Assembly (NCBI RefSeq): GCF_002797495.1
Contig: NZ_PGEZ01000001.1
Span: forward strand, 1,054,001-1,118,000
From: Mumia flava
GTDB lineage: Bacteria; Actinomycetota; Actinomycetes; Propionibacteriales; Nocardioidaceae
Length of the DNA stretch: 64,000 bases
Direction of reading: 5' to 3'
A model generated the notes under the pieces. That model made no database searches. It was not told the origin of the DNA and worked only from the letters and a program-made list of their open reading frames with translations. Below are positions 1 through 64,000 of this stretch, piece by piece. The translations under genes and the position numbers were made by a program. Every line of letters begins with the position of its first letter. Position 1 is the stretch's first letter.

Positions 1-258
1 CTCGGGCCGGTGCAGGTTGTCGGTCGAGAGCAGCCACAGCGTGACGACTTTCACATCGAGCTCGTCGCACCAGCCGAGGAACTCGGTGATCTTGTCGGCC
101 CCGGCCTGGTAGCCGCCGGTCACACCGGCACCGGCCCCGCGGGCCCAGCGACGGTTGCCGTCCACGATCACGCCGACGTGCGCCGGGACCTGGTCGGGCC
201 GCAGGTGCCCCAGGATCGTGCGCTCGTAGGCGGAGTAGAGCAGGTCGCGAACCGACAC
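1..258 (-). CDS. Z-isoprenyl diphosphate synthase (UppS family), 3' end outside window
   Basis: The first 86 residues of a cis-prenyltransferase are present; the rest lies outside the window. The GTG start at 258 is preceded by an AGAGGA ribosome site. The diagnostic motif HVGVIVDGNRRWA, carrying the catalytic Asp of cis-prenyltransferases, is followed by GYQAGADKITEFLGWC and by TLWLLSTDNL. Enzymes of this family condense isopentenyl diphosphate units with Z geometry to make short or long prenyl diphosphates for lipid carriers. Divergence from a hemolysin III gene matches M. tuberculosis Rv1086/Rv1085c, where Rv1086 makes Z,E-farnesyl diphosphate, so a short-chain product is likely by synteny only. 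The family assignment is firm; chain length is inferred. Confidence 0.9.
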   Translation of the reverse strand, partial: MSVRDLLYSAYERTILGHLRPDQVPAHVGVIVDGNRRWARGAGAGVTGGYQAGADKITEFLGWCDELDVKVVTLWLLSTDNLHRPE

Positions 259-282
259 GCGGTGTCCTCTCGTGATGCGTCT

Positions 283-302
283 AACCTACGCAAGCGTAGG
301 TT
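283..302. promoter_or_regulatory. 20-bp palindrome, putative operator of the uppS/hemolysin divergent promoter
   Basis: AACCTACGCAAGCGTAGGTT is two perfect 9-bp arms around AA. It sits in the 64-bp gap between two divergent genes and covers the expected -35 region of the + strand gene. The size and symmetry suit a TetR-type dimer, but no regulator gene is adjacent. Confidence 0.55.
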
Positions 303-309
303 CGTTCGC

Positions 310-315
310 TAGGGT
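310..315 (+). promoter_or_regulatory. -10 element TAGGGT, leaderless start of hemolysin III gene
   Basis: TAGGGT lies 7 nt before the GTG at 323, so transcription would begin at or within a base of the start codon. No ribosome-binding site is present, which supports leaderless translation. Confidence 0.45.
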
Positions 316-322
316 CGTCGGC

Positions 323-1027
323 GTGAGCAACCACGAGGTCATCCACGCGTCCGGTCTCGACGTCGGCACGCGCCTGCGCGACGCCGTCGACGAGATCAAG
401 CCTAGACTGCGCGGCTGGTTGCACGCCGCCACGTGGCCGCTGGCGCTCGCGGCCTTCGTCGTGCTGCTCGTGCTCGCCCCCGGCGCCGCCTCGAAGACCG
501 GGGTCGCGGTCTACATGGCGAGCGCGCTGCTGCTCTTCGGGGTCAGCGCCGTCTACCACGTCGGGCGTTGGGGTCCGCGCGCCCAGCTCGCGCTCAAGCG
601 CGTGGACCACGCGAACATCTTCCTGCTGATCGCCGGGTCCTACACGCCCTTCGCCCTGATCCTGCTCGAGCCCCGCGACGCCGCGATGCTGCTCGCGATG
701 GTGTGGGGCGGCGCGCTCGGCGGGGTGGCGTTCCGGGTGTTCTGGGTCGACGCGCCGCGCTGGCTCTACACGCCGATGTACGTGATGCTCGGCTGGGCCG
801 CGGTCCTGTGGCGTGAGGAGTTCGTCGCCGCGACCTCGACGGCCGTCATCGTCCTGATCGTCGTCGGCGGCGTGCTCTACTCCCTCGGCGCCGTCGTCTA
901 CGGGCTCAGGCGCCCGGACCCGTTCCCGCGGTGGTTCGGGTTCCACGAGGTGTTCCACACGCTCACCATCGCGGCCTTCGTCACGCACTACGTCGGCATC
1001 TCGATCGCCGCGTACGCCTTGCGCTGA
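323..1027 (+). CDS. Hemolysin III / PAQR-like membrane protein
   Basis: A 234-residue polytopic membrane protein of the hemolysin III (YqfA, Rv1085c) family. Hydrophobic segments begin at about residue 36 (LALAAFVVLLVLAPG) and continue to the C-terminus, giving about seven spans. Conserved polar residues include VYHVGRW after the second span and the C-terminal FHEVFHTLTIAAFVTHY, where the histidines correspond to the PAQR metal site. The GTG at 323 was chosen because it fits the leaderless promoter; an in-frame ATG lies 17 codons upstream. Biochemical function is not established for actinobacterial members. Synteny with the prenyl synthase is conserved in mycobacteria. Confidence 0.88.
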   Translation: MSNHEVIHASGLDVGTRLRDAVDEIKPRLRGWLHAATWPLALAAFVVLLVLAPGAASKTGVAVYMASALLLFGVSAVYHVGRWGPRAQLALKRVDHANIFLLIAGSYTPFALILLEPRDAAMLLAMVWGGALGGVAFRVFWVDAPRWLYTPMYVMLGWAAVLWREEFVAATSTAVIVLIVVGGVLYSLGAVVYGLRRPDPFPRWFGFHEVFHTLTIAAFVTHYVGISIAAYALR

Positions 1028-1080
1028 CCCTTCGCGTCGCGGAGGACCGCGTACGGGTTGCGCCCAGGTGGTTGCCCCCT

Positions 1081-1283
1081 GACGGTCTCCGTAGCCGGCT
1101 GGGCAGACCCACACCTGGCTACGAAGGTTCTCCCAGCCAGGTGGAGGTCTGCGCAGCCGGCTGGGCGGACCCGCTGCGCTGACCGCTGTTTGACGGTCTC
1201 CGTAGCCGGCTGGGCAGACCCGCACCGGGCTACGAAGGTTCTCCCAGCCAGGTGGAGGTCTGCGCAGCCGGCTACGCAGACCG
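1081..1283. repeat. Two tandem copies of dispersed repeat family B
   Basis: Two nearly identical units start at 1081 and 1192 (period 111). Each has GTAGCCGGCTGGGCAGACC near its start and a CAGCCGGCT core further on; the copy at 1255-1280 is an almost perfect 26-bp palindrome around AGCCGGCT. The array fills the gap between two convergent genes and ends at the stop codon of the DUF255 gene. The same core recurs at 58961-59175. It could form a transcription terminator; its origin as a mobile REP-like element is inferred. Confidence 0.8.
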
Positions 1284-3284
1284 TCAGGCCCGCAGCGCTG
1301 CCGGGTCGGTGACGGGGCGCTCGCAGACGAAACCACGGCAGACGTACGCCGCCGCCGACCCGTCGACGAGATCGCGCCCCTCGAAGAGCGGCACCGCGGT
1401 CCCCGGCGCACCCGCGAGGACGACCGCGCCCGGGGAGTCCAGCCGCAGCGCGGCCCGGTGCAGAACGGCTGCGTCGTCCCCGGTCCCGACCACCGCGACC
1501 TCGACCGGTCCGGCGAGCAGCGCCTCGGCCACCGCGAGCGACGCCCCCGCGAACCGGGGCGCCTTCAACGCCAGCGGAGCCGCCGACGCCACCGCCCGCT
1601 CCGCACCCTCGCGGTAGCGCGACTCGCCGGTCACCGCTCCCAGCGCGACCAGCGCCGCGGCCGCCGCGGACGCACCGGACGGCGTCGCGTTGTCGGAGAC
1701 GTCACGCGGGCGTACGACGAGGTCCGGCGCGTCGTCGGCGGTGTCGTAGAACCCACCCGACTCCTCGTCGGTGAAGTGGGCCAGGATCCGGTCGCACAGC
1801 GCACGCGCTCGCTCCAGCCACACCGCGTCGCCGGTGACGCCGAGCACCGCGAGGTACGCCTCCGCGACGCAGCCGTAGTCCTCCAGCACGCCGACGTTCG
1901 TCGACGCGAGGCCGTCGCGAGAGGTCCGCAGCAGGCGGCCGTCGGCGTCGGTGTGCACCCCTGCCAGCAGGGACGCGGCGACGACCGCCGCATCGACGTA
2001 GGCCGGCTCGTCCAGCAGCACGCCCGCCTCGGCGAGCGCGCTCACCGCGAGCCCGTTCCACGCGGCCACGACCTTCTCGTCGCGCGCGGGCGCAGGGCGT
2101 GCTCGCCGCGCCGTCGCCAGCCTCTCCCGCACCGACTCCCAGCGCTCGGGGTCGTTGGGCTCGATCCGGCGCTGGAGCGTCGACGTCCCGTTCTCGAACG
2201 TCCCCTGCGGCGTGACCAGCAGGTGCCGGGCCGCCCACGCCCCGTCCTCGCGCCCGAGCACCTCGACGAGCTGGTCCGGAGTCCACACGTACGTCGCGCC
2301 CTCGACCCCGTCGGTGTCCGCGTCGAGCGCGGAGGCGAACCCGCCCTGAGGGGTGATCAGGTCGGTGAGCAGGAAGTCGGCGGTCTCGCGGACCACCCGC
2401 TCGGCCAGCACGGAGCCGTCGCGCCGCCACAGGTGCAGGTACGCGCGCAGCAGCAGCGCGTTGTCGTACAGCATCTTCTCGAAGTGGGGCACGGTCCAGG
2501 TCGCGTCGACGCTGTAGCGAGCGAACCCGCCGGCCAGCTGGTCGTACATCCCGCCCCGCGCCATCGCCTCGGCCGTCTTCTCGATCATCGACGCCGACTG
2601 CTCGGAGCCCGTCCGCGCCGCGTGGCGCAGCAGGAACTCCAGCACCATCGACGGCGGGAACTTCGGCGCCCCGCCGAACCCGCCGTTCGTCGCGTCGAAC
2701 TGCTCGGCCAGCGTCCGGACCGCCTCGTCCAGGTCGTCCGGGCCGGGCGTACGGCCGCCGCCGCCGGGCGCCAGGCCCGCCGACTCGGCAGCGGCCAGGT
2801 GCTCGACGATCTGTCCACCGACCCGTGCGATGTCGTCGCGCTTCGTACGCCACGTGTCGACCACGGCCTCCAGCACCTGCCCGAATCCCGGCATCTGGTG
2901 GCTGGGGCGCGGCGGGAAGTACGTGCCGGCGAAGAACGGCTCACCGCTCGGCGTCAGCACGACCGTCATCGGCCAGCCGCCCTGCCCCGTCATGGCGGTC
3001 GTCGCGCGCATGTAGACGGCGTCGACGTCCGGGCGCTCCTCGCGGTCGACCTTGACCGGGACGAAGTGCTCGTTCAGGTACGCAGCGAGCTCGGGGTCCT
3101 CGAACGACTCGCGCGCCATCACGTGGCACCAGTGGCACGCGGCGTACCCGACGCTCAGCAGCACCGGCACGTCCCGCTCGGCCGCCAGCGCGAACGCGTC
3201 GTCGCCCCACTCGTGCCAGTCGACGGGGTTGTCGGCGTGCTGCAGCAGGTACGGGGAGGTCGCGCGGCTGAGTCGGTTGGCCAT
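1284..3284 (-). CDS. DUF255 thioredoxin-fold protein (YyaL / Rv1084 / SPATA20 family)
   Basis: A 666-residue member of the YyaL/SPATA20 family, two-domain proteins with an N-terminal thioredoxin-like fold and a large helical-barrel domain. The N-terminus shows the family hallmarks [17 protein letters not shown] and the redox motif C50-H-W-C53, followed by [11 protein letters not shown] and FFAGTYFPP. The C-terminal two thirds contain barrel motifs such as [18 protein letters not shown] and [14 protein letters not shown]. The ATG at 3284 gives the usual family N-terminus and follows a -10 hexamer by 7 nt. The substrate of the family is unknown. Synteny matches Rv1084 of M. tuberculosis. Confidence 0.93.
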
Positions 3285-3291
3285 ACGGCTC

Positions 3292-3297
3292 ACGCTA
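3292..3297 (-). promoter_or_regulatory. -10 element TAGCGT, leaderless start of DUF255 gene
   Basis: TAGCGT on the minus strand ends 7 nt before the ATG at 3284 and no Shine-Dalgarno sequence is present, so the transcript probably begins at the start codon. Confidence 0.4.
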
Positions 3298-3386
3298 CGG
3301 CCTCGCCCGACGGCGTACGTACGGGCGCGGGCGGATGCGCGGCCCGGCGACCGGACGGCGGGGCCGGGCCGTGCGAGGATTCCGCG

Positions 3387-4208
3387 GTGACCTCCTCCGT
3401 GCAGCAAGCCCGACACAGCAAGCCCTTCGAGATCGGCGCCAAGATCGGCCTCGTGACGTACGGGGTCGTCCACCTGCTGCTCGCGTGGATCGCCCTCCAG
3501 GTCGCGTGGGGCGGCAGCGGCCAGAGCGCCAGCCAGACGGGCGCGCTCGCCACGATGGCCGACGACACCGTCGGGACGGTGATCCTGTGGCTGACCGGCA
3601 TCGGCCTGATCGCCCTTACGCTGTGGCAGGTGAGCGACGCCATCTGGGGCTTCGGCGACCTCGACCAGCCCAAGCGTGGCTTCAAGAAGACCACAGCCGT
3701 CGGCCGCGCGATCCTGTACGCGGTGCTGGCGTTCACGGCGTTCCGCTACGCCACCGGCGCCGCAGGAGGCTCCAGCGGGTCCGGCAAGACCGAGGAGACC
3801 GCGACCGCGAAGCTCATGAACGCGCCCGGCGGCCCGTGGCTCGTCGCCGCCGTCGGGGTCGGGATCCTCGCGGTGGGGATCTATCAGATCTACAAGGGCC
3901 TGTCGGGATCGTTCACCAAGGAGCTCGACGGCGCCGCGACGGCCGGATCGGGCGGCACGCTCGTCGAGCGGCTCGGCCAGGTGGGCTACACCTCCAAGGG
4001 CATCGCGCTCGGCATCATCGGCGTCCTCTTCGGCATCGCCGCCGCGACCCACGACCCGAAGAAGGCCGGCGGCCTCGACGACGCGCTGCGGACGCTCAAG
4101 GAGCAGCCGTTCGGCCCGTACCTGCTCACGGCGGTCGCCGTCGGCATCGCCGCGTTCGGCGTCTACTGCTTCTTCTGGGCGAAGCACGTCAAGCACCGGG
4201 AGAAGTAG
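3387..4208 (+). CDS. DUF1206 six-span membrane protein
   Basis: A 273-residue membrane protein built from three repeats of about 85 residues, each holding two transmembrane helices: first [19 protein letters not shown], second [19 protein letters not shown], third [19 protein letters not shown]. This three-fold duplication is the DUF1206 architecture seen widely in actinobacteria. GTG at 3387 was chosen because GAGGA precedes it and because it begins just before the conserved first helix. It is transcribed divergently from the DUF255 gene. No function is known for the family and none is suggested by the neighbours. Confidence 0.85.
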
Positions 4209-4221
4209 GACCGGTCCGCCT

Positions 4222-4227
4222 TAGGGT
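4222..4227 (+). promoter_or_regulatory. -10 element TAGGGT, leaderless start of methyltransferase
   Basis: TAGGGT is followed by 6 nt and then the ATG at 4234, with no ribosome-binding site; typical of leaderless actinobacterial mRNAs. Confidence 0.45.
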
Positions 4228-4233
4228 GCGGTC

Positions 4234-4824
4234 ATGGACGCCTCTGCGTGGGACCTGCGCTACACCGAGCAGCCGCAACCCTTCGGCCGGACCCCGAACG
4301 CGACCCTCGTCGCCGCGCTCGCGGGCCTGCGTCCGGGCCGCGCGATCGACCTCGCGTGCGGCGACGGGCGGCACGCCGCCTGGCTGGCGGACAGGGGCTG
4401 GCAGGTGGACGCCGTCGACTTCTCGGCGGCGGCCATCGAGGCGGCGCGTGCGGCGGGACAGGAGGAGGACCACCGGACCGAGCGGATCAGGTGGTACGTC
4501 GACGACGCGCTCTCGTGGGACCCGCCGACGCGCGTCGACCTGGTGCTCGTGGCCTACCTCCAGGTCGAGCGGCTGGACCTCGCGCTCGGACGCGCCCGCA
4601 CCTGGCTCGCTCCCGGAGGCCGGCTCGTGTACCTCGGGCACGCCCGGGAGAACCTCGCGTACGGCGTGGGTGGTCCGCGCGACGCCGAGGTCCTCCCGAC
4701 CCCGACCTCGTTGGCCGCCGCCCTCGACGGGATGCAGATCGAGACGCTGCACCACGTGGTCCGGGCGACCGGGGCCGGCGACGCCTACGACGTGCTCGCC
4801 GTGGCCGGCGAGTTCGAGGGGTGA
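4234..4824 (+). CDS. Class I SAM-dependent methyltransferase
   Basis: A 196-residue protein with a compact Rossmann methyltransferase fold. Motif I is AIDLACGDGRHAAWLADRG at about residues 36-54, motif II is the acidic VDAVDFS that follows, and the post-motif LVLVAYLQVERLDLAL corresponds to strand 4. It resembles the small TehB/UbiE-like methyltransferases (Methyltransf_25 type). The N-terminal WDLRYTEQPQPFG is also typical of that group. Substrate cannot be deduced; downstream lies only a repeat array and a convergent small gene. Expression is probably from its own leaderless promoter. Confidence 0.85.
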   Translation: MDASAWDLRYTEQPQPFGRTPNATLVAALAGLRPGRAIDLACGDGRHAAWLADRGWQVDAVDFSAAAIEAARAAGQEEDHRTERIRWYVDDALSWDPPTRVDLVLVAYLQVERLDLALGRARTWLAPGGRLVYLGHARENLAYGVGGPRDAEVLPTPTSLAAALDGMQIETLHHVVRATGAGDAYDVLAVAGEFEG

Positions 4825-4828
4825 GGGG

Positions 4829-5138
4829 GGTCTCGATCGCTCGCTGCGCTCGCGCCTCGACCAGCGGGGTGAGCCACGCTCGCGCCTCGACCCGCGGGGG
4901 TTCCGTTCGTCGAGGCCGAGCGGAGCGAGGATCGAGACGCCCGCTCTCGCGCCTCGACCAGCGGGGGTTCCGTTCGTCGAGGCCGAGCGGAGCGAGGATC
5001 GAGACGCCCGCTCTCGCGCCTCGACCAGCGGGGGGGTGTGTGTCGCTGCTCTCGCGCCTCGACCAGCGGGGGTTCCGTTCGTCGAGGCCGAGCGGAGCGA
5101 GGATCGAGACGCCCGCTCTCGCGCCTCGGCCCGCGGGA
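4829..5138. repeat. Array of dispersed repeat family A
   Basis: This 310-bp gap is entirely made of repeats. It opens with GGTCTCGATCGCTCGCTGCG and holds three copies of a unit containing GTCGAGGCCGAGCGGAGCGA (copies starting near 4901, 4968 and 5073), interspersed with GCGCCTCGACCAGCGGGG. Left and right halves are inverted relatives, so each element can fold into a long hairpin. It fills the space between convergent genes and stops 3 bp before the stop codon of the small membrane protein gene. Relatives occur inside mfd (61697-61777) and possibly at the start of the alcohol dehydrogenase gene. No gene is visible here. Confidence 0.85.
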
Positions 5139-5141
5139 GGG

Positions 5142-5348
5142 TCAGGCGTCGTCGCTCGAGCGCTCGTCACCCGAGGGCTGCTGGCGCCGCTCGGTGGCGT
5201 CCTCGTCGAAGTCGACCTTCTTGAGCTGGCGGTTCATGCTGCGCATCAGGAAGAACAGCCCGGCGCACAGACCGAGAACGATGAACAGCGCGACCCAGCC
5301 GGCCGGCTTCCATTCGATCTCCTGGGCGGCGAGCAGAACGGTTGACAT
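5142..5348 (-). CDS. Small single-span membrane protein (Rv1083-like)
   Basis: A 68-residue protein with one transmembrane helix (AGWVALFIVLGLCAGLFFLM, about residues 16-35) followed by a basic then acidic cytoplasmic tail. It sits directly downstream of mca in the same orientation, 63 bp away, as the small Rv1083 gene does downstream of Rv1082 in M. tuberculosis. The ATG has a GGAGGTC ribosome site and also a -10 like hexamer TAGGCT 7 nt upstream, so it may have its own promoter. Function unknown; identity rests on position and topology. Confidence 0.7.
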   Translation of the reverse strand: MSTVLLAAQEIEWKPAGWVALFIVLGLCAGLFFLMRSMNRQLKKVDFDEDATERRQQPSGDERSSDDA

Positions 5349-5411
5349 GACCTCCAGCCTACGCCCGCCGAACCGCGCCGAGCCTGCCAGGGCGCGATCG
5401 GCCCGGGCCGG

Positions 5412-6284
5412 TCAGCGCAGGCCCGCGAACAGGTCGTCCTCGGGGACCGACGTCGGCACGTGCGAGGTGACCAGCTGGTAGTCCTCGGTCGGCCAGGCCT
5501 CCGCGCGGACCTCGTGCGGCACGGCGAACCAGTGGCCGTTCGGGTCGATCTGCGTCGCGTGCGCCCGCAGGGCGTCGTCGGCGACGCCGAAGTAGTCCGC
5601 GCACGGCACCCGCGTCGTCAGCCGCTTCTCCTCGTCGGGGTCCACCTTCCACTTCTCCAGCCGCTCGGCGTAGATCGGCTCGAGCCCGTGGCGCTGCAGC
5701 GCGGCGTCGACCGCCTCGGCACGCGCACGCGACCAGCCGCGGTGGTAGTACAGCTTCTGCGGCTGCCACGGGTCGCCCAGCTCGGGGTACGCGGTGGCGT
5801 CGCCGGCCTTCTCGAACGCCTCCACGCTGATCTTGTGGCACATGATGTGGTCCGGGTGCGGATAGCCGCCGTTCTCGTCGTACGTCGTCACGACGTGCGG
5901 CCGGAACGAACGCATCAGCGCGATCAGCGGCTTGGCTGCCTCCTCGACCGGCACCAGCCCGAAGCACCCCTCCGGCAGCGGCGGGGGCGGGTCGCCCTCG
6001 GGCCACCCCGAGTCCACGAAGCCCAGCCAGTCCTGCTTGATCCCGAGGATCTCGCGGGCCCGGTCCATCTCCTCGCGCCGGATCTCGCCGATCAGCTCGG
6101 GATTGTCCTTGATCCCGGGATGGTCGAAGCTCGGGTTCAGGATCGAGCCGCGCTCCCCTCCGGTGCACGTCACCACGTGCACGTCGACGCCCTCGGCCAC
6201 GTACTTCGCCGTCGACGCAGCACCCTTGCTCGACTCGTCGTCGGGATGTGCATGCACGTGCATGAGGCGCAACTTCTCGGCCAC
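5412..6284 (-). CDS. mca: Mycothiol S-conjugate amidase Mca
   Basis: A 290-residue zinc amidase of the LmbE/PIG-L family (M. tuberculosis Mca is 288). It cleaves mycothiol S-conjugates to a mercapturic acid that is exported and glucosaminyl-inositol that is recycled. The N-terminal metal-binding motif HVHAHPDDESSKGAA (His13, Asp16) and the later GGYPHPDHIMCH supply the zinc ligands. The SSKGAA sequence and the neighbours DUF4307 and greA favour Mca over the deacetylase MshB. GTG at 6284 has an AGGAG site at good spacing. Its presence implies that the organism makes mycothiol. Confidence 0.93.
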   Translation of the reverse strand: MAEKLRLMHVHAHPDDESSKGAASTAKYVAEGVDVHVVTCTGGERGSILNPSFDHPGIKDNPELIGEIRREEMDRAREILGIKQDWLGFVDSGWPEGDPPPPLPEGCFGLVPVEEAAKPLIALMRSFRPHVVTTYDENGGYPHPDHIMCHKISVEAFEKAGDATAYPELGDPWQPQKLYYHRGWSRARAEAVDAALQRHGLEPIYAERLEKWKVDPDEEKRLTTRVPCADYFGVADDALRAHATQIDPNGHWFAVPHEVRAEAWPTEDYQLVTSHVPTSVPEDDLFAGLR

Positions 6285-6330
6285 TCCGGCTCCTTCTCCT
6301 CGCCGCAACCCACTCGGTCACAATGGTTGC

Positions 6331-6735
6331 ATGTCGAGCACGCCGTCGGACCTGTCCACCTCCCGGTACGGCCGCCGCACCGCTCCCGGTCGGCGGTTCT
6401 GGATCGTCCTGGCGGTCGTCGGGGTCGGTCTGGGCGTGCTGGGCTCCTGGTGGCTCTCGTCGTGGCAGCAGGACCAGGTCACCGCCGCGGCCAAGGTGGT
6501 CGCGTACGACGTGCTGTCGGACCACCAGATCGAGGTGACGATCGACGCGTTCCACGTCGACGGGCGGGCCGCGGAGTGCGACGTGGCCGCGCAGGCCGTC
6601 GACCACACCTACGTCGGGGAGAGGACGATCGCGGTGCCCGCCGCCGACGACGACCGGACCTCGGTCCGTGAGGTGATCGACACCGAGCGCCGCGCCGTCT
6701 CGGCCGACGTGACGTCCTGCCGACTGACCGACTGA
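6331..6735 (+). CDS. DUF4307 membrane-anchored protein (Rv1081c-like)
   Basis: A 134-residue protein with a basic N-terminus, one transmembrane helix (FWIVLAVVGVGLGVLGSWWL, about residues 23-42) and an extracytoplasmic domain of about 85 residues. That domain contains the DUF4307 pattern of YDVLSDHQIEVTIDA and two cysteines (AAECDVAAQ and SCRLTD) that could form a disulfide. It is divergent from mca and just upstream of greA, the order found in mycobacteria. The ATG is 6 nt after a weak -10 (CACAAT at 6319-6324), suggesting a leaderless message. Function unknown. Confidence 0.83.
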   Translation: MSSTPSDLSTSRYGRRTAPGRRFWIVLAVVGVGLGVLGSWWLSSWQQDQVTAAAKVVAYDVLSDHQIEVTIDAFHVDGRAAECDVAAQAVDHTYVGERTIAVPAADDDRTSVREVIDTERRAVSADVTSCRLTD

Positions 6736-6759
6736 GCCCCCGGCTCGGCTCGTTCGACC

Positions 6760-6787
6760 TTGGTCGGGCGCCCGATTCTGGTACCGT
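6760..6787 (+). promoter_or_regulatory. Candidate greA promoter
   Basis: TTGGTC at 6760-6765 and TACCGT at 6782-6787 are separated by 16 nt, upstream of greA. The predicted start site near 6794 would give a leader of about 50 nt that begins with the hairpin at 6798-6818. Confidence 0.4.
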
Positions 6788-6797
6788 GGAGCCCTGG

Positions 6798-6823
6798 CCC
6801 CAGGCATGTTGTCTGGGGTTTGT
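6798..6823 (+). promoter_or_regulatory. Hairpin with T-rich tail in greA leader
   Basis: CCCCAG at 6798-6803 pairs with CTGGGG at 6813-6818 and is followed by TTTGT. This looks like a short intrinsic-terminator-type hairpin in the 5' leader. It may attenuate greA or stabilise the mRNA 5' end; regulation is inference. Confidence 0.35.
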
Positions 6824-6844
6824 TACATCAAGGAGCAGTCCCCC

Positions 6845-7351
6845 ATGACCACGTCGAACGAGAACGTCATCTGGCTCACCCAGGAGGCCTACGACGCCCT
6901 CCAGGCCGAGCTGGACCATCTTCGTGGGCCTGCGCGGACCGAGATCGCCACGAAGATCGCCGAGGCCCGCGACGAAGGCGACCTGCGTGAGAACGGCGGC
7001 TACCACGCCGCGCGTGAGGAGCAGGGCAAGGCCGAGGCCCGGATCCGCCAGCTCGAGGACATGCTGCGCCGCGCGCAGGTCGGCGAGCAGCGCGCCGACG
7101 ACGGCCTGGTCGAGACCGGCATGATCATCACCATCAGGTTCGCCGGCGACGACGACACCGAGTCCTTCCTGCTCGGCTCCCGGGAGATGCTCGCCCTCGA
7201 CGGATCCGTCGACATCGAGGTCTTCTCCCCGCAGTCCCCGCTCGGCTCCGCCATCCTCGGCAAGCGCGCCGGCGAGACGGCGTCGTACGAAGCGCCGAAC
7301 GGCAGCACCGTCAGCGTCGAGATCGTCGACGCCAAGCCGTACGTCGGCTGA
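6845..7351 (+). CDS. greA: Transcription elongation factor GreA
   Basis: A 168-residue GreA/GreB family protein. It binds the RNA polymerase secondary channel and stimulates cleavage of backtracked RNA. The N-terminal coiled coil carries the conserved GDLRENGGYHAAREEQGKAE, including the acidic tip (Asp, Glu) that coordinates magnesium, and the C-terminal FKBP-like domain contains SPLGSAILGKRAGETASY. Start ATG follows AAGGAGCAG. Length agrees with mycobacterial GreA (164). The gene is separated from the convergent ilvA by a strong hairpin. Confidence 0.96.
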   Translation: MTTSNENVIWLTQEAYDALQAELDHLRGPARTEIATKIAEARDEGDLRENGGYHAAREEQGKAEARIRQLEDMLRRAQVGEQRADDGLVETGMIITIRFAGDDDTESFLLGSREMLALDGSVDIEVFSPQSPLGSAILGKRAGETASYEAPNGSTVSVEIVDAKPYVG

Positions 7352-7415
7352 CGTCGACCCCGGCACCGGTCGATCGGGGCCACCGCCGATCCGGCCCCGC
7401 GCGCTCGCACGGCCC

Positions 7416-7458
7416 GAGCCCCTCCCGCCGACCCCACGTGGTCCGGCCGGAGGGGCTC
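7416..7458. terminator. Bidirectional terminator between greA and ilvA
   Basis: GAGCCCCTCC at 7416-7425 is perfectly complementary to GGAGGGGCTC at 7449-7458. The right arm overlaps the ilvA stop codon. It lies between convergent genes and can serve both. Confidence 0.65.
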
Positions 7459-8668
7459 AGCGGTAGTGGAGGACGTACCCGCGGGTCCGCAGGGCCTCCT
7501 CGACCCGCGCGCGGTGCTCGGGCCCTCGCGCCTCGACGCTGAGCGCGACCTCGACCTCGTCGACCCCGAGCGTCGCCGAGGTGCGCTCGTGGACGACGTC
7601 GAGGACGTTGACCTCCATCTGCGCCAGGACGCGCAGCAGCTCTTCGAGCGCACCGGGTCGGTCCGGGATCCGCGCGGAGAACGACAGGAACCGCCCCGCG
7701 GCCGCCAGCCCGTGGCGGACGACCCGCATGAGCAGCAGCGGATCGATGTTGCCGCCGCTCAGCACGGCGACCAGCGGACCCTCTCCTGCGAACTGTCCGG
7801 GATGCTCCATCAGCGCGGCGACCGCGGCGGCACCGGCCGGTTCCACGACCTGCTTGGCCCGCTCGAGCATCATCAGCAGCGCACGGCTCAGCGACTCCTC
7901 GCCCACGGTGACGACGTCGTCGACCCAGCGCGCCACCTGTTCGAACGGGACGTCACCGGGGCGCGAGACCGCGATCCCGTCAGCCATCGTCCGCCGACCC
8001 TCCACGGAGGTCGGGGTGCCCTGAGCGAGCGACGGCGGGTACGCGGCGACGTGCTCGGCCTGGACCCCCACGACCCGGACGTCCGGGCGCACCGCGCGGG
8101 CCGCGAGCGCGATCCCGGCGACCAGCCCGCCACCACCGACCGGGACGACGATCGTCGTCGCCTCGGGCACCTGCTCGAGGATCTCCAGCCCCAGGGTCCC
8201 CTGGCCGGCGACCACGTCGGGGTGGTCGAACGGGTGGATCAGCACGGCACCGGTCCGCTCCGCGTACGCGTGGGCCGCCTCGAGCGCACTCTCGACGCTC
8301 GTGCCGGCGGTCTCGACCTCCGCACCGTACGCGAGGGTCGCCTCGAGCTTCGGCAGCGGAGCGCCCTCGGGCATGTAGACCTTGGCTCGCGTCCCGACGA
8401 GCGAGGCCGCGAGCGCGACGCCCTGCGCGTGGTTGCCGGCACTCGCCGCGACGACGCCGCGCGCCCGTTCCTCGGGTCGCAGCCGCGCGATCCGGACGTA
8501 CGCGCCGCGGATCTTGAACGACCCGGCGCGCTGGAGGTTCTCGCACTTGAGCACGACGCGACGGCCCAGCAGGTCCGACAGCGGCCGCGATCCCTGGACC
8601 GGCGTCCGCGACGCGATGCCGGCGAGCATCGCCTCCGCGGCCCTGACCTCGGCGAGGGTGACGGTCAC
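7457..8668 (-). CDS. ilvA: Threonine dehydratase (threonine ammonia-lyase) with ACT domain
   Basis: A 403-residue fold-type II PLP enzyme that deaminates L-threonine to 2-oxobutanoate. The PLP lysine is in RAGSFKIRGAY, the phosphate-binding loop is VVPVGGGGLVAG, and SAGNHAQGVA is the substrate loop. The C-terminal 80 residues (FSARIPDRPGALEELL onward) form an ACT domain for allosteric control. This length and single ACT domain match the common actinobacterial enzyme. GTG at 8668 overlaps the upstream permease stop by 4 nt (GTGA), indicating translational coupling in the metB - permease - ilvA operon. It could serve isoleucine synthesis or threonine catabolism; no other ilv gene is nearby. Confidence 0.93.
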   Translation of the reverse strand: MTVTLAEVRAAEAMLAGIASRTPVQGSRPLSDLLGRRVVLKCENLQRAGSFKIRGAYVRIARLRPEERARGVVAASAGNHAQGVALAASLVGTRAKVYMPEGAPLPKLEATLAYGAEVETAGTSVESALEAAHAYAERTGAVLIHPFDHPDVVAGQGTLGLEILEQVPEATTIVVPVGGGGLVAGIALAARAVRPDVRVVGVQAEHVAAYPPSLAQGTPTSVEGRRTMADGIAVSRPGDVPFEQVARWVDDVVTVGEESLSRALLMMLERAKQVVEPAGAAAVAALMEHPGQFAGEGPLVAVLSGGNIDPLLLMRVVRHGLAAAGRFLSFSARIPDRPGALEELLRVLAQMEVNVLDVVHERTSATLGVDEVEVALSVEARGPEHRARVEEALRTRGYVLHYR

Positions 8669-9912
8669 GGATTCTCCTCGTCGGGCTGATCGCGCCGGCC
8701 GTCGTGGTCGGCCTCGGGCGTGCGACCGCCGCCCGGACGGTCGCCGCGGTCGGCGGGGCCGGGCGAGTCCGCGAGCGGGCTGTCCGAGTCGGCGGCCGGC
8801 GGCGCGCCGGACCCTGGTGGCCCGTGGGGTTGTCGGTACGCCGCCCAGCCCGGCGCGAGGTGCCGTACGACCGAGTTCACGCAGGCGACGGTCGGCACCG
8901 CGAGCAGGGCACCGACGATCCCCGCGAGGGTCGCGCCGGCCGCGATCGCGGCGATGATCGCCAGCGGGTGGACCGCGACGAACGCGCCCATCAGGAACGG
9001 CTGCAGGACGTGGGACTCGAGCTGCTGGACCGCGATCACGCCGATCAGCATCAGCACGGCCACCCAGGGCCCCTGGGCCACGAGCGCGACCATCACGGCG
9101 ACCAGCCCCGACAGGAACGCGCCGATGATCGGGATGAAGGCACCGAGGAAGACGAGGGTCGCGATCGCGAGGGCGAGCGGGACGTTGAGCACGACGGCGA
9201 CCAGCGCGATGCCGATCGCGTCGACGAGGGCGACCAGCACCGTCGCGCGGACGAATCCGGTCAGCGTCGTCCACGCGACGCGTCCGGACGAGTCGACCCG
9301 CTCCCGCGCGGCCTGCGGGACCAGGCGGGTGACCCACCCCCAGATCCGCTTGCCCTGGTAGAGGAAGAAGTAGGTGGCGAACAGCGCGATGAAGAGCCCG
9401 GCGACGAAGTGGGTGACCGTCGTGCCGACAGCGGTGACCCGGCTGACGAGGTCGGTCGAGCCGGCGTCCTGGAGCGCCTGGGTGACGTCGTCGAGCCAGC
9501 CGGAGAGCTGGTCGTCGGACAGGCCCAGCGGTCCGGTCCGGGCCCAGTCCTGGATCTCGTCGATGCCGACGATCAGCTGGTCCCGCAGGTCGTCGAACTG
9601 GGTGGCGACCTGCTGGCCGATCAGCGTGAGCATCCCCGCGACCAGGGCGATCCCACCCAGCACGACCGCGAGGGCCCCGGCGAGCCTGGGCACGCGGAGC
9701 CGCTCCAGCGCGTCGACCGCCGGGACCGCCAGGGCGGTGATCAGCACGGCGATCGCGATCGGCACGGTGATCTCGGAGAAGTAGCCGAGGACCAGGAAGA
9801 CGCCGTAGGCGACGACGGCGATCACGATCAGCCGCCACGACCAGGCGGCACCCAGACGGATCCCGTACGGAACGTCGCGGTCCACGTCACGCGGCTCGGT
9901 CGGTCCGGCCAC
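8665..9912 (-). CDS. AI-2E family transporter (PerM/YhhT-like permease)
   Basis: A 415-residue protein with about eight transmembrane spans in the AI-2E exporter (PF01594) arrangement. Two N-terminal spans begin at WRLIVIAVVAYGVFLVLG and ITVPIAIAVLITALAVPAV; conserved motifs include FLGAFIPIIGAFLSG and GVIAVQQLESHVLQPFLMG. A hydrophilic, proline- and aspartate-rich tail of about 60 residues follows the last span. GTG at 9912 starts 1 nt after the metB stop. Members range from signal exporters to sodium/proton antiporters, so the substrate is not known. Location between metB and ilvA suggests amino-acid related transport, which is inference only. Confidence 0.88.
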   Translation of the reverse strand: MAGPTEPRDVDRDVPYGIRLGAAWSWRLIVIAVVAYGVFLVLGYFSEITVPIAIAVLITALAVPAVDALERLRVPRLAGALAVVLGGIALVAGMLTLIGQQVATQFDDLRDQLIVGIDEIQDWARTGPLGLSDDQLSGWLDDVTQALQDAGSTDLVSRVTAVGTTVTHFVAGLFIALFATYFFLYQGKRIWGWVTRLVPQAARERVDSSGRVAWTTLTGFVRATVLVALVDAIGIALVAVVLNVPLALAIATLVFLGAFIPIIGAFLSGLVAVMVALVAQGPWVAVLMLIGVIAVQQLESHVLQPFLMGAFVAVHPLAIIAAIAAGATLAGIVGALLAVPTVACVNSVVRHLAPGWAAYRQPHGPPGSGAPPAADSDSPLADSPGPADRGDRPGGGRTPEADHDGRRDQPDEENP

Positions 9913-9913
9913 G

Positions 9914-11074
9914 TCAGCCCCGGGCGTACCGCTCGAAGGCCCGCTCGAGGTCCGCGACGAGGTCGTCCCCGGTCTCGATCCCCACGCTGACCCGGATCAG
10001 GTCGGAGGGCACCTCCAGGGGCGACCCGGCGGCCGACGCGTGCGTCATCCGGCCGGGGTGCTCGATCAACGACTCGACGCCGCCGAGGGACTCGGCGAGC
10101 GTGAAGAGCTCGGTGTGCTCCACGACGCCGAGCGCGGCCTGCTCACCGGCGGTCATCCGGAACGACACCATCCCGCCGAAGCGGCGCATCTGGCGGGCGG
10201 CGACCGCGTGGCCGGGATGCTCGACCAGACCCGGGTAGATCACCTCGGCCACCTCGGGTCGGCCCTGCAGGAACGCGACGACCGCCTCGGCGTTGTCGCA
10301 GTGGCGCTCCATCCGGATCCCGAGGGTCTTCAGACCGCGCAGCACGAGCCACGCGTCGAACGGGCCCGCGACCGCACCCATCGCGTTCTGGTGGAACCGC
10401 AGCGGCTCCTCGAGCGCCTCGTCACCGACGACCAGCGCGCCGCCGACGACGTCGGAGTGCCCGCCGGCGTACTTCGTCGTCGAGTGCACGACGACGTCCG
10501 CGCCGAGGGCGAGCGGCTGCTGGAGGTACGGCGAGGCGAACGTGTTGTCGACGACGAGCAGAGCGCCGGCCTCGTGCGCGACCTCGGCCAGCGCGGCGAT
10601 GTCGGCGATCCCGAGCAGCGGGTTCGTCGGCGTCTCGACCCAGACGATCTTCGTGCTGCCCGGGCGGATCGCGGCGCGGACCGCGTCGACGTCGGCGACC
10701 GCGGCCGCGTCGTAGGCCAGACCCCACCGCGTCTCGACCTTGTCGAACAGCCGGAACGTGCCGCCGTACGCGTCGTCGGGGATGACCACGTGGTCACCCG
10801 GCGAGGTCAGTGCGCGCAGGAGCGTGTCCTCGGCGGCCAGGCCGCTGGCGAACGCGAGCGCGGCCGGACCGCCCTCGAGGGAGGCGAGGCACTCCTCGAG
10901 GGCGGTCCGGGTGGGGTTGGCGCTGCGCGAGTACTCGTACCCCTCGCGCAGACCGCCGACCCCGTCCTGCTTGTAGGTGCTGGTCGCGTAGATCGCGGGG
11001 ACCACCGCCCCCGTCCGGGGGTCGGGCTCCTGCCCCGCATGGATCGCACGCGTCTCGAAGCCGTAGTCAGTCAC
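9914..11074 (-). CDS. metB: Cystathionine gamma-synthase
   Basis: A 386-residue PLP enzyme of the Cys/Met metabolism family; M. tuberculosis MetB has 388. It joins O-acylhomoserine and cysteine to cystathionine, and many relatives also act as gamma-lyase. Hallmarks are the N-terminal [19 protein letters not shown], the SRSANPTR loop, and the PLP lysine in [15 protein letters not shown]. Cystathionine beta-synthase is encoded 29 kb away, so a complete transsulfuration route is likely. The GTG is 6 nt from a TACGCT hexamer, which suggests a leaderless operon transcript. First gene of a three-gene operon. Confidence 0.94.
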
Positions 11075-11080
11075 TCCGCG

Positions 11081-11086
11081 AGCGTA
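11081..11086 (-). promoter_or_regulatory. -10 element TACGCT, leaderless start of metB operon
   Basis: TACGCT on the minus strand is followed by 6 nt and the metB GTG at 11074; no ribosome-binding site is visible. The -35 region is weak. Confidence 0.42.
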
Positions 11087-11118
11087 TCCGGAACGCGACA
11101 GTTCGCTCAGGGGGCCGC

Positions 11119-12309
11119 TCAGCGGGCCACCACGGAGTCACGCGCCGCCACCGCGATGTCGGGGTGGTCGGAGAACAGCCCGTCGATGCCCGCGCGCAGG
11201 AACGTGGTGACCTCGCCCTCGAGGTCGCCGATCGCGTTCGGGTCCGTGCCGATGCGGAAGTCGGCGGCCAGGAACTGGTTCTCCGCCCGGAAGGTCCAGG
11301 AGACGACCTCCAGGCCGAAGCGGTGCGCGTCGTCGATCACGTCGGTCGGCTCGGTCAGGTAGCCGTTCGCGTCCCGAGGGATCAGCACGTTCTTCTCGGC
11401 ACTGACGATGTCGATGAACCGCGACAGCTTCTTCAGACCGGCGGGCTTCACCAGGTCGGCGTACGTCGTGGGGTTGCCGGCCACCGTGTAGTCGTACGGC
11501 TGGCCGCTGGCGCTCACGTTGAGCGCCAACGGGTTGCGGACCCGTCGGCTCAGGTCGGCGAGGTTGCCCACCTCGAACGACTGGATCGTGACCGGCGAGC
11601 GGCGGCCGTCGAGGTTGCGCTGGCGCAGCAGCCGCACCAGCGGGTCGGAGAGATCGAGGCCGATCGAGGCGAAGTAGGTCGGGTGCTTCGTCTCCGGCAC
11701 CACCTCGATCGTGCGGCCGGTGCGACGGCTCGCCCGCGCCGCGAGATCGATCACCTCGGCCAGCGTCGGGACCTCGTACCGACCGTCGTAGACGGTGTTC
11801 GCCGGCCGGACCTGCGGGAGGCGCTCCTTGGCACGCAGCGTCTTCAGCTCGGCGAGGGTGAAGTCCTCGGTGAACCAGCCGCTGATCGCTCGGCCGTCGA
11901 TCGTCTTCGTGGTCCGCCGATCGGCGAACTCGGGGTGGTCGGCGACGTCGGTGGTGCCGCCGATCTCGTTCTCGTGGCGCGCGACGAGGACGCCGTCGCG
12001 GGTGATGACCAGGTCGGGCTCGATCACGTCGGCGCCCTGGCGGATCGCGAGCCGGTAGGCGGCGAGGGTGTGCTCGGGGCGGTAGCCGGAGGCGCCGCGG
12101 TGCGCGATCACGTACGGCTCGCTCGCGTGGCCCTTGCCCTTCGGGTGGCCGCGGTCGTGGTCCTTCCCGTGGCCCTTGGGGTGGCCCGAGTCGCGACCGT
12201 GGTCGCGGGCGGTCTCGAGTGCGGAGGCGGTCGGGGCGGTGGCGGCGAGCATGGCGCCGGTGAGCAGCGCCGCGACGCCGACGAGGACGGTCTGACGAAG
12301 TGTCTTCAT
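11119..12309 (-). CDS. glpQ: Exported glycerophosphodiester phosphodiesterase
   Basis: A 396-residue secreted enzyme hydrolysing glycerophosphodiesters to glycerol 3-phosphate and an alcohol. Signal peptide covers about residues 1-32 (ending APTASALE), followed by a 35-residue His/Lys/Gly/Asp-rich linker. The GDPD barrel begins with [19 protein letters not shown], containing the catalytic His-Arg and the Glu ligand, then [15 protein letters not shown] and a second catalytic region [14 protein letters not shown] at 12309 is preferred because GAGGG precedes it; another ATG is five codons upstream. The neighbours are unrelated metabolically. Role in phosphate or lipid-headgroup scavenging is inferred from the family. 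Confidence 0.92.
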
Positions 12310-12408
12310 GGCCCTCGAGCCCATCGGTCGGTGGTGGCGTCAGCGCGGCGGGCGTGCGAGCACGGCATGAACGGTGCGCGAACGCTCGATCGCGCTCACA
12401 CTGATCGG

Positions 12409-13512
12409 GTGCGGGCATGGCGCGTGGTCTCGACAGCCTCGACCGGCGAGGGTGCCTCGACCGGCGAGGGTGCCTCGACCGGCGAGGGGTCGCCGATCGA
12501 GCAAGACCCGCCGCCGATCGAGCGAGACCCGCCGCCGATCGAGCTCGTCGAGATCCCCGACCCCGTCGCCGGTGCCGGCCACCTGCTGGTGCGGGTGGCG
12601 GCCTGCGGTGTGTGTCGCACGGACCTGCACGTGATCGAGGGCGACCTGCCCACGCACCGCGAGAACGTCGTCCCCGGGCACGAGGTGGTCGGTCGGGTCG
12701 AGCGCGTCGGGCCGGGTGTCCGCGGCTGGCAGGTCGGCGACCGGGTCGGTGTCGCGTGGCTCCGGTCCACCTGCGGACGGTGCCGGTGGTGCGTCCGGGG
12801 GATGGAGAACCTGTGCCCGAAGGCCTCGTTCACGGGGTGGGACGCCGACGGCGGGTACGCCGAGCTCACCGCCGTCCCGGCGGACTTCGCGTACCACCTT
12901 CCCGAGGGCCCCAGCGACGTCGAGCTCGCTCCGCTGCTGTGCGCCGGGATCATCGGCTACCGGGCGCTGCGTCGTAGCGGGCTCCCGCTGCGCGGCCGGC
13001 TCGGGCTGTACGGCTTCGGGGGCAGCGCGCACCTGACGGCGCAGGTCGCGATCGCCGAGGGCGCACGGGTGCACGTGATGACCCGTGGCGAGGACGCGCA
13101 GCGGCTCGCGCTCCACCTCGGCGCGGAGTCGGCGCAGGGGGCGTACGACCCGCCGCCGGAGCCGCTGGACGCCGCCATCCTGTTCGCGCCCGTCGGTGAG
13201 CTGGTCCCGACCGCGCTCCAGGCGCTGGACCGCGGCGGCGTGCTGGCGATCGCCGGGATCCACCTCAGCGACGTGCCGCCGCTGGGCTACGAGCGCGACC
13301 TGTTCTACGAGCGCGAGATCCGCACCGTCACCGCGAACACCCGCGCCGACGGGCACGCGCTGCTCAGGATCGCCGCCGCGTCGCACGTGCGCGCGACCAC
13401 GCACCCGTACCCGTTCGAGCGCGCCGTCGACGCGTTGCGGGACCTGCGGGCCGGGCGGTTCGACGGTGCGGCGGTGCTGGTGATGGACGAGCCAGGCGCT
13501 CCGCCCGGATGA
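12409..13512 (+). CDS. Zinc-dependent alcohol dehydrogenase with repeat-expanded N-terminus
   Basis: A 367-residue medium-chain dehydrogenase. VRAWRVV at the GTG matches the usual family start, and the catalytic zinc site is [11 protein letters not shown] with PGHEVVGRV. The structural zinc loop has cysteines in [17 protein letters not shown], and the coenzyme fold is [13 protein letters not shown]. Between the start and ELVEIPDP, where relatives have about ten residues, lie roughly 30 residues made of three TGEGAS-type and three PPIExDP-type units encoded by tandem 18- and 21-bp repeats. A weak -10 (CACACT) 6 nt before the GTG suggests a leaderless start. The enzyme resembles the AdhP/AdhA alcohol dehydrogenases that act on simple aldehydes. 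Confidence 0.9.
12436..12541 (+). repeat. Tandem in-frame 18-bp and 21-bp repeats inside adh
   Basis: Three copies of an 18-mer beginning GCCTCGACCGGCGAGG (12436, 12454, 12472) are followed by three copies of a 21-bp unit containing CCGATCGAGC (12493, 12514, 12535). Both periods are multiples of three. Motifs GTCTCGA at the left and CGAGCGAGACC at the right resemble the ends of repeat family A. Confidence 0.75.
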
Positions 13513-13577
13513 GCGGGTCCGCGGGAACAGCCAGGACTCCCGCGTGGTTGAGATGATCACAGGGAGGAAGGAGCCCC

Positions 13578-14210
13578 ATGTTCTCGTTCAAGTCCCACCT
13601 CATCTCACCCGAGCAGGCTCTGCCGGGCCGCACGGAGCGGCCGTTCTCGGTCGGAGGTGAGCACCTCGTCCTCGGCAACCCGGTGGTCACCGACCCGCCC
13701 GAGGGGTACGAGGTCGCCGTGTTCGGTCTCGGCTGCTTCTGGGGTGAGGAGCAGACGTTCTGGCAGGTCCCGGGCGTCTGGTCGACCTCGGTCGGCTACG
13801 CCGGCGGATACACCCGCAACCCGACCTACGAGGAGGTCTGCTCCGGCCGCACCGGGCACGCCGAGGTCGTCCGGGTGGTCTACGACCCGAAGCAGGTCTC
13901 CTACGACGACCTGCTGAGGGTGTTCTGGGAGAACCACGACCCGACGCAGGGGATGCGCCAGGGCAACGACCGCGGCACCCAGTACCGCTCGATCATCCTC
14001 ACCACCACCGACGAGCAGGCCGAGCGGGCCGAGGCGTCGCGCGCTGCGTACCAGACGCGGATGAGCGCGCACGGCTACGGCGAGATCACCACCGTGATCA
14101 CCCCGCTGGGCGACTACTGGTACGCCGAGGACTACCACCAGCAGTACCTGGTGAAGAACCCGTTCGGCTACTGCCCGAACCACTCCACCGGCGTCACCGT
14201 CGCCGGGTGA
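13578..14210 (+). CDS. msrA: Peptide methionine sulfoxide reductase MsrA
   Basis: A 210-residue MsrA that reduces the S epimer of methionine sulfoxide. The nucleophile is Cys53 in [11 protein letters not shown]; substrate-binding residues lie in [25 protein letters not shown] and NDRGTQYRS; a likely resolving cysteine is in NPFGYCPNH near the C-terminus. The ATG has an AGGAAGGAG ribosome site. The N-terminal extension of about 45 residues ([15 protein letters not shown]) is usual in the longer actinobacterial forms. It fits the oxidative-damage theme of the window but shares no operon with the light cassette. Confidence 0.95.
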
Positions 14211-14229
14211 GCCCGGGCTGAGCGAAGCC

Positions 14230-15315
14230 GTGCGTCGTCCGGTCGTCGCCCTCCTGTCCGCCGTGGCCCTCGCGGCCACGGCGGCGTGCTCGGCCGCGAC
14301 CGACGATGCCGGGTCGTCCGACGGGTCGCCGACGCCGAGCGAGCCAACCCGTACGACGTCCCCCACGACCCCCGCACCGAGCGCGAGCCCGTCGACCACC
14401 CCGAGCGTGTCGCCCGCACCGTCCGTGCCGACGGCCGAGAGCCGGGTCTCGCTGCCGACGTTGATGGCCCGGTCGTACGACGGGCGCCGGCTGCAGCGCA
14501 CCGGCGTCCTGGTCCGCACCGACGACTACACCCGCTACGCCGTGCGCTACCGCAGCGACGACCTGTGGATCTCCGGGATCCTCAACGTCCCGACCGGGAG
14601 AGGCCCGTACCCGGTCGTGGTGATGGCGCACGGCTACATCGACCCGGCGATCTACGTCCGCGGCCAGGGCCTGATGCGCGAGCAGGACTGGCTGGCGCGG
14701 CGCGGCTTCGCCGTGCTCCACACGGACTACCGCGGTCACGCCGCCTCCGACGACACGGGCCCGCTCGACCGCGAGCTGCGCCTCGGCTACACCGTCGACG
14801 TGATCAACGCCGTGCACGCGGTACGACGGTCGTCGATGCGCCGCCTCGACGGCGCGCGGGTGAGCCTGCTCGGCCGCTCGATGGGCGGTGGCGTCGTCCT
14901 CAACGCACTCGTCACCCAGCCCGGCCTGGTCGACGCCGCCGTGGTCTTCGCGTCGGTCAGCTCGGACGCCGTCGACAACTTCGAGCGCTGGACCCGTCCG
15001 GAGCGGCCCGAGAGCGTCAGCCGGATCGAGCGGCGGTTCGGTCTGCCCGAGCAGAACCCGACGTTCTGGCGGCAGATCTCGTCCCGGACCTACGTCGACC
15101 GGATCACGGAGCCGGTGCTCCTGCACCACGGCACGTCCGACGACTCCTGCCCGTACCGCTGGTCCGTCCGGACCACGCGCGCGCTGACGAACGCCGGCGT
15201 CGACGCCCGGCTGCGGACCTACGAGGGCGAGGAGCACGCGTTCGGGCCGCAGTGGCCGCAGTCCATGCGGCGGACCCTGCGATTCCTGCGGTCCTCGTCC
15301 GAGCCGCAGGCCTGA
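14230..15315 (+). CDS. Exported alpha/beta hydrolase, probable lipoprotein
   Basis: A 361-residue secreted serine hydrolase (prolyl-oligopeptidase/DLH-like group). The signal sequence ends at ATAACS, an acceptable lipobox, followed by a 50-residue Ser/Thr/Pro linker that would extend the enzyme from the membrane. Core motifs are VVVMAHGYID (oxyanion region), HTDYRGHAASD, the nucleophile elbow LLGRSMGGG and the C-terminal GEEHAFGPQWP with the catalytic His. GTG at 14230 is 19 bp after msrA, so co-transcription is possible. Substrate unknown; ester or peptide cleavage are both possible. Confidence 0.85.
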   Translation: MRRPVVALLSAVALAATAACSAATDDAGSSDGSPTPSEPTRTTSPTTPAPSASPSTTPSVSPAPSVPTAESRVSLPTLMARSYDGRRLQRTGVLVRTDDYTRYAVRYRSDDLWISGILNVPTGRGPYPVVVMAHGYIDPAIYVRGQGLMREQDWLARRGFAVLHTDYRGHAASDDTGPLDRELRLGYTVDVINAVHAVRRSSMRRLDGARVSLLGRSMGGGVVLNALVTQPGLVDAAVVFASVSSDAVDNFERWTRPERPESVSRIERRFGLPEQNPTFWRQISSRTYVDRITEPVLLHHGTSDDSCPYRWSVRTTRALTNAGVDARLRTYEGEEHAFGPQWPQSMRRTLRFLRSSSEPQA

Positions 15316-15328
15316 CCCGGGTGCGCGC

Positions 15329-15607
15329 TCAGCCGGCGAGCCGGCCGTAGCGCTTCTCGGCCCGGGCACGCGCCTTCGCGGCCTCGACCTCACGGTCCTT
15401 CGGCGGCGCGCTCGTCACGAGATCGTCGAGCAGGTGGCGGGTGATGTGCGCGATCTCGGCGACGGCCCGGTCGAAGACCTCGGCGTTGGCCTGGGACGGC
15501 TTGTTCATCCCGCTGACCTTGCGCACGTACTGGAGCGCGGCGGCGTCGACCTCGTCGTCGGTCGCGGACGGCTCGAAGTTGTGGAGGGTACGGATGTTGC
15601 GGCACAT
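15329..15607 (-). CDS. DUF2277 protein
   Basis: A 92-residue soluble protein that begins with the invariant DUF2277 signature MCRNIRTLHNFEP. The rest is predicted helical (DEVDAAALQYVRKVSGMNKPSQ, then VFDRAVAEIAHITRHLLDDL). The family is small and widespread in actinobacteria and has no assigned function. The ATG lies 7 nt after a TAGCGT hexamer (15615-15620), so the message is probably leaderless. It is convergent with the upstream hydrolase, with a 13-bp gap. Confidence 0.88.
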   Translation of the reverse strand: MCRNIRTLHNFEPSATDDEVDAAALQYVRKVSGMNKPSQANAEVFDRAVAEIAHITRHLLDDLVTSAPPKDREVEAAKARARAEKRYGRLAG

Positions 15608-15647
15608 GCTCGGCACGCTACGCCGGTCGCGGCCACGGCGGTAGCCG

Positions 15648-17012
15648 TCAGGTGCGCGCGGCCGTGCGGTCACGGGCGACGGCGAACCGCGCCAGCGCCT
15701 CGCGCCGCTCGGTGTCGTGGTCGACGATCGGCTCCGGGTAGTCGCTCGCCGCCTCGGGAACGCGCCACGGCTCGTGCACGCTCGCTCCCGGCAGGTCCCG
15801 CAGCTCCGGCACCCAGCGGCGGACGTACTCCCCGTCGGGGTCGAACCGTCGGCCCTGGAGCACGGGGTTGAAGACCCGGACGTACGGGGCCGCGTCCGTC
15901 CCGGTGCCGGCGACCCACTGCCAGCCGTGGTTGTTCGACGCGACGTCGCCGTCGAGCAGGAGGTCGAGGAAGTGGCGTGCGCCGTGGGGCCACCAGACGT
16001 GCAGGTCCTTGACCAGGAAGCTCGCGGTCACCATCCGGACCCGGTTGTGCATCCAGCCCTCGGCCCGCAGCTGTCGCATCCCGGCATCCACGAACGGGAA
16101 GCCCGTCCGCCCGGCCCGCCAGGCCTCCAGCGCGTCGCCGCCCTCCCCGACGTAGTCCAGCGGCAGGTCGTCGCGCAGGTCCGACCAGGCCGACCGCGGG
16201 TGGTGGTGGAGGACGTCGGCGTAGAACTCCCGCCAGGCGAGCTCGTCGGTGAACCGTCGCGTCGCCTCGGCAGCCCCGCCGCGCGAGACGTCGGCGAGGT
16301 CGGCGAGGAGCGTCCGGGGATGGATCTCGCCGTACTTCAGCGGGATCGACAGCCGGCTGGTCGTGTCCAGGTCCGGGCGGTCGCGCTGGTCGGCGTAGTC
16401 GGCGAGACGCTCGTCGCGGAACGCGTGCCACCGGCGCAGCGCCGCGCGCTCCCCCACCTCGCCGACGTCCGTCGACGGCCGAGGCAGCGGGTCGGACGCG
16501 AGCCCGCGCCGCCACCGGACCTTGCGCGGCGATGTCGCGGGCGCCGGCCACCCGTGCTCGCGCCACGCGCGGGCGTAGGCCGAGAAGACCCGCGCCGGGG
16601 TCCCCGCCTGCGTCGTGACCCGCCCGGGCCCGACGGCGTACGGCGAGCCGGTGACCACGAGGTCGCGGCTCTCGGCCCGAAGCGCGTCGCGCACGGCGTC
16701 GTCGCGGCGGCGGCCGTACGGTGTGGACTCCCCGGTGACGTGCACGTGCTCGGAGCCGACCTCTGCGGCCACCGCCGGCACCACCGTCGCGGGATCGCCC
16801 TCCCGGACGACCAGCGCGCCGCCGCAGGCGTCGCGCAGCGCTGCGACGGAGGCGAGCCACCGGTCGCGGCGTGCGGTCGGGCGAGCCAGCAGCCTCGGGT
16901 CGAGCACCACGAGCGCGACCACCTCGTCGGCCTCGTCGCGGGCCGCGAGCAGGGCCGGGTGGTCGGCGAGACGGAGGTCGCGCCGGAACCAGACCACGGA
17001 CGCGGACTTCAC
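15648..17012 (-). CDS. phrB: Class I CPD photolyase
   Basis: A 454-residue photolyase that uses light and FAD to split cyclobutane pyrimidine dimers. The N-terminal antenna domain starts SASVVWFRRDLRLADHPAL; the FAD domain carries TSRLSIPLKYGEIHP, GRTGFPFVDAGMRQLRAEGWMHNR, DLHVWWPHG and DVASNNHGWQWVAGTGTDA. These hold the FAD-binding and tryptophan electron-transfer residues. GTG at 17012 overlaps the stop of the upstream methyltransferase (GTGA), so it is the last gene of a four-gene operon read from the putative CarH-controlled promoter. Light induction would fit both its chemistry and its position. Confidence 0.94.
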   Translation of the reverse strand: MKSASVVWFRRDLRLADHPALLAARDEADEVVALVVLDPRLLARPTARRDRWLASVAALRDACGGALVVREGDPATVVPAVAAEVGSEHVHVTGESTPYGRRRDDAVRDALRAESRDLVVTGSPYAVGPGRVTTQAGTPARVFSAYARAWREHGWPAPATSPRKVRWRRGLASDPLPRPSTDVGEVGERAALRRWHAFRDERLADYADQRDRPDLDTTSRLSIPLKYGEIHPRTLLADLADVSRGGAAEATRRFTDELAWREFYADVLHHHPRSAWSDLRDDLPLDYVGEGGDALEAWRAGRTGFPFVDAGMRQLRAEGWMHNRVRMVTASFLVKDLHVWWPHGARHFLDLLLDGDVASNNHGWQWVAGTGTDAAPYVRVFNPVLQGRRFDPDGEYVRRWVPELRDLPGASVHEPWRVPEAASDYPEPIVDHDTERREALARFAVARDRTAART

Positions 17013-18265
17013 GCCGCCCGCTCGAGCCGGATCTGGGCGACGTCGAGGTAGCCGGCGGCGAACCCGGCCTCGCAGTACGCGAGGTAGAACTCCCACGTCC
17101 TCCGGAAGGCCTCGTCGAACCCCAGGTCACGGATGTGCGGCCAGGCCGCGGCGAAGCGGCTCCGCCACCGTCGCAGGGTCTCGGCGTAGTCCGGCCCGAA
17201 CGCGTGCACCTCGCTGACCCGCAGGCTGGTCGTGCCGAGCGCCCGGTCGATCGCCGGCAGCGACGGGATCAGCCCGCCGGGGAAGATGTGCTTCTGGATC
17301 CAGCCGAAGGAGTCGCGGGTCGCCACGAGCCGGTCGTCGTCCATCAGGATCGCCTGCACGACGACGCGGCCGCCGGGCGCGAGGCACCGGTCGAGGGTCT
17401 CGAAGTAGACCGGCCAGAACTCCTCGCCGACCGCCTCGATCATCTCGATCGAGACGATCGCGTCGTAGTGGCCCTCCGCGCTGCGGTAGTCCTCGACCCG
17501 TACGTCGACCCGGTCGGCGACGCCGGCGGCCTCGAACCGCTCGCGAGCCGCCGCGGCCTGCTCGACCGAGAGGGTGTGGGTGGTCACCGTCGCGCCGCGC
17601 TCCGCTGCGCGCAGCGCCAAGGAGCCCCACCCGGTGCCGATCTCGAGCACGCGCGTCCCGGCCCCGACCCCGGCACGGTCGAGCACCGCGTCCAGCTTGC
17701 GACGCTGCGCACCGGCGAGCGACTGGTCCGCGAGCGGGATCTCCCGGTCGAACAGCGCGCTGCTGTAGGTCATCGTGCTGTCGAGGAACGCGGCGAACAA
17801 CGCGTTGCTCAGGTCGTAGTGCGCCTCGATGTTGCGGCGGGCTCCCTCGGGCGTCCCCCGTTGCGCCCGAGGGAGCCGCCGATCGACCAGGCGGCGCAGC
17901 CGGCGCAGGGCCGGCGGGACCGCCGTGGTCACCCGCTCCGCGAACGGGAGCAGGGCGTCTGCGAGATCGGTGCCGTCGGCGACGCGCCAGTCGCCGGCCG
18001 TGTAGCCCTCACCGATCCCGATCTTGGGGTTGTCGGCGATCCGGTCGAACAGCGCGTCGGGGCGCACCAGCTCGATCTCGGGTCGCGCCGTCGCCGGGTC
18101 GTCGCGCCGGGAGCGTCCGAGCTCGGTCCCGTCCGGCATCCGCACGCGGACCGGCACCCGGCGCAGGGCTGCCGCGAGGACGGGCCTGGCCAGGCGGCGC
18201 CGCAGCCCGCCGCGCGTTACGACGGTGTGCGGGAGCTGCCGCGGGTCGTCGATCGTCGTCGTCAT
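17009..18265 (-). CDS. Cyclopropane-fatty-acid-synthase-like methyltransferase (first copy)
   Basis: A 418-residue SAM-dependent methyltransferase of the CFAS/mycolic acid cyclase family, acting on unsaturated acyl chains of phospholipids. The N-terminal lipid-binding domain contains GIGEGYTAGDW; the catalytic domain has NIEAHYDLSNALFAAFLDSTMTYSSALF, SAM loop VLEIGTGWG at residues 206-214, and SIEMIEAVGEEFWPVYF with FGWIQKHIFPGGLIPS. Product could be a cyclopropane, methyl or methylene group; the sequence alone does not say. ATG overlaps the DUF1365 stop (ATGA). The gene set COG2907-DUF1365-CFAS recurs in many bacteria next to photolyase. Confidence 0.92.
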   Translation of the reverse strand: MTTTIDDPRQLPHTVVTRGGLRRRLARPVLAAALRRVPVRVRMPDGTELGRSRRDDPATARPEIELVRPDALFDRIADNPKIGIGEGYTAGDWRVADGTDLADALLPFAERVTTAVPPALRRLRRLVDRRLPRAQRGTPEGARRNIEAHYDLSNALFAAFLDSTMTYSSALFDREIPLADQSLAGAQRRKLDAVLDRAGVGAGTRVLEIGTGWGSLALRAAERGATVTTHTLSVEQAAAARERFEAAGVADRVDVRVEDYRSAEGHYDAIVSIEMIEAVGEEFWPVYFETLDRCLAPGGRVVVQAILMDDDRLVATRDSFGWIQKHIFPGGLIPSLPAIDRALGTTSLRVSEVHAFGPDYAETLRRWRSRFAAAWPHIRDLGFDEAFRRTWEFYLAYCEAGFAAGYLDVAQIRLERAA

Positions 18266-19011
18266 GCTCGCTCCTCTCGGAAGGGTGCGGCGGTGCGCGC
18301 GTAGCGCGGCAGGCCCCGCGCCCACAGACGGACGCCGTGCCAGCGGATCAGCGCGCTCACCTGCCAGGTCCAGAACGGGCGCCGCACGGTCGTGCGGACG
18401 GCCGTGAGGGTGGTCGCCGGTACGGGGCGGCCGGCGACCCCGGCGACCAGGACCTCCTCGCCGTCGCGCCACAGCCGGATCTCGACGGCCACCGCGGTCG
18501 CGTCGAGCCGGACCCGGACCTGGTAGCGGCCGGCGGTGTCGTTGAACGGCGAGACGTAGAGGACCTTGTCGACCTCGGCCGCCCCCGCGTCGTCCGGCTC
18601 CACGACGTACGCGTGCCGTCCGCCGTAGGTGTTGTGGACCTCGAGCACGACCGCCCGCAGCGTCCCGTCGGCCCGCAGGCACCAGAACACGCTGAGCGGG
18701 TCGAACACGTGGCCGAGCCGTCGCGCGTGCGCGAGCATCAGCACCCGGTCGTCGGGTGCCGTCGCGATCCCCTGCCCGGCGAGCGCGTGCTCCACGCCCG
18801 CGCGCAGGCCGACCGCGGGGTCGCCGGCGAAGTGGTCGCGGTTGCGGAAGCGCGCGAGCAGCCGTACGCCGCGCGGCATCCGACCCAGCCGGTCGACGTC
18901 GACGAGCCACTGCTCGTGGTGGTGCGCGAACGCGTACGGCTGCGGCACCGTCCGTCGGTGCCACACCCGCCCGCGGACGACGGCCGGCAGCTCGAGGCCC
19001 CTCACGGTCAC
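18262..19011 (-). CDS. DUF1365 protein
   Basis: A 249-residue DUF1365 protein. Conserved segments are HRRTVPQPYAFAHHHEQWLVDVD, VLMLAHARRLGHVFDPLSVFWC, VLEVHNTYGGRHAYV and KVLYVSPFNDTAGRYQVR. The family is almost always encoded between a COG2907 flavoprotein and a CFAS-like methyltransferase, as here, and is thought to assist in modifying unsaturated fatty acids, but no activity is established. GTG at 19011 overlaps the upstream stop as GTGA; another GTG lies two codons in. Confidence 0.9.
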   Translation of the reverse strand: MTVRGLELPAVVRGRVWHRRTVPQPYAFAHHHEQWLVDVDRLGRMPRGVRLLARFRNRDHFAGDPAVGLRAGVEHALAGQGIATAPDDRVLMLAHARRLGHVFDPLSVFWCLRADGTLRAVVLEVHNTYGGRHAYVVEPDDAGAAEVDKVLYVSPFNDTAGRYQVRVRLDATAVAVEIRLWRDGEEVLVAGVAGRPVPATTLTAVRTTVRRPFWTWQVSALIRWHGVRLWARGLPRYARTAAPFREERA

Positions 19012-20282
19012 CAGGACCCCCCGAGCTGCTCGGCCGCCAGCACACCGGACCGGGCGCCGTCCTCGTGGAAGCCCCACCCCAGGTGCGCGCCGGCGAACGC
19101 CAGGCGCGGACCGCCGGCGGCGCGCAGCACCCCCGCTGCACGCACCGCCGCCGGTGTGAAGACGGGGTGGGCGTACTCCATGGCAGCGACCACGGAGTCA
19201 CGAGCGACGCGCCCGGCCGGGTTCAAGGTGACGACGAGGTCGTCGCCGTCGAGTCCCTGGAGGCGGTTCATCCAGTAGCTGACCAGCACCTGCGACTCCT
19301 GCCCGCCGCAGCGACGGAGCCGATGGTTCCAGCTGGCCCTCGCCCTCGGCGCGTCCGGCAGGACCGAGGTGTCGCGGTGCAGCCAGGTCGGGTTCACCGA
19401 GTACGTGATCGACGCGAGCGCGGTGTGCTCGGCGTCGTCGGCGTCGCTGAGGATCTTCAGGGCCTGGTCGGCGTGGACCGCCACCACGACCTGGTCGAAC
19501 CGGTGGCTCGCCTGGTCGGCGGTCCGGACCTCGACCCCGTCGTGGTGACGGGTGACCGCGGTGACCGGCGTCGCGGTCCGTACGTCACCGAGCCGCGCGG
19601 CGAGCGCGTCGACGTAGGTGCGCGAGCCTCCGACGACGGTCCGCCAGGTCGGTGACCCGGTGACGGTCAGCATGCCGTGGTGCTCGAGGAAGGCGAACAG
19701 GTGACGCGCCGGGTAGCCGAGCGCGTCCGCGTCGCCCGAGGACCAGACGCACGCGACGAGCGGCGTCGCGAAGTGCTGCACGAACGCGTCGCTGAAGCGC
19801 TCGCGGGCGAGGAACTGCCCCCAGGTCAGCTCCTCGTCCCCGTCGTCCGCGAGCACGGCGCGGGCCCGTCGGTGGAACCTCGGGACCTCGGCCAGCATCC
19901 GCACGAACCGTGGCTCGAGCACGCGGCGCGGCTGCGCCAGGATCCCGCCGGCGCCGCGTCCGCCGGCGTAGGACCATCCGCACTCGTCGCACGTGATGCT
20001 CATGGACATCTCCGTGGGGCGGGTCCGCACGCCGAGCTCGTCGACGAGCCGCAGGAAGTGCGGGTACGTGCGCTCGTTGTGCACGATGAAGCCGCTGTCC
20101 ACCTGCACCCGGCCGCCGGAGCCGTTGTCGACCGCATGCGTGTGGGCGTGCCCGCCGAGGCGGTCGTCGGCCTCGAAGAGCGTCACGCGGTGCGTCCGAC
20201 GCAGCACGTACGCAGCGGTCAGGCCGGAGACGCCGGCGCCGATCACGGCGACGCTCGGCGCGTCGGAGGTCTGGCTCGTCAT
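19008..20282 (-). CDS. COG2907 FAD-dependent amine-oxidase-like protein
   Basis: A 424-residue flavoprotein. The dinucleotide-binding motif is VAVIGAGVSGLTAAYVLRR followed by VTLFEADDRLGGHAHT; the C-terminal flavin-contact segment is LAFAGAHLGWGFHEDGARSG. COG2907 contains predicted NAD/FAD-binding proteins that accompany CFAS-like enzymes, and a related protein belongs to the singlet-oxygen response of Rhodobacter sphaeroides. A role in oxidising or desaturating a methylated acyl chain is plausible but inferred. It is the first gene of the minus-strand operon; the ATG follows GAGGGAC and the leader is about 80 nt. Confidence 0.9.
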   Translation of the reverse strand: MTSQTSDAPSVAVIGAGVSGLTAAYVLRRTHRVTLFEADDRLGGHAHTHAVDNGSGGRVQVDSGFIVHNERTYPHFLRLVDELGVRTRPTEMSMSITCDECGWSYAGGRGAGGILAQPRRVLEPRFVRMLAEVPRFHRRARAVLADDGDEELTWGQFLARERFSDAFVQHFATPLVACVWSSGDADALGYPARHLFAFLEHHGMLTVTGSPTWRTVVGGSRTYVDALAARLGDVRTATPVTAVTRHHDGVEVRTADQASHRFDQVVVAVHADQALKILSDADDAEHTALASITYSVNPTWLHRDTSVLPDAPRARASWNHRLRRCGGQESQVLVSYWMNRLQGLDGDDLVVTLNPAGRVARDSVVAAMEYAHPVFTPAAVRAAGVLRAAGGPRLAFAGAHLGWGFHEDGARSGVLAAEQLGGSW

Positions 20283-20367
20283 GCACGTCCCTCAGGTCGA
20301 TTCGGCTTCTGGTCGGTCCGGCAACGGGTGTCGCTCGGTGCGTCGTGCTGGTCATTCGACGCCGTCG

Positions 20368-20396
20368 AGCGTATGGTTTGGTCCGGACTTTGTCAA
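20368..20396 (-). promoter_or_regulatory. Consensus promoter of the COG2907-DUF1365-CFAS-phrB operon
   Basis: On the minus strand TTGACA (20396-20391), a 17-nt spacer and TACGCT (20373-20368) form a near-consensus housekeeping promoter. Its -35 hexamer lies inside the direct-repeat operator, so a bound repressor would block polymerase. Confidence 0.7.
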
Positions 20397-20410
20397 AGGT
20401 TTGTCCAAGC
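20378..20410. promoter_or_regulatory. Putative CarH operator A: three 11-bp direct repeats
   Basis: Units TTGGTCCGGAC, TTTGTCAAAGG and TTTGTCCAAGC follow one another at an exact 11-bp period. The last two fit the CarH half-site pattern TGT-N2-A (reverse complement of T-N2-ACA) described for Thermus CarH. The site covers the -35 element of the leftward operon and lies 75 bp upstream of the photoreceptor gene. Confidence 0.7.
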
Positions 20411-20484
20411 ATAGGCACCCGGGCAAGGACCGCGCAGATCGCCGCGCGAACGACCTGGCATGCTGGCGGAGCGACGGAGGGCGG

Positions 20485-21456
20485 ATGTACACGATCAAGC
20501 ACGCGGCAGCGCTGGTCGGCGTTCCCGAGGCGACGCTGCGCGCCTGGGAGCGGCGCTACGGCGTCGTGTCGCCGCGGCGGTCGAGCGGTGGCTACCGCCT
20601 CTACAGCCCCGAGGACGTCGCCGCGCTTCGGCACATGCACGCCCTGGTCGGCGCAGGGTGGTCCGCCCGCCAGGCCGCCGACGCCGTCGCCTCGATCGCC
20701 TCCCCGGCCCGGGCCGCGCAGGACGGCGACCGCGCGGCGCCCACCGTCGGCGACGTCGTCCCGAGCCTCGCCGTGCCGGGGAGCGACGCGCTCGTCGAGG
20801 GGGGCGCGGCCCGCCCTCCGGGTGAGCAGCCGGAGGGGGGCGAGCTCGTCGACGCCGCCCGGTTCCTCGATGCTGCCGCCGCGTCGCAGGTCCTCGACTG
20901 GCACTTCGCCCGAGGCTCGTTCGAGCACGTCCTCGACGGCTGGCTGCTGCCGGAGCTGGAACGGGTGGGCCTCGCGTGGGAGGTCGGGGCGGTCACCGTC
21001 GCCGGCGAGCACCTCGTCGCCGGCGTTGTGCACCGGCGCCTCAGCGCCGCGTTCGACGCCGCAGGCGCCGAACCGCCGCCGTCCACCGAGCGTCCCCGTG
21101 TGCTGACCGGCCTGGCGCCCGGAGTCAGGCACGAGCTGGGGATGCTGGCCTTCGCGACCGCGGCGCGGCGACGCGGGTTCGACGTCGTCCACCTCGGCAG
21201 CGATCTTCCCGTCGGCGAGTGGCAGGCCGCCGCCCGCCACCACGGGGCCCGGGCCGCCGTGCTCGCGGTGCCGTCGCAGGACGACGTCGAGCCGACCCGC
21301 GAGGCGGCGCGCGCCCTCCGGGCCGCCGACGTGCCGGTCGTGGCGGTCGGAGGGCGGCACCAGGACCTGCTCGGCGAGGACGCCCTCCAGCTCGGCCACC
21401 GGATCGGGCCCGCACTCGACCGCCTGTCGGCGGCCGTGCGCGATCCGCGACGCTGA
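20485..21456 (+). CDS. CarH/LitR-type B12-dependent photoreceptor, MerR family
   Basis: A 323-residue repressor. An N-terminal MerR helix-turn-helix (YTIKHAAALVGVPEATLRAWERRYG, SGGYRLYSPEDV) is joined by a variable linker to a four-helix cap and a cobalamin-binding Rossmann domain. The cap contains the CarH signature W-x9-E-H (Trp165, Glu175, His176), which covers adenosyl-B12, and the Rossmann domain has RHELG with His216 at the lower axial ligand position. In characterised CarH proteins the dark AdoCbl tetramer represses and light breaks it apart. GGAGGG precedes the ATG. It sits between the two arms it would control, and both arms carry matching 11-bp repeats. Confidence 0.9.
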   Translation: MYTIKHAAALVGVPEATLRAWERRYGVVSPRRSSGGYRLYSPEDVAALRHMHALVGAGWSARQAADAVASIASPARAAQDGDRAAPTVGDVVPSLAVPGSDALVEGGAARPPGEQPEGGELVDAARFLDAAAASQVLDWHFARGSFEHVLDGWLLPELERVGLAWEVGAVTVAGEHLVAGVVHRRLSAAFDAAGAEPPPSTERPRVLTGLAPGVRHELGMLAFATAARRRGFDVVHLGSDLPVGEWQAAARHHGARAAVLAVPSQDDVEPTREAARALRAADVPVVAVGGRHQDLLGEDALQLGHRIGPALDRLSAAVRDPRR

Positions 21457-21462
21457 GCATCG

Positions 21463-21492
21463 TTCGACATTTGTCCAAGGTTTGTCTAGTCT
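21463..21492 (+). promoter_or_regulatory. Promoter of the DUF1295 operon
   Basis: TTCGAC (21463-21468) and TAGTCT (21487-21492) are 18 nt apart, 35 bp before the DUF1295 start codon. The operator repeats at 21470-21502 occupy the spacer and -10. Confidence 0.55.
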
Positions 21493-21502
21493 TGATCGAG
21501 GC
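21470..21502. promoter_or_regulatory. Putative CarH operator B: three 11-bp direct repeats
   Basis: Units TTTGTCCAAGG, TTTGTCTAGTC and TTGATCGAGGC repeat every 11 bp. The first two match the TGT-N2-A half-site and the first is nearly identical to the last unit of operator A. It starts 14 bp after the photoreceptor stop codon. Confidence 0.68.
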
Positions 21503-21527
21503 GCGATGACGAGCTCGAGGAGGCGAC

Positions 21528-22340
21528 GTGACGTTCGAATGGACCGCCCTGCTGGTGGTGAGCGGCGCTTCGCTCGCCGCCGTCGTGGTCGTGATGGCCG
21601 CGACCGCGCTCGTGGCGCGACGCGTCGGACGTGTGTCGGTCGTCGACGTCGCCTGGGGGCTCGCGTTCGTCGCGGTCGCGATCGTCTGCCTGCCTCTGGC
21701 CCTCGTCTACGGCACCGCCGACCGCAGTCTGCTGCTCGCCGTCCTGGTCGCCGCGTGGGGCGTTCGGCTGGCTGTGCACATCGGGCGACGGGCCGGCGGC
21801 AAGGAGGATCCGCGCTACGAGAAGCTGCTCGCGAAGGCCCCGGGCGACCCGTACCTCTACGCGCTGCGCACCGTGTTCGCGCTCCAGGGCGCGCTGGTCT
21901 GGCTGATCTCGTTCCCGCTCCAGGTCACCGCGGTCTCCGGCGGATCGATCGACTGGGTCGCCGGCATCGGCGCAGCCCTGATCCTGGTCGGCATCGCCTT
22001 CGAGGCGATCGGGGACGCGCAGCTCGCCGCGTTCAAGGCCGACCCGGCCCACCGAGGGATGATCATGGACCGCGGCCTGTGGGCGTGGACCCGGCACCCG
22101 AACTACTTCGGTGACGCCTGCGTGTGGTGGGGCGTGTTCGTGGTCGCCGCCGCGCAGTGGCCCGGGGTGTTCACCGTCGTCTCGCCGCTGATCATGACCT
22201 ACCTGCTGGTCTGGGGCAGCGGCGCCCGGATGACCGAGCGCGTGATGGCCGACCGGCCCGGGTTCGCCGAGTACCGCGAGCGGACCAGCGGATTCTTCCC
22301 GCTCCCGCCCCGACGCTCTGCCACGGCGGTCGGCTCATGA
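21528..22340 (+). CDS. DUF1295 membrane protein (steroid 5-alpha-reductase-like)
   Basis: A 270-residue integral membrane protein with about six or seven spans. Family hallmarks are VDVAWGLAFV near the N-terminus, AAWGVRLAVHIGRRAGGKEDPRYEKL, GLWAWTRHPNYFGDACVWWG and the final GFAEYRERTSGFFPLPP. DUF1295 proteins share the NADPH-binding C-terminus of steroid and isoprenylcysteine modifying enzymes and often neighbour CFAS-like genes, suggesting a reduction step on a membrane lipid; this is inference. GTG follows GAGGAGG. It is the first gene of the rightward operon under operator B and overlaps the next gene by 4 nt. Confidence 0.88.
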   Translation: MTFEWTALLVVSGASLAAVVVVMAATALVARRVGRVSVVDVAWGLAFVAVAIVCLPLALVYGTADRSLLLAVLVAAWGVRLAVHIGRRAGGKEDPRYEKLLAKAPGDPYLYALRTVFALQGALVWLISFPLQVTAVSGGSIDWVAGIGAALILVGIAFEAIGDAQLAAFKADPAHRGMIMDRGLWAWTRHPNYFGDACVWWGVFVVAAAQWPGVFTVVSPLIMTYLLVWGSGARMTERVMADRPGFAEYRERTSGFFPLPPRRSATAVGS

Positions 22341-23746
22341 GCACGTACACGCACGTCACCCGCGTCGGCCACCGGCGCGACGAGGTCTTCGCCTGGCACG
22401 AGCGCCCGGGGGCCGTGACACGCCTCACGCCGCCGACCTTCGGCCGGGTCGAGCAGGAGCCCTCCGACGGGCTGCGGGACGGCTCCCGTGCCGTCCTGCG
22501 CATCAACGTCCCGGCGACGTCGGGACTTCTCCGGCTGCGCTGGGTGGCACGGCACCGCGGCTACCGGCCCCCGCACTCGTTCGAGGACGAGATGGAGTCG
22601 GGCCCTCTCGGGTCATGGCAGCACCGGCACACGCTGGCGGTCGCCGACCCCGACGGCATCACGGAGATCATCGACGAGATCGACGCCGCACCCCCGCTCG
22701 GGATCGGCGGTCTCCCCGGCCGGCTGTTCGACGCCACGCTGCACCGGCAGCTCGACCGGATGTTCTCCTACCGCGCGCGCCAGCTGCGTGCCGACCTCGA
22801 CTTCCATGCCCGGCGCCCCGCCCCGCGGACCATCGCGGTGTCCGGTGCCTCGGGAACCGTCGGACGCCAGCTCGTCGCCCTGCTCGGGGGCGGCGGCCAC
22901 CGGGTCCGCCGCCTCGTCCGTCGCCCGCCGCGCACGCCCGACGAGATCCGCTGGGACCCAGCACGCGGACGCGTGGACGCCGAGAAGCTGCGCGACGTCG
23001 ACGTCGTGATCCACCTCGCCGGCGAGCCGATCGGCGGCCGGTTCACCGAGTCGCACAAGCGGGCGGTCTACTTCAGCCGCGTGCGGTCCACCCGGCTGCT
23101 CGCGACCACGCTCGCGGACCTCGCCGACGACGGCCGAGCGCGCGCGCTGGTCAGCGCCTCGGCGGTCGGGTGGTACGGCCCCGACCGCGGCGACGAGATC
23201 CTGGACGAGGACGACGCGCCCGGGACCGGTTTCCTCGCCGACGTCTGCCGGTCGTGGGAGGACGCCTGCGCTCCGGCGCGCGACGCGGGAGTCCGCGTGG
23301 TCAACGTCCGGACCGGGCTCGTCCAGTCGGCCGCTGGGGGGCCGCTCGCGCTCCAGGCGCCGATCTTCGCGACCGGCCTGGGCGGCCCGCTCGGCGACGG
23401 CTCCCAGTGGCTCGGCTGGATCACGATCGACGACCTGGTCCGTCTGTACGGCCACGTCGCCCTGACCGACGGGCTGGACGGTCCCGTCAACGCGTGCGCG
23501 CCGGAGCCGGTCCGCGCCGAGGAGTACGCCCGGGTCCTCGGCCGCGTCCTGCACCGGCCGCACGCGCTGCGCGTGCCTGCGGCCGCGCCGGCGCTGCTGC
23601 TCGGTCGCGAGGGCGCGCACGAGCTCGCGCTCGCCGGCCAGCGCACGTCGGCCAAGCGTGCCCAGGAGTGGGGCGTCACCTTCGAGCATCCTGACCTGGC
23701 GAGCGGGCTGCGGCACGTCCTCGCCGCCGACCACGAGGAGAGCTGA
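22337..23746 (+). CDS. SRPBCC domain fused to TIGR01777 NAD-dependent epimerase
   Basis: A 469-residue two-domain protein. Residues 1 to about 155 form an SRPBCC/START-like lipid-binding domain (THVTRVGHRRDEVFAWHERPGA). From about 160 on there is a Rossmann epimerase of the YfcH/TIGR01777 group with nucleotide loop IAVSGASGTVGRQLV, VVIHLAGEPIGG, LVSASAVGWYG and a C-terminal DUF1731 segment containing LLLGREGAHELALAGQRTSAKRAQE. Such fusions accompany lipid or cell-division genes and have no proven substrate. Start ATGA overlap with DUF1295 and end overlap with the CFAS gene show one operon. Confidence 0.9.
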   Translation: MSTYTHVTRVGHRRDEVFAWHERPGAVTRLTPPTFGRVEQEPSDGLRDGSRAVLRINVPATSGLLRLRWVARHRGYRPPHSFEDEMESGPLGSWQHRHTLAVADPDGITEIIDEIDAAPPLGIGGLPGRLFDATLHRQLDRMFSYRARQLRADLDFHARRPAPRTIAVSGASGTVGRQLVALLGGGGHRVRRLVRRPPRTPDEIRWDPARGRVDAEKLRDVDVVIHLAGEPIGGRFTESHKRAVYFSRVRSTRLLATTLADLADDGRARALVSASAVGWYGPDRGDEILDEDDAPGTGFLADVCRSWEDACAPARDAGVRVVNVRTGLVQSAAGGPLALQAPIFATGLGGPLGDGSQWLGWITIDDLVRLYGHVALTDGLDGPVNACAPEPVRAEEYARVLGRVLHRPHALRVPAAAPALLLGREGAHELALAGQRTSAKRAQEWGVTFEHPDLASGLRHVLAADHEES

Positions 23747-25023
23747 TGACCGGAGTCGCACCGCGGCTGGCCGACGCGCTGGAGCCCGTGCTGGGCGGAC
23801 CGCTCCCCGTGCGCCTGACGGCCTGGGACGGCAGCAGCGCCGGCCCGGCGGACGCCCCGCACGTCCGTCTGCTGGACCGCGCCGCGCTGCGCCGGCTGAT
23901 CTGGCGGCCGGGCGAGCTCGGTGCGGCCCAGGCGTACGTCCGCGGCGAGATCGACGTCGACGGCCGCCTGGACGACGCCCTGCGTCACGCGTGGTCCGTC
24001 GTCGGCGAGCGCGGCCTGAGCGCGCGCCGACCCCCCGTACGCCACCTGGCGCGCGCGGCGACGGTGGCGATCCGCGAGGGCGCCTTCGGGCCGCCGCCGC
24101 CCGCGCCGCCCAGCCAGGTCCGGGTCCGCGGTCGCCTCCACTCGAGGACTCGCGACCGCGACGTGATCCGGCAGCACTACGACCTGACCACGGACTTCTA
24201 CGCCCTGATCCTCGACGATCGGATGACCTACTCGAGCGCGTACGTGACCCACGGCGACCTCGGCGGCGAGGAGAGCGCGGCGTACTCGCTCGCCGACGCC
24301 CAGCGCGACAAGCTCGACCTCGTGTGCCGCAAGGTCGGCCTCGACCGAGGAGGACGCAGGCTGCTCGACGTCGGCTGCGGGTGGGGCGCGCTCAGCCTGT
24401 ACGCCGCGCAGACCTACGGTGCCCGCGTGACCGGCGTGACGATCTCCGCGGAGCAGCACGCCTACGTCACCGAGCGGGCCCGCCGGCTCGGCCTCGAGGA
24501 CCGGGTCGAGATCCGGCTTCAGGACTACCGTGACGTCGACGACGGCCCGTACGACGCGGTGGCGTCGCTGGAGATGGGTGAGCACGCGGGCGACGCCGGC
24601 TATCCCGCCTACGTCGAGACGCTGCGCCGCAACGTCGCCGAGGACGGCCGTGTCCTGGTCCAGCAGATGAGCCGCCCGCGCGGCAAGCACCCGGGCGGGG
24701 GCCCGTTCATCGAGTCGTTCATCGCGCCCGACATGACGATGCGCCCGCTCGCGGACACCGTCGCCCTGATCGAGGCGGGCGGGCTGGACGTCGTCGACAC
24801 CGAGGAGATGGGGCTGCACTACGCCTGGACGGTCCGCGCCTGGCAGCGGCGATTCGAGGCGAACCGGGACGCGATCCGCCGGCTGGTCGGGGACGAGGTC
24901 GTCCGGGTGTGGGAGCTGTACCTCGCCGGCGGCCTGCTGACCTTCGAGCAGGGTCGGATGGGGGTCGACCAGATCGTCGCCCGGCGCCGCGGTGCCCGGA
25001 GCCAGCCCGGCACCTCGTCCTGA
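23746..25023 (+). CDS. Cyclopropane-fatty-acid-synthase-like methyltransferase (second copy)
   Basis: A 425-residue CFAS-family enzyme. The N-terminal domain begins PVRLTAWDGS and contains RRLIWRPGELGAAQAYVRGE; the catalytic part has VIRQHYDLTTDFYALILDDRMTYSSAYV, SAM loop LLDVGCGWG (206-214) and SLEMGEHAG. It has the same length class and the same motif spacing as the copy at 17009, but different N-terminus, so the two are paralogues rather than a recent duplicate. It resembles the actinobacterial UfaA1/BfaB group that methylates oleoyl chains toward tuberculostearic acid; that assignment is tentative. The ATG shares one base with the upstream stop. Confidence 0.92.
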   Translation: MTGVAPRLADALEPVLGGPLPVRLTAWDGSSAGPADAPHVRLLDRAALRRLIWRPGELGAAQAYVRGEIDVDGRLDDALRHAWSVVGERGLSARRPPVRHLARAATVAIREGAFGPPPPAPPSQVRVRGRLHSRTRDRDVIRQHYDLTTDFYALILDDRMTYSSAYVTHGDLGGEESAAYSLADAQRDKLDLVCRKVGLDRGGRRLLDVGCGWGALSLYAAQTYGARVTGVTISAEQHAYVTERARRLGLEDRVEIRLQDYRDVDDGPYDAVASLEMGEHAGDAGYPAYVETLRRNVAEDGRVLVQQMSRPRGKHPGGGPFIESFIAPDMTMRPLADTVALIEAGGLDVVDTEEMGLHYAWTVRAWQRRFEANRDAIRRLVGDEVVRVWELYLAGGLLTFEQGRMGVDQIVARRRGARSQPGTSS

Positions 25024-25040
25024 GCAGGCTGCCTCGACGG

Positions 25041-25070
25041 GTGACGGGGGCGGGTCCGCGCCGTTAGGGT
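25041..25070 (+). promoter_or_regulatory. Candidate promoter of the AGPS-like gene
   Basis: GTGACG (25041-25046) and TAGGGT (25065-25070), spaced 18 nt, lie in the 90-bp gap before the gene at 25114. No CarH-type repeats are seen here. Confidence 0.35.
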
Positions 25071-25113
25071 CGTCGCGCGGCGCAACGAGGCGCCGGACGA
25101 CGAAGGAGCACCG

Positions 25114-26718
25114 GTGGTCGCGACGACGACACGGTCCTGGTGGGGCTGGGGAGTTCAGGAGCAGGCACTCGACGCCGAGGAGGTCTCGGCGCTCGAACGC
25201 CGGGTCGCGACGCTCGCGGCCGGCCACGACCTCACCGCGCACGAGCCGCCGACCCCGTCCGACGAGCTGCTGCCCCCGGTCCGGGTGACGCCGCCGGGCT
25301 CGCTCGAGGCGCTGTGCACCAGCGACCCTCGCGAGCGTGCCGCGCACACCCACGGCAAGGCGTTCCGCGACGTCGTGCGCAACCTGCGCGGCGACCTGCG
25401 CAACGCACCGGACCTGGTCGCCCGTCCGCGCTCGGAGCGCGACGTGGTCGAGCTCCTCGACTGGTGCTCGACCGCCGGTCTCGCGGCGATCCCCTACGGC
25501 GGCGGGAGCTCGGTCGTCGGCGGGGTCGAGCCGCGGTTCGACGACGACCTCGCCGGCGCCGTCTCGATCGACCTGACCGGGATGGACCAGGTGCTCGAGG
25601 TGGATCGGACGAGCAGGGCGGCCCGGATCCAGGCGGGTGTCCTCGGGCCGAGCCTCGAGGCGCAGCTGCGGCCGTACGACCTGACCCTGCGGCACTTCCC
25701 GCAGTCGTTCGAGTTCTCCAGCCTCGGCGGCTGGCTCGCGACGCGCGCGGGCGGCCACTTCGCGACGGTGCGGACCCACATCGACGACTTCACCCAGGCG
25801 ATGCGGGTCGTCACGCCGACCGGCGTCGTGCAGAGCAGGCGGCTGCCGGGGTCGGGGGCCGGGCCGTCCCCCGACCGGCTCTTCCTGGGTTCCGAGGGAG
25901 CGCTCGGCGTCGTCACGGAGGCGTGGATGCGGCTGCAACGGCGTCCCACCCATCGCGCCGGCGCCTCGGTGCGGTTCACCGACTTCGACCGTGCGGTCGC
26001 GGCCGTACGGGAGATCGCGCAGTCCTGGCTCGACCCGGCGAACTGCCGGCTGCTCGACGCCGCCGAGGCGTACCTCAACGCGGGGACCTCCGTGTCGGGA
26101 GGCGTGCTCGTCCTGGGCTTCGAGTCGGCCGACCACCCGGTCGACGACGCGTTGCGTCGCGCGGTCGAGATCGGGCTGGCGCACGGCGGGACGCACGCGC
26201 CGCCGGACGTCGCGGCCGGCGCGGGATCGCGCGACGCGCCGGCCGACGCGTGGCGCACGGCCTTCCTGCGGATGCCGTACCTGCGCGACGCGCTGGCCCA
26301 GCGCTCGGTGATCGCGGAGACGTTCGAGACCGCGACCACCTGGCAGGCCTTCCCTGCCCTGCACGCGGCAGTCACGCTGGCGGCGACCGAGGCGCTCCGC
26401 TCGATCTGCGGCGCCGGGGTCGTGACGTGCCGGTTCACCCACGTCTATCCCGACGGGCCGGCGCCCTACTACGGCGTGTACGCGCCGGGTCGGTGGGACG
26501 GGCTGGTCGCGCAGTGGGACGAGATCAAGGCCGCCGTGAGCGAGGCGATCCTCACGCACGGGGGCACGATCACCCACCACCACGCCGTGGGCCGCGACCA
26601 CCGCCCGTGGTACGACCGGCAGCGCCCCGACCCGTACGCCGCGGCGCTGCGTGGCGCGAAGTCAGCCCTCGACCCGGCGGGAGTCCTCAACCCGGGCGTG
26701 CTGGTCGACCGGGCCTGA
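25114..26718 (+). CDS. FAD-linked oxidase, alkylglycerone-phosphate-synthase-like
   Basis: A 534-residue VAO-fold flavoprotein. The FAD domain contains RPRSERDVVELLDWC, AAIPYGGGSSVVGGVE, HFPQSFEFSSLGGWLATRAGGH and LGSEGALGVVTEAWMRLQ; the C-terminus has GTITHHHAVGRDHRPWY, the histidine triplet and loop typical of the AGPS group, and the N-terminus has the usual WWGWG. AGPS makes ether lipids in eukaryotes; actinobacterial homologues (for example Rv2251) are uncharacterised. Proximity to the second CFAS suggests a flavin-dependent step on the same lipid, which is inference. GTG at 25114 follows AAGGAG. Confidence 0.9.
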   Translation: MVATTTRSWWGWGVQEQALDAEEVSALERRVATLAAGHDLTAHEPPTPSDELLPPVRVTPPGSLEALCTSDPRERAAHTHGKAFRDVVRNLRGDLRNAPDLVARPRSERDVVELLDWCSTAGLAAIPYGGGSSVVGGVEPRFDDDLAGAVSIDLTGMDQVLEVDRTSRAARIQAGVLGPSLEAQLRPYDLTLRHFPQSFEFSSLGGWLATRAGGHFATVRTHIDDFTQAMRVVTPTGVVQSRRLPGSGAGPSPDRLFLGSEGALGVVTEAWMRLQRRPTHRAGASVRFTDFDRAVAAVREIAQSWLDPANCRLLDAAEAYLNAGTSVSGGVLVLGFESADHPVDDALRRAVEIGLAHGGTHAPPDVAAGAGSRDAPADAWRTAFLRMPYLRDALAQRSVIAETFETATTWQAFPALHAAVTLAATEALRSICGAGVVTCRFTHVYPDGPAPYYGVYAPGRWDGLVAQWDEIKAAVSEAILTHGGTITHHHAVGRDHRPWYDRQRPDPYAAALRGAKSALDPAGVLNPGVLVDRA

Positions 26719-26772
26719 CCCCGGGGTTGACCGACGACGAGACCTCCGGACCGCGTCGTGGTCGAGACTCAG

Positions 26773-26791
26773 GTGCCGAACCCTCGGGCAC
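26773..26791. terminator. Weak hairpin between convergent genes
   Basis: GTGCCGA pairs with TCGGGCAC with one bulged base around ACCC, in the 116-bp gap between the flavoprotein and the PHP gene. Nothing else is seen in the gap. Confidence 0.35.
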
Positions 26792-26834
26792 GCCACCGCC
26801 CGCCCGGACTCACCCGTGCGATCCCCGATCGCGG

Positions 26835-27872
26835 CTAGATGCCGCGGCGCTGGGCCGACCAGGCGAGCAGGTCCTCGACCGGCCACGCGTTGACCACGCG
26901 GTCGGGTCCGATGCCCGCGCGCTCGGCCCGTACGCAGCCGCGCCCCTGCCACGCCAGCTGGCCGGGCGCATGGGCGTCGGTGTCGATGGAGAACACGCAG
27001 CCGCGCTCCACCGCGATGTCGATCAGGGCCGCCGGCGGGTCGCGACGCTCGGGCCGGCTGTTGATCTCGACAGCCGTCCGGAACTGCTTGCAGGCCTCGA
27101 AGACGATCTCGGCGTCGAACTCCGACGGCGGCCGCGTGCCCCGCGACCCCTCGACGAGCCGGCCTGTCGCGTGCCCGAGCACGTCGACGCGCGGGTTGGC
27201 GATCGCGGTGACCATCCGGCGGGTCATCGTGTCGGACGGGTCTCGCAGCCGGGAGTGGACGCTGGCCACGACGACGTCGAGCCGGTCGAGCAGCTCGGGA
27301 TCCTGGTCCAGGCTCCCGTCCTCGAGGATGTCGACCTCGATGCCGGTCAGGATGCGGAACGGCGCCACCTCGGCGTTGAGCCGCTCGATCACGTCGAGCT
27401 GGCGATGCAGCCGCTCGGGCGAGAGGCCGTTCGCGACGGTCAGCCGCGGCGAGTGGTCGGTGATGGCGTAGTACTCGTGCCCGAGACGGACCGCGGTCGC
27501 GACCATCTCCTCGAGGGCCGCGCCGCCGTCGGACCACGTCGTGTGCGTGTGCAGGTCACCGCGCAGCGCCGCACGCAGAGACGTGTCGTCGCCCTCCCCG
27601 GGCTCCGCCTCGTCGCGCAGGGCCGCCAGCTTGTCGGGGACGCGCCCGGCGACGGCCTGCGCGATCACGGCCGCCGTGCTGGGGCCGATCCCGGGCAGGT
27701 CGGTCCACGAGCCCGACTGTGCGAGGTCCTCGCGGCGGGCGTCGTCGAGGCCGTCGACGACGTCCGCGGCCTTGCGGTACGCCATCGGGCGGCGCGGTTG
27801 CTCCCGCGCCCGCTCCAGCCAGAAGGCGATCTCGCGCAGCGCGTCGGACGCGCCGGGCACAGCGGCGCTCAT
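26835..27872 (-). CDS. PHP-domain phosphoesterase with helix-hairpin-helix (PolX-like C-terminal half)
   Basis: A 345-residue protein. Residues 1-90 carry a PolX-like helical region with an HhH motif (GSWTDLPGIGPSTAAVIAQAV), and about 110-345 form a PHP metal-dependent phosphoesterase: GDLHTHTTWSDG, ITDHSPRL, GIEVDIL, VVASVHSR, GHATGR and the final IDTDAHAPGQL supply the metal ligands. The polymerase palm of full PolX proteins is absent. Roles in DNA end trimming or histidinol-phosphate-like chemistry are possible; the HhH favours a DNA substrate. ATG at 27872 was chosen over one five codons upstream because GAGAGGGG precedes it. Confidence 0.85.
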   Translation of the reverse strand: MSAAVPGASDALREIAFWLERAREQPRRPMAYRKAADVVDGLDDARREDLAQSGSWTDLPGIGPSTAAVIAQAVAGRVPDKLAALRDEAEPGEGDDTSLRAALRGDLHTHTTWSDGGAALEEMVATAVRLGHEYYAITDHSPRLTVANGLSPERLHRQLDVIERLNAEVAPFRILTGIEVDILEDGSLDQDPELLDRLDVVVASVHSRLRDPSDTMTRRMVTAIANPRVDVLGHATGRLVEGSRGTRPPSEFDAEIVFEACKQFRTAVEINSRPERRDPPAALIDIAVERGCVFSIDTDAHAPGQLAWQGRGCVRAERAGIGPDRVVNAWPVEDLLAWSAQRRGI

Positions 27873-27911
27873 CGCCCCTCTCCGCACGCGCCGGATCGAG
27901 GGGAGCGCGGG

Positions 27912-28211
27912 TCAGATCCGCATCTGGTAGGTGAGGCAGTCGGCCTTGTCCTGGCCCGGGCCGACCCTGATCGCCTCGGCGGTGCACTCGAGATCGCTGT
28001 TGTGGACACAATCCGTACGGTGGCATGCTCCGACCCGGGCCACCACCGTGGGGAGCCCACCGGACGGGCCGAGATCGATGAACGTCCCGCACGCGGCGTC
28101 CTCGGGCGTCCCGCTGATCGTGATCGCGCCCGCGTGGCAGACGTGGTCGTGGTTGTACGAGCAGCCGGCTGCGGCACACTCGTCGACTTCCGGAAGTTCG
28201 AGCACCGACAT
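27912..28211 (-). CDS. DUF1540 cysteine-rich protein with two tandem domains
   Basis: A 99-residue protein with two copies of the DUF1540 four-cysteine domain. The first is about residues 11-45 (ECAAAGCSYNHDHVCHAGAI, then DAACGTF); the second is about 61-98 (ACHRTDCVHNSDLECTAEAI, then DKADCLTY). Each has the spacing of a small metal site, probably zinc. The family has no known function. Start ATG at 28211 follows GGGGGTAGG. The gene stands alone, followed by the PHP gene 39 bp downstream. Confidence 0.87.
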   Translation of the reverse strand: MSVLELPEVDECAAAGCSYNHDHVCHAGAITISGTPEDAACGTFIDLGPSGGLPTVVARVGACHRTDCVHNSDLECTAEAIRVGPGQDKADCLTYQMRI

Positions 28212-28281
28212 GGACCTACCCCCTGGTCTCGGCACGTCGCCTTCCAGCAGGCTAGGACGGCCACCCTGCGGTAAGGCAAGA

Positions 28282-28317
28282 CTGAGCCGGTGAGCGACAG
28301 GTCGCTCACCGGCTCAG
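28282..28317. terminator. Perfect 17-bp stem hairpin
   Basis: CTGAGCCGGTGAGCGAC is followed after AG by its exact inverse complement. It lies in the 218-bp gap between the exported protein gene and the DUF1540 gene. The gap holds this hairpin and the one at 28376, and no gene. Confidence 0.6.
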
Positions 28318-28375
28318 CCCGGTGGGGCGCCGGGCCCGGTGCCGTCCCTCCTGGACACCGGACCCAGCGGTGAGG

Positions 28376-28420
28376 TGGGCGTCGGCCCCACGATCCCTCC
28401 AGTCGAAGAGCCGACGCCCA
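28376..28420 (-). terminator. Terminator after the Tat-exported protein gene
   Basis: TGGGCGTCGGC and GCCGACGCCCA form an 11-bp perfect stem with a 23-nt loop, 10 bp past the stop codon of the minus-strand gene. Confidence 0.55.
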
Positions 28421-28429
28421 GTCTCGTTG

Positions 28430-29812
28430 TCAGCCGGCCGACTGGATCGGCCCGGCCTCCAGCTCGAGCGTGTTCCCCGAGCCCGAGAGCAGCGACGTCA
28501 GCAGCGCGTTGCGGGCGCCGAGGTAGTCGCAGTTCTTGAACTTCGGGATCGTGTACTCGCCGACGAGGTTGAGGGTCCCGTCGAGCGAGAACGTGTTGGT
28601 CGAGCGCAGGGTGGTCTGGATCTCACCGGTGCCGCAGCTGGAGCGGACGATGTTGATCCAGGGCAGCAGGTCCGAGGAGACCCGCGGCACGCCGAGCTTG
28701 AAGGCGAGGTCGACCGTGACGTAGCCCTCGGAATCGGTCACCGCGGTGGTCGGCTGCGTCTGGATCAGGTTGATCGTGGACGTGGTGTCGCCGAGGCCCG
28801 GGATGCCGAGCAGGCGGATGTGTCCCTCGATCTGGTCGATGTCCAGCACGCCGTCGGCCAGCGAGACCGGCGGGCCGAGGTTGAGGGTGCCGGTCAGGTC
28901 ACCGTTGATGTCCAGCGTGCCGTCCTGCTTCGCGAGCTCCGAGGTGCCGGAGATGGGCAGGCTGACCGTCGAACCGGCCGGAGGCTCCGTCGGGTCGGTG
29001 GTCGGCGGATCCGTCGGCTCGGTGGTCGGCGGGTCCGTCGGCTCGGTGGTCGGCGGGTCCGTCGGCTCGGTGGTCGGCGGATCCGTCGGCTCGGTGGTCG
29101 GCGGGTCCGTCGGCTCGGTGGTCGGCGGGTCCGTCGGCTCGGACGCGATCGGGACCGTGCCGAACACGTCGTCGGTGCCCTGCAGCGTGCAGGCCATCGT
29201 CACGGCACCCTCGCCGCCGACGTAGCCGCCGCTGGCGTTGAGGAGCGACGCCGTGATGTTGAACGCGCCCGGCATGTGGATGGTGGTCACGCCACCGGGG
29301 GTCGCGTCGGCCGGGACGGTGATCGCCGGCACGTCGCCCTCGGTCGGGATGAGCCAGGGATCACCGGCCGTCGCCGGGACCGGCGTGAACGGCGCCGAGA
29401 GGTTCTGGATCGTGTACGAGTCCTCGCCGCTGTAGCCGTCGGCGGTGACCGTGATCGCCGCGTCCTCGGACGCCCCGCCTGCCTGACGGGCGGCGAGCAG
29501 CCCGTACGTGGCGTTGCGCAGCGTCTCCGGGAGCGTCAGGGTGATCTGCGTCTTGCGGGTCGGGATGACCTCGCCGGGCTCGACCTCGTCGGGCACGGTC
29601 ACCTTCGCGTTGACGTTCACGCTCTGCACGCCGAGCGGCAGGCCGGCGGCGACGGTGTCGCAGCCGTACGTGAAGTCCTGGTTCAGGTCAGCAGCCTGAG
29701 CGGGGCCGCTTCCGAGCACGGCGGCGCTGAGGGCCGTTCCCGCGATCAGAGCACCGGACGCGGCCAGCGACAGCTGACGGCGCCCGAGCCGGGGGTTCTG
29801 TTGATCGGACAA
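28430..29812 (-). CDS. Tat-exported surface protein with Pro/Thr repeat linker
   Basis: A 460-residue exported protein. A TTG at 29812 with GGAGGG upstream gives a Tat-type signal: GRRQLSLAASGALIAGTAL ending PAQAAD. An N-terminal domain of about 190 residues (DFTYGCD to ACTLQG) resembles DUF6801-type actinobacterial surface domains, and a linker of six PTDPPTTE-like units leads to a C-terminal domain with cysteines at SSCGTG and KNCDYLG. There is no sorting signal or C-terminal membrane helix, so it is secreted or bound non-covalently. Function unknown. A consensus CRP/GlxR site lies about 160 bp upstream. Confidence 0.8.
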   Translation of the reverse strand: MSDQQNPRLGRRQLSLAASGALIAGTALSAAVLGSGPAQAADLNQDFTYGCDTVAAGLPLGVQSVNVNAKVTVPDEVEPGEVIPTRKTQITLTLPETLRNATYGLLAARQAGGASEDAAITVTADGYSGEDSYTIQNLSAPFTPVPATAGDPWLIPTEGDVPAITVPADATPGGVTTIHMPGAFNITASLLNASGGYVGGEGAVTMACTLQGTDDVFGTVPIASEPTDPPTTEPTDPPTTEPTDPPTTEPTDPPTTEPTDPPTTEPTDPPTTDPTEPPAGSTVSLPISGTSELAKQDGTLDINGDLTGTLNLGPPVSLADGVLDIDQIEGHIRLLGIPGLGDTTSTINLIQTQPTTAVTDSEGYVTVDLAFKLGVPRVSSDLLPWINIVRSSCGTGEIQTTLRSTNTFSLDGTLNLVGEYTIPKFKNCDYLGARNALLTSLLSGSGNTLELEAGPIQSAG

Positions 29813-29933
29813 TGTTCTTCCCTCCAGTTCCAGCGGACAGTCCGCGTGGTACACGCTGCAGCGTCCGTCGTGTGTGACGTGCGCTACGTGTGAGTAACAT
29901 CGCACACTGTAACCCGGTGTTGCAATACCTGTT

Positions 29934-29945
29934 GGCCATTTGGCC
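29934..29945. promoter_or_regulatory. 12-bp palindrome GGCCATTTGGCC
   Basis: GGCCA and TGGCC flank TT, about 120 bp upstream of the exported protein gene. The string CCATTTGGCC recurs at 38371-38380 upstream of the LPNTG protein. Role unknown. Confidence 0.3.
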
Positions 29946-29969
29946 TCACCGAGGTTGTGACCCCGAATT

Positions 29970-29985
29970 TGTGAACCGGATCACA
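29970..29985. promoter_or_regulatory. CRP/GlxR-type site TGTGA-N6-TCACA
   Basis: TGTGAACCGGATCACA matches the cAMP-receptor-protein consensus at all ten conserved positions. It is upstream of the Tat-exported protein gene; the other neighbour ends, rather than begins, here, so regulation of the exported protein is the natural reading. Confidence 0.55.
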
Positions 29986-30054
29986 GAATCGCCAGGTCGG
30001 GAGTCGTCGCAGGCCAGGGCGGCGAGCCCGACCGAAAGCCTCCCGGCGGCGCCC

Positions 30055-30855
30055 TCAGGCGACGAGGCGTCGCCGGAGGAGATCGAGCGTGCGGGCGCTC
30101 GCACCGGCGTCGCGGAGCCATCCCGCCGCCCCGCCGGGATGGGCGTCCCACACGTCCAGGACCGCCTGGATCGCCTCGGGCGGGATCGCGAGGTACGACT
30201 GCGGCGCGCGGCGCTTCGGATCGAGCGGTGCCGCGTGCTGGAGCCGCCGGATGACGGCCTCCATCGCCTGCCCGGTCGCGAGGTAGTCGTCGACGACCGC
30301 GTCCCGCTCCACGTCGACCGTGCGCAGGAGCAGGGCCACCGCGACGCCCGTCCGGTCCTTGCCCGCAGCGCAGTGCAGGAGCGTCGCTCCGTCGGCGGTC
30401 GCCACGAGGGTGGCGACCTCGGCGAGACCGTCGGCCGCGACCTCGAGCATGCCCAGGTAGAGCGCGCGCAGACCGCCCTCAGCCATCGCCTGGACGGTCT
30501 CGGGGCTCGCCGACTGGGGACCGTCGGGACGCAGCGCCTCGAGCAGGGAGATCCGTCGGATGCTCCCGGCGACGCTCGCGAGCGGGTGGTACGGGCCGGC
30601 CTCCGAGGCCGACCGCAGATCGATCACCAGGCCGGGCGGCCACGCGACGCCGTCCGGCCCGGCGTCGCCCGGTTGGGGCATCGCGCTGCGCAGGAGGACA
30701 CCGGAGCGGGTACGGCGACCGTCGGGGATCGGCAGCCCCCCGACGTCACGCAGGTTCGGGACGACCGGACGCGCGAGGTCCGGACGGGGACCCGACGACC
30801 CGGAGCCCGCCGACTCCGTGCTCGACGGCAGGGAGCCCGACGACCCCTCAGACAT
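30055..30855 (-). CDS. Tyrosine/serine protein phosphatase (PtpB-like)
   Basis: A 266-residue phosphatase of the Y_phosphatase3/PtpB family. The active site is LLHCAAGKDRTGVAVALLL, with nucleophile Cys in HCxxGKDRTG. The N-terminal NLRDVGGLP and RSGVLLRSAMP are family signatures. Members dephosphorylate phosphotyrosine, phosphoserine and sometimes phosphoinositides. The ATG overlaps the stop of the LLM oxidoreductase by 8 nt, so the two are coupled. No export signal; a Ser/Gly-rich N-terminal stretch of about 20 residues precedes the domain. Confidence 0.9.
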   Translation of the reverse strand: MSEGSSGSLPSSTESAGSGSSGPRPDLARPVVPNLRDVGGLPIPDGRRTRSGVLLRSAMPQPGDAGPDGVAWPPGLVIDLRSASEAGPYHPLASVAGSIRRISLLEALRPDGPQSASPETVQAMAEGGLRALYLGMLEVAADGLAEVATLVATADGATLLHCAAGKDRTGVAVALLLRTVDVERDAVVDDYLATGQAMEAVIRRLQHAAPLDPKRRAPQSYLAIPPEAIQAVLDVWDAHPGGAAGWLRDAGASARTLDLLRRRLVA

Positions 30856-31780
30856 CAGCGACCGCCGGGAGGACCTGCTCGCCGAGGAGGGCGACGTGCT
30901 CGAGGTCGGCCAGGTCGAGCACCTGCAGGTAGACACGCTGCGACCCCGCCGCGGCGTACTCGGACAGACGGGCTGCGACCTCGCCCGGTGTCCCGCACAG
31001 GCCGTTCTCCCGGAGCTCGTCGACCTCGCGGCCGATCGCAGCCGCCCGGCGCGCGACCGACTGCTCGTCCTCACCGCAGCAGACCACGAGCGCACTGGAG
31101 TAGGTCAGCTCGTCGGGGTCCCGGTCGATCGCCTCGCACGCGGCCCGCACCCGGTCGTACGCACCGCGGTGCTCGCCGAGCGGGGTGAACGGCAGGTTGA
31201 ACTCGGACGCGTACCGCGCGGCGAGCGCCGGCGTCCGCTTCGCGCCGCGACCGCCGACGATGACCGGCGGCGCGCTCTGCACCGGCTTCGGCAGCGCCGG
31301 CGAGTCGACGAGCGTGTAGTGCTTGCCGTCGAACGCGTAGCGCTCGCCCGGCGGAGTCCGCCACAGGCCGGTGACGACCTCGAGCTGCTCGGCGAAGCGG
31401 TCGAAGCGTTCACCGACCGTCGGGAACGGGATGCCGTAGGCCTCGTGCTCCTCGGTGAACCAGCCCGCTCCCAACCCGAGCTCGACCCTTCCGCCGCTCA
31501 TCTGGTCGACCTGCGCCACCTGGATCGCCAGGACACCCGGGAGCCGGAAGGTCGCCGACGTCATCAGCGTCCCCAGTCGGACCCGCTCGGTCTCGCGGGC
31601 CAGACCGGCCAGCGTGGTCCACGCGTCGGTCGGCCCGGGAAGCCCGTCGGTCCCCATCCCGAGGTAGTGGTCGGACCGGAAGAAGGCGTCGAACCCGTGC
31701 CGCTCGGTCGCCTGCGCGACGGCGAGCAGGTCGTCGTACGTGGCGCCCTGCTGGGGCTCGGTGAAGATGCGCAGCTGCAT
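30848..31780 (-). CDS. LLM-class F420-dependent oxidoreductase
   Basis: A 310-residue luciferase-like TIM-barrel flavin/deazaflavin enzyme. Hallmarks are MQLRIFTEPQQGATYDDLL at the start, DAFFRSDHYLGMG, VRLGTLMTSATFRLPG, GGRVELGLGAGWFTEEHEAYG and PPVIVGGRGAKRTPALAARYASEFN. This pattern fits the F420-dependent subgroup common in actinobacteria (TIGR03560 type). Substrate unknown. The ATG lies 6 nt after a weak -10 (CACAGT), so a leaderless message is possible. It precedes and overlaps the phosphatase gene. Confidence 0.9.
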   Translation of the reverse strand: MQLRIFTEPQQGATYDDLLAVAQATERHGFDAFFRSDHYLGMGTDGLPGPTDAWTTLAGLARETERVRLGTLMTSATFRLPGVLAIQVAQVDQMSGGRVELGLGAGWFTEEHEAYGIPFPTVGERFDRFAEQLEVVTGLWRTPPGERYAFDGKHYTLVDSPALPKPVQSAPPVIVGGRGAKRTPALAARYASEFNLPFTPLGEHRGAYDRVRAACEAIDRDPDELTYSSALVVCCGEDEQSVARRAAAIGREVDELRENGLCGTPGEVAARLSEYAAAGSQRVYLQVLDLADLEHVALLGEQVLPAVADV

Positions 31781-31800
31781 ACGGCAACTGTGCCACGGGC

Positions 31801-34800
31801 CTACTCGTCGGCTGTGCGCCGGCGGCCGCCGGCGGTGAGCACGCTCCCGATCACGACCAGGAGGAGCGCGACCCAGCCCAGCCAGCCCGCCGGACCGCCG
31901 GTGTTCGGCAGGTGCGGCGGCACCGGCGGCACGATCGGCCCCGGTGGCTCCGGGACGTCGTGGGTCGTCGTCCGGCAGTCGTCCACGACGCGAGCCGACG
32001 ACGGCTGCGCGGGTGGGCACGGACCCGCGCCCGGTGCCGTGACCACGTTGCGCAGACGTTCGCCCTCGCTGCCGTCGTCGACGACGACCTGGTACGTCAG
32101 CACCGCGTCGGCGCTCAGGGTCGGGATCGTCCACGTGAGGGTGGTCCCGCGCAGCCGTGCGGTCCCGGCACCGGCGTCGATGCTCCCCGCGACCAGCGTG
32201 GCGTCGTCGAGCACGTCCGACAGGTCGTCGGAGATCACGACGTCACTCGCGCCGCTCCCGCTGAGGAGCCTCGCGTCGAGCGTGTACGTGACCACGTCAC
32301 CGGGCTCGACCTCCGTGCCCGAGGGCGGGTCGGAGGACTTGACGACCGTCCACGTGCTGACCGGCGGCAGCGGCTGGTCGTCGTTGGTGATGGTGCAGGT
32401 CACGGCCGCATGCGGTGCGACCTCGACGGCACCGTCGACGACGGGCACGTCTCCGAGGAGGCCCTCGCAGACCCAGTCCGACGCGTCGTAGCCGGCCGGC
32501 CCCTCCTCCGACAGGGTGTACGCCCCGGGCTCGACGACGGCCGCGGTGACGGCGGGGCTTCCCGTCGCCCCCTCGATCGTGTCCGTCGTCCCGGTCGCGC
32601 TCAGCGTCCAGTCGGTCGCCTCGGCGCCGCGGCCGTCGTCGTTGATCACGACCTTGACGAGCGTGAGCCGCGCGGGCAGGAAGCTGTTGGTGATCGTGCA
32701 GGTCACGTCGGCTCCGCTCGGCACGGTCACCGTGCTCCCATCGACCGCAGCAGGCCCGCACTCCCAGTCGCCGGCGACGTAGCCGACGGGTCCGCCGGAC
32801 TCCGACAGGGCGTAGTCACCGGCATCGACAGTCGCCCCGGTCACCGCAGGATCACCGGTCGCACCGGACACGCCGGCGGTCGGCCCGTCGGCGGTCAGGG
32901 TCCACGCGGTCGGATCGGCCGGACCGCCGTCGACGATCTTCTCCAGGGTCAGCGTCCCCGGCTCGTCGTCGTTGACGATCGTGCAGGTGACGTCGCCGCC
33001 GAGGGGCACCGTCACTGCGGAGGCGACCACGGTCGCCGGGCCGCAGTCCCAGTCGCCGGCCGTGTAACCGTCCGGGCCGGCGGACTCGCTCAGGGCATAG
33101 CTGCCGGCGTCGACGCTGACCGCGGTGACGGCCGGCGAACCGGACGGTCCGCTGATCGGGGATGTCGGTCCGTCGGCCGTCAGCGTCCAGTCACCCGGAG
33201 CCGCCGTCCCACCGTCGTCGTTCACCACCTCCTTGACCAGGGTCAGCGTGCCCGGCTCGTCGTCGTTGGTGATCGCGCAGAACACCTCACCACCACTCGG
33301 CACACTCACCGTGCTCCCCGACACCGTGCCGCCCGTGCACTGCCAGTCGGTCGGCGTGTACCCGTCCGGACCACCGGACTCCGACAGGTCGTAGTCACCC
33401 GCGTCCACCGTCTGGTTCGTCACCTGGTCGGAGTTCCCCGGACCGCTCACCGGCGTCGGACCGTCCGCCGACAACGTCCAGTCCCCCGGCCCCGCCGTAC
33501 CCCCGTTGTCGTTCACCACGTTCTTCAACAGCGTCAACGTCGCCGGCTCGTCGTCGTTGGTGATCTCGCAGAGCACGTCTGCACCGGTGGGCACCGTCAC
33601 CGTCGAGCCGGCCAACGAACCCCCCACGCACTGCCACGCCGATGCGGTGTAGCCAGGCGGCCCTCCCGACTCCGACAGCTCGTACTCACCGGCATCGATG
33701 ACCTGCTGGGTGACGGACGGTGTGTTGCCCGGACCGCTCACGAAGTCCGGGCCGTCCGCCGTCAACGTCCAGTCCTCGCCGCCCGCCGTACCGCCGTTGT
33801 CGTTGGTCACGAGCTTGATCAGCGTGATCGTCGCCGGGTCGTCGTCGTTGGTGATCGTGCACGTCACGTCGGCGCCGTTGGGGACGGTCACCGTCAGACC
33901 GTTCACTGTCGGCGCGTCGCAGTCCCACAGGCTCTCGGTGTAGCCGGACGGACCCGACTCGTCCAGGTCGTAGTCGCCCGCATCGACCGTCACCGCCGTC
34001 ACGGACGGGTCACCGGACGGGCCCGAGATCGGCGCGGTCGGCCCATCGGCCGACAGGATCCAGTCCGTGGGGAGGGCCGTGCCGCCGTTGTCGTTGACGA
34101 CCTCCTTGACCAGCGTCAGCGTGCCCGGCTGATCGTCGTTGGTGATCGCGCAGAACACCTCACCACCACTCGGCACACTCACCGTGCTCCCCGACACCGT
34201 GCCGCCCGTGCACTGCCAGTCGGTCGGCGTGTACCCGTCCGGACCACCGGACTCCGACAGGTCGTAGTCACCCGCGTCCACCGTCTGGTTCGTCACCTGG
34301 TCGGAGTTCCCCGGACCGTTCACCGGCGTCGGACCGTCCGCCGACAACGTCCAGTCCCCCGGCCCCGCCGTACCCCCGTTGTCGTTCACCACGTTCTTCA
34401 ACAGCGTCAACGTCGCCGGCTCGTCGTCGTTGACGATGGTGCAGGTGACGTCCTGGCCGAGGCCGATCGTCACCGTCGACCCCGACAGCAGGCCGCCCTC
34501 GCACGACCAGTCACCCGCCGTGTAGCCGTCGGGCCCGCCGGACTCGCTCAGGTCGTAGTCCCCGATCGCGACCGCCACGTCGGTGACCGCGGGGTCGCCC
34601 GTGGGCCCCGAGACGCCGGTCGTCGGCCCGTCCGCCTCCAGCGTCCAGTCCTCGGGCTCGGCGCTGCCGCCGTCGTCGTTCGTGACCTCCTTGACCAGCG
34701 TCAGGCTGGGGGGCTGCGCGGTGTTCGTGATCGTGCAGGTGACGTCGGCGCCGCTGTCCAGCGTGATCGCGGCGTCCGCCTGCGTCCCGCCGGTGCCGGA

Positions 34801-37800
34801 GCACACCCACGAGCCCGGGTCGTAGCCGTCCGGACCGGCCTCGCTCAGGTCGTACGTGCCCGCGAAGACCGGCTCGGCCGTGACCCCGTCCGCACCGTTG
34901 CCCGACACCGGGCCCTGGCCCGTGATGCCGTCCGGAGTGGCGGTCAACGTCCAGTCGGCCGGCACCGCCGTCCCGCCCGTACCGCCGGCGTCGACGACCT
35001 TGCGCAGGGTGAGCTGCGCCGGCTCGTCGTCGTTCACGATCGTGCACGTGACGTCGGCGCCGTTCGGGACGGTGACGGTCGAGCCGGTGACGGTCGCGGG
35101 ACCGCAGTCCCAGTCGCTCGCCGTGTAGCCGTCCGGACCGCCGGACTCGGACAGGTCGTAGTCCCCGGCGTCGACCGTCACTCCCGTCACCGCGGGGTCG
35201 CCGGTCGGACCGGAGATCCCGGCGGTCGGTCCGTCCGCCTCCAGCGTCCAGTCCTCCGGCTCCGCGCTGCCACCGTTGTCGGTCGTGACCTCCTTGACCA
35301 GCGTGAGCGTCGACGGCTGGTCGTCGTTGAGGAAGGCGCAGGCGACCGTCTGCCCGGCCTCCACGATGATCTCGGTCGTAGCACGGGGGACGCCCTGCAC
35401 GGTGCAGACAAGGTTCTCCAGGGCGTATCCGTCCGGTCCGGTCTCGGTGAGGTCGTAGATGTGGTCGGGGCGCACCTCGATGGTCTCCCCGGGAAGCGCA
35501 GACCCCGTGACGGTCTGGGGCTCGAGGCCGGGAACGACGGGGTTCGGTCGCGGTGTCACCGTCAGCTCGAAGTCGCTGGGGAACGCCGTACCGCCGTTGT
35601 CGTTCGTCACCTCCTTGACCAGGGTGAGGAAGCCGGTGCGGTTGGTCGCGGTGCACTCGACCCGCACGCCGATCGGGACTGTCACGCCACCGTTCAAGCC
35701 GTCGTTAAAGCCCGGGATCACAATGCCGAGGTCGTTGACGCGCACGCACGCCCACGAGCCGGTCGACTCCGGGTAGACCTGAAGATCCGTGCGTTGATCG
35801 TCCTGCGCGTAGAGCGGGTTCGGGTCCGACTCCGCCAGCTGGTACGGAATCCCGCCGGACACGACCTGGTCGGTCACGTCGGGGCTGAAAGCCTCACCGC
35901 TGGGACCGGGGATCTGGTCGGGTGGGTTCGACGGAGCGGGTAGGGCACTGAGATCCCATTCGGTCGGGTCGGCGTTGCCGACGACGTCCTTCGAGAGCGT
36001 CAGGCGCGACTCGCAGGTGACGGTGTTGCGCACGACATAGTTGTTGGTGGCGCCCAGCAGGATGACCTCGGCGCCGTCGTCCCCGAGATCGATCGGGGTG
36101 ATCGGATTCCCGTTCGACTCGACGATCGCAGCCTCGTCCAACGTGCACAGGTCGGGGTCGATCGCGTCAGGACCGAAGGTCAACTCTTCGTTGATCGTCG
36201 TCCCGTCGCCGCGCGTGTAGCCCGGCCGGGTGACACCCCACTCCTGCGGTGTTGCGCCCGCTGCCCCCGGGCCGGTCAGGGTCAGCTGCGCGTCGAAGCC
36301 GTCCGGCTGGCTACCGTCAGGGACCGGATCGGCGCCGTTGATCGACCACTCCTTCTCTACCGTGACGCTCGACTGCAGCGCGGGCGCCTCGTTGTAGACG
36401 GTGCAGCTGACCGCCGCCGTGCTCGGGACGCCGACGGTGAACCCCGTGGCCCCGTCGTTCGTGACGGCGACGGACGCACCGGTCCCCAGGTTGGTGCACT
36501 CGGCGTTGGCTCCCCCGACCGGGACGAGGGTGTAGCCCGGCTGCTGCTGCTCGGTGATGCCGATGGTGCCCGTCGTGACACCGCCGTCGAAGGTGATCGG
36601 GAAGTTGACGGCGCTCGAGTCGTCGGTGGTCCGCGAGGTCGGAGCGTCGATCGCGGCACCGGTCGTGCTCGACGCCGCGTCGAAGGTCCATCCGGCACCG
36701 GCCGGCGTGGCGTCGGCGACGGTCCCACCGGAGGGCACGATCTCCTTGACGACACTGATCGAGCCCGCGCAGTCGCCCAGGGCCAGCTGACGGAGCCCCT
36801 GACCGACAGCGGCGTAGTCGGAGACCTGGAAGTAGTCGGCGGTGCCGATGTTCGCTCCGTTGTACTCCGTGGTGCCGGAGATCGCGGCCAGGTTCAGTCC
36901 GGTCGCCGAGTCGGAGACGCCGGCGCCGACACCCACGGCGAGCACCCGGGTGCCCTGCGCCTTCAGGGCGTTGGCGGAGAAGATGCCGTTCTCCATCTCG
37001 CGCAGACGGGTGAAGTTTCCGGGACCCTCCGCCGGCGTGCCGTAGAACGTGGGGTTCCCGTCGGTGATGACGACCGCGACGTCGTAGCCCGCCGCGGCCT
37101 GGGCGGGCACGAACAGACCGCGATCCCAGTTCGTGCCTCCGCTTGCGGTCCACGAGGCGTACCTGGCCTTGAACGTGTTCGCGCCCGCCTGCGTCGCGAC
37201 CGATAGCAGGCCCGGGTAGTTCTGAGTGGCGTTCACCGCGGGCGACAGCGTGGAGAACGAGAACAGCGACATCTGCGAGGGGGTGCCGACGAGCGCATCC
37301 GTGAAGGTGTCGGCCGCGCCCTTGAGCGCACCGACCGACGAGCCGACCGATCCGGAGAGGTCGAGGACGAGCGCGACGTTGATCCCACACTGCTGGAGCG
37401 GCGGAGGGTTCGTACGCGACTGCTGCCACACGCCGCCCGAGGCGGTCCGGTTCTCGCCCCCGGTCGCTGTCATGAACGCGCTGAGCGAGCTGTAGGTGTT
37501 TCCTGCGCGCAAGGTCGTGCCGGTCCGGAACTCGTACGACGTAGCTTGGGAGGAACCACCCGTACGAAGCTCGTCGTTGGCATACCAGCCGGACGGGACG
37601 CCCGTCTGCACGACCCAGAAGCGCCGGTCGCAGTTGGCGCCCGCACCGAGGCCCGTCGAGCAGTTCCCGACGATGCTCGTCTGCGTGTTCGGCACGACGA
37701 ACGAGCAGTCGCCGTCGGCGTCGGACACGCACGTCGCCCACGCGTCCGTCACCGCGGTCGTCGATCCGCCCCCACCGCCGTTGTAGAGCTGCAACGTGAC

Positions 37801-38298
37801 ACCGGCCAGCGGCGCCACCGCGGCCGAGCCCGTACGGTCGCCGCCGACCTTGACCGTGATGACCGCCTGGTTGCCGCTCGGCACCGGGACGGACTGGACG
37901 CCGATCCCCGGCCCGTCGGAGTCTTCCGGCGGTGGCGGTGGACCGTCGGACGCGTCGCCGCTGGGCTCGTCCGTGGCGTCCGCGCCCGGCTCGCCGCTCG
38001 CGTCCTCGTCGGGCCGGTCCGCATCGTCGGACGGCTCCTGCGTCGCCTGCGCCGCGGGGTCCTCGGCTGCTTCCTCGGAGGGTTCCTGCTCGGCGTCCTC
38101 CGTCGCCTCCTCGGGCGCTCCACCGGTCGGCCCGTCGGGGGGCACCGTCTCGGTCGCTGCCTCGGTCGAGACCGCCTCGGCGGGGTCGGCCGGTTCCTCG
38201 GCGACCGACGGGGCACTCAGCAACCCGACCAGCAGCAGCGAGGCCGCGACCGCGACAATGGTGCGCGCCGATCGACGCGGCGCTGGAGCCTGCTTCAT
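31801..38298 (-). CDS. Giant LPNTG-anchored surface protein: vWA head, 11 SpaA/Cna-B-like repeats, DUF11
   Basis: A 2165-residue wall-anchored protein. Order: signal peptide (about 1-33); acidic Pro/Glu/Asp-rich stretch to 130; vWA domain about 305-510 with MIDAS DLSGS at 313-317 and ITDG at 411; two diverged prealbumin-like domains; eleven repeats of about 98 residues (roughly 890-1975); a DUF11 domain; LPNTG at 2130-2134, hydrophobic span and RRR tail. Each repeat starts LTLVKEV, has DLSESGGPDGY in the middle and ends VTCTIxNDD, giving the Lys-Glu-Asn set used for isopeptide bonds in Cna-B/SpaA domains, plus two cysteines. This looks like a rigid adhesin stalk. A sortase gene lies 1.2 kb beyond its start. 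Confidence 0.92.
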   Translation of the reverse strand: MKQAPAPRRSARTIVAVAASLLLVGLLSAPSVAEEPADPAEAVSTEAATETVPPDGPTGGAPEEATEDAEQEPSEEAAEDPAAQATQEPSDDADRPDEDASGEPGADATDEPSGDASDGPPPPPEDSDGPGIGVQSVPVPSGNQAVITVKVGGDRTGSAAVAPLAGVTLQLYNGGGGGSTTAVTDAWATCVSDADGDCSFVVPNTQTSIVGNCSTGLGAGANCDRRFWVVQTGVPSGWYANDELRTGGSSQATSYEFRTGTTLRAGNTYSSLSAFMTATGGENRTASGGVWQQSRTNPPPLQQCGINVALVLDLSGSVGSSVGALKGAADTFTDALVGTPSQMSLFSFSTLSPAVNATQNYPGLLSVATQAGANTFKARYASWTASGGTNWDRGLFVPAQAAAGYDVAVVITDGNPTFYGTPAEGPGNFTRLREMENGIFSANALKAQGTRVLAVGVGAGVSDSATGLNLAAISGTTEYNGANIGTADYFQVSDYAAVGQGLRQLALGDCAGSISVVKEIVPSGGTVADATPAGAGWTFDAASSTTGAAIDAPTSRTTDDSSAVNFPITFDGGVTTGTIGITEQQQPGYTLVPVGGANAECTNLGTGASVAVTNDGATGFTVGVPSTAAVSCTVYNEAPALQSSVTVEKEWSINGADPVPDGSQPDGFDAQLTLTGPGAAGATPQEWGVTRPGYTRGDGTTINEELTFGPDAIDPDLCTLDEAAIVESNGNPITPIDLGDDGAEVILLGATNNYVVRNTVTCESRLTLSKDVVGNADPTEWDLSALPAPSNPPDQIPGPSGEAFSPDVTDQVVSGGIPYQLAESDPNPLYAQDDQRTDLQVYPESTGSWACVRVNDLGIVIPGFNDGLNGGVTVPIGVRVECTATNRTGFLTLVKEVTNDNGGTAFPSDFELTVTPRPNPVVPGLEPQTVTGSALPGETIEVRPDHIYDLTETGPDGYALENLVCTVQGVPRATTEIIVEAGQTVACAFLNDDQPSTLTLVKEVTTDNGGSAEPEDWTLEADGPTAGISGPTGDPAVTGVTVDAGDYDLSESGGPDGYTASDWDCGPATVTGSTVTVPNGADVTCTIVNDDEPAQLTLRKVVDAGGTGGTAVPADWTLTATPDGITGQGPVSGNGADGVTAEPVFAGTYDLSEAGPDGYDPGSWVCSGTGGTQADAAITLDSGADVTCTITNTAQPPSLTLVKEVTNDDGGSAEPEDWTLEADGPTTGVSGPTGDPAVTDVAVAIGDYDLSESGGPDGYTAGDWSCEGGLLSGSTVTIGLGQDVTCTIVNDDEPATLTLLKNVVNDNGGTAGPGDWTLSADGPTPVNGPGNSDQVTNQTVDAGDYDLSESGGPDGYTPTDWQCTGGTVSGSTVSVPSGGEVFCAITNDDQPGTLTLVKEVVNDNGGTALPTDWILSADGPTAPISGPSGDPSVTAVTVDAGDYDLDESGPSGYTESLWDCDAPTVNGLTVTVPNGADVTCTITNDDDPATITLIKLVTNDNGGTAGGEDWTLTADGPDFVSGPGNTPSVTQQVIDAGEYELSESGGPPGYTASAWQCVGGSLAGSTVTVPTGADVLCEITNDDEPATLTLLKNVVNDNGGTAGPGDWTLSADGPTPVSGPGNSDQVTNQTVDAGDYDLSESGGPDGYTPTDWQCTGGTVSGSTVSVPSGGEVFCAITNDDEPGTLTLVKEVVNDDGGTAAPGDWTLTADGPTSPISGPSGSPAVTAVSVDAGSYALSESAGPDGYTAGDWDCGPATVVASAVTVPLGGDVTCTIVNDDEPGTLTLEKIVDGGPADPTAWTLTADGPTAGVSGATGDPAVTGATVDAGDYALSESGGPVGYVAGDWECGPAAVDGSTVTVPSGADVTCTITNSFLPARLTLVKVVINDDGRGAEATDWTLSATGTTDTIEGATGSPAVTAAVVEPGAYTLSEEGPAGYDASDWVCEGLLGDVPVVDGAVEVAPHAAVTCTITNDDQPLPPVSTWTVVKSSDPPSGTEVEPGDVVTYTLDARLLSGSGASDVVISDDLSDVLDDATLVAGSIDAGAGTARLRGTTLTWTIPTLSADAVLTYQVVVDDGSEGERLRNVVTAPGAGPCPPAQPSSARVVDDCRTTTHDVPEPPGPIVPPVPPHLPNTGGPAGWLGWVALLLVVIGSVLTAGGRRRTADE
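33268..33558 (-). repeat. 291-bp near-identical internal duplication, copy 1
   Basis: This segment and 34141-34431 differ at one visible base (the C/T that gives Ser or Asn in VxGPGNSDQ). The offset of 873 bp equals three protein repeats. Neighbouring repeats are much more diverged at the DNA level. Confidence 0.85.
34141..34431 (-). repeat. 291-bp near-identical internal duplication, copy 2
   Basis: Partner of 33268-33558; both encode the tail of one stalk domain and the head of the next. Near identity points to recent duplication or gene conversion. Confidence 0.85.
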
Positions 38299-38369
38299 GC
38301 GTTTCCCCCCGGAGGCGTGGCCCGCGTCTCCCGAGTACGGGCCAATGGCTCACATCTTGGCCCAGATCG

Positions 38370-38393
38370 CCCCATTTGGCCTGCTCAATGGGG
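38370..38393. promoter_or_regulatory. 7-bp inverted repeat in the divergent surface-gene promoter region
   Basis: CCCCATT and AATGGGG are separated by 10 nt in the 290-bp gap between the LPNTG protein and the PGKG protein. The region is less GC-rich than its surroundings. No other element is clear apart from a weak + strand promoter (TTCACG, 17 nt, TAGAAC near 38441-38470). Confidence 0.3.
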
Positions 38394-38588
38394 AAATCGG
38401 ACATACCGACCGATCTCACCGACGACGCGCGACGACGGCTTCACGTGACCCCGCGAACCTGGTAGAACAGTGCAGTCGCCGACGGATGGCAGCGCTCCGC
38501 GCAGTGCTCCCTCCGTACCCCCCGCCCCCGCCCCGCCGGATGGATGTGGCGACCGTCCTCGCCCGGCACAGAAGTGAGCCGTTCGACC

Positions 38589-39473
38589 GTGCACACCGTC
38601 ACGAAGTTCCTTGCTGCCTGCCTGCTGATCGTCGTCTCCTCCCTCGCCTTCGCCGCACCCGGCCACGCCGCGGTGCCGACCAAGGGCAACGGACAGGAAG
38701 TCTGCCCCCCGCTGGACTCCGGGAAGGTCGACGTCGAAGAGAACAGCGGAAGCCTGATCGTCACGGCTCCCGACGGTTATCTGATCTCCGCCTACTGCGT
38801 GAAGGCCGGGTCGACCCACAGTGGCGCCGGCGTCGAGACGGGCGAGGTCACGCCCCCGTCGGCGTCCTTCACCCTCACCCACTCCAGCGGCAAGTCGATC
38901 AGCCACTTCTCACTCAGCTACGTCCCGGTCAAGGACGAGCCGTGCGTCCCCGGCAAGGGCGAGCCCGGCAAGGGCGAGCCGGGCAAGGGCCACCCGGGCA
39001 AGGGGAAGGGCGAGAAGCCCGGCAAGGGTGAGACCCCGAAGGACGACTGCACCGAGCCGACGACGGCTCCGACGACGACGCCGCCGAGCAGCGCGCCGAC
39101 GAGCCCGCCGAGCAGCGCCCCGACGACCGAGCCGACCACCGAGCCGACGACGGAGCCGACGACGGAGCCGACCACCGCGCCGACGACCGACGTGACCACC
39201 GTCCCCACGACGGACGCGACCACCCCGCCGACCTCGACGACCACCACCCCCTCGCAGGGCGTCGCCTCGGAGTCAGCGGCGGTGCCGGTCGACAACGACG
39301 ACGACAACGGCCTCGCCCCGTCGGTCGTGGACGCCGGACTCGTCGGCACGACGACCGAGCCCGCCAGCGGGACGTCGCTCGCGATGCTTGCGGGCGTCGC
39401 CGGTGCGCTCCTCCTGTTCGGTGCGGGCGGTCTGACGCTCACCCTGCGTCGACGCGGTGCCCACCGCGCCTGA
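38589..39473 (+). CDS. PGKG- and Thr/Pro-repeat surface protein with C-terminal membrane anchor
   Basis: A 294-residue exported protein. The signal peptide reads VHTVTKFLAACLLIVVSSLA and ends GHAA; a domain of about 90 residues with two cysteine pairs follows (VCPPLD, SAYCVKAG); then about 25 residues of EPGKG units, a long PTTEPTT tract, and a C-terminal hydrophobic helix with RRRGAHRA. That end has the shape of a sorting signal but no LPXTG or LAXTG motif is seen. The GTG at 38589 gives a normal signal peptide; a GTG five codons upstream is an alternative. Its stop overlaps the sortase start by 17 bp, so the two are probably coupled. Confidence 0.78.
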   Translation: MHTVTKFLAACLLIVVSSLAFAAPGHAAVPTKGNGQEVCPPLDSGKVDVEENSGSLIVTAPDGYLISAYCVKAGSTHSGAGVETGEVTPPSASFTLTHSSGKSISHFSLSYVPVKDEPCVPGKGEPGKGEPGKGHPGKGKGEKPGKGETPKDDCTEPTTAPTTTPPSSAPTSPPSSAPTTEPTTEPTTEPTTEPTTAPTTDVTTVPTTDATTPPTSTTTTPSQGVASESAAVPVDNDDDNGLAPSVVDAGLVGTTTEPASGTSLAMLAGVAGALLLFGAGGLTLTLRRRGAHRA

Positions 39474-40125
39474 CGCACGCACCCGGCGCCGCCGCAGCGC
39501 GAGAGCTCTTCTCGCCGCTGCGGCGGCGCTCGCTGGTGCCGTCTGCCTGACCTGGTCGCTGCTCAGCACAGCGGCCGGTGACTCCTCCGACCCGGACACC
39601 GCCGAGCGCGGCACGCCCAGCGCCGCCGGAGGGACCACCACGCCGGCGACCGACGTGCCCGTGGCGGCGTCCCCCGAGGAGGCACCCCGAGGCAAGGCGC
39701 GACCCCGGGCCCTCCGGGTGCCGTCGCTCGGCGTCTCTGCGTCCGTCGACCCCATGACCGTCCACGACGGCGTCCTGACGCCCCCGTCCGACGCCGCCCG
39801 CCTCGGTTGGTGGGACGAGAGCGCCCGCCCGGGATCCGCCCACGGCCGGGTGGTGGTGGCGGGCCACTCCGTGCACGAGGGCAACGGGGCGTTCGACGTG
39901 CTCGGGGCGGTCGCTCCCGGCGACCAGATCCAGGTCGACACCCAGGGTGCCCGGATGGTCTACGAGGCCGAGCGCGTCGCCACCTACGACAAGGCCGAGT
40001 TCGCGGCTCGCGCCTCGCGGATCATGCGGCGCACCGGTGCTCCGCGTCTCGTGCTGATCACGTGCGCCGACTGGGACGGCACCGGCTTCGCCTCGAACAC
40101 CGTCGTGGTCGCGAGGCCGGAGTAG
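39457..40125 (+). CDS. Class F sortase
   Basis: A 222-residue membrane-anchored transpeptidase. After a basic N-terminus and a transmembrane helix (ALLAAAAALAGAVCLTWSLL) comes a linker and the sortase barrel from ALRVPSLGVSASVDP. The catalytic His is in VVVAGHSVHEG and the Cys in LVLITCADW. The usual arginine of the last strand is not obvious: the aligned segment is GTGFASNTVVVA. Class F enzymes attach LPXTG proteins to peptidoglycan in actinobacteria, so the neighbouring LPNTG protein is the natural substrate. GTG at 39457 lies inside the end of the preceding gene. Confidence 0.87.
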   Translation: MPTAPDARTRRRRSARALLAAAAALAGAVCLTWSLLSTAAGDSSDPDTAERGTPSAAGGTTTPATDVPVAASPEEAPRGKARPRALRVPSLGVSASVDPMTVHDGVLTPPSDAARLGWWDESARPGSAHGRVVVAGHSVHEGNGAFDVLGAVAPGDQIQVDTQGARMVYEAERVATYDKAEFAARASRIMRRTGAPRLVLITCADWDGTGFASNTVVVARPE

Positions 40126-40168
40126 CCGCCCGACGCAGCCCCGGTCGCTGCCCCGACACCTGCCCCGC

Positions 40169-41542
40169 TCAGAGAGCGGCGACGTACCCGAGCAGGTCCT
40201 GACGGGTCAGCACACCCGCCGGAGACCCGTCCTCCTGCACGATCACCGCGTCGGCGTCCTCGAGCGCCGCGAGCACGTCCTCGACCGGCTCCCCGGCGCC
40301 GACGCCGGGCAGGGGCGGCGCCATGTGCTGCTCGACGGTGTCGGCGAGCGACGCGGTCTTGTGGAACAACCGGTCGAGGAGGTCGCGCTCGCTCACCGCG
40401 CCCACCACCTCGCCGGACCGTACGGGCGGCTCGGCGGTGAGCACCGGCATCTGCGACACCCCGTACTCCCGCAGGATCGCCACCGCCTCGGCCACCGACT
40501 CGTGCGGATGGGTGTGGACGAGATCGGGCAGACGCCCGTCCTTCCCGCGCAGCAGGTCGCCGACGGTTCGCTCGCCCGGCGGCGGGGCGAGGAAGCCGTG
40601 CTGACCCATCCACGTGTCGTCGAAGACCTTCGTGAGGTAGCCGCGTCCGCCGTCGGGCAGCAGCACCACGATCACCGCGTCGGGGTCGGCGAGCTCCTGT
40701 GCGAGCCGGACGGCGGCGACGACCGCCATCCCGGCCGAGCCGCCGACGAGCATCGCCTCCTCGCGCGCCATCCGGCGCGTCATGTCGAAGGAGTCGCCGT
40801 CACTGACCTCGATGATCCGGTCGCAGATGTCGCGGTCGTACGTCGTGGGCCAGAAGTCCTCGCCGACGCCCTCGACCAGGTACGGGCGTCCGGTCCCGCC
40901 GGAGTAGACGGACCCGTGCGGGTCGGCCCCCACGATCTGGACGCGGCCGTCGCTGACCTCCTTGAGGTAGCGGCCGGTGCCGGAGATCGTGCCGCCCGTG
41001 CCGATCCCCGCGACGAAGTGGGTGATGCGGCCGTCGGTCTGCTTCCACACCTCCGGGCCGGTGGTCTCGTAGTGCGCCTCCGGGTTGTTCACGTTGGCGT
41101 ACTGGTTCGGCTTCCAGGCCCCTTCGGTCTCCTCCACCAGACGGTCGGAGACCGAGTAGTACGAGTCCGGGTGCTCCGGCGGGACGGCGGTCGGACACAC
41201 GACCACCTCCGCGCCGTAGGCACGGAGCACGTTGCGCTTGTCCTCGCTCACCTTGTCGGGGCACACGAAGATGCAGTGGTAGCCCTTCTCCTGCGCGACC
41301 ATCGCGAGCCCGACACCGGTGTTGCCGCTCGTCGGCTCGACGATCGTGCCGCCGGGCCGAAGCTCCCCGGAGGCCTCGGCCGCCTCGACCATCCGGGTCG
41401 CGATCCGGTCCTTCACGCTGCCGCCGGGATTGAGGTACTCGACCTTCGCGAGCACGAGGCCCGGTGCGTCGTCGGTCACCCGACGCAGCTTCACCAGCGG
41501 TGTGTCTCCGACCAGATCCAGAAGCGCGTTAGCGTAGTCCAC
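40169..41542 (-). CDS. cbs: Cystathionine beta-synthase with CBS domain pair
   Basis: A 457-residue fold-type II PLP enzyme; the M. tuberculosis enzyme has 464. It condenses serine (or acetylserine) with homocysteine to cystathionine. The PLP lysine is in EYLNPGGSVKDRIA, the asparagine loop is EPTSGNTGVGLAM and the phosphate loop is GIGTGGTISGTGRYL. Two CBS motifs follow the catalytic domain (VHTHPHESVAEAVAILREYG and VLAALEDADAVIVQEDG). The GTG is 7 nt after TAGACT and no ribosome site is present. Its divergent SGNH neighbour reproduces the Rv1075c/Rv1077 arrangement. Confidence 0.95.
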   Translation of the reverse strand: MDYANALLDLVGDTPLVKLRRVTDDAPGLVLAKVEYLNPGGSVKDRIATRMVEAAEASGELRPGGTIVEPTSGNTGVGLAMVAQEKGYHCIFVCPDKVSEDKRNVLRAYGAEVVVCPTAVPPEHPDSYYSVSDRLVEETEGAWKPNQYANVNNPEAHYETTGPEVWKQTDGRITHFVAGIGTGGTISGTGRYLKEVSDGRVQIVGADPHGSVYSGGTGRPYLVEGVGEDFWPTTYDRDICDRIIEVSDGDSFDMTRRMAREEAMLVGGSAGMAVVAAVRLAQELADPDAVIVVLLPDGGRGYLTKVFDDTWMGQHGFLAPPPGERTVGDLLRGKDGRLPDLVHTHPHESVAEAVAILREYGVSQMPVLTAEPPVRSGEVVGAVSERDLLDRLFHKTASLADTVEQHMAPPLPGVGAGEPVEDVLAALEDADAVIVQEDGSPAGVLTRQDLLGYVAAL

Positions 41543-41549
41543 GCTTCGC

Positions 41550-41555
41550 AGTCTA
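41550..41555 (-). promoter_or_regulatory. -10 element TAGACT, leaderless start of cbs
   Basis: TAGACT on the minus strand is followed by 7 nt and the cbs GTG; no Shine-Dalgarno sequence. Both transsulfuration genes of the window have this arrangement. Confidence 0.45.
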
Positions 41556-41584
41556 GGACGGACGAGGATGGTGGGAGCAGGACG

Positions 41585-42544
41585 ATGGCCCGAGCACGCG
41601 CGGCACGCAGGATGGCAACGGCAGCCCTCTTCGGTGGGGGCGGGCTCGGCCTGCTCGGCGGAGGCGCCTTCGGTCTCCTGAAGTGGCAGGCCGGATGGGC
41701 CCGCCGGGAGATCGGGATCACCGACGACCGGCCGCCCTCGCCGGACGGCGTGTACGGCGCGCAGCTGCCGGGCCGGGAGATCTCCTTCCTCATGCTCGGC
41801 GACTCGACCGGGGTCGGCTACGGGATGACGCGGGCCGAGGACACCCCGCCGGCACTGTTCGGGGCCGGCCTGTCGCAGATCGCGCAGCGCCCCGTCCGGG
41901 TCACCAGCGAGGCCGTCGTCGGAGCCGTCTCCGCCGACCTCGCCGCGCAGGTGGACAAGGGCCTCGTCGCGCGGCCCGACGTCGCGGCCCTGGTGATCGG
42001 TGCGAACGACGTCACCCATGCCAACCGCGTCCCGGCCGCTGTCGGTGAGCTGTCGGAGGCGGTCCGCACGTTGCGCGAGGCCGGGTGCGAGGTCGTCGTC
42101 GGGACCTGCCCGGACCTCGGGACCGTACGCCCGCTCCCGCAGCCGCTGCGGGCTCTGGCGCGTCAGGTCAGCCGCCGGCTCGCCGCCGCGCAGATGATCA
42201 CCGTGCTCGAGGCCGGAGGACGTGCGGTGTCGCTGTCGGACCTGCTCCAGCAGACCTTCTGGCGGGCACCGACCGAGCTGTTCGGCGACGACCGGTTCCA
42301 CCCCTCAGCGGTGGGCTACGCGTCGATGGTGCATGCGATGCTGCCGTCGGTCGCGGCCGCGATCGGCGTGTGGGACGACGACGAGGAGACCGCCACCTAC
42401 CCCGAGGGAGTCGTCCTCCCGGTGTCGTTCGCGGCCGCCGAGGCCGTGGACCGCGCGGGGACCGAGGTCTCGCGTACCGAGGTCGCCGGGTCGGACCGCG
42501 GGCCGCGTGGCCGCTGGGCCGCGATCCGGGTCCGCCGCCGCTGA
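41585..42544 (+). CDS. Exported or membrane-anchored SGNH/GDSL hydrolase (Rv1075c-like)
   Basis: A 319-residue esterase. A basic N-terminus and glycine-rich hydrophobic segment (ATAALFGGGGLGLLGGGAFG) form a signal anchor. Block I is SFLMLGDSTGVGYG with the nucleophilic serine, block III is VIGANDVTH and block V is DRFHPSAVGY with the catalytic Asp and His. M. tuberculosis Rv1075c is a GDSL-like esterase in the same position relative to cbs. The ATG has GGAGCAGGA upstream. The tail after residue 265 is charged and of low complexity. Confidence 0.88.
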   Translation: MARARAARRMATAALFGGGGLGLLGGGAFGLLKWQAGWARREIGITDDRPPSPDGVYGAQLPGREISFLMLGDSTGVGYGMTRAEDTPPALFGAGLSQIAQRPVRVTSEAVVGAVSADLAAQVDKGLVARPDVAALVIGANDVTHANRVPAAVGELSEAVRTLREAGCEVVVGTCPDLGTVRPLPQPLRALARQVSRRLAAAQMITVLEAGGRAVSLSDLLQQTFWRAPTELFGDDRFHPSAVGYASMVHAMLPSVAAAIGVWDDDEETATYPEGVVLPVSFAAAEAVDRAGTEVSRTEVAGSDRGPRGRWAAIRVRRR

Positions 42545-42688
42545 GACGAACGGCCCCGCGCGCGGAGATGCCTGCACTCGAACCGGCTCCGGGTACCGAA
42601 CGCAGGCACCTCCGTGGATGCGGACCGAACGCAGGCGCATGCGTCGTGGTCCGGTAGCGGCGACCCGCACGACCCTGACCGCAGACGC

Positions 42689-42729
42689 GGCGAGGCCCCC
42701 ACGACCGTGGTGGTCGCGGGGGCCTCGCC
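42689..42729. terminator. Bidirectional terminator hairpin
   Basis: GGCGAGGCCCCC and GGGGGCCTCGCC form a 12-bp perfect outer stem with an additional CGACC/GGTCG inner stem, between convergent SGNH hydrolase and Bax-inhibitor genes. Confidence 0.75.
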
Positions 42730-42751
42730 GAACGTGCGAGATGCGGTGGCG

Positions 42752-43609
42752 TCAGTTGTCGCCGCGCAGGATCGCGAGGATGCGCAGGATCTCGATGTAC
42801 AGCCAGATCAGCGTGACGGTCAGTCCGAACGCGGCCCGCCAGGACTCGCGCTCCGGCAGCCCGGCCGCGACGCCCTTCTCGACGAAGTCGAAGTCGAGGA
42901 TCAGGCACAGCACACCGAGCAGGACCGCCACACCGCTGACCAGCAGGCCGAGGGTCGAGAAGTCGCGGAGCCCGAAGTCGGCGTTGAAGAAGCTCAGGAT
43001 CCAGTTGAGCAGCAGGACCGCGACGAACCCGAACAGCGCCGCGGTCACGCCCCGGCGGAACTTCGGGGTCACCTGGATGTTGAAGAACTTGTAGACGAAC
43101 AGCGTGCCGGCGAAGGCCGCGACGGTGCCGAGAACGGCCTGCGCCACGATCGTCGCGTCTCCGACGTAGGACGAGAGCACCTTCGACAGGGCCCCGACGA
43201 ACACGCCCTCGACCACGGCGTACGCCATCACGAGGGCGGGGCTGATCACCTTCTTGAAGGAGTTGACCATCGCCAGGACGAAGCCGATGATCGCGCCGCC
43301 GGTGGCGAACGCGAAGGCCCGTCCGAGCGCTGCCTCGTCGGCGAGCACGTCACCGAGCATGAACCAGGTGACGGCGGCCGAGGCGAACACCAGGAACAAC
43401 GTGATCGCGGTCCGCATGACGACCGAGTCGATCGTCATCCGGTCGGCGGTGCCGGTCGGCGTGTCGTAGCCACCCCCGCCCGGCGTGCCGTACCCGTCGG
43501 TCTGCGTGGGCTGGCCGACCTGCCAGGTGCTCGGGTCGCTCGCGACCGGAGCAGCGGTGGTCCGGTTGAACTCCTCGCTGCGGGTGAAGACGGGGTTGCT
43601 GCTTCTCAT
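42752..43609 (-). CDS. Bax inhibitor-1/YccA family membrane protein
   Basis: A 285-residue protein with a hydrophilic Gly/Pro/Tyr-rich N-terminus of about 55 residues and seven transmembrane spans, from MRTAITLFLVFASAAVTWFM to the final VTLIWLYIEILRILAILRGDN. The actinobacterial BI-1 signature SNPVFTR at the N-terminus and DFDFVEKGVAAGLPERESWRAAFGL near the C-terminus are clear. BI-1 relatives conduct calcium or protect against stress; the bacterial role is not settled. ATG follows GGAGG. A TAGGGT hexamer at 43656-43661 suggests a promoter giving a leader of about 40 nt. Confidence 0.9.
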   Translation of the reverse strand: MRSSNPVFTRSEEFNRTTAAPVASDPSTWQVGQPTQTDGYGTPGGGGYDTPTGTADRMTIDSVVMRTAITLFLVFASAAVTWFMLGDVLADEAALGRAFAFATGGAIIGFVLAMVNSFKKVISPALVMAYAVVEGVFVGALSKVLSSYVGDATIVAQAVLGTVAAFAGTLFVYKFFNIQVTPKFRRGVTAALFGFVAVLLLNWILSFFNADFGLRDFSTLGLLVSGVAVLLGVLCLILDFDFVEKGVAAGLPERESWRAAFGLTVTLIWLYIEILRILAILRGDN

Positions 43610-43658
43610 CGATCCTCCGTACGGGGGGCGGGCGTGTGTGCGTCCGTCAGGCTCAACC

Positions 43659-44282
43659 CTACCGGACCGCCCCTGTGCCCGGACCCCCTCTCGCGCCTGT
43701 GATCGCAGCCAGTGCGGCGGCGTACGGGTCCGCGTCGACGCTCGCGAACAGCAGGCGCTGGAGCAGGTAGCCCATGATCGTGCTCAGCAGGACCGCGGCG
43801 ACCTCGGCCGCGTCCGCCTGCTCGTCGATCCGGCCGGCGACCTGGTCGTGGCGGACCACCTCGGCGACGACGTCGATGACCTGCCTGTACCGCGTCTCCA
43901 GCGCCGCCGCCACGACGGGATCGCGTACGGCCTCCGACCACACCTGCGGCGCCAGACGCGCGACGCCGTCCGGTCCGAACGCGTACGCGTCGGTGGCGCG
44001 CAGCGCCTCGCGGACGAAGTCGCGGACCGGCAGGGGCGGATCGCGGTGCGCCAGCGGCGTGATCAGGCCGAGCACGCCGCCGACGGCGTCGTCCGCGACC
44101 GCGGCGACGAGCTCGGACTTCGATCGGTAGTAGCCGTAGAACGCGCCGGCCGACAGCCCCGACTCCGCGAGCAGGTCGCTCATGGAGGTCTGGTGGAAGC
44201 CCTGACGCGCGAAGCACCGGCGCGCAGCGTCCAGGATCTGCCGGCGCCGACGCTCACGATGCTCCTCGGTCACGCGTGGCAT
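43659..44282 (-). CDS. TetR-family transcriptional regulator
   Basis: A 207-residue repressor. The N-terminal helix-turn-helix is RRRQILDAARRCFARQGFHQTSMSDLLAESGLSAGAFYGYYRSK; the rest is a helical ligand domain. ATG at 44282 gives the standard TetR N-terminus and lies 6 nt after TATCCT, a leaderless configuration. It is divergent from a membrane protein gene with two similar candidate operator half-palindromes in the 96-bp gap, so it probably controls itself and that gene. Confidence 0.92.
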   Translation of the reverse strand: MPRVTEEHRERRRRQILDAARRCFARQGFHQTSMSDLLAESGLSAGAFYGYYRSKSELVAAVADDAVGGVLGLITPLAHRDPPLPVRDFVREALRATDAYAFGPDGVARLAPQVWSEAVRDPVVAAALETRYRQVIDVVAEVVRHDQVAGRIDEQADAAEVAAVLLSTIMGYLLQRLLFASVDADPYAAALAAITGARGGPGTGAVR

Positions 44283-44295
44283 GGGTCGAGGATAG

Positions 44296-44312
44296 AACGA
44301 ACATTCCTTCTT
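44296..44312. promoter_or_regulatory. Candidate TetR operator, copy 1
   Basis: This 17-mer and the one at 44351-44367 both read AACGAA, six variable bases, then TTCTT, with CC at matching positions in the middle. Copy 1 overlaps the -10/-35 spacer of the TetR gene. Confidence 0.5.
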
Positions 44313-44350
44313 GACACGCGCGACGCACGAGCGCATGGTGGTTCCTATAA

Positions 44351-44367
44351 AACGAATGCCCGTTCTT
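44351..44367. promoter_or_regulatory. Candidate TetR operator, copy 2
   Basis: Second AACGAA-N6-TTCTT copy, just before the ribosome site of the membrane protein gene and overlapping TATAAA at 44346-44351. Confidence 0.5.
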
Positions 44368-44378
44368 TTGGAGGGATC

Positions 44379-45398
44379 ATGTCCGACCAGCTACGCAAGG
44401 TCCTCGGGATCGTCGTGGGGATCGCCGCGGTCCAGGCGCTCTTCCTGCTCGCGTTCGCCTGGCCCGCAGCCGAGTCCGGGCCCCGCGAGGTCCCGATCGC
44501 GGTCGCCGGGCCCGCAGAGGCAGCGGCGCCGGTCGCGGATCGCCTCGCCGCCGTGCCGGGGCGCGACGACGGCACATCGGCGTTCGACGTCCGTACGGTC
44601 GACGACGCGGCGGCCGCCCGGAGCGCGATCGAGGACCGCGACGTCCTCGCCGCCGTGGTGGTCTCCCCCGACGGGCCCGAGGTGCTGGTCGCCTCTGCGG
44701 CCAGCCCGGCCGTGGCCCAGGCGATGCGGTCCACGGCGGCCGAGCTCTCCGACCAGAGCTCGACCGTGCCCGTCACCGACGTCGTGCCGACGCCGTCCGG
44801 CGATCCGACCGGCGCCGGGCTCGCGGCGGGGACGCTCCCGCTCGTCCTCACCAGCGCGCTCGGCGGCATCGCGGTGTTCGCGTTCCTGCACACCCGCGCG
44901 GCCCGGCTCGCCGCCGTCGGCGGGATCGCACTGACGTGCGGTGTCGTCGCACCGCTCGTGCTCACCGCGATCGGCGTCCTCGACGGTGGGCTGGTCGCGA
45001 CCACGGGCGTCGTCGCGCTGCTCGTCGGCTCCGTCACGGCGACGGTCGCCGGGCTCGGCGCGGTGCTCGGCCGGCCCGGCGCCGGCCTCGGCGTGCTGAT
45101 GCTGGTCCTCGTCGCCAACCCGCTCTCGGGAGCCGCGACCGCGCCGCAGATGGTGCCGCAGCCGTGGGGCGAGCTCGGTCAGCTCATGCCGGTCGGCGCC
45201 GGCGTCGCAGCCGTGCGGTCGGCGGCCTTCTTCGACGGCGCGGGTTCCGCGGGTGCACTCGTCGTGCTGGCGACGTGGCTGATCGCCGGGCTCGCACTGC
45301 TCACGCTGGGACGGTCCGGGTTGTCGGTCCGCGCTCAGTCGACCAGTGCGGCGACCCGCTCGACGGCCTCGGTCAGCACACCCGCCGACGTCGCGTAG
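44379..45398 (+). CDS. Membrane protein with YhgE/Pip-like topology, probable TetR target
   Basis: A 339-residue membrane protein. One N-terminal span (GIVVGIAAVQALFLLAFAW) is followed by an extracytoplasmic domain of about 120 residues (PIAVAGPAEAAAPVADRLA to SSTVPVTDVVPTPSG) and five or six C-terminal spans. This arrangement resembles single subunits of YhgE/Pip or ABC-2-type permeases, but no ATPase gene is nearby. ATG follows GGAGGG. Its last 64 bp overlap the end of the convergent aminotransferase gene. Efflux or stress export is plausible because of the divergent TetR; not proven. Confidence 0.72.
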   Translation: MSDQLRKVLGIVVGIAAVQALFLLAFAWPAAESGPREVPIAVAGPAEAAAPVADRLAAVPGRDDGTSAFDVRTVDDAAAARSAIEDRDVLAAVVVSPDGPEVLVASAASPAVAQAMRSTAAELSDQSSTVPVTDVVPTPSGDPTGAGLAAGTLPLVLTSALGGIAVFAFLHTRAARLAAVGGIALTCGVVAPLVLTAIGVLDGGLVATTGVVALLVGSVTATVAGLGAVLGRPGAGLGVLMLVLVANPLSGAATAPQMVPQPWGELGQLMPVGAGVAAVRSAAFFDGAGSAGALVVLATWLIAGLALLTLGRSGLSVRAQSTSAATRSTASVSTPADVA

Positions 45399-46531
45399 TT
45401 CAACCGGACGTGTCCCGCACCGCCGGTCCCGAACGGCACGCCGGAGTTGAGCGCGACGCGTCCCCGCTCGAGGATCTCGGCGGCGGGCCCCTCCGGGTGC
45501 TCGCCGCCGAGATCGAGCGCGGACACGTCCAACCAGGCCAGGTAGGTCGCCTCGCTGCGACGCCACCGGACCTGCGGAAGCCGGGTCGCGAGCAGGTCGG
45601 CGAGCAGCGAGCGGGTGCCCTCCAGCCCGCCGATCGCGGCATCGAGCCACGGCCCGCCGTCGCGCAGCGCCGCCGTGTGCGCGACGACGCCGAGCTGGCT
45701 CGCTCCGTGCGCGACGACCTCCGGCAGGCGCGCCAGATCGGCGACTGCGCCAGGCCCGGCGATCAGCAGACCGGCCTTCGCGCCCGCGAGGTTCCAGGCC
45801 TTCGACGCCGAGGTGACCACGAACGCGCTCTCCGCCCCCTCGACCGACAGGAACGGGACGAACGTCGCACCGGACAGCACGAGCGGGCCGTGGATCTCGT
45901 CGGCGACCACCCGCACCCCGTACCGCTCCGCCAGCGCCGCCACGGCCTCGAGCTCCGAGCGGGTGTGTGCGACGCCGGTCGGGTTGTGCGGGTTGCACAG
46001 GACGTACGCCGCGCGCCGCCGACCGCCGGTCGACGAGCCGCGCGTCCCCGGCGCACGCGTCGCCGCGTCGAAGGCGATCTCGAGCGCGTCGAGATCGAGC
46101 CGCCCGTCTGCTCCCAGCGGCGCTTCGACCACGCGGCGCTCGGCATGGGCGACGAAGGCGAAGAACGGCGGGTAGACCGGTGGACTGACCACGACCGCGT
46201 CCCCTGGGCCGGTGACCAGACGGATCGCCTCTCGCACACCGTTCATCACGTCCGGCACCAGGGCGGTCCGCGTGACCTCGACGCCGTCGAAGCCCCAGCG
46301 TCGCGCCGCGAAGTCCGCGAACGCCTCGGCGTACGCAGGACCGTACGGGTAGCCGACATCCCCGCGCACCGCGGCGTCCGTCAGCACGCGGACCACCGGC
46401 TCGGCCAGCGGCGCGTCCATCTCGGCGACCCAGAGCGGGAGGACGTCCGGCTCGAACAGGCTCCACTTCAGGCTGGAGCGCCTGCGCAGGTCGGACACGG
46501 CGAGCTGCTCGAACGGGTTCGGCACGGACAC
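45335..46531 (-). CDS. MalY/PatB-like PLP-dependent C-S lyase / aminotransferase
   Basis: A 398-residue fold-type I PLP enzyme. Family features are RRSSLKWSLFEPDVLPLWVAEMD at the N-terminus, GDAVVVSPPVYPPFF, YVLCNPHNPTG, VRVVADEIHGPLVL and the PLP lysine in VTSASKAWNLAGAKAGLL. The group includes cystathionine beta-lyases (MalY, PatB, C-DES), so a role in methionine metabolism beside metB and cbs is plausible, although generic aminotransferase activity is possible. GTG at 46531 was chosen since an upstream open frame runs through the tRNA gene. Convergent 64-bp overlap with the membrane protein gene. Confidence 0.88.
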   Translation of the reverse strand: MSVPNPFEQLAVSDLRRRSSLKWSLFEPDVLPLWVAEMDAPLAEPVVRVLTDAAVRGDVGYPYGPAYAEAFADFAARRWGFDGVEVTRTALVPDVMNGVREAIRLVTGPGDAVVVSPPVYPPFFAFVAHAERRVVEAPLGADGRLDLDALEIAFDAATRAPGTRGSSTGGRRRAAYVLCNPHNPTGVAHTRSELEAVAALAERYGVRVVADEIHGPLVLSGATFVPFLSVEGAESAFVVTSASKAWNLAGAKAGLLIAGPGAVADLARLPEVVAHGASQLGVVAHTAALRDGGPWLDAAIGGLEGTRSLLADLLATRLPQVRWRRSEATYLAWLDVSALDLGGEHPEGPAAEILERGRVALNSGVPFGTGGAGHVRLNYATSAGVLTEAVERVAALVD

Positions 46532-46577
46532 GGGCGCTCCTGTCGGTCGGGGCGCCTCCGAGGCTACGCGGGCCGCG

Positions 46578-46651
46578 TGCTCCCGGTGGGGGTCGAACCC
46601 ACACTGTGACGGTTTTAAGCCGTCCGCCTCTGCCGGTTGGGCTACGGGAGC
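46578..46651 (-). tRNA. Class I tRNA with UAA anticodon (nominally tRNA-Leu)
   Basis: A complete cloverleaf is visible: acceptor GCTCCCG/CGGGAGC, D arm with GCC/GGC and loop containing GG, anticodon stem GACGG/CCGTC with loop CTTAAAA (anticodon TAA), a five-base variable loop ACAGT, T stem GTGGG/CCCAC with TTCGACC, discriminator A, and no encoded CCA. The UAA anticodon reads UUA leucine codons, but bacterial leucine tRNAs are normally class II with a long variable arm. The short variable loop is therefore odd. Confidence 0.9.
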
Positions 46652-46658
46652 GTGCACG

Positions 46659-46787
46659 TCATTGTGACGCACCACCGTCGTCGCCGAGACGGACTCGGAG
46701 CTGGTCGACGGCGCGCCGAAGGCCGGGCAGCTCGTGCTCCACCGCGTACGCCACGACCGGTCGACTGGTCGCGAGGTAGCGAGGCTT
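46659..46787 (-). pseudogene. Possible gene fragment beside the tRNA
   Basis: An open stretch of 42 codons with a protein-like sequence (ending VRLGDDGGASQ) runs to a TGA at 46659 but begins directly after a stop codon and has no ribosome site. It lies in the 168-bp gap between the tRNA and the next gene. It may be a relic C-terminus; it could also be chance. Confidence 0.2.
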
Positions 46788-46819
46788 CTACGACCGACCG
46801 GCGACGGAGGCCGACCGGA

Positions 46820-47617
46820 TCAGTCCAGCGCCGTCGTCCCCGTGATCTCGTAGGCCCGGACCAGCCCGCGCTCGAGGTTGTCGCCGACGAGCACGAGCGA
46901 GACCTTCCACATCCGCGCGTGCTGCTCGCCGACCTCTGCGACGACCGCGGCGAGATGCCGGTCGAGACGCCGGCCGATCTCGCGCAGCCGGGTCCGCTCG
47001 GACGCACCGATCTCGCGCACCGCGTCGACGACGAGGTGTTCGCTCTCCCACCGCGCGACCGCCGCGCTGAGCGGGTCCGGGTGGGTGTAGACGACCTCGG
47101 TCCGGGCGTCCCCGCTCGCGGGCTGCGGACCGACGATCGCGTCCGCGAGGCCGGTCGGGAGCTCGCTGCGGATCTGCGCGGGCACGTCGAGGTAGCCGGT
47201 CACCGCGTCCAGCGGCTCCGACGGCGATCGCAGCGCGGGGCCGACCGCACCCAGCTGGACCGTCAGGCGCAGCACCTCGCGCCGATCTGCCGCCTCCAGC
47301 GACTGCTTCGCCGACGCATGGTCGACGTAGTCCCGCATCAGCCGGACGGCGGTCTCCAGGTCACCCTCGACGGTGAGCTCGCCGGCGATGTACGCCTTGG
47401 CGATCCCCTCCTGCCCGGGCGACCACACCAGGCGCCGCACCGTACGACGCGACTCGACGTGGATGGTGATCCCCGACACGCTGTCGGCCTCGACCCGGGA
47501 CCCGTCCCAGGCGGTCACCGTCACCGGGGGCGCCGCACCGTAGACCTGCGTGAGCAGCTCGACGAGCCGCCCCGCGACGCCCGGGGCGTCGGTGCGGATG
47601 GTGGTGTCCTCAGTCAT
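46820..47617 (-). CDS. CFA-synthase homologue lacking the methyltransferase domain
   Basis: A 265-residue protein that aligns by eye with both ends of the CFAS at 23746 but not the middle. Residues 30-135 match its N-terminal domain: [39 protein letters not shown] and [14 protein letters not shown]. Residues 211-255 match its C-terminal helices: [41 protein letters not shown]. The block holding HYDL, MTYSSA and the SAM loop is gone. ATG at 47617 has AGGAGG at 8 nt and overlaps the udg stop by 8 nt, so it is translated with it. It cannot be a SAM methyltransferase; a lipid-binding or scaffold role is conceivable. Confidence 0.75.
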
Positions 47618-48431
47618 CACTGACCTCCTTCGCGCGTGTCATGACGGCGTCGAGCATCGGCTCGGTCAGCCGCCCTGTGAACGTGTTCTGCTGGCTCGGG
47701 TGGAAACACCCGAGGAGGGTGACCGTACCGCCCGAACGTTTCGGGAGTGTTGTCTCCGCCCCGTGGCCGAACCGCGGACGCGGCCGCCCGACGTCGACGC
47801 CGAGCGAGGCGAACGTCCGCAGGGTGGCCTCCCAGCCGTACGCCCCCAGCGCCACGATCGCCCGCACCGACGGCTCGACCAGACGGATCTCCTCCTCCAA
47901 CCAGGGTGCACAGGTGTCCCGTTCAGCGACGGTCGGTTTGTTCGCCGGCGGAGCGCACCGTACCGCCGCGACCATACGGCCACCGAGCAGCCGCTGCCCG
48001 TCGCCGGCGTGCGTACTGGTCTCCTGCACTGCGAGGCCGACCCGGTGCAGCGAGGCGAAGAGCCAGTCGCCGGACCGGTCCCCGGTGAAGATCCGGCCGG
48101 TCCGGTTGCCGCCGTGCGCCGCCGGCGCCAGGCCGACGACCAGGAACCGCGGTGCGGCGTCGCCCCAGCCCGGGATCGGGCGGCCCCAGTAGGACTCGTC
48201 CGCGAACGCGCGCCGCTTCGTCACCGCGACGTCCTCGCGCCAGTCGACCAGCCGCGGGCAGGCACGGCACACCGAGACGCGGGCGTCGAGCTCGGCCAGG
48301 TCACGGCCGACGTCGCTCAGCCGCGCGACCGCATCGGCGTCGGCGGCGACGGGCGTACGGGCGGTCGCCGGGTCGTCCGGCCATCCCGACCCCGGCGTCA
48401 CGGGCGAGGTGAATCCGGTCCGAGCAGCCAC
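47610..48431 (-). CDS. udgB: Family 5 uracil-DNA glycosylase (UdgB)
   Basis: A 273-residue iron-sulfur uracil-DNA glycosylase. Cysteines for the 4Fe-4S cluster are in [31 protein letters not shown] and LLGCFHPS. Motif 1 is [27 protein letters not shown], with the GLAPA..G form that separates family 5 from family 4, and motif 3 is [13 protein letters not shown]. Family 5 enzymes remove uracil, hypoxanthine and other deaminated bases. GTG at 48431. The hairpin at 48461-48520 separates it from the divergent GH92 gene. Confidence 0.92.
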
Positions 48432-48460
48432 ACCACCAGCCTAGCCACGCGCCCCGAGCG

Positions 48461-48520
48461 CGATTCGTCGAGTTGCGGCGTGAATCGGAGGCCACGATCA
48501 CGCCCGAACTCGACGAATCG
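48461..48520. repeat. Long hairpin, 23-nt arms
   Basis: CGATTCGTCGAGTT and AACTCGACGAATCG form the outer stem and GGCGTGA/TCACGCC the inner stem, with only two unpaired bases per arm and a 14-nt loop. It lies in the 178-bp divergent gap between udgB and GH92, where a terminator is not needed for either gene, so it may be a REP-type element or a regulatory structure. Confidence 0.7.
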
Positions 48521-48609
48521 GGGACGGGACGGAGCTGTCACCCGCCCGAAACCCTGCCGACACCTGCCGTCCGTACCGTCCTGGAAACGAGCACCGGGAG
48601 GAGGTGCCG

Positions 48610-50850
48610 ATGAGCGTCGACCCCTTCATCGGGACCGAGGCCACCGCGCTGCCCGGGCGCACCGGGATCGCCGCCACCTGGTGGTGGCCGAAGCCGCAGG
48701 TCGGCAACACCCATCCCGGCGCCTGCTACCCGCTCGGGATGGTCTCCGCCTGTGCGTACTCCGGGGCGTACCCGACCGGCTACGGCCGCTACGACCTCAG
48801 TACGGAGGGCGTGCCGGTCGCGTTCCTCGACGACCAGGCCGCATCCGGCTTCACCCACTTCCAGCAGTCCGGGACCGGCGCGATCCGCAAGTACTACAAC
48901 TACCTCCGGGTCACCCCGATGCTCGAGCCGCTGGACGCGCTCGGACGGACCTGGACGCTGCACGACGAGCGCGCCGGCGCGGGCTGGTACGAGACGACGC
49001 TGGAGTCCGGGGTGCGGTGCGAGATCACCGTCGGCCCGAAGAGCGCCGTGCACCGCTACACGTTCCCCGCGCACCACGACGCCCGGATCGTCATCGACCT
49101 CTCCCTCGGCGGGCTCTCCATCCCGTACGGCGCGACCGTGCCGCTGCGCGCCCACCTGGAGACCGTCGAGCCGGGCGAGGCGCGCGGGGAGCTCGTGGTC
49201 GAGGGCGCACCCCTCGCGGTCCACGTGGAGTGCGACGCGCAGCGGTGGCGGCAGATGCTCTGGTACGACCGCCGGCTGATGGCGGGAGGCAGCCGGCTCG
49301 ACTTCGACGACATCCGCGCGACGACGCTGCGCCCGTTCGGTGTGATGTGGGCGGGGCCGACCACCGCCGAGCAGACCGTCGAGGTGCGGCTCGGGTTCTC
49401 GCTGCGCGGCTCCGAGCAGGCCCAGGCGAACCTCGTCGCCGACTGCGGCCCCAGCCGCACCTCGTACACCCGGCGCCGCGAGGAGACCACCCGCGCGTGG
49501 GACGACCACCTCGGGCGGATCGACGTGACCTGCGCCGATCCCGACCGGACGACGGTGTTCGAGACCGCGCTGTACCACGCCCTGATCAAGCCGTGCCTCG
49601 CGCCGGACGAGAGCCCGTTCCGGCCGTCGGACGGACCGTTCGCGTTCGACGTCTGCACGATGTGGGACATCTACCGCACCCAGCTCCCGCTGCTCACGAC
49701 GCTGGCACCCCAACGGGCCGTCGAGCTGGCGACCGCGCTGATCCACGTCTGCGAGGAGGAGGGCAACCTCCCGATCGGCTACAGGATGGCCCGCGGCGCC
49801 GACGTGTTCTCGCGCCAGGCGAGCGCCCTCGCCCAGACCTTCCTCGCCGACCTCTGCACCCTCGGGCTGCCGGGGATGGACTGGGACTGGGCCCTCGTGC
49901 ACATGCACAACGACCTGCGGCGGGCGTACGGCGAGGACTACCTGCTGCGCGGCCTCGCCCACCCCGTCAGCCACACCCTCGACCTCGCGTTCGGCTACTG
50001 GTGCACCCAGCTCGTCGCAGAGCACGTCGGCGACAAGACGCTCGCGGCCGAGCTCGCGCAGTACGCCGGGGGCTGGACGAACGCGTTCGACCCGACGACC
50101 GGGCTGCTGCTCGACTCCACGTACTACGAAGGCGGCAAGTGGAACTACTCGTTCCGCCTGCTGCACGACATGGCCGCCCGGATCGCCCTGGTCGGCGGAG
50201 ACGACGCGTTCGTCGCGATGCTCGACCGGTTCTTCGGGTACGGCGCGGCGCCGGTCGTCCAGCCGGGGCCGCGTCCGGGCGTCGAGGAGATGGCGGCGGG
50301 CTACGCGCTGGCGCGGTTCGAGGGCCTGAACAACGAGCCCGACATGGAGGCACCCTGGGCGTACCACTACGCCGGGCGTCCGGACCGTACCGCCGAGGTC
50401 GTCCACGCCGCCGTGCACCAGTGCTTCGGTACGGGCGCGGGCGGGCTCGCGGGGAACGACGACTCCGGCGGGCTGTCGTCGTGGTACGTGTGGGCGTCGC
50501 TCGGGTTGTTCCCGGTGGCCGGGCAGAGTCTGTTCCTGGTGAGCGCACCCGCCTTCGAGGCCGCGACGATCCACCTCGCCGGCGCCGACCTCGAGATCGA
50601 GACGACCGGGTTCGCCGAGCCCGGCCCGGACACGCCCCCGCAGTACGTCCAGGAGGCCTACCTCGACGGCCGTCCCCTGGAGCGCACCTGGCTGGACGGG
50701 GCGCGGCTGCACCGCGGTGGCCGGCTCCTGATCGAGCTCGGACCCGAGCCGAGCCGGTGGGGCCAGGCACCCGAGCACCGACCGCCGTCGTTCCCGGCCG
50801 GGACCCGACGCGAGGACGTCGTCGGCCCCTCGGCCGACGTGCCGCTCTGA
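48610..50850 (+). CDS. Glycoside hydrolase family 92 alpha-mannosidase
   Basis: A 746-residue GH92 enzyme, a calcium-dependent exo-alpha-mannosidase family. Near the N-terminus is VGNTHPGACYPLGMVSACAYSG; FDVCTMWDIYRTQLPL marks the start of the catalytic domain; the likely acid Glu is in YYEGGKWNYSF (about residue 507) and the base Asp in AGNDDSGGLSSWYVWASLGLFPV (about residue 615). No signal peptide is seen, so it seems cytoplasmic, unlike many Bacteroides GH92 enzymes. ATG at 48610 follows GGAGG. A GT4 glycosyltransferase follows, suggesting turnover of an intracellular or imported mannoside. Confidence 0.93.
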   Translation: MSVDPFIGTEATALPGRTGIAATWWWPKPQVGNTHPGACYPLGMVSACAYSGAYPTGYGRYDLSTEGVPVAFLDDQAASGFTHFQQSGTGAIRKYYNYLRVTPMLEPLDALGRTWTLHDERAGAGWYETTLESGVRCEITVGPKSAVHRYTFPAHHDARIVIDLSLGGLSIPYGATVPLRAHLETVEPGEARGELVVEGAPLAVHVECDAQRWRQMLWYDRRLMAGGSRLDFDDIRATTLRPFGVMWAGPTTAEQTVEVRLGFSLRGSEQAQANLVADCGPSRTSYTRRREETTRAWDDHLGRIDVTCADPDRTTVFETALYHALIKPCLAPDESPFRPSDGPFAFDVCTMWDIYRTQLPLLTTLAPQRAVELATALIHVCEEEGNLPIGYRMARGADVFSRQASALAQTFLADLCTLGLPGMDWDWALVHMHNDLRRAYGEDYLLRGLAHPVSHTLDLAFGYWCTQLVAEHVGDKTLAAELAQYAGGWTNAFDPTTGLLLDSTYYEGGKWNYSFRLLHDMAARIALVGGDDAFVAMLDRFFGYGAAPVVQPGPRPGVEEMAAGYALARFEGLNNEPDMEAPWAYHYAGRPDRTAEVVHAAVHQCFGTGAGGLAGNDDSGGLSSWYVWASLGLFPVAGQSLFLVSAPAFEAATIHLAGADLEIETTGFAEPGPDTPPQYVQEAYLDGRPLERTWLDGARLHRGGRLLIELGPEPSRWGQAPEHRPPSFPAGTRREDVVGPSADVPL

Positions 50851-50905
50851 CCTGCCGCGCCACCTGAGACCCGCCGCACACCACCCACACCCACGGAGGA
50901 ACGCG

Positions 50906-52201
50906 ATGAACACCCACCCGTACCGTCTCGTCATCGTCGTCCGTGCCGACCCGGTGATCTGCGGACACTCCGGCGAGGCCCGCAACCTCGCCGAGGCCGC
51001 CCTCGTGCGGGGCTTCACCGACGTCCGGATCGTCACCTGGCCGATCGAGCGTCTCGAGGCTGCGGGCCTGCCGCTCAAGCCGCTCGAGACGGTGATGCCG
51101 TACTCCCCGGGCATCACCGTGGAGCGCCCCGACCCCGTGGGAGACGCGCGGGTTCCCGACGGACGCTACCTCGCCGGGCTGACCGGACGACTGGTCGAGC
51201 TGTTCACCGACGGAGTGCCGACCGTGGCGATGTCGCTCTACCTCAGCCCGCACACGTTCGCGGTCACCGACGCCGTCCGGATCGCACGGTCCACCGGTCT
51301 GCCGGTCGACGTCACGACCGTCGCCGAGGCGGTCGGCTCCGACGTGACGAACGTCGTGCGCGGCTGCATCGAGGCCGACCGGTTCGGCGCCGCGGCGCAG
51401 GTGCTGTCGACGTACCTCGCCAACGACGTGTGCCTCGCCGTCTCGGAGTACACCCGCGACCTCGTGCTCGAGTGCGCCCGTGAGGTCGACGCACGGCACG
51501 GCACGCGGTACGCGAGCCGGTGCGCCCAGCGGATCCGGATCTCCTACCCCGCCATCGACACCCGCGCGTACACCGACCTCGATCCGGCCGACGTCGACGC
51601 CGCGCTCGCGGCTCGGGGTCTCGAGCGGGACGGGTACGTGTTCTTCCTGTCCCGGCTCGCCGCGGCGAAGGGTGTCGACGACCTGATCGACGGGTTCGCG
51701 CGCAGCGGGACGGCGGCGACGACACGCCTGGTGATCGCAGGTCGCGGGCCCGAGGCGGCCGAGCTGCGGGCGTACGCGGCGGCGTCGCCGGCAGCGGACC
51801 GGATCACGTTCCTCGACGACGTGGACGACGACGAGAAGCCGTACCTGATGGCGGGGAGCGCGGCGTTCGTGCTGCCCAGCAAGCCGCGCCCCGAGTTCGT
51901 CGAGACGTTCGGGATCGCGCTCACCGAGGCGATGCTCGCCGGCGCGGGCGGCGTGATCACCACGCTGACCGGCGGGATCGGCGAGGCGGTGGGCGACCAC
52001 GCGACGATCGTCGGTGTCGAGGATCCCGACGCGATCGCTGCGGCGCTCGACGACCTCGTGCTGCGCAGCGGACCCGACGATCGGACGCAGCGGCGGGAGG
52101 CGGCACGCTCGTACGCGCTGCAGTTCGACCGGGCGCACGTGCTCGACGGGATCCTCGGCGCGGTCTGGGCGTCGCGCGGCCCGACCGTCATCGGCGCCTG
52201 A
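50906..52201 (+). CDS. GT4-type glycosyltransferase
   Basis: A 431-residue retaining glycosyltransferase with GT-B fold. The N-terminal domain contains PVICGHSGEARNLAEAAL; the C-terminal domain has the GT4 features GYVFFLSRLAAAKGVDDLIDGF, TRLVIAGRGPEAAELRAYA and the nucleotide-sugar site KPRPEFVETFGIALTEAMLAGAGGVITT with the E-x7-E pair. ATG at 50906 follows GGAGGAACGCG. It is 55 bp from the GH92 gene in the same direction and is probably co-transcribed. Donor and acceptor are unknown. Confidence 0.88.
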   Translation: MNTHPYRLVIVVRADPVICGHSGEARNLAEAALVRGFTDVRIVTWPIERLEAAGLPLKPLETVMPYSPGITVERPDPVGDARVPDGRYLAGLTGRLVELFTDGVPTVAMSLYLSPHTFAVTDAVRIARSTGLPVDVTTVAEAVGSDVTNVVRGCIEADRFGAAAQVLSTYLANDVCLAVSEYTRDLVLECAREVDARHGTRYASRCAQRIRISYPAIDTRAYTDLDPADVDAALAARGLERDGYVFFLSRLAAAKGVDDLIDGFARSGTAATTRLVIAGRGPEAAELRAYAAASPAADRITFLDDVDDDEKPYLMAGSAAFVLPSKPRPEFVETFGIALTEAMLAGAGGVITTLTGGIGEAVGDHATIVGVEDPDAIAAALDDLVLRSGPDDRTQRREAARSYALQFDRAHVLDGILGAVWASRGPTVIGA

Positions 52202-52254
52202 CCTCGCGACCCCCGCCACGGGCAAATCGCGGCCCCGCCACGGGCGTCTCGCGG

Positions 52255-53166
52255 TCAGAGGAGGGACCAGGCGATCCCGTCGAGGATGTCGTGCTCGGAC
52301 ACGATCATCTCGGCGACGCCGGTCCGCTCGAGGACGCGGTCGAGCACGAGCGCACCGCCACCGATCACGTCGGCCCGGCCGGGGTGCATGTACGGCCAGG
52401 ATCGCCGCTGCTCGACCGTGGCGGCGAGGATCTGCGCCCCGACCTGCCGGACCCGCGACACCGACAGGCGCGCGTGGTGGATCCGCTCGGAGTCGTACTC
52501 CGCGAGGTCCAGGGCGGCGGCCGCGACCGTGGTGATGGTGCCGGCGACGCCGACGACCGTCCGGACCGCGCCCAGCTCCAGCTCGACGCCGTCGAGCGCA
52601 GCGTCGACGTCGGCGGCGCAGGACTCGATCTCCCCCAGCGTCGGAGGGTCGTCGCGCAGGTGCCGCTCGGTCATCCGGACCGAACCGACGTCCAGCGACA
52701 ACGCGCCCTCGGCCCGGCCGTCACGACCGACGATCAGCTCCGTCGAGCCGCCGCCGAGATCGATCACGAGCACCGGCTGATCCACGTCGGGCAGGTCACG
52801 CGCGGCGCCCGCGAACGACAGCGCCGCCTCCTCCGCGCCCGAGGCGACGTCGGGCGCCACGCCGAGCCGCTCCTGCACGCCCGCCGCGAAGTCAGCGGCG
52901 TTGGAGGCGTCACGGGTGGCCGACGTCGCGACGAACCGCAACCGCTCGGCGCCGTACTCGGAGATCTGGGCTGCGTAGGCGTCGCACGCGGCGAAGGTCC
53001 GGTCGAGGGCAGCGTCGTCGAGGCGCCCGGTGCGGTCCACGCCGTAGCCGAGCCGGACGATCTCCATCCGGCGGACGACGTCCTGGGCGGTACCGTCGTC
53101 GCCCAGGTCGGCGATCAGGAGCCGGATCGAGTTCGTGCCGCAGTCGATCGCGGCCACCCGGGTCAT
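52255..53166 (-). CDS. ppx: Ppx/GppA exopolyphosphatase family protein
   Basis: A 303-residue member of the ASKHA ATPase fold. Phosphate 1 loop is AAIDCGTNSIRLLIAD; VLVIDLGGGSTELIVG is the phosphate 2 loop; VATSATRDASNAADF and GVAGTITTVAA are also typical. The length matches the short actinobacterial forms (Rv1026, Ppx2) that lack the HD domain. They hydrolyse polyphosphate and can act on pppGpp. ATGA overlap with DUF501 and the order eno-ftsB-DUF501-ppx are conserved in actinobacteria. Confidence 0.93.
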   Translation of the reverse strand: MTRVAAIDCGTNSIRLLIADLGDDGTAQDVVRRMEIVRLGYGVDRTGRLDDAALDRTFAACDAYAAQISEYGAERLRFVATSATRDASNAADFAAGVQERLGVAPDVASGAEEAALSFAGAARDLPDVDQPVLVIDLGGGSTELIVGRDGRAEGALSLDVGSVRMTERHLRDDPPTLGEIESCAADVDAALDGVELELGAVRTVVGVAGTITTVAAAALDLAEYDSERIHHARLSVSRVRQVGAQILAATVEQRRSWPYMHPGRADVIGGGALVLDRVLERTGVAEMIVSEHDILDGIAWSLL

Positions 53167-53738
53167 CCGGCGCTCCCAGGTCCGTCAGCCGCCGGAGCGC
53201 ACGGGGTGCCCGACCACCAGTCCCCGAGGTACGCGACCGCCTCGTCGCCCAGAGGGTTCACGCCCGGACCGCTCGCGAGGGACTGCCCGACGAGCACGTG
53301 CAGGCACTTCACGCGGTCGGGCATCCCGCCGGCGGTGACGTGGTCGATCTCCGGCACGGCACCGAGCGCGCGACGCTCGGCGAGATAGCGGTCGTGAGCC
53401 GCACGGTAGTCCGCGGCCAGCGCCGCGTCGGTCTCGAGACGCTCACTCATCTCGCGCATCAGGCCGGACGCCTCGAGCGTCCCGATCCGGCCGTTCAGCC
53501 GGTCGCAGACCACGTAGTACAGCGTCGGGAACGGGGTCCCGTCGGGCAGCCGCGGCAACGTCTTGACGACGTTCGGGTGTCCGGACGGGCATCGACTCAT
53601 GACCGCGACGACACCCCTCGGGGCACGGCCGAGCATGCCGGCGATGGCGTCCAGGTCGGCCTGCGCGACTCCGCTCGCGTCGCCGGCCTGCTCACCGCCG
53701 CGGGGGGACAGGTCGCCGGGCTCGGCACCGGGGTTCAC
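53163..53738 (-). CDS. DUF501 protein
   Basis: A 191-residue DUF501 protein. Conserved segments are VAVMSRCPSGHPNVVKTLPRLPDGTPFPTLYYVVCDRLNGRIGTLEASG and DHVTAGGMPDRVKCLHVLVGQSLA, with three cysteines and histidines that could bind a metal. The family is restricted mostly to actinobacteria and always sits between ftsB and ppx. Function unknown. GTG at 53738 starts 1 nt after the ftsB stop with GAGGAG in front. Confidence 0.9.
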   Translation of the reverse strand: MNPGAEPGDLSPRGGEQAGDASGVAQADLDAIAGMLGRAPRGVVAVMSRCPSGHPNVVKTLPRLPDGTPFPTLYYVVCDRLNGRIGTLEASGLMREMSERLETDAALAADYRAAHDRYLAERRALGAVPEIDHVTAGGMPDRVKCLHVLVGQSLASGPGVNPLGDEAVAYLGDWWSGTPCAPAADGPGSAG

Positions 53739-53739
53739 G

Positions 53740-54336
53740 TCACTCCTCGTGGTCCTGGGGTTTGACGACGCCGCCGGATCCGCTCGTCGTCGTGGGCGCG
53801 TCCTCCGTCCCGGGGACGTCCCCCGCGGTCTCGACCGACGACCAGAGCCGGTTCCACCAGACCGGACCGCCCTCGTCCTCGGTACTCGTCGGGGCAGTGA
53901 GCTCCGGGGCGTCACCGACCGGTTCGCCGTCGGCCCCGAGCACGGTGAACCCGACCTCGCCCGGCATCACCCAGCCGAAGCGGGAGCGGGCCTGCTGCTC
54001 GACGAACTCGGGGTCGTCGTAGCGCGCCTTCTGCTTCTCGAGCTCCGCGATCGCCTCGGTCGAGGCGTCGATCCGGGCATGAGCCGCCGCGAGGGCGTCA
54101 CGCTGCTGGAGCCAGGCCTTCAGGCTCGAGGCGTACGAGATCGCGAGCACGAGCAGGACGAGGAGCAGCACCGCCATCCGGCGGGTCAACCGTGGCGTGC
54201 GCCGCTCCGGCGCGGACGCCGACTGCTGCTCCGGCGCCGTGCGCCTCGCCGACGACGCCGCGGACGGACGCGACCGAGTCCCCGCCGGCCGGTTGGCCGG
54301 GCGGCTGGTCGAGGTCCGTCGCGACGTCGGCGGCAC
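53740..54336 (-). CDS. ftsB: Septum formation initiator FtsB/DivIC family
   Basis: A 198-residue bitopic cell-division protein. A disordered basic, Ser/Arg-rich cytoplasmic segment of about 50 residues precedes the single transmembrane helix (MAVLLLVLLVLAISYASSL), a short coiled coil (RDALAAAHARIDASTEAIAELEKQKAR) and the conserved PEFVEQQARSRFGWVMPGE. In the divisome FtsB pairs with FtsL and FtsQ. A Thr/Ser/Asp-rich tail of about 60 residues extends beyond the usual domain. GTG at 54336 lies 3 nt after the eno stop. Confidence 0.92.
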   Translation of the reverse strand: MPPTSRRTSTSRPANRPAGTRSRPSAASSARRTAPEQQSASAPERRTPRLTRRMAVLLLVLLVLAISYASSLKAWLQQRDALAAAHARIDASTEAIAELEKQKARYDDPEFVEQQARSRFGWVMPGEVGFTVLGADGEPVGDAPELTAPTSTEDEGGPVWWNRLWSSVETAGDVPGTEDAPTTTSGSGGVVKPQDHEE

Positions 54337-54339
54337 CGC

Positions 54340-55656
<1,317 letters not shown>

Positions 55657-55711
55657 CTAGTGGACCCGTTCCGGCCGACCGACGCGCAGCGCCACGCCGG
55701 GAAGGGTCGGC

Positions 55712-56626
55712 TCAGCGGCCCGCGACGAGCTCGTTCACGCGCCGTCTCAGCTCCTGCTCGGCGTCGCGGCCCTCGGCCCGCGCCTGCAGCACCAGAGCGA
55801 GCAGCCGGTCGGCGAGCGCGTCGCCGTCGGCGGAGACGGGCGCCCCGTCGCGCTCGAGCCGGGAGACGACCTTGTCGGCGTACGCGAGCGCGGGCAACGT
55901 CGGGGCGATCCCGTCGAGCACCGAGGCGCGAGGCTTCTCGGTGGCTTTCAGCCGCTGCCAGTTCGCGTCGACCTCCGCGGCGTCAGCCACGTCGACGTCC
56001 CCGAAGACGTGCGGGTTGCGGCGCACGAGCTTCTCGACGATCCCGGCGGCGACGTCGTCGATGTCCCAACCGTCGTCCGTGGGGCCGCGACCGGCCGCGA
56101 CCGCGGCATGGAACACGACCTGCATCAGCAGGTCGCCGAGCTCCTCGCGCAGCTCGTCCGTCGCGCCGCGGTCGAGCGCGTCCAGCACCTCGTACGCCTC
56201 CTCGAGCAGGTACTGCTGCAGCGAGGCGTGGGTCTGCTCGCGGGTCCACGGGCACTCGAGCCGCAGCCGGTCCATCACCTCGACGAGGTCGAGCAGGCGA
56301 GCACCGGGGACGTCGTACGAGCCGAAGACGACCTCGATCTCGTCGGTCTGCGTTCCGGAGGCGACCAGGCGGGACGCGAGGTCGCGGGCCCAGTCGACGT
56401 CCCCGGCCGGCGCCAGCCACACGGTGCCTGCGTCACCGCCCGTGTCCGGCTGCGCGACGAGCGGATCCGTCACGACCCGGACGGGCAGCCCGGCCGCCAC
56501 CAGGGCCTGGTACGTGGGGTCGTCCTCGTCGATCGCGACCACGTCGGTCGCGGCGTCCAGTGCCCGCCAGGCGGCGTACGTCAGCAGGCCCGGAGCGACC
56601 CGTGGGCTGGTGACGAGGATCTTCAC
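55712..56626 (-). CDS. mazG: MazG family NTP pyrophosphatase
   Basis: A 304-residue MazG-type protein. A Rossmann-like N-terminal part of about 110 residues (MKILVTSPRVAPGLL, typical of actinobacterial MazG) leads to the MazG domain: VMDRLRLECPWTREQTHASLQQYLLEEAYEVLDALD and LREELGDLLMQVVFHAAVA, carrying the EExxE..ExxD magnesium motif. Only one MazG domain is recognisable, with RRNPHVFGDVDV after it. Such enzymes remove oxidised or stray nucleotides. ATGA overlap with the SurA-like gene upstream indicates coupling; this order (surA-like/lpqU, mazG, mfd nearby) is common in the group. Confidence 0.93.
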   Translation of the reverse strand: MKILVTSPRVAPGLLTYAAWRALDAATDVVAIDEDDPTYQALVAAGLPVRVVTDPLVAQPDTGGDAGTVWLAPAGDVDWARDLASRLVASGTQTDEIEVVFGSYDVPGARLLDLVEVMDRLRLECPWTREQTHASLQQYLLEEAYEVLDALDRGATDELREELGDLLMQVVFHAAVAAGRGPTDDGWDIDDVAAGIVEKLVRRNPHVFGDVDVADAAEVDANWQRLKATEKPRASVLDGIAPTLPALAYADKVVSRLERDGAPVSADGDALADRLLALVLQARAEGRDAEQELRRRVNELVAGR

Positions 56627-57279
56627 TCAGTCGGCTCCACACCCTGGCACGGCTCGCCGGTCTCCGCCGGGTCCGCCGCGACCTGGGCGACCGACAGCGA
56701 CCCGGTGCCACCGACGATCTCCGCGGAGTCGGACACTCCCAGACGGGGATCGACCGCGGGGTCGAGCCGCTCGAGCTCGGCCGCGACCGCCTCGGCGCCG
56801 GCCTGCTGCACCTGCTGCTGGTTCTCGGCGGTGGTGTCGACGCCGAGCTCCTGCTCGCCGATCGCCGAACGGAGGGCGACGTTCTCGTAGTCCTTCTCGA
56901 GCAGCTCGAGGATGTCGTCGGCGTCGGAGCCGAACGTGTCGTCGATCTGCGTGACCTGGGCGGGGTCGATCGCGTACGCGGACGGCTCGAGCTCGATGCC
57001 GTCCTCGGCCGCGAGCGACCGCGCGGCCTGCAGCTGCATCTCCTGCGCGGCCACGAGGCTGCGCACCGAACCGGGGTCCGGTGCCTGAGCGCCCTGAGCC
57101 GCCGCCTGGGTCCCGAGGAACAGGCAGCCGGCGTCCGCGAGGCGGTCGAGGTCGCTCATCGCGAACTGCGCCGACCCGACCACCGTCGCGTCCCCGGGAT
57201 GGTTCGCGCCGCATCCGGCGAGAGCGAGGGTCGCAGCGGCTGCGACGATCAGGCGGCGGGTGCGGACCGAGCGGGGCAT
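56623..57279 (-). CDS. SurA N-domain-like lipoprotein
   Basis: A 218-residue lipoprotein. The signal sequence RRLIVAAAATLALAGC gives a clear lipobox LAGC with Cys23 as the lipidation site. The mature part is mostly helical with AMSDLDRLADAG, QLQAARSLAAEDGIELEPSAY and ENVALRSAIGEQELG, as in the SurA N-terminal chaperone domain; no PPIase domain follows. A chaperone role for exported proteins is inferred. It overlaps mazG and is 112 bp from the catalase gene end. Confidence 0.82.
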   Translation of the reverse strand: MPRSVRTRRLIVAAAATLALAGCGANHPGDATVVGSAQFAMSDLDRLADAGCLFLGTQAAAQGAQAPDPGSVRSLVAAQEMQLQAARSLAAEDGIELEPSAYAIDPAQVTQIDDTFGSDADDILELLEKDYENVALRSAIGEQELGVDTTAENQQQVQQAGAEAVAAELERLDPAVDPRLGVSDSAEIVGGTGSLSVAQVAADPAETGEPCQGVEPTE

Positions 57280-57390
57280 CGGTGTTCCTCTCCGAGAGTC
57301 GCGGGCGGCGTGACCGGCATCACCGGCCGTCCGCGCTCAGCGTACCGGCACCGCCTGCGCGTCGGCGCCGGCCCGGGCAGCGACCGCAGC

Positions 57391-58848
57391 TCAGCCGCCG
57401 TTCTTCAGCGACGCCAGCTCGGACTCGACGGCCTTGGCCAGCTCCGTGTCGACGTTGCCGAGGTACGTCCAGACCCGGGCCAGCACCTCGTCGGTCACGC
57501 CGTCGGCGAGGTGACCTGCGATGTTGCTGACGAGGCGTGCCCGTGCAGCGTCGTCCATCACCTCGCGCACCAGCGTCCCGGCCTGGCCGAAGTCGTCGTC
57601 CTCGGGGTGGAGCTCGTACGGAGCGCGGATCTGCTCCCCGGCCGCAGGCCAGCCCTTCCCGTCGACGTACTGCGGATCCGCCTCGGGGCCGCCGTAGGAG
57701 TTCGGTGCGTACACCGGCACCGACGGGTCGGCCCAGGCGTACCGCATCGCGCCCTCCTTGGAGTACGAGTGCACCGGCGCGTGGGGGGCGTTCACCGGGA
57801 GCTGGGCGTAGTTCGTGCCGATCCGGTAGCGGTGCGTGTCCGCGTAGGAGAAGACCCGGCCGAGCAGCATCTTGTCCGGGCTGACGTAGACCCCCGGCAC
57901 GAGATTGCTCGGCTCGAACGCCGCCTGCTCGATCTGCGCGAAGAAGTTCTCCGGGTTCTTGTTCAGCGTGAGCGTGCCGACCTTGCGACGGGGGTAGTCC
58001 TTCTGCGAGATCGTCTTGGTGAGGTCGAACGGGTTGAAGCGGTACGACGCCGCCTCCTCGAACGGCATGATCTGCACCTCGAACGACCACGACGGGAAGT
58101 CGCCGGCGGCGATCGCGTCGAACAGGTCCTTGCGGTGCAGGTCCGGGTCGGAGCCCGCCAGGCTGTCGGCGTCGGCCTGCGTGAGGAAGTCCACGCCCTG
58201 GTTGGTCTTGAAGTGGTAGCGCACCCAGAACCGGTCGCCGTCGGCGTTGATCCACTGGTACGTGTGGGAGCTGAAGCCGTCCATGTGGCGGTACGTCCTG
58301 GGGATCCCACGGTCGCCCATGAGCCAGATCACCTGGTGCGCGGACTCCGGCGACAGGGTCCAGAAGTCCCACTGCATGTTGTGGTCGCGCAGACCGGAGT
58401 CGGGCAGACGCTTCTGGCTGCGGATGAAGTCCTGGAACTTCATCGGGTCGCGGACGAAGAAGACCGGCGTGTTGTTGCCGACCATGTCGTAGTTGCCCTC
58501 GTCGGTGTAGAACTTCAGCGCGAAGCCGCGCGGGTCGCGCCAGGTGTCCGGGCTCCCCTGCTCGCCGGCGACGGTGGAGAACCGGGCGACCATGTCGGTC
58601 TTCCTACCCGGCTGGAACAGCGACGCCTTCGTGAACGCGCTGACGTCCTCGGTGATCTCCAGCTCGCCGAACGCACCGGAGCCCTTCGCGTGCACGACGC
58701 GCTCGGGGACGCGTTCCCGGTTGAACTGGGCCATCTTCTCGATCAGGTAGTGGTCGTGCAGCGCGATCGAGCCGAGGTCGCCCTGGGTCAGGGAGTGCTC
58801 GTCGCTCTCGACCGGGATCCCGGTGTTGGTGGTCGTCGGGTCAGCCAT
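57391..58848 (-). CDS. katA: Monofunctional heme catalase
   Basis: A 485-residue small-subunit (clade 3) catalase. The distal histidine is in [18 protein letters not shown], the distal asparagine in [14 protein letters not shown], and the proximal heme tyrosine in [19 protein letters not shown]. The NADPH-binding region of clade 3 enzymes is consistent with the rest. ATG at 58848 has CGAGGAGGCAG upstream. The gene is separated from mfd by about 400 bp of repeats and no regulator gene of the Fur or OxyR type is adjacent. Confidence 0.96.
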
Positions 58849-58960
58849 CGCTGCCTCCTCGGATGGGTTCCGTGATCGTTCTCCACGAAACGCCGTACCC
58901 GAACACCACGCAACCCATGCAAGCCGAACCTCACCCGCCACCCGCGTCGCATCGCGCGCC

Positions 58961-59175
58961 GGGAGACTCCGTAGCCGGCTGGGGAGACCCGCACCGGGCG
59001 CGGGAAACCATCCGCGCCCAGTGGGAGACTCCGTAGCCGGCTGCGGAGACCCGCACCGGGCGCGGGAAACCATCCGCGCCCAGTGGGAGACTCCGTAGCC
59101 GGCTGGGAAGACCCGCACCGGGCGCGGGAAACCATCCGCGCCCAGTGGGAGACTCCGTAGCCGGCTGGGGAGACT
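58961..59175. repeat. Tandem 62-bp repeat array, family B
   Basis: Units start at 58961, 59023, 59085 and, truncated, 59147. Each holds GACTCCGTAGCCGGCTGGGG and a hairpin GGGCGCGG-N8-CCGCGCCC. The 58849-59255 gap between katA and mfd contains this array, the 59178 repeat and no gene. The core CCGTAGCCGGCTGGG is shared with 1081-1283. Confidence 0.85.
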
Positions 59176-59177
59176 GC

Positions 59178-59222
59178 GGTCCGAGGCAGGGGTCCGAGGC
59201 AGGGGGCCGAGGCAGGGGTCCG
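59178..59222. repeat. Short tandem repeat GGTCCGAGGCAGG
   Basis: Three and a half copies of a 14-15 bp unit directly follow the 62-bp array and lead toward the mfd stop codon. Confidence 0.7.
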
Positions 59223-59255
59223 GCACAGCGCTGCCGCGATCTGCGCGACGGCGGG

Positions 59256-62885
<3,630 letters not shown>

Positions 62886-62930
62886 CGAGGCCCAAGGATA
62901 GTCCGGGCCACCCACAGGAACGCAGGCACG

Positions 62931-62974
62931 CGTGACGCCGGTGGGTGGGCCCGAGCCCGCCCACCGGCGTCACG
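62931..62974 (-). terminator. Terminator after the ScyD-like gene
   Basis: CGTGACGCCGGTGGG and CCCACCGGCGTCACG form a perfect 15-bp stem with an inner GGGC/GCCC, 6 bp after the stop codon of the minus-strand gene and before mfd. Confidence 0.75.
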
Positions 62975-62979
62975 TCAGC

Positions 62980-64000
62980 TCACCGGCGGTCGCCCTTGCC
63001 CGGGTCGCCCTTGCCGGGATCGCCCTTGCCGGGATCGTCCTTGCCGTGGTCACCCTTGCCGGGATGGTGGTGATGACGCTTCGCGCGGTACTTCACCAAC
63101 GTCCCCTGCGGCGTCGGCTCGCCCCCGGAGAACAACGCCTCGAGCTCCGGTGCGTTCGCCGCCCAGACCGCGCCGGCCCGGTACTCCACCGCCGTCGCCC
63201 ACGGCAACGGGGCGAACGGCCGCGCCGTGCGGTAGCCGCGCTTCACGACCGAGATCCCCTCGCCGAACAGCTCGGCGACGTAGATGTCGCCCTTCGGCGA
63301 GACGGCCAGGTTGGTGGCCCCGAAGAAGCCGCTCGCGACCTTGCGCGTGCGCCCGGTCCACGGGTTCACCTTGTAGACCGCGCCCCGCGCCCCGAGGCTC
63401 GGGTCCTCCGGACCGCCGGGGAGCAGGGAGACGTACAACCATCCGTCCGGACCCCACTCGACGTCGGTCGGGACCGGGTCGAAGTAGTAGTCGAAGCCGA
63501 CCGCGCACTCGGGCAGACCGAACGCTCCGGCGAGCTCCGGCGTGATCTCCAGCGGCTGCGCCGGCATGAGGGCCAGCGTCCTGATGCGTCCGCTGCGGCT
63601 GATCCGCTGGATGGTGTTCGCGCCCGCATCGGCGACGAACGTGGTGCCGAACGGCCCCGCGAGCGTGGCGTACGGGTGCGGGTTCAGGTCCCCGCCGTAC
63701 TGCGCCGGCGGCGGGCCCGACTCCGGGTTCTCCGGGTCCGGCGCCGGCCACTGCGCGATGCAGGCGTCGTCGAGGTCGCGCGCGCCGTAGACGACGTCGC
63801 CGTCCGGGTTCCTCGTGAGCTCGTAGGCGCCCGTGTCGGCGAGAACCTTCACGTTGCCGCGCCGGTCGACCGACTTGATCCCCGTGAAGCCGCCCGGGTC
63901 CTCGGGATCGCCGGAGAAGCCGGTCTCCGCGAAGGTCACCGTACGGCCGCGGACCGACACCCCACCGACCTCCGCTCCGTTCTCGGACCCGTAGACGACG
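62980..64000 (-). CDS. ScyD/ScyE family exported protein, 5' end outside window
   Basis: The C-terminal 340 residues of a beta-propeller protein of the ScyD/ScyE group; the frame is open to the window edge, so the start is not visible. Repeated propeller strands are seen: VDRRGNVKVLADTGAYELTRNPDGDVVYG, GTTFVADAGANTIQRISRSGRIRTLALMP, DVEWGPDGWLYVSLLPGG, NLAVSPKGDIYVAELFGEGISVV. The last 35 residues are low complexity: four histidines followed by PGKGD units, encoded by tandem 15-bp repeats. The family is found in secreted proteins of actinobacteria and fungi with no known function. A hairpin terminator follows. Confidence 0.83.
   Translation of the reverse strand, partial: VVYGSENGAEVGGVSVRGRTVTFAETGFSGDPEDPGGFTGIKSVDRRGNVKVLADTGAYELTRNPDGDVVYGARDLDDACIAQWPAPDPENPESGPPPAQYGGDLNPHPYATLAGPFGTTFVADAGANTIQRISRSGRIRTLALMPAQPLEITPELAGAFGLPECAVGFDYYFDPVPTDVEWGPDGWLYVSLLPGGPEDPSLGARGAVYKVNPWTGRTRKVASGFFGATNLAVSPKGDIYVAELFGEGISVVKRGYRTARPFAPLPWATAVEYRAGAVWAANAPELEALFSGGEPTPQGTLVKYRAKRHHHHPGKGDHGKDDPGKGDPGKGDPGKGDRR

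Follow-up and report, generated by a model that had tools for sequence, protein, structure and literature searches.

Genes, promoters and repeat arrays at the locus

The window, the whole 64,000-nucleotide stretch of Mumia flava DNA that we analyzed (contig 1, 1,054,001-1,118,000), carries a gene for a 323-residue CarH/LitR-type MerR–B12 regulator (20485..21456, plus strand) between two candidate operators built of 11-bp repeats, operator A (20378..20410, minus strand) and operator B (21470..21502, minus strand). The leftward arm, encoded on the minus strand, begins with an FAD-dependent amine-oxidase-like protein (19008..20282) and continues with a DUF1365 protein (18262..19077, start codon not fixed), a CFA-synthase-family methyltransferase (17009..18271), and, as its last gene, a DNA photolyase (15648..17096, start codon not fixed). 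The rightward arm, on the plus strand, encodes a DUF1295 protein (21528..22340) as its first gene, then a TIGR01777 epimerase/DUF1731 protein (22337..23746), a second CFA-synthase-family methyltransferase (23746..25023), and an FAD-linked oxidase with FAD_binding_4 and FAD-oxidase_C domains (25114..26718). Among proteins of the furan fatty acid pathway, UfaO contains DUF1365, UfaD has an NAD-FAD-binding domain of a kind related to phytoene desaturases, and the SAM-dependent fatty acyl methylase is UfaM (PMC7380195). Judged by their sequences, the leftward-arm proteins match the ufaD, ufaO, and ufaM products in kind, and we refer to the amine-oxidase-like, DUF1365, and methyltransferase proteins as putatively UfaD-like, UfaO-like, and UfaM-like, respectively.

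Both arrays have an exact 11-bp period when read from the sequence. Operator A comprises one degenerate unit (20378-20388, TTGGTCCGGAC) followed by two good ones (20389-20399, TTTGTCAAAGG; 20400-20410, TTTGTCCAAGC), and operator B two good units (21470-21480, TTTGTCCAAGG; 21481-21491, TTTGTCTAGTC) followed by a degenerate one (21492-21502, TTGATCGAGGC). Thus, of an earlier sequence-only reading, which had proposed three 11-bp units per operator, the period stands, but the unit count becomes two good units and one degenerate unit in each. A core common to all units, also proposed there, did not hold up: against the 10 fixed bases of TTTGTCNAAGG, the units score 5, 10, and 9 in operator A and 10, 7, and 6 in operator B, and the full core is present in only 2 of the 6. 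Both good units of each operator do fit TGT-N2-A, as that reading had stated, and the window contains no TGT-N2-A-N5-TGT-N2-A pairs other than those of operators A and B. The complementary T-N2-ACA half-site lies on the minus strand in both arrays and hence runs along the leftward promoter at operator A and against the rightward promoter at operator B.

We also considered whether these sites could be dimer sites, palindromic and of MerR or TGTACA type, instead of direct repeats. The second unit of operator A (CTTTGTCAAAG) is near-palindromic and matches on the minus strand too, CTTGTACAAG of relatives is likewise near-palindromic, and class II LitR binds TGTACA-N12-TGTACA (PMC9758184). Here and across the family, however, the units are co-oriented at an exact 11-bp step and have an asymmetric AAGG end, and their spacing is unlike that of class II sites, which makes dimer sites very improbable and favors direct repeats.

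The predicted leftward promoter (20368..20396, minus strand) has a perfect −35 element, TTGACA (20396-20391), a 17-bp spacer, and the −10 element TACGCT (20373-20368), and operator A contains the TTGACA, as had been claimed. The predicted rightward promoter (21464..21492, plus strand) consists of TCGACA (21464-21469), a 17-bp spacer, and TAGTCT (21487-21492), placing operator B over its spacer and −10 element, again in agreement with the earlier claim. A strict sigma-70 scan called neither promoter; both assignments therefore rest on position and, for the leftward promoter, on conservation as well. For the regulator gene itself, neither the strict scan nor reading of the sequence gave a convincing sigma-70 promoter candidate. 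The regulator's own promoter, probably sharing the operator A region, is nevertheless a third expected target, so the claim that the array occurs at the only two promoters expected is right about the promoters of both arms and wrong about "only two."

The regulator and its light-response residues

The regulator exceeds the cut-offs for PF13411, PF02607, and PF02310, and thus has a MerR DNA-binding domain and both B12-binding subdomains. It matches the Thermus CarH structures 3whp and 5c8d with E values of about 1e-27, and in an alignment its DNA-binding helix and wing are close to those of CarH_Tt. The light-response signature, comprising the motifs GxxW, EH, GxxH, and GxxxP (PMC11796333), is complete in the form of GLAW, EH, GVRH, and GSDLP. 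The Wx9EH motif and the lower-axial histidine are present as W165, E175, H176, and H216, which are kept in nearly all aligned homologues. The regulator scores 118.8 bits against the NCBIfam CarH equivalog NF052513, for which the cut-off is 400, and for this reason we call it CarH/LitR-type rather than a CarH equivalog. The genome also encodes a cobalamin adenosyltransferase. Another MerR-like protein, somewhat similar to the regulator, was set aside, as it has neither the EH nor the axial-His motif.

The bis-His light state of Thermus CarH involves His132. The corresponding position of the regulator, directly after W165, is Glu166, and homologues of the regulator have Glu, Ala, or Lys there. 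In Thermus CarH, His132 is important for tetramer disassembly, and the H132A variant remains mostly tetrameric even after light (PMC10442372). This glutamate lends some weight to a reading in which the regulator binds operators A and B but is no longer released by photolysis and instead takes its cue from a partner protein or some other signal. The example of class II LitR, which works with a LOV protein in governing phrB and ufaM-type genes (PMC9758184), points the same way. The regulator, however, retains both B12 subdomains and the full light-response signature, whereas class II proteins have only the helix bundle. Moreover, the His132 position varies among other light-responsive proteins and is not defining, and CtMerR and photocobilins retain a light response without His132 (PMC11796333). 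We therefore regard loss of the light switch as unlikely and favor a regulator that is released by light.

Occurrence of the tandem array in the genome and across the family

In the 4.4-Mb genome, exact matches to TTTGTC-N5-TTTGTC occur at operators A and B alone, compared to 0.022 expected from base composition, and the sole one-mismatch match genome-wide is the first unit pair of operator A. This result bears out the earlier judgment that chance is an unlikely source of the twin arrays. The single 10-mer has five copies in the genome, three of them in the window, and the count of 11-mers with two or fewer mismatches in the window equals the shuffle mean. Because the single unit is near background and the tandem is rare, the signal is carried by the tandem. 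Background frequency of the motif across the genome had been named in advance as the observation that would overturn the operator assignment; the single unit comes close to it, but the tandem array does not.

A looser genome scan with TGT-N2-A-N5-TGT-N2-A returned 10 matches compared to 6 for a reversed control, and we therefore claim no further regulon member. Two of these matches (C1:1147210 and C1:2988747) were inspected as possible members, and nothing convincing was found. Separately, a stretch of less than 700 bases on another contig (C2, 409836-410506) holds three weak motif matches.

Among 342 genomes of the family, the strict array pattern had 17 matches and its reversed control had none. 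Of these 17, 13, counting the window's own, are no more than 1.5 kb away from a regulator homologue (43-48% identical outside the window), and an amine-oxidase gene also adjoins most of these 13 arrays; the other four matches adjoin other genes. Across 396 genomes sampled from the phylum, strict matches besides the window's own numbered three, no more than the six given by the reversed control. An origin of the arrays by chance, as AT-rich intergenic repeats, would accord with the near-background frequency of the single unit and with the 9/11 identity between units, which is common to other period-11 pairs in the window. The uniqueness of the tandem in the genome and the linkage of array and regulator across the family contradict this explanation, which we consider extremely improbable, and argue for operators.

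Loci chosen by the array pattern are conserved by construction, and thus a set chosen by protein homology provides the fair test. Upstream of protein-chosen regulator homologues, 22 of 33 regions hold a unit pair scoring at least 15 of 20, a score reached in 0 of 33 coding controls and in 0.15% of shuffles. At 28 homologous amine-oxidase loci without an adjoining regulator, its absence being judged from match positions, the best pair scores 14 and none reaches 15; at the other amine-oxidase locus, which scores 15 (L134), the regulator does adjoin. A search for arrays like operator B at 29 further DUF1295 loci of the family, chosen by DUF1295 and not by regulator absence, found no pair that reaches 14. 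Operator B was found in the window's genome only, and it thus has no comparative support of its own.

The register of operator A and its overlap with the promoter recur in relatives, whose linked arrays have TTGACA inside a unit and then TAnnnT at 17-18 bp. Most relatives have a good unit in the promoter spacer and a degenerate unit upstream of the −35 unit, and the window has the reverse; this swap of good and degenerate units fits a three-unit register.

Several arrays in the family have other surroundings. Two similar arrays (TTCGTCCAAGG TTTGTCCAAGG; near position 1500 of L075 and L076) have no regulator homologue within 1.5 kb, and the one in L075 is placed where a sigma-factor-like reading frame starts. 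Two further arrays, near position 1500 of L069 and L080, stand beside unrelated frames that we named by eye as a fasciclin-like lipoprotein (L069) and a DNA-polymerase-like protein (L080). Several genomes of the family (L038/L054, L039/L053, L041/L052, L042/L058, L043/L055, L044/L056, and L046/L057) carry two MerR–B12 homologues separated by 1-2 kb, and TTTGTCCA-type repeats are found close to one or both. In L059 (7536-7961), an SRPBCC-like frame, also named by eye, separates the array from the regulator gene and follows the array by ~13 bp, so that this rightward promoter, too, may be covered; the window has no SRPBCC-like gene in this place.

Relation to known systems and proposed light control

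The CarH operators described in the literature consist of 11-bp nnnnTnnACAn repeats in tandem over the −35 or −10 element, and those that mix full and degenerate repeats are still bound (PMC9304148). Operators A and B resemble those of Thermus thermophilus, Bacillus megaterium, and Myxococcales in having 11-bp direct repeats with T-N2-ACA, and in mixing full with degenerate repeats, here two full repeats and one degenerate unit in each; operator A shares with known CarH operators a −35 element within one repeat, and operator B shares with the B. megaterium operator an overlap with the −10 element (PMC9304148). The assignment of both arrays as CarH-type operators by the sequence-only reading is thus well founded, given the tandem period with T-N2-ACA, the TTGACA within a repeat, the CarH-like regulator between the arrays, and the family-wide linkage of array and regulator. 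Classic CarH systems have carotenoid targets. At this locus, by contrast, two separate operators flank the regulator gene, the putative targets are genes for lipid modification and photolyase, and no match to SQS_PSY (phytoene synthase) was found in the genome at E 0.001. The operator type is already known; what is unusual is the target set, in a host where this entry enzyme of the carotenoid pathway was not found.

The targets have a closer parallel in Pseudomonas, where class II LitR, also a MerR-type repressor, acts with short LOV proteins and where its phrB and ufaM-type targets are light-inducible (PMC9758184). Class II LitR, however, has only the four-helix-bundle part of the B12 region, depends on a LOV partner, and uses TGTACA-N12-TGTACA sites (PMC9758184); the present regulator has both B12 subdomains and its sites are spaced at 11 bp, placing it outside that class. 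As with ufaM, ufaD, and ufaO of Rhodobacter and Rhodopseudomonas, genes for an FAD-binding desaturase-like protein, a DUF1365 protein, and a CFA-family methyltransferase lie together here, but a CarH-type regulator adjoins them, unlike the R. sphaeroides ufa genes, which were studied in a chrR mutant background (PMC7380195).

We conclude with considerable confidence that operators A and B belong to the class I-like CarH/LitR repressor whose gene they flank, and that this repressor most likely occupies them in the dark and leaves them in light. Operator A is strongly supported by comparison with relatives. Operator B is probable, given its resemblance to operator A and given that the genome has no further exact tandem of this kind. 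Following the CarH model of dark repression by the AdoCbl-bound protein and release by light (PMC9304148, PMC8156234), a regulator oligomer carrying adenosylcobalamin would sit on the tandem 11-bp repeats in the dark, with one DNA-binding domain per repeat. At operator A it would block the −35 element and spacer of the leftward promoter, and at operator B the spacer and −10 element of the rightward promoter, in both cases excluding RNA polymerase; the overlap of the operators with these elements fits repression. Light would break the Co–C bond, the oligomer would lose its grip, and both arms would be expressed, yielding a furan-fatty-acid-type lipid-modification operon with photolyase from the leftward arm and the products of further lipid-modification genes from the rightward arm. 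Operator A would probably affect the regulator's own promoter as well. What the analysis shows is the arrays, the promoter-like sequences that they overlap, the regulator's homology, and the family-wide linkage of arrays and regulator; we infer binding, cofactor, light response, and chemical product at this locus. By our analysis light very probably turns on genes for membrane-lipid modification and DNA repair through operators A and B.

A broader and more tentative proposal, which we hold to be possible but short of likely, concerns photoprotection in an actinobacterium that lacks the carotenoid pathway: a B12-dependent light repressor that does without the bis-His switch of His132 would act on paired operators to control photolyase and membrane lipid modification of the furan-fatty-acid type. 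For CarH/LitR-type repressors of Nocardioidaceae, the analysis offers a precise pair of operators and a consensus that spans the family, and it would connect a B12 light sensor with lipid modification and DNA repair rather than with carotenoids. In actinobacteria, a further use of the operators and regulator might be as an expression switch driven by green light.

One congener has no regulator match; its amine-oxidase, DUF1365, CFA-family (two), and DUF1295 genes are arranged as a single co-directional run. A MarR-like frame, recognized by eye (L163:1972-2481), precedes the amine-oxidase run in this congener and is reminiscent of CrtR, a MarR-type light regulator of Corynebacterium (PMC6739363).
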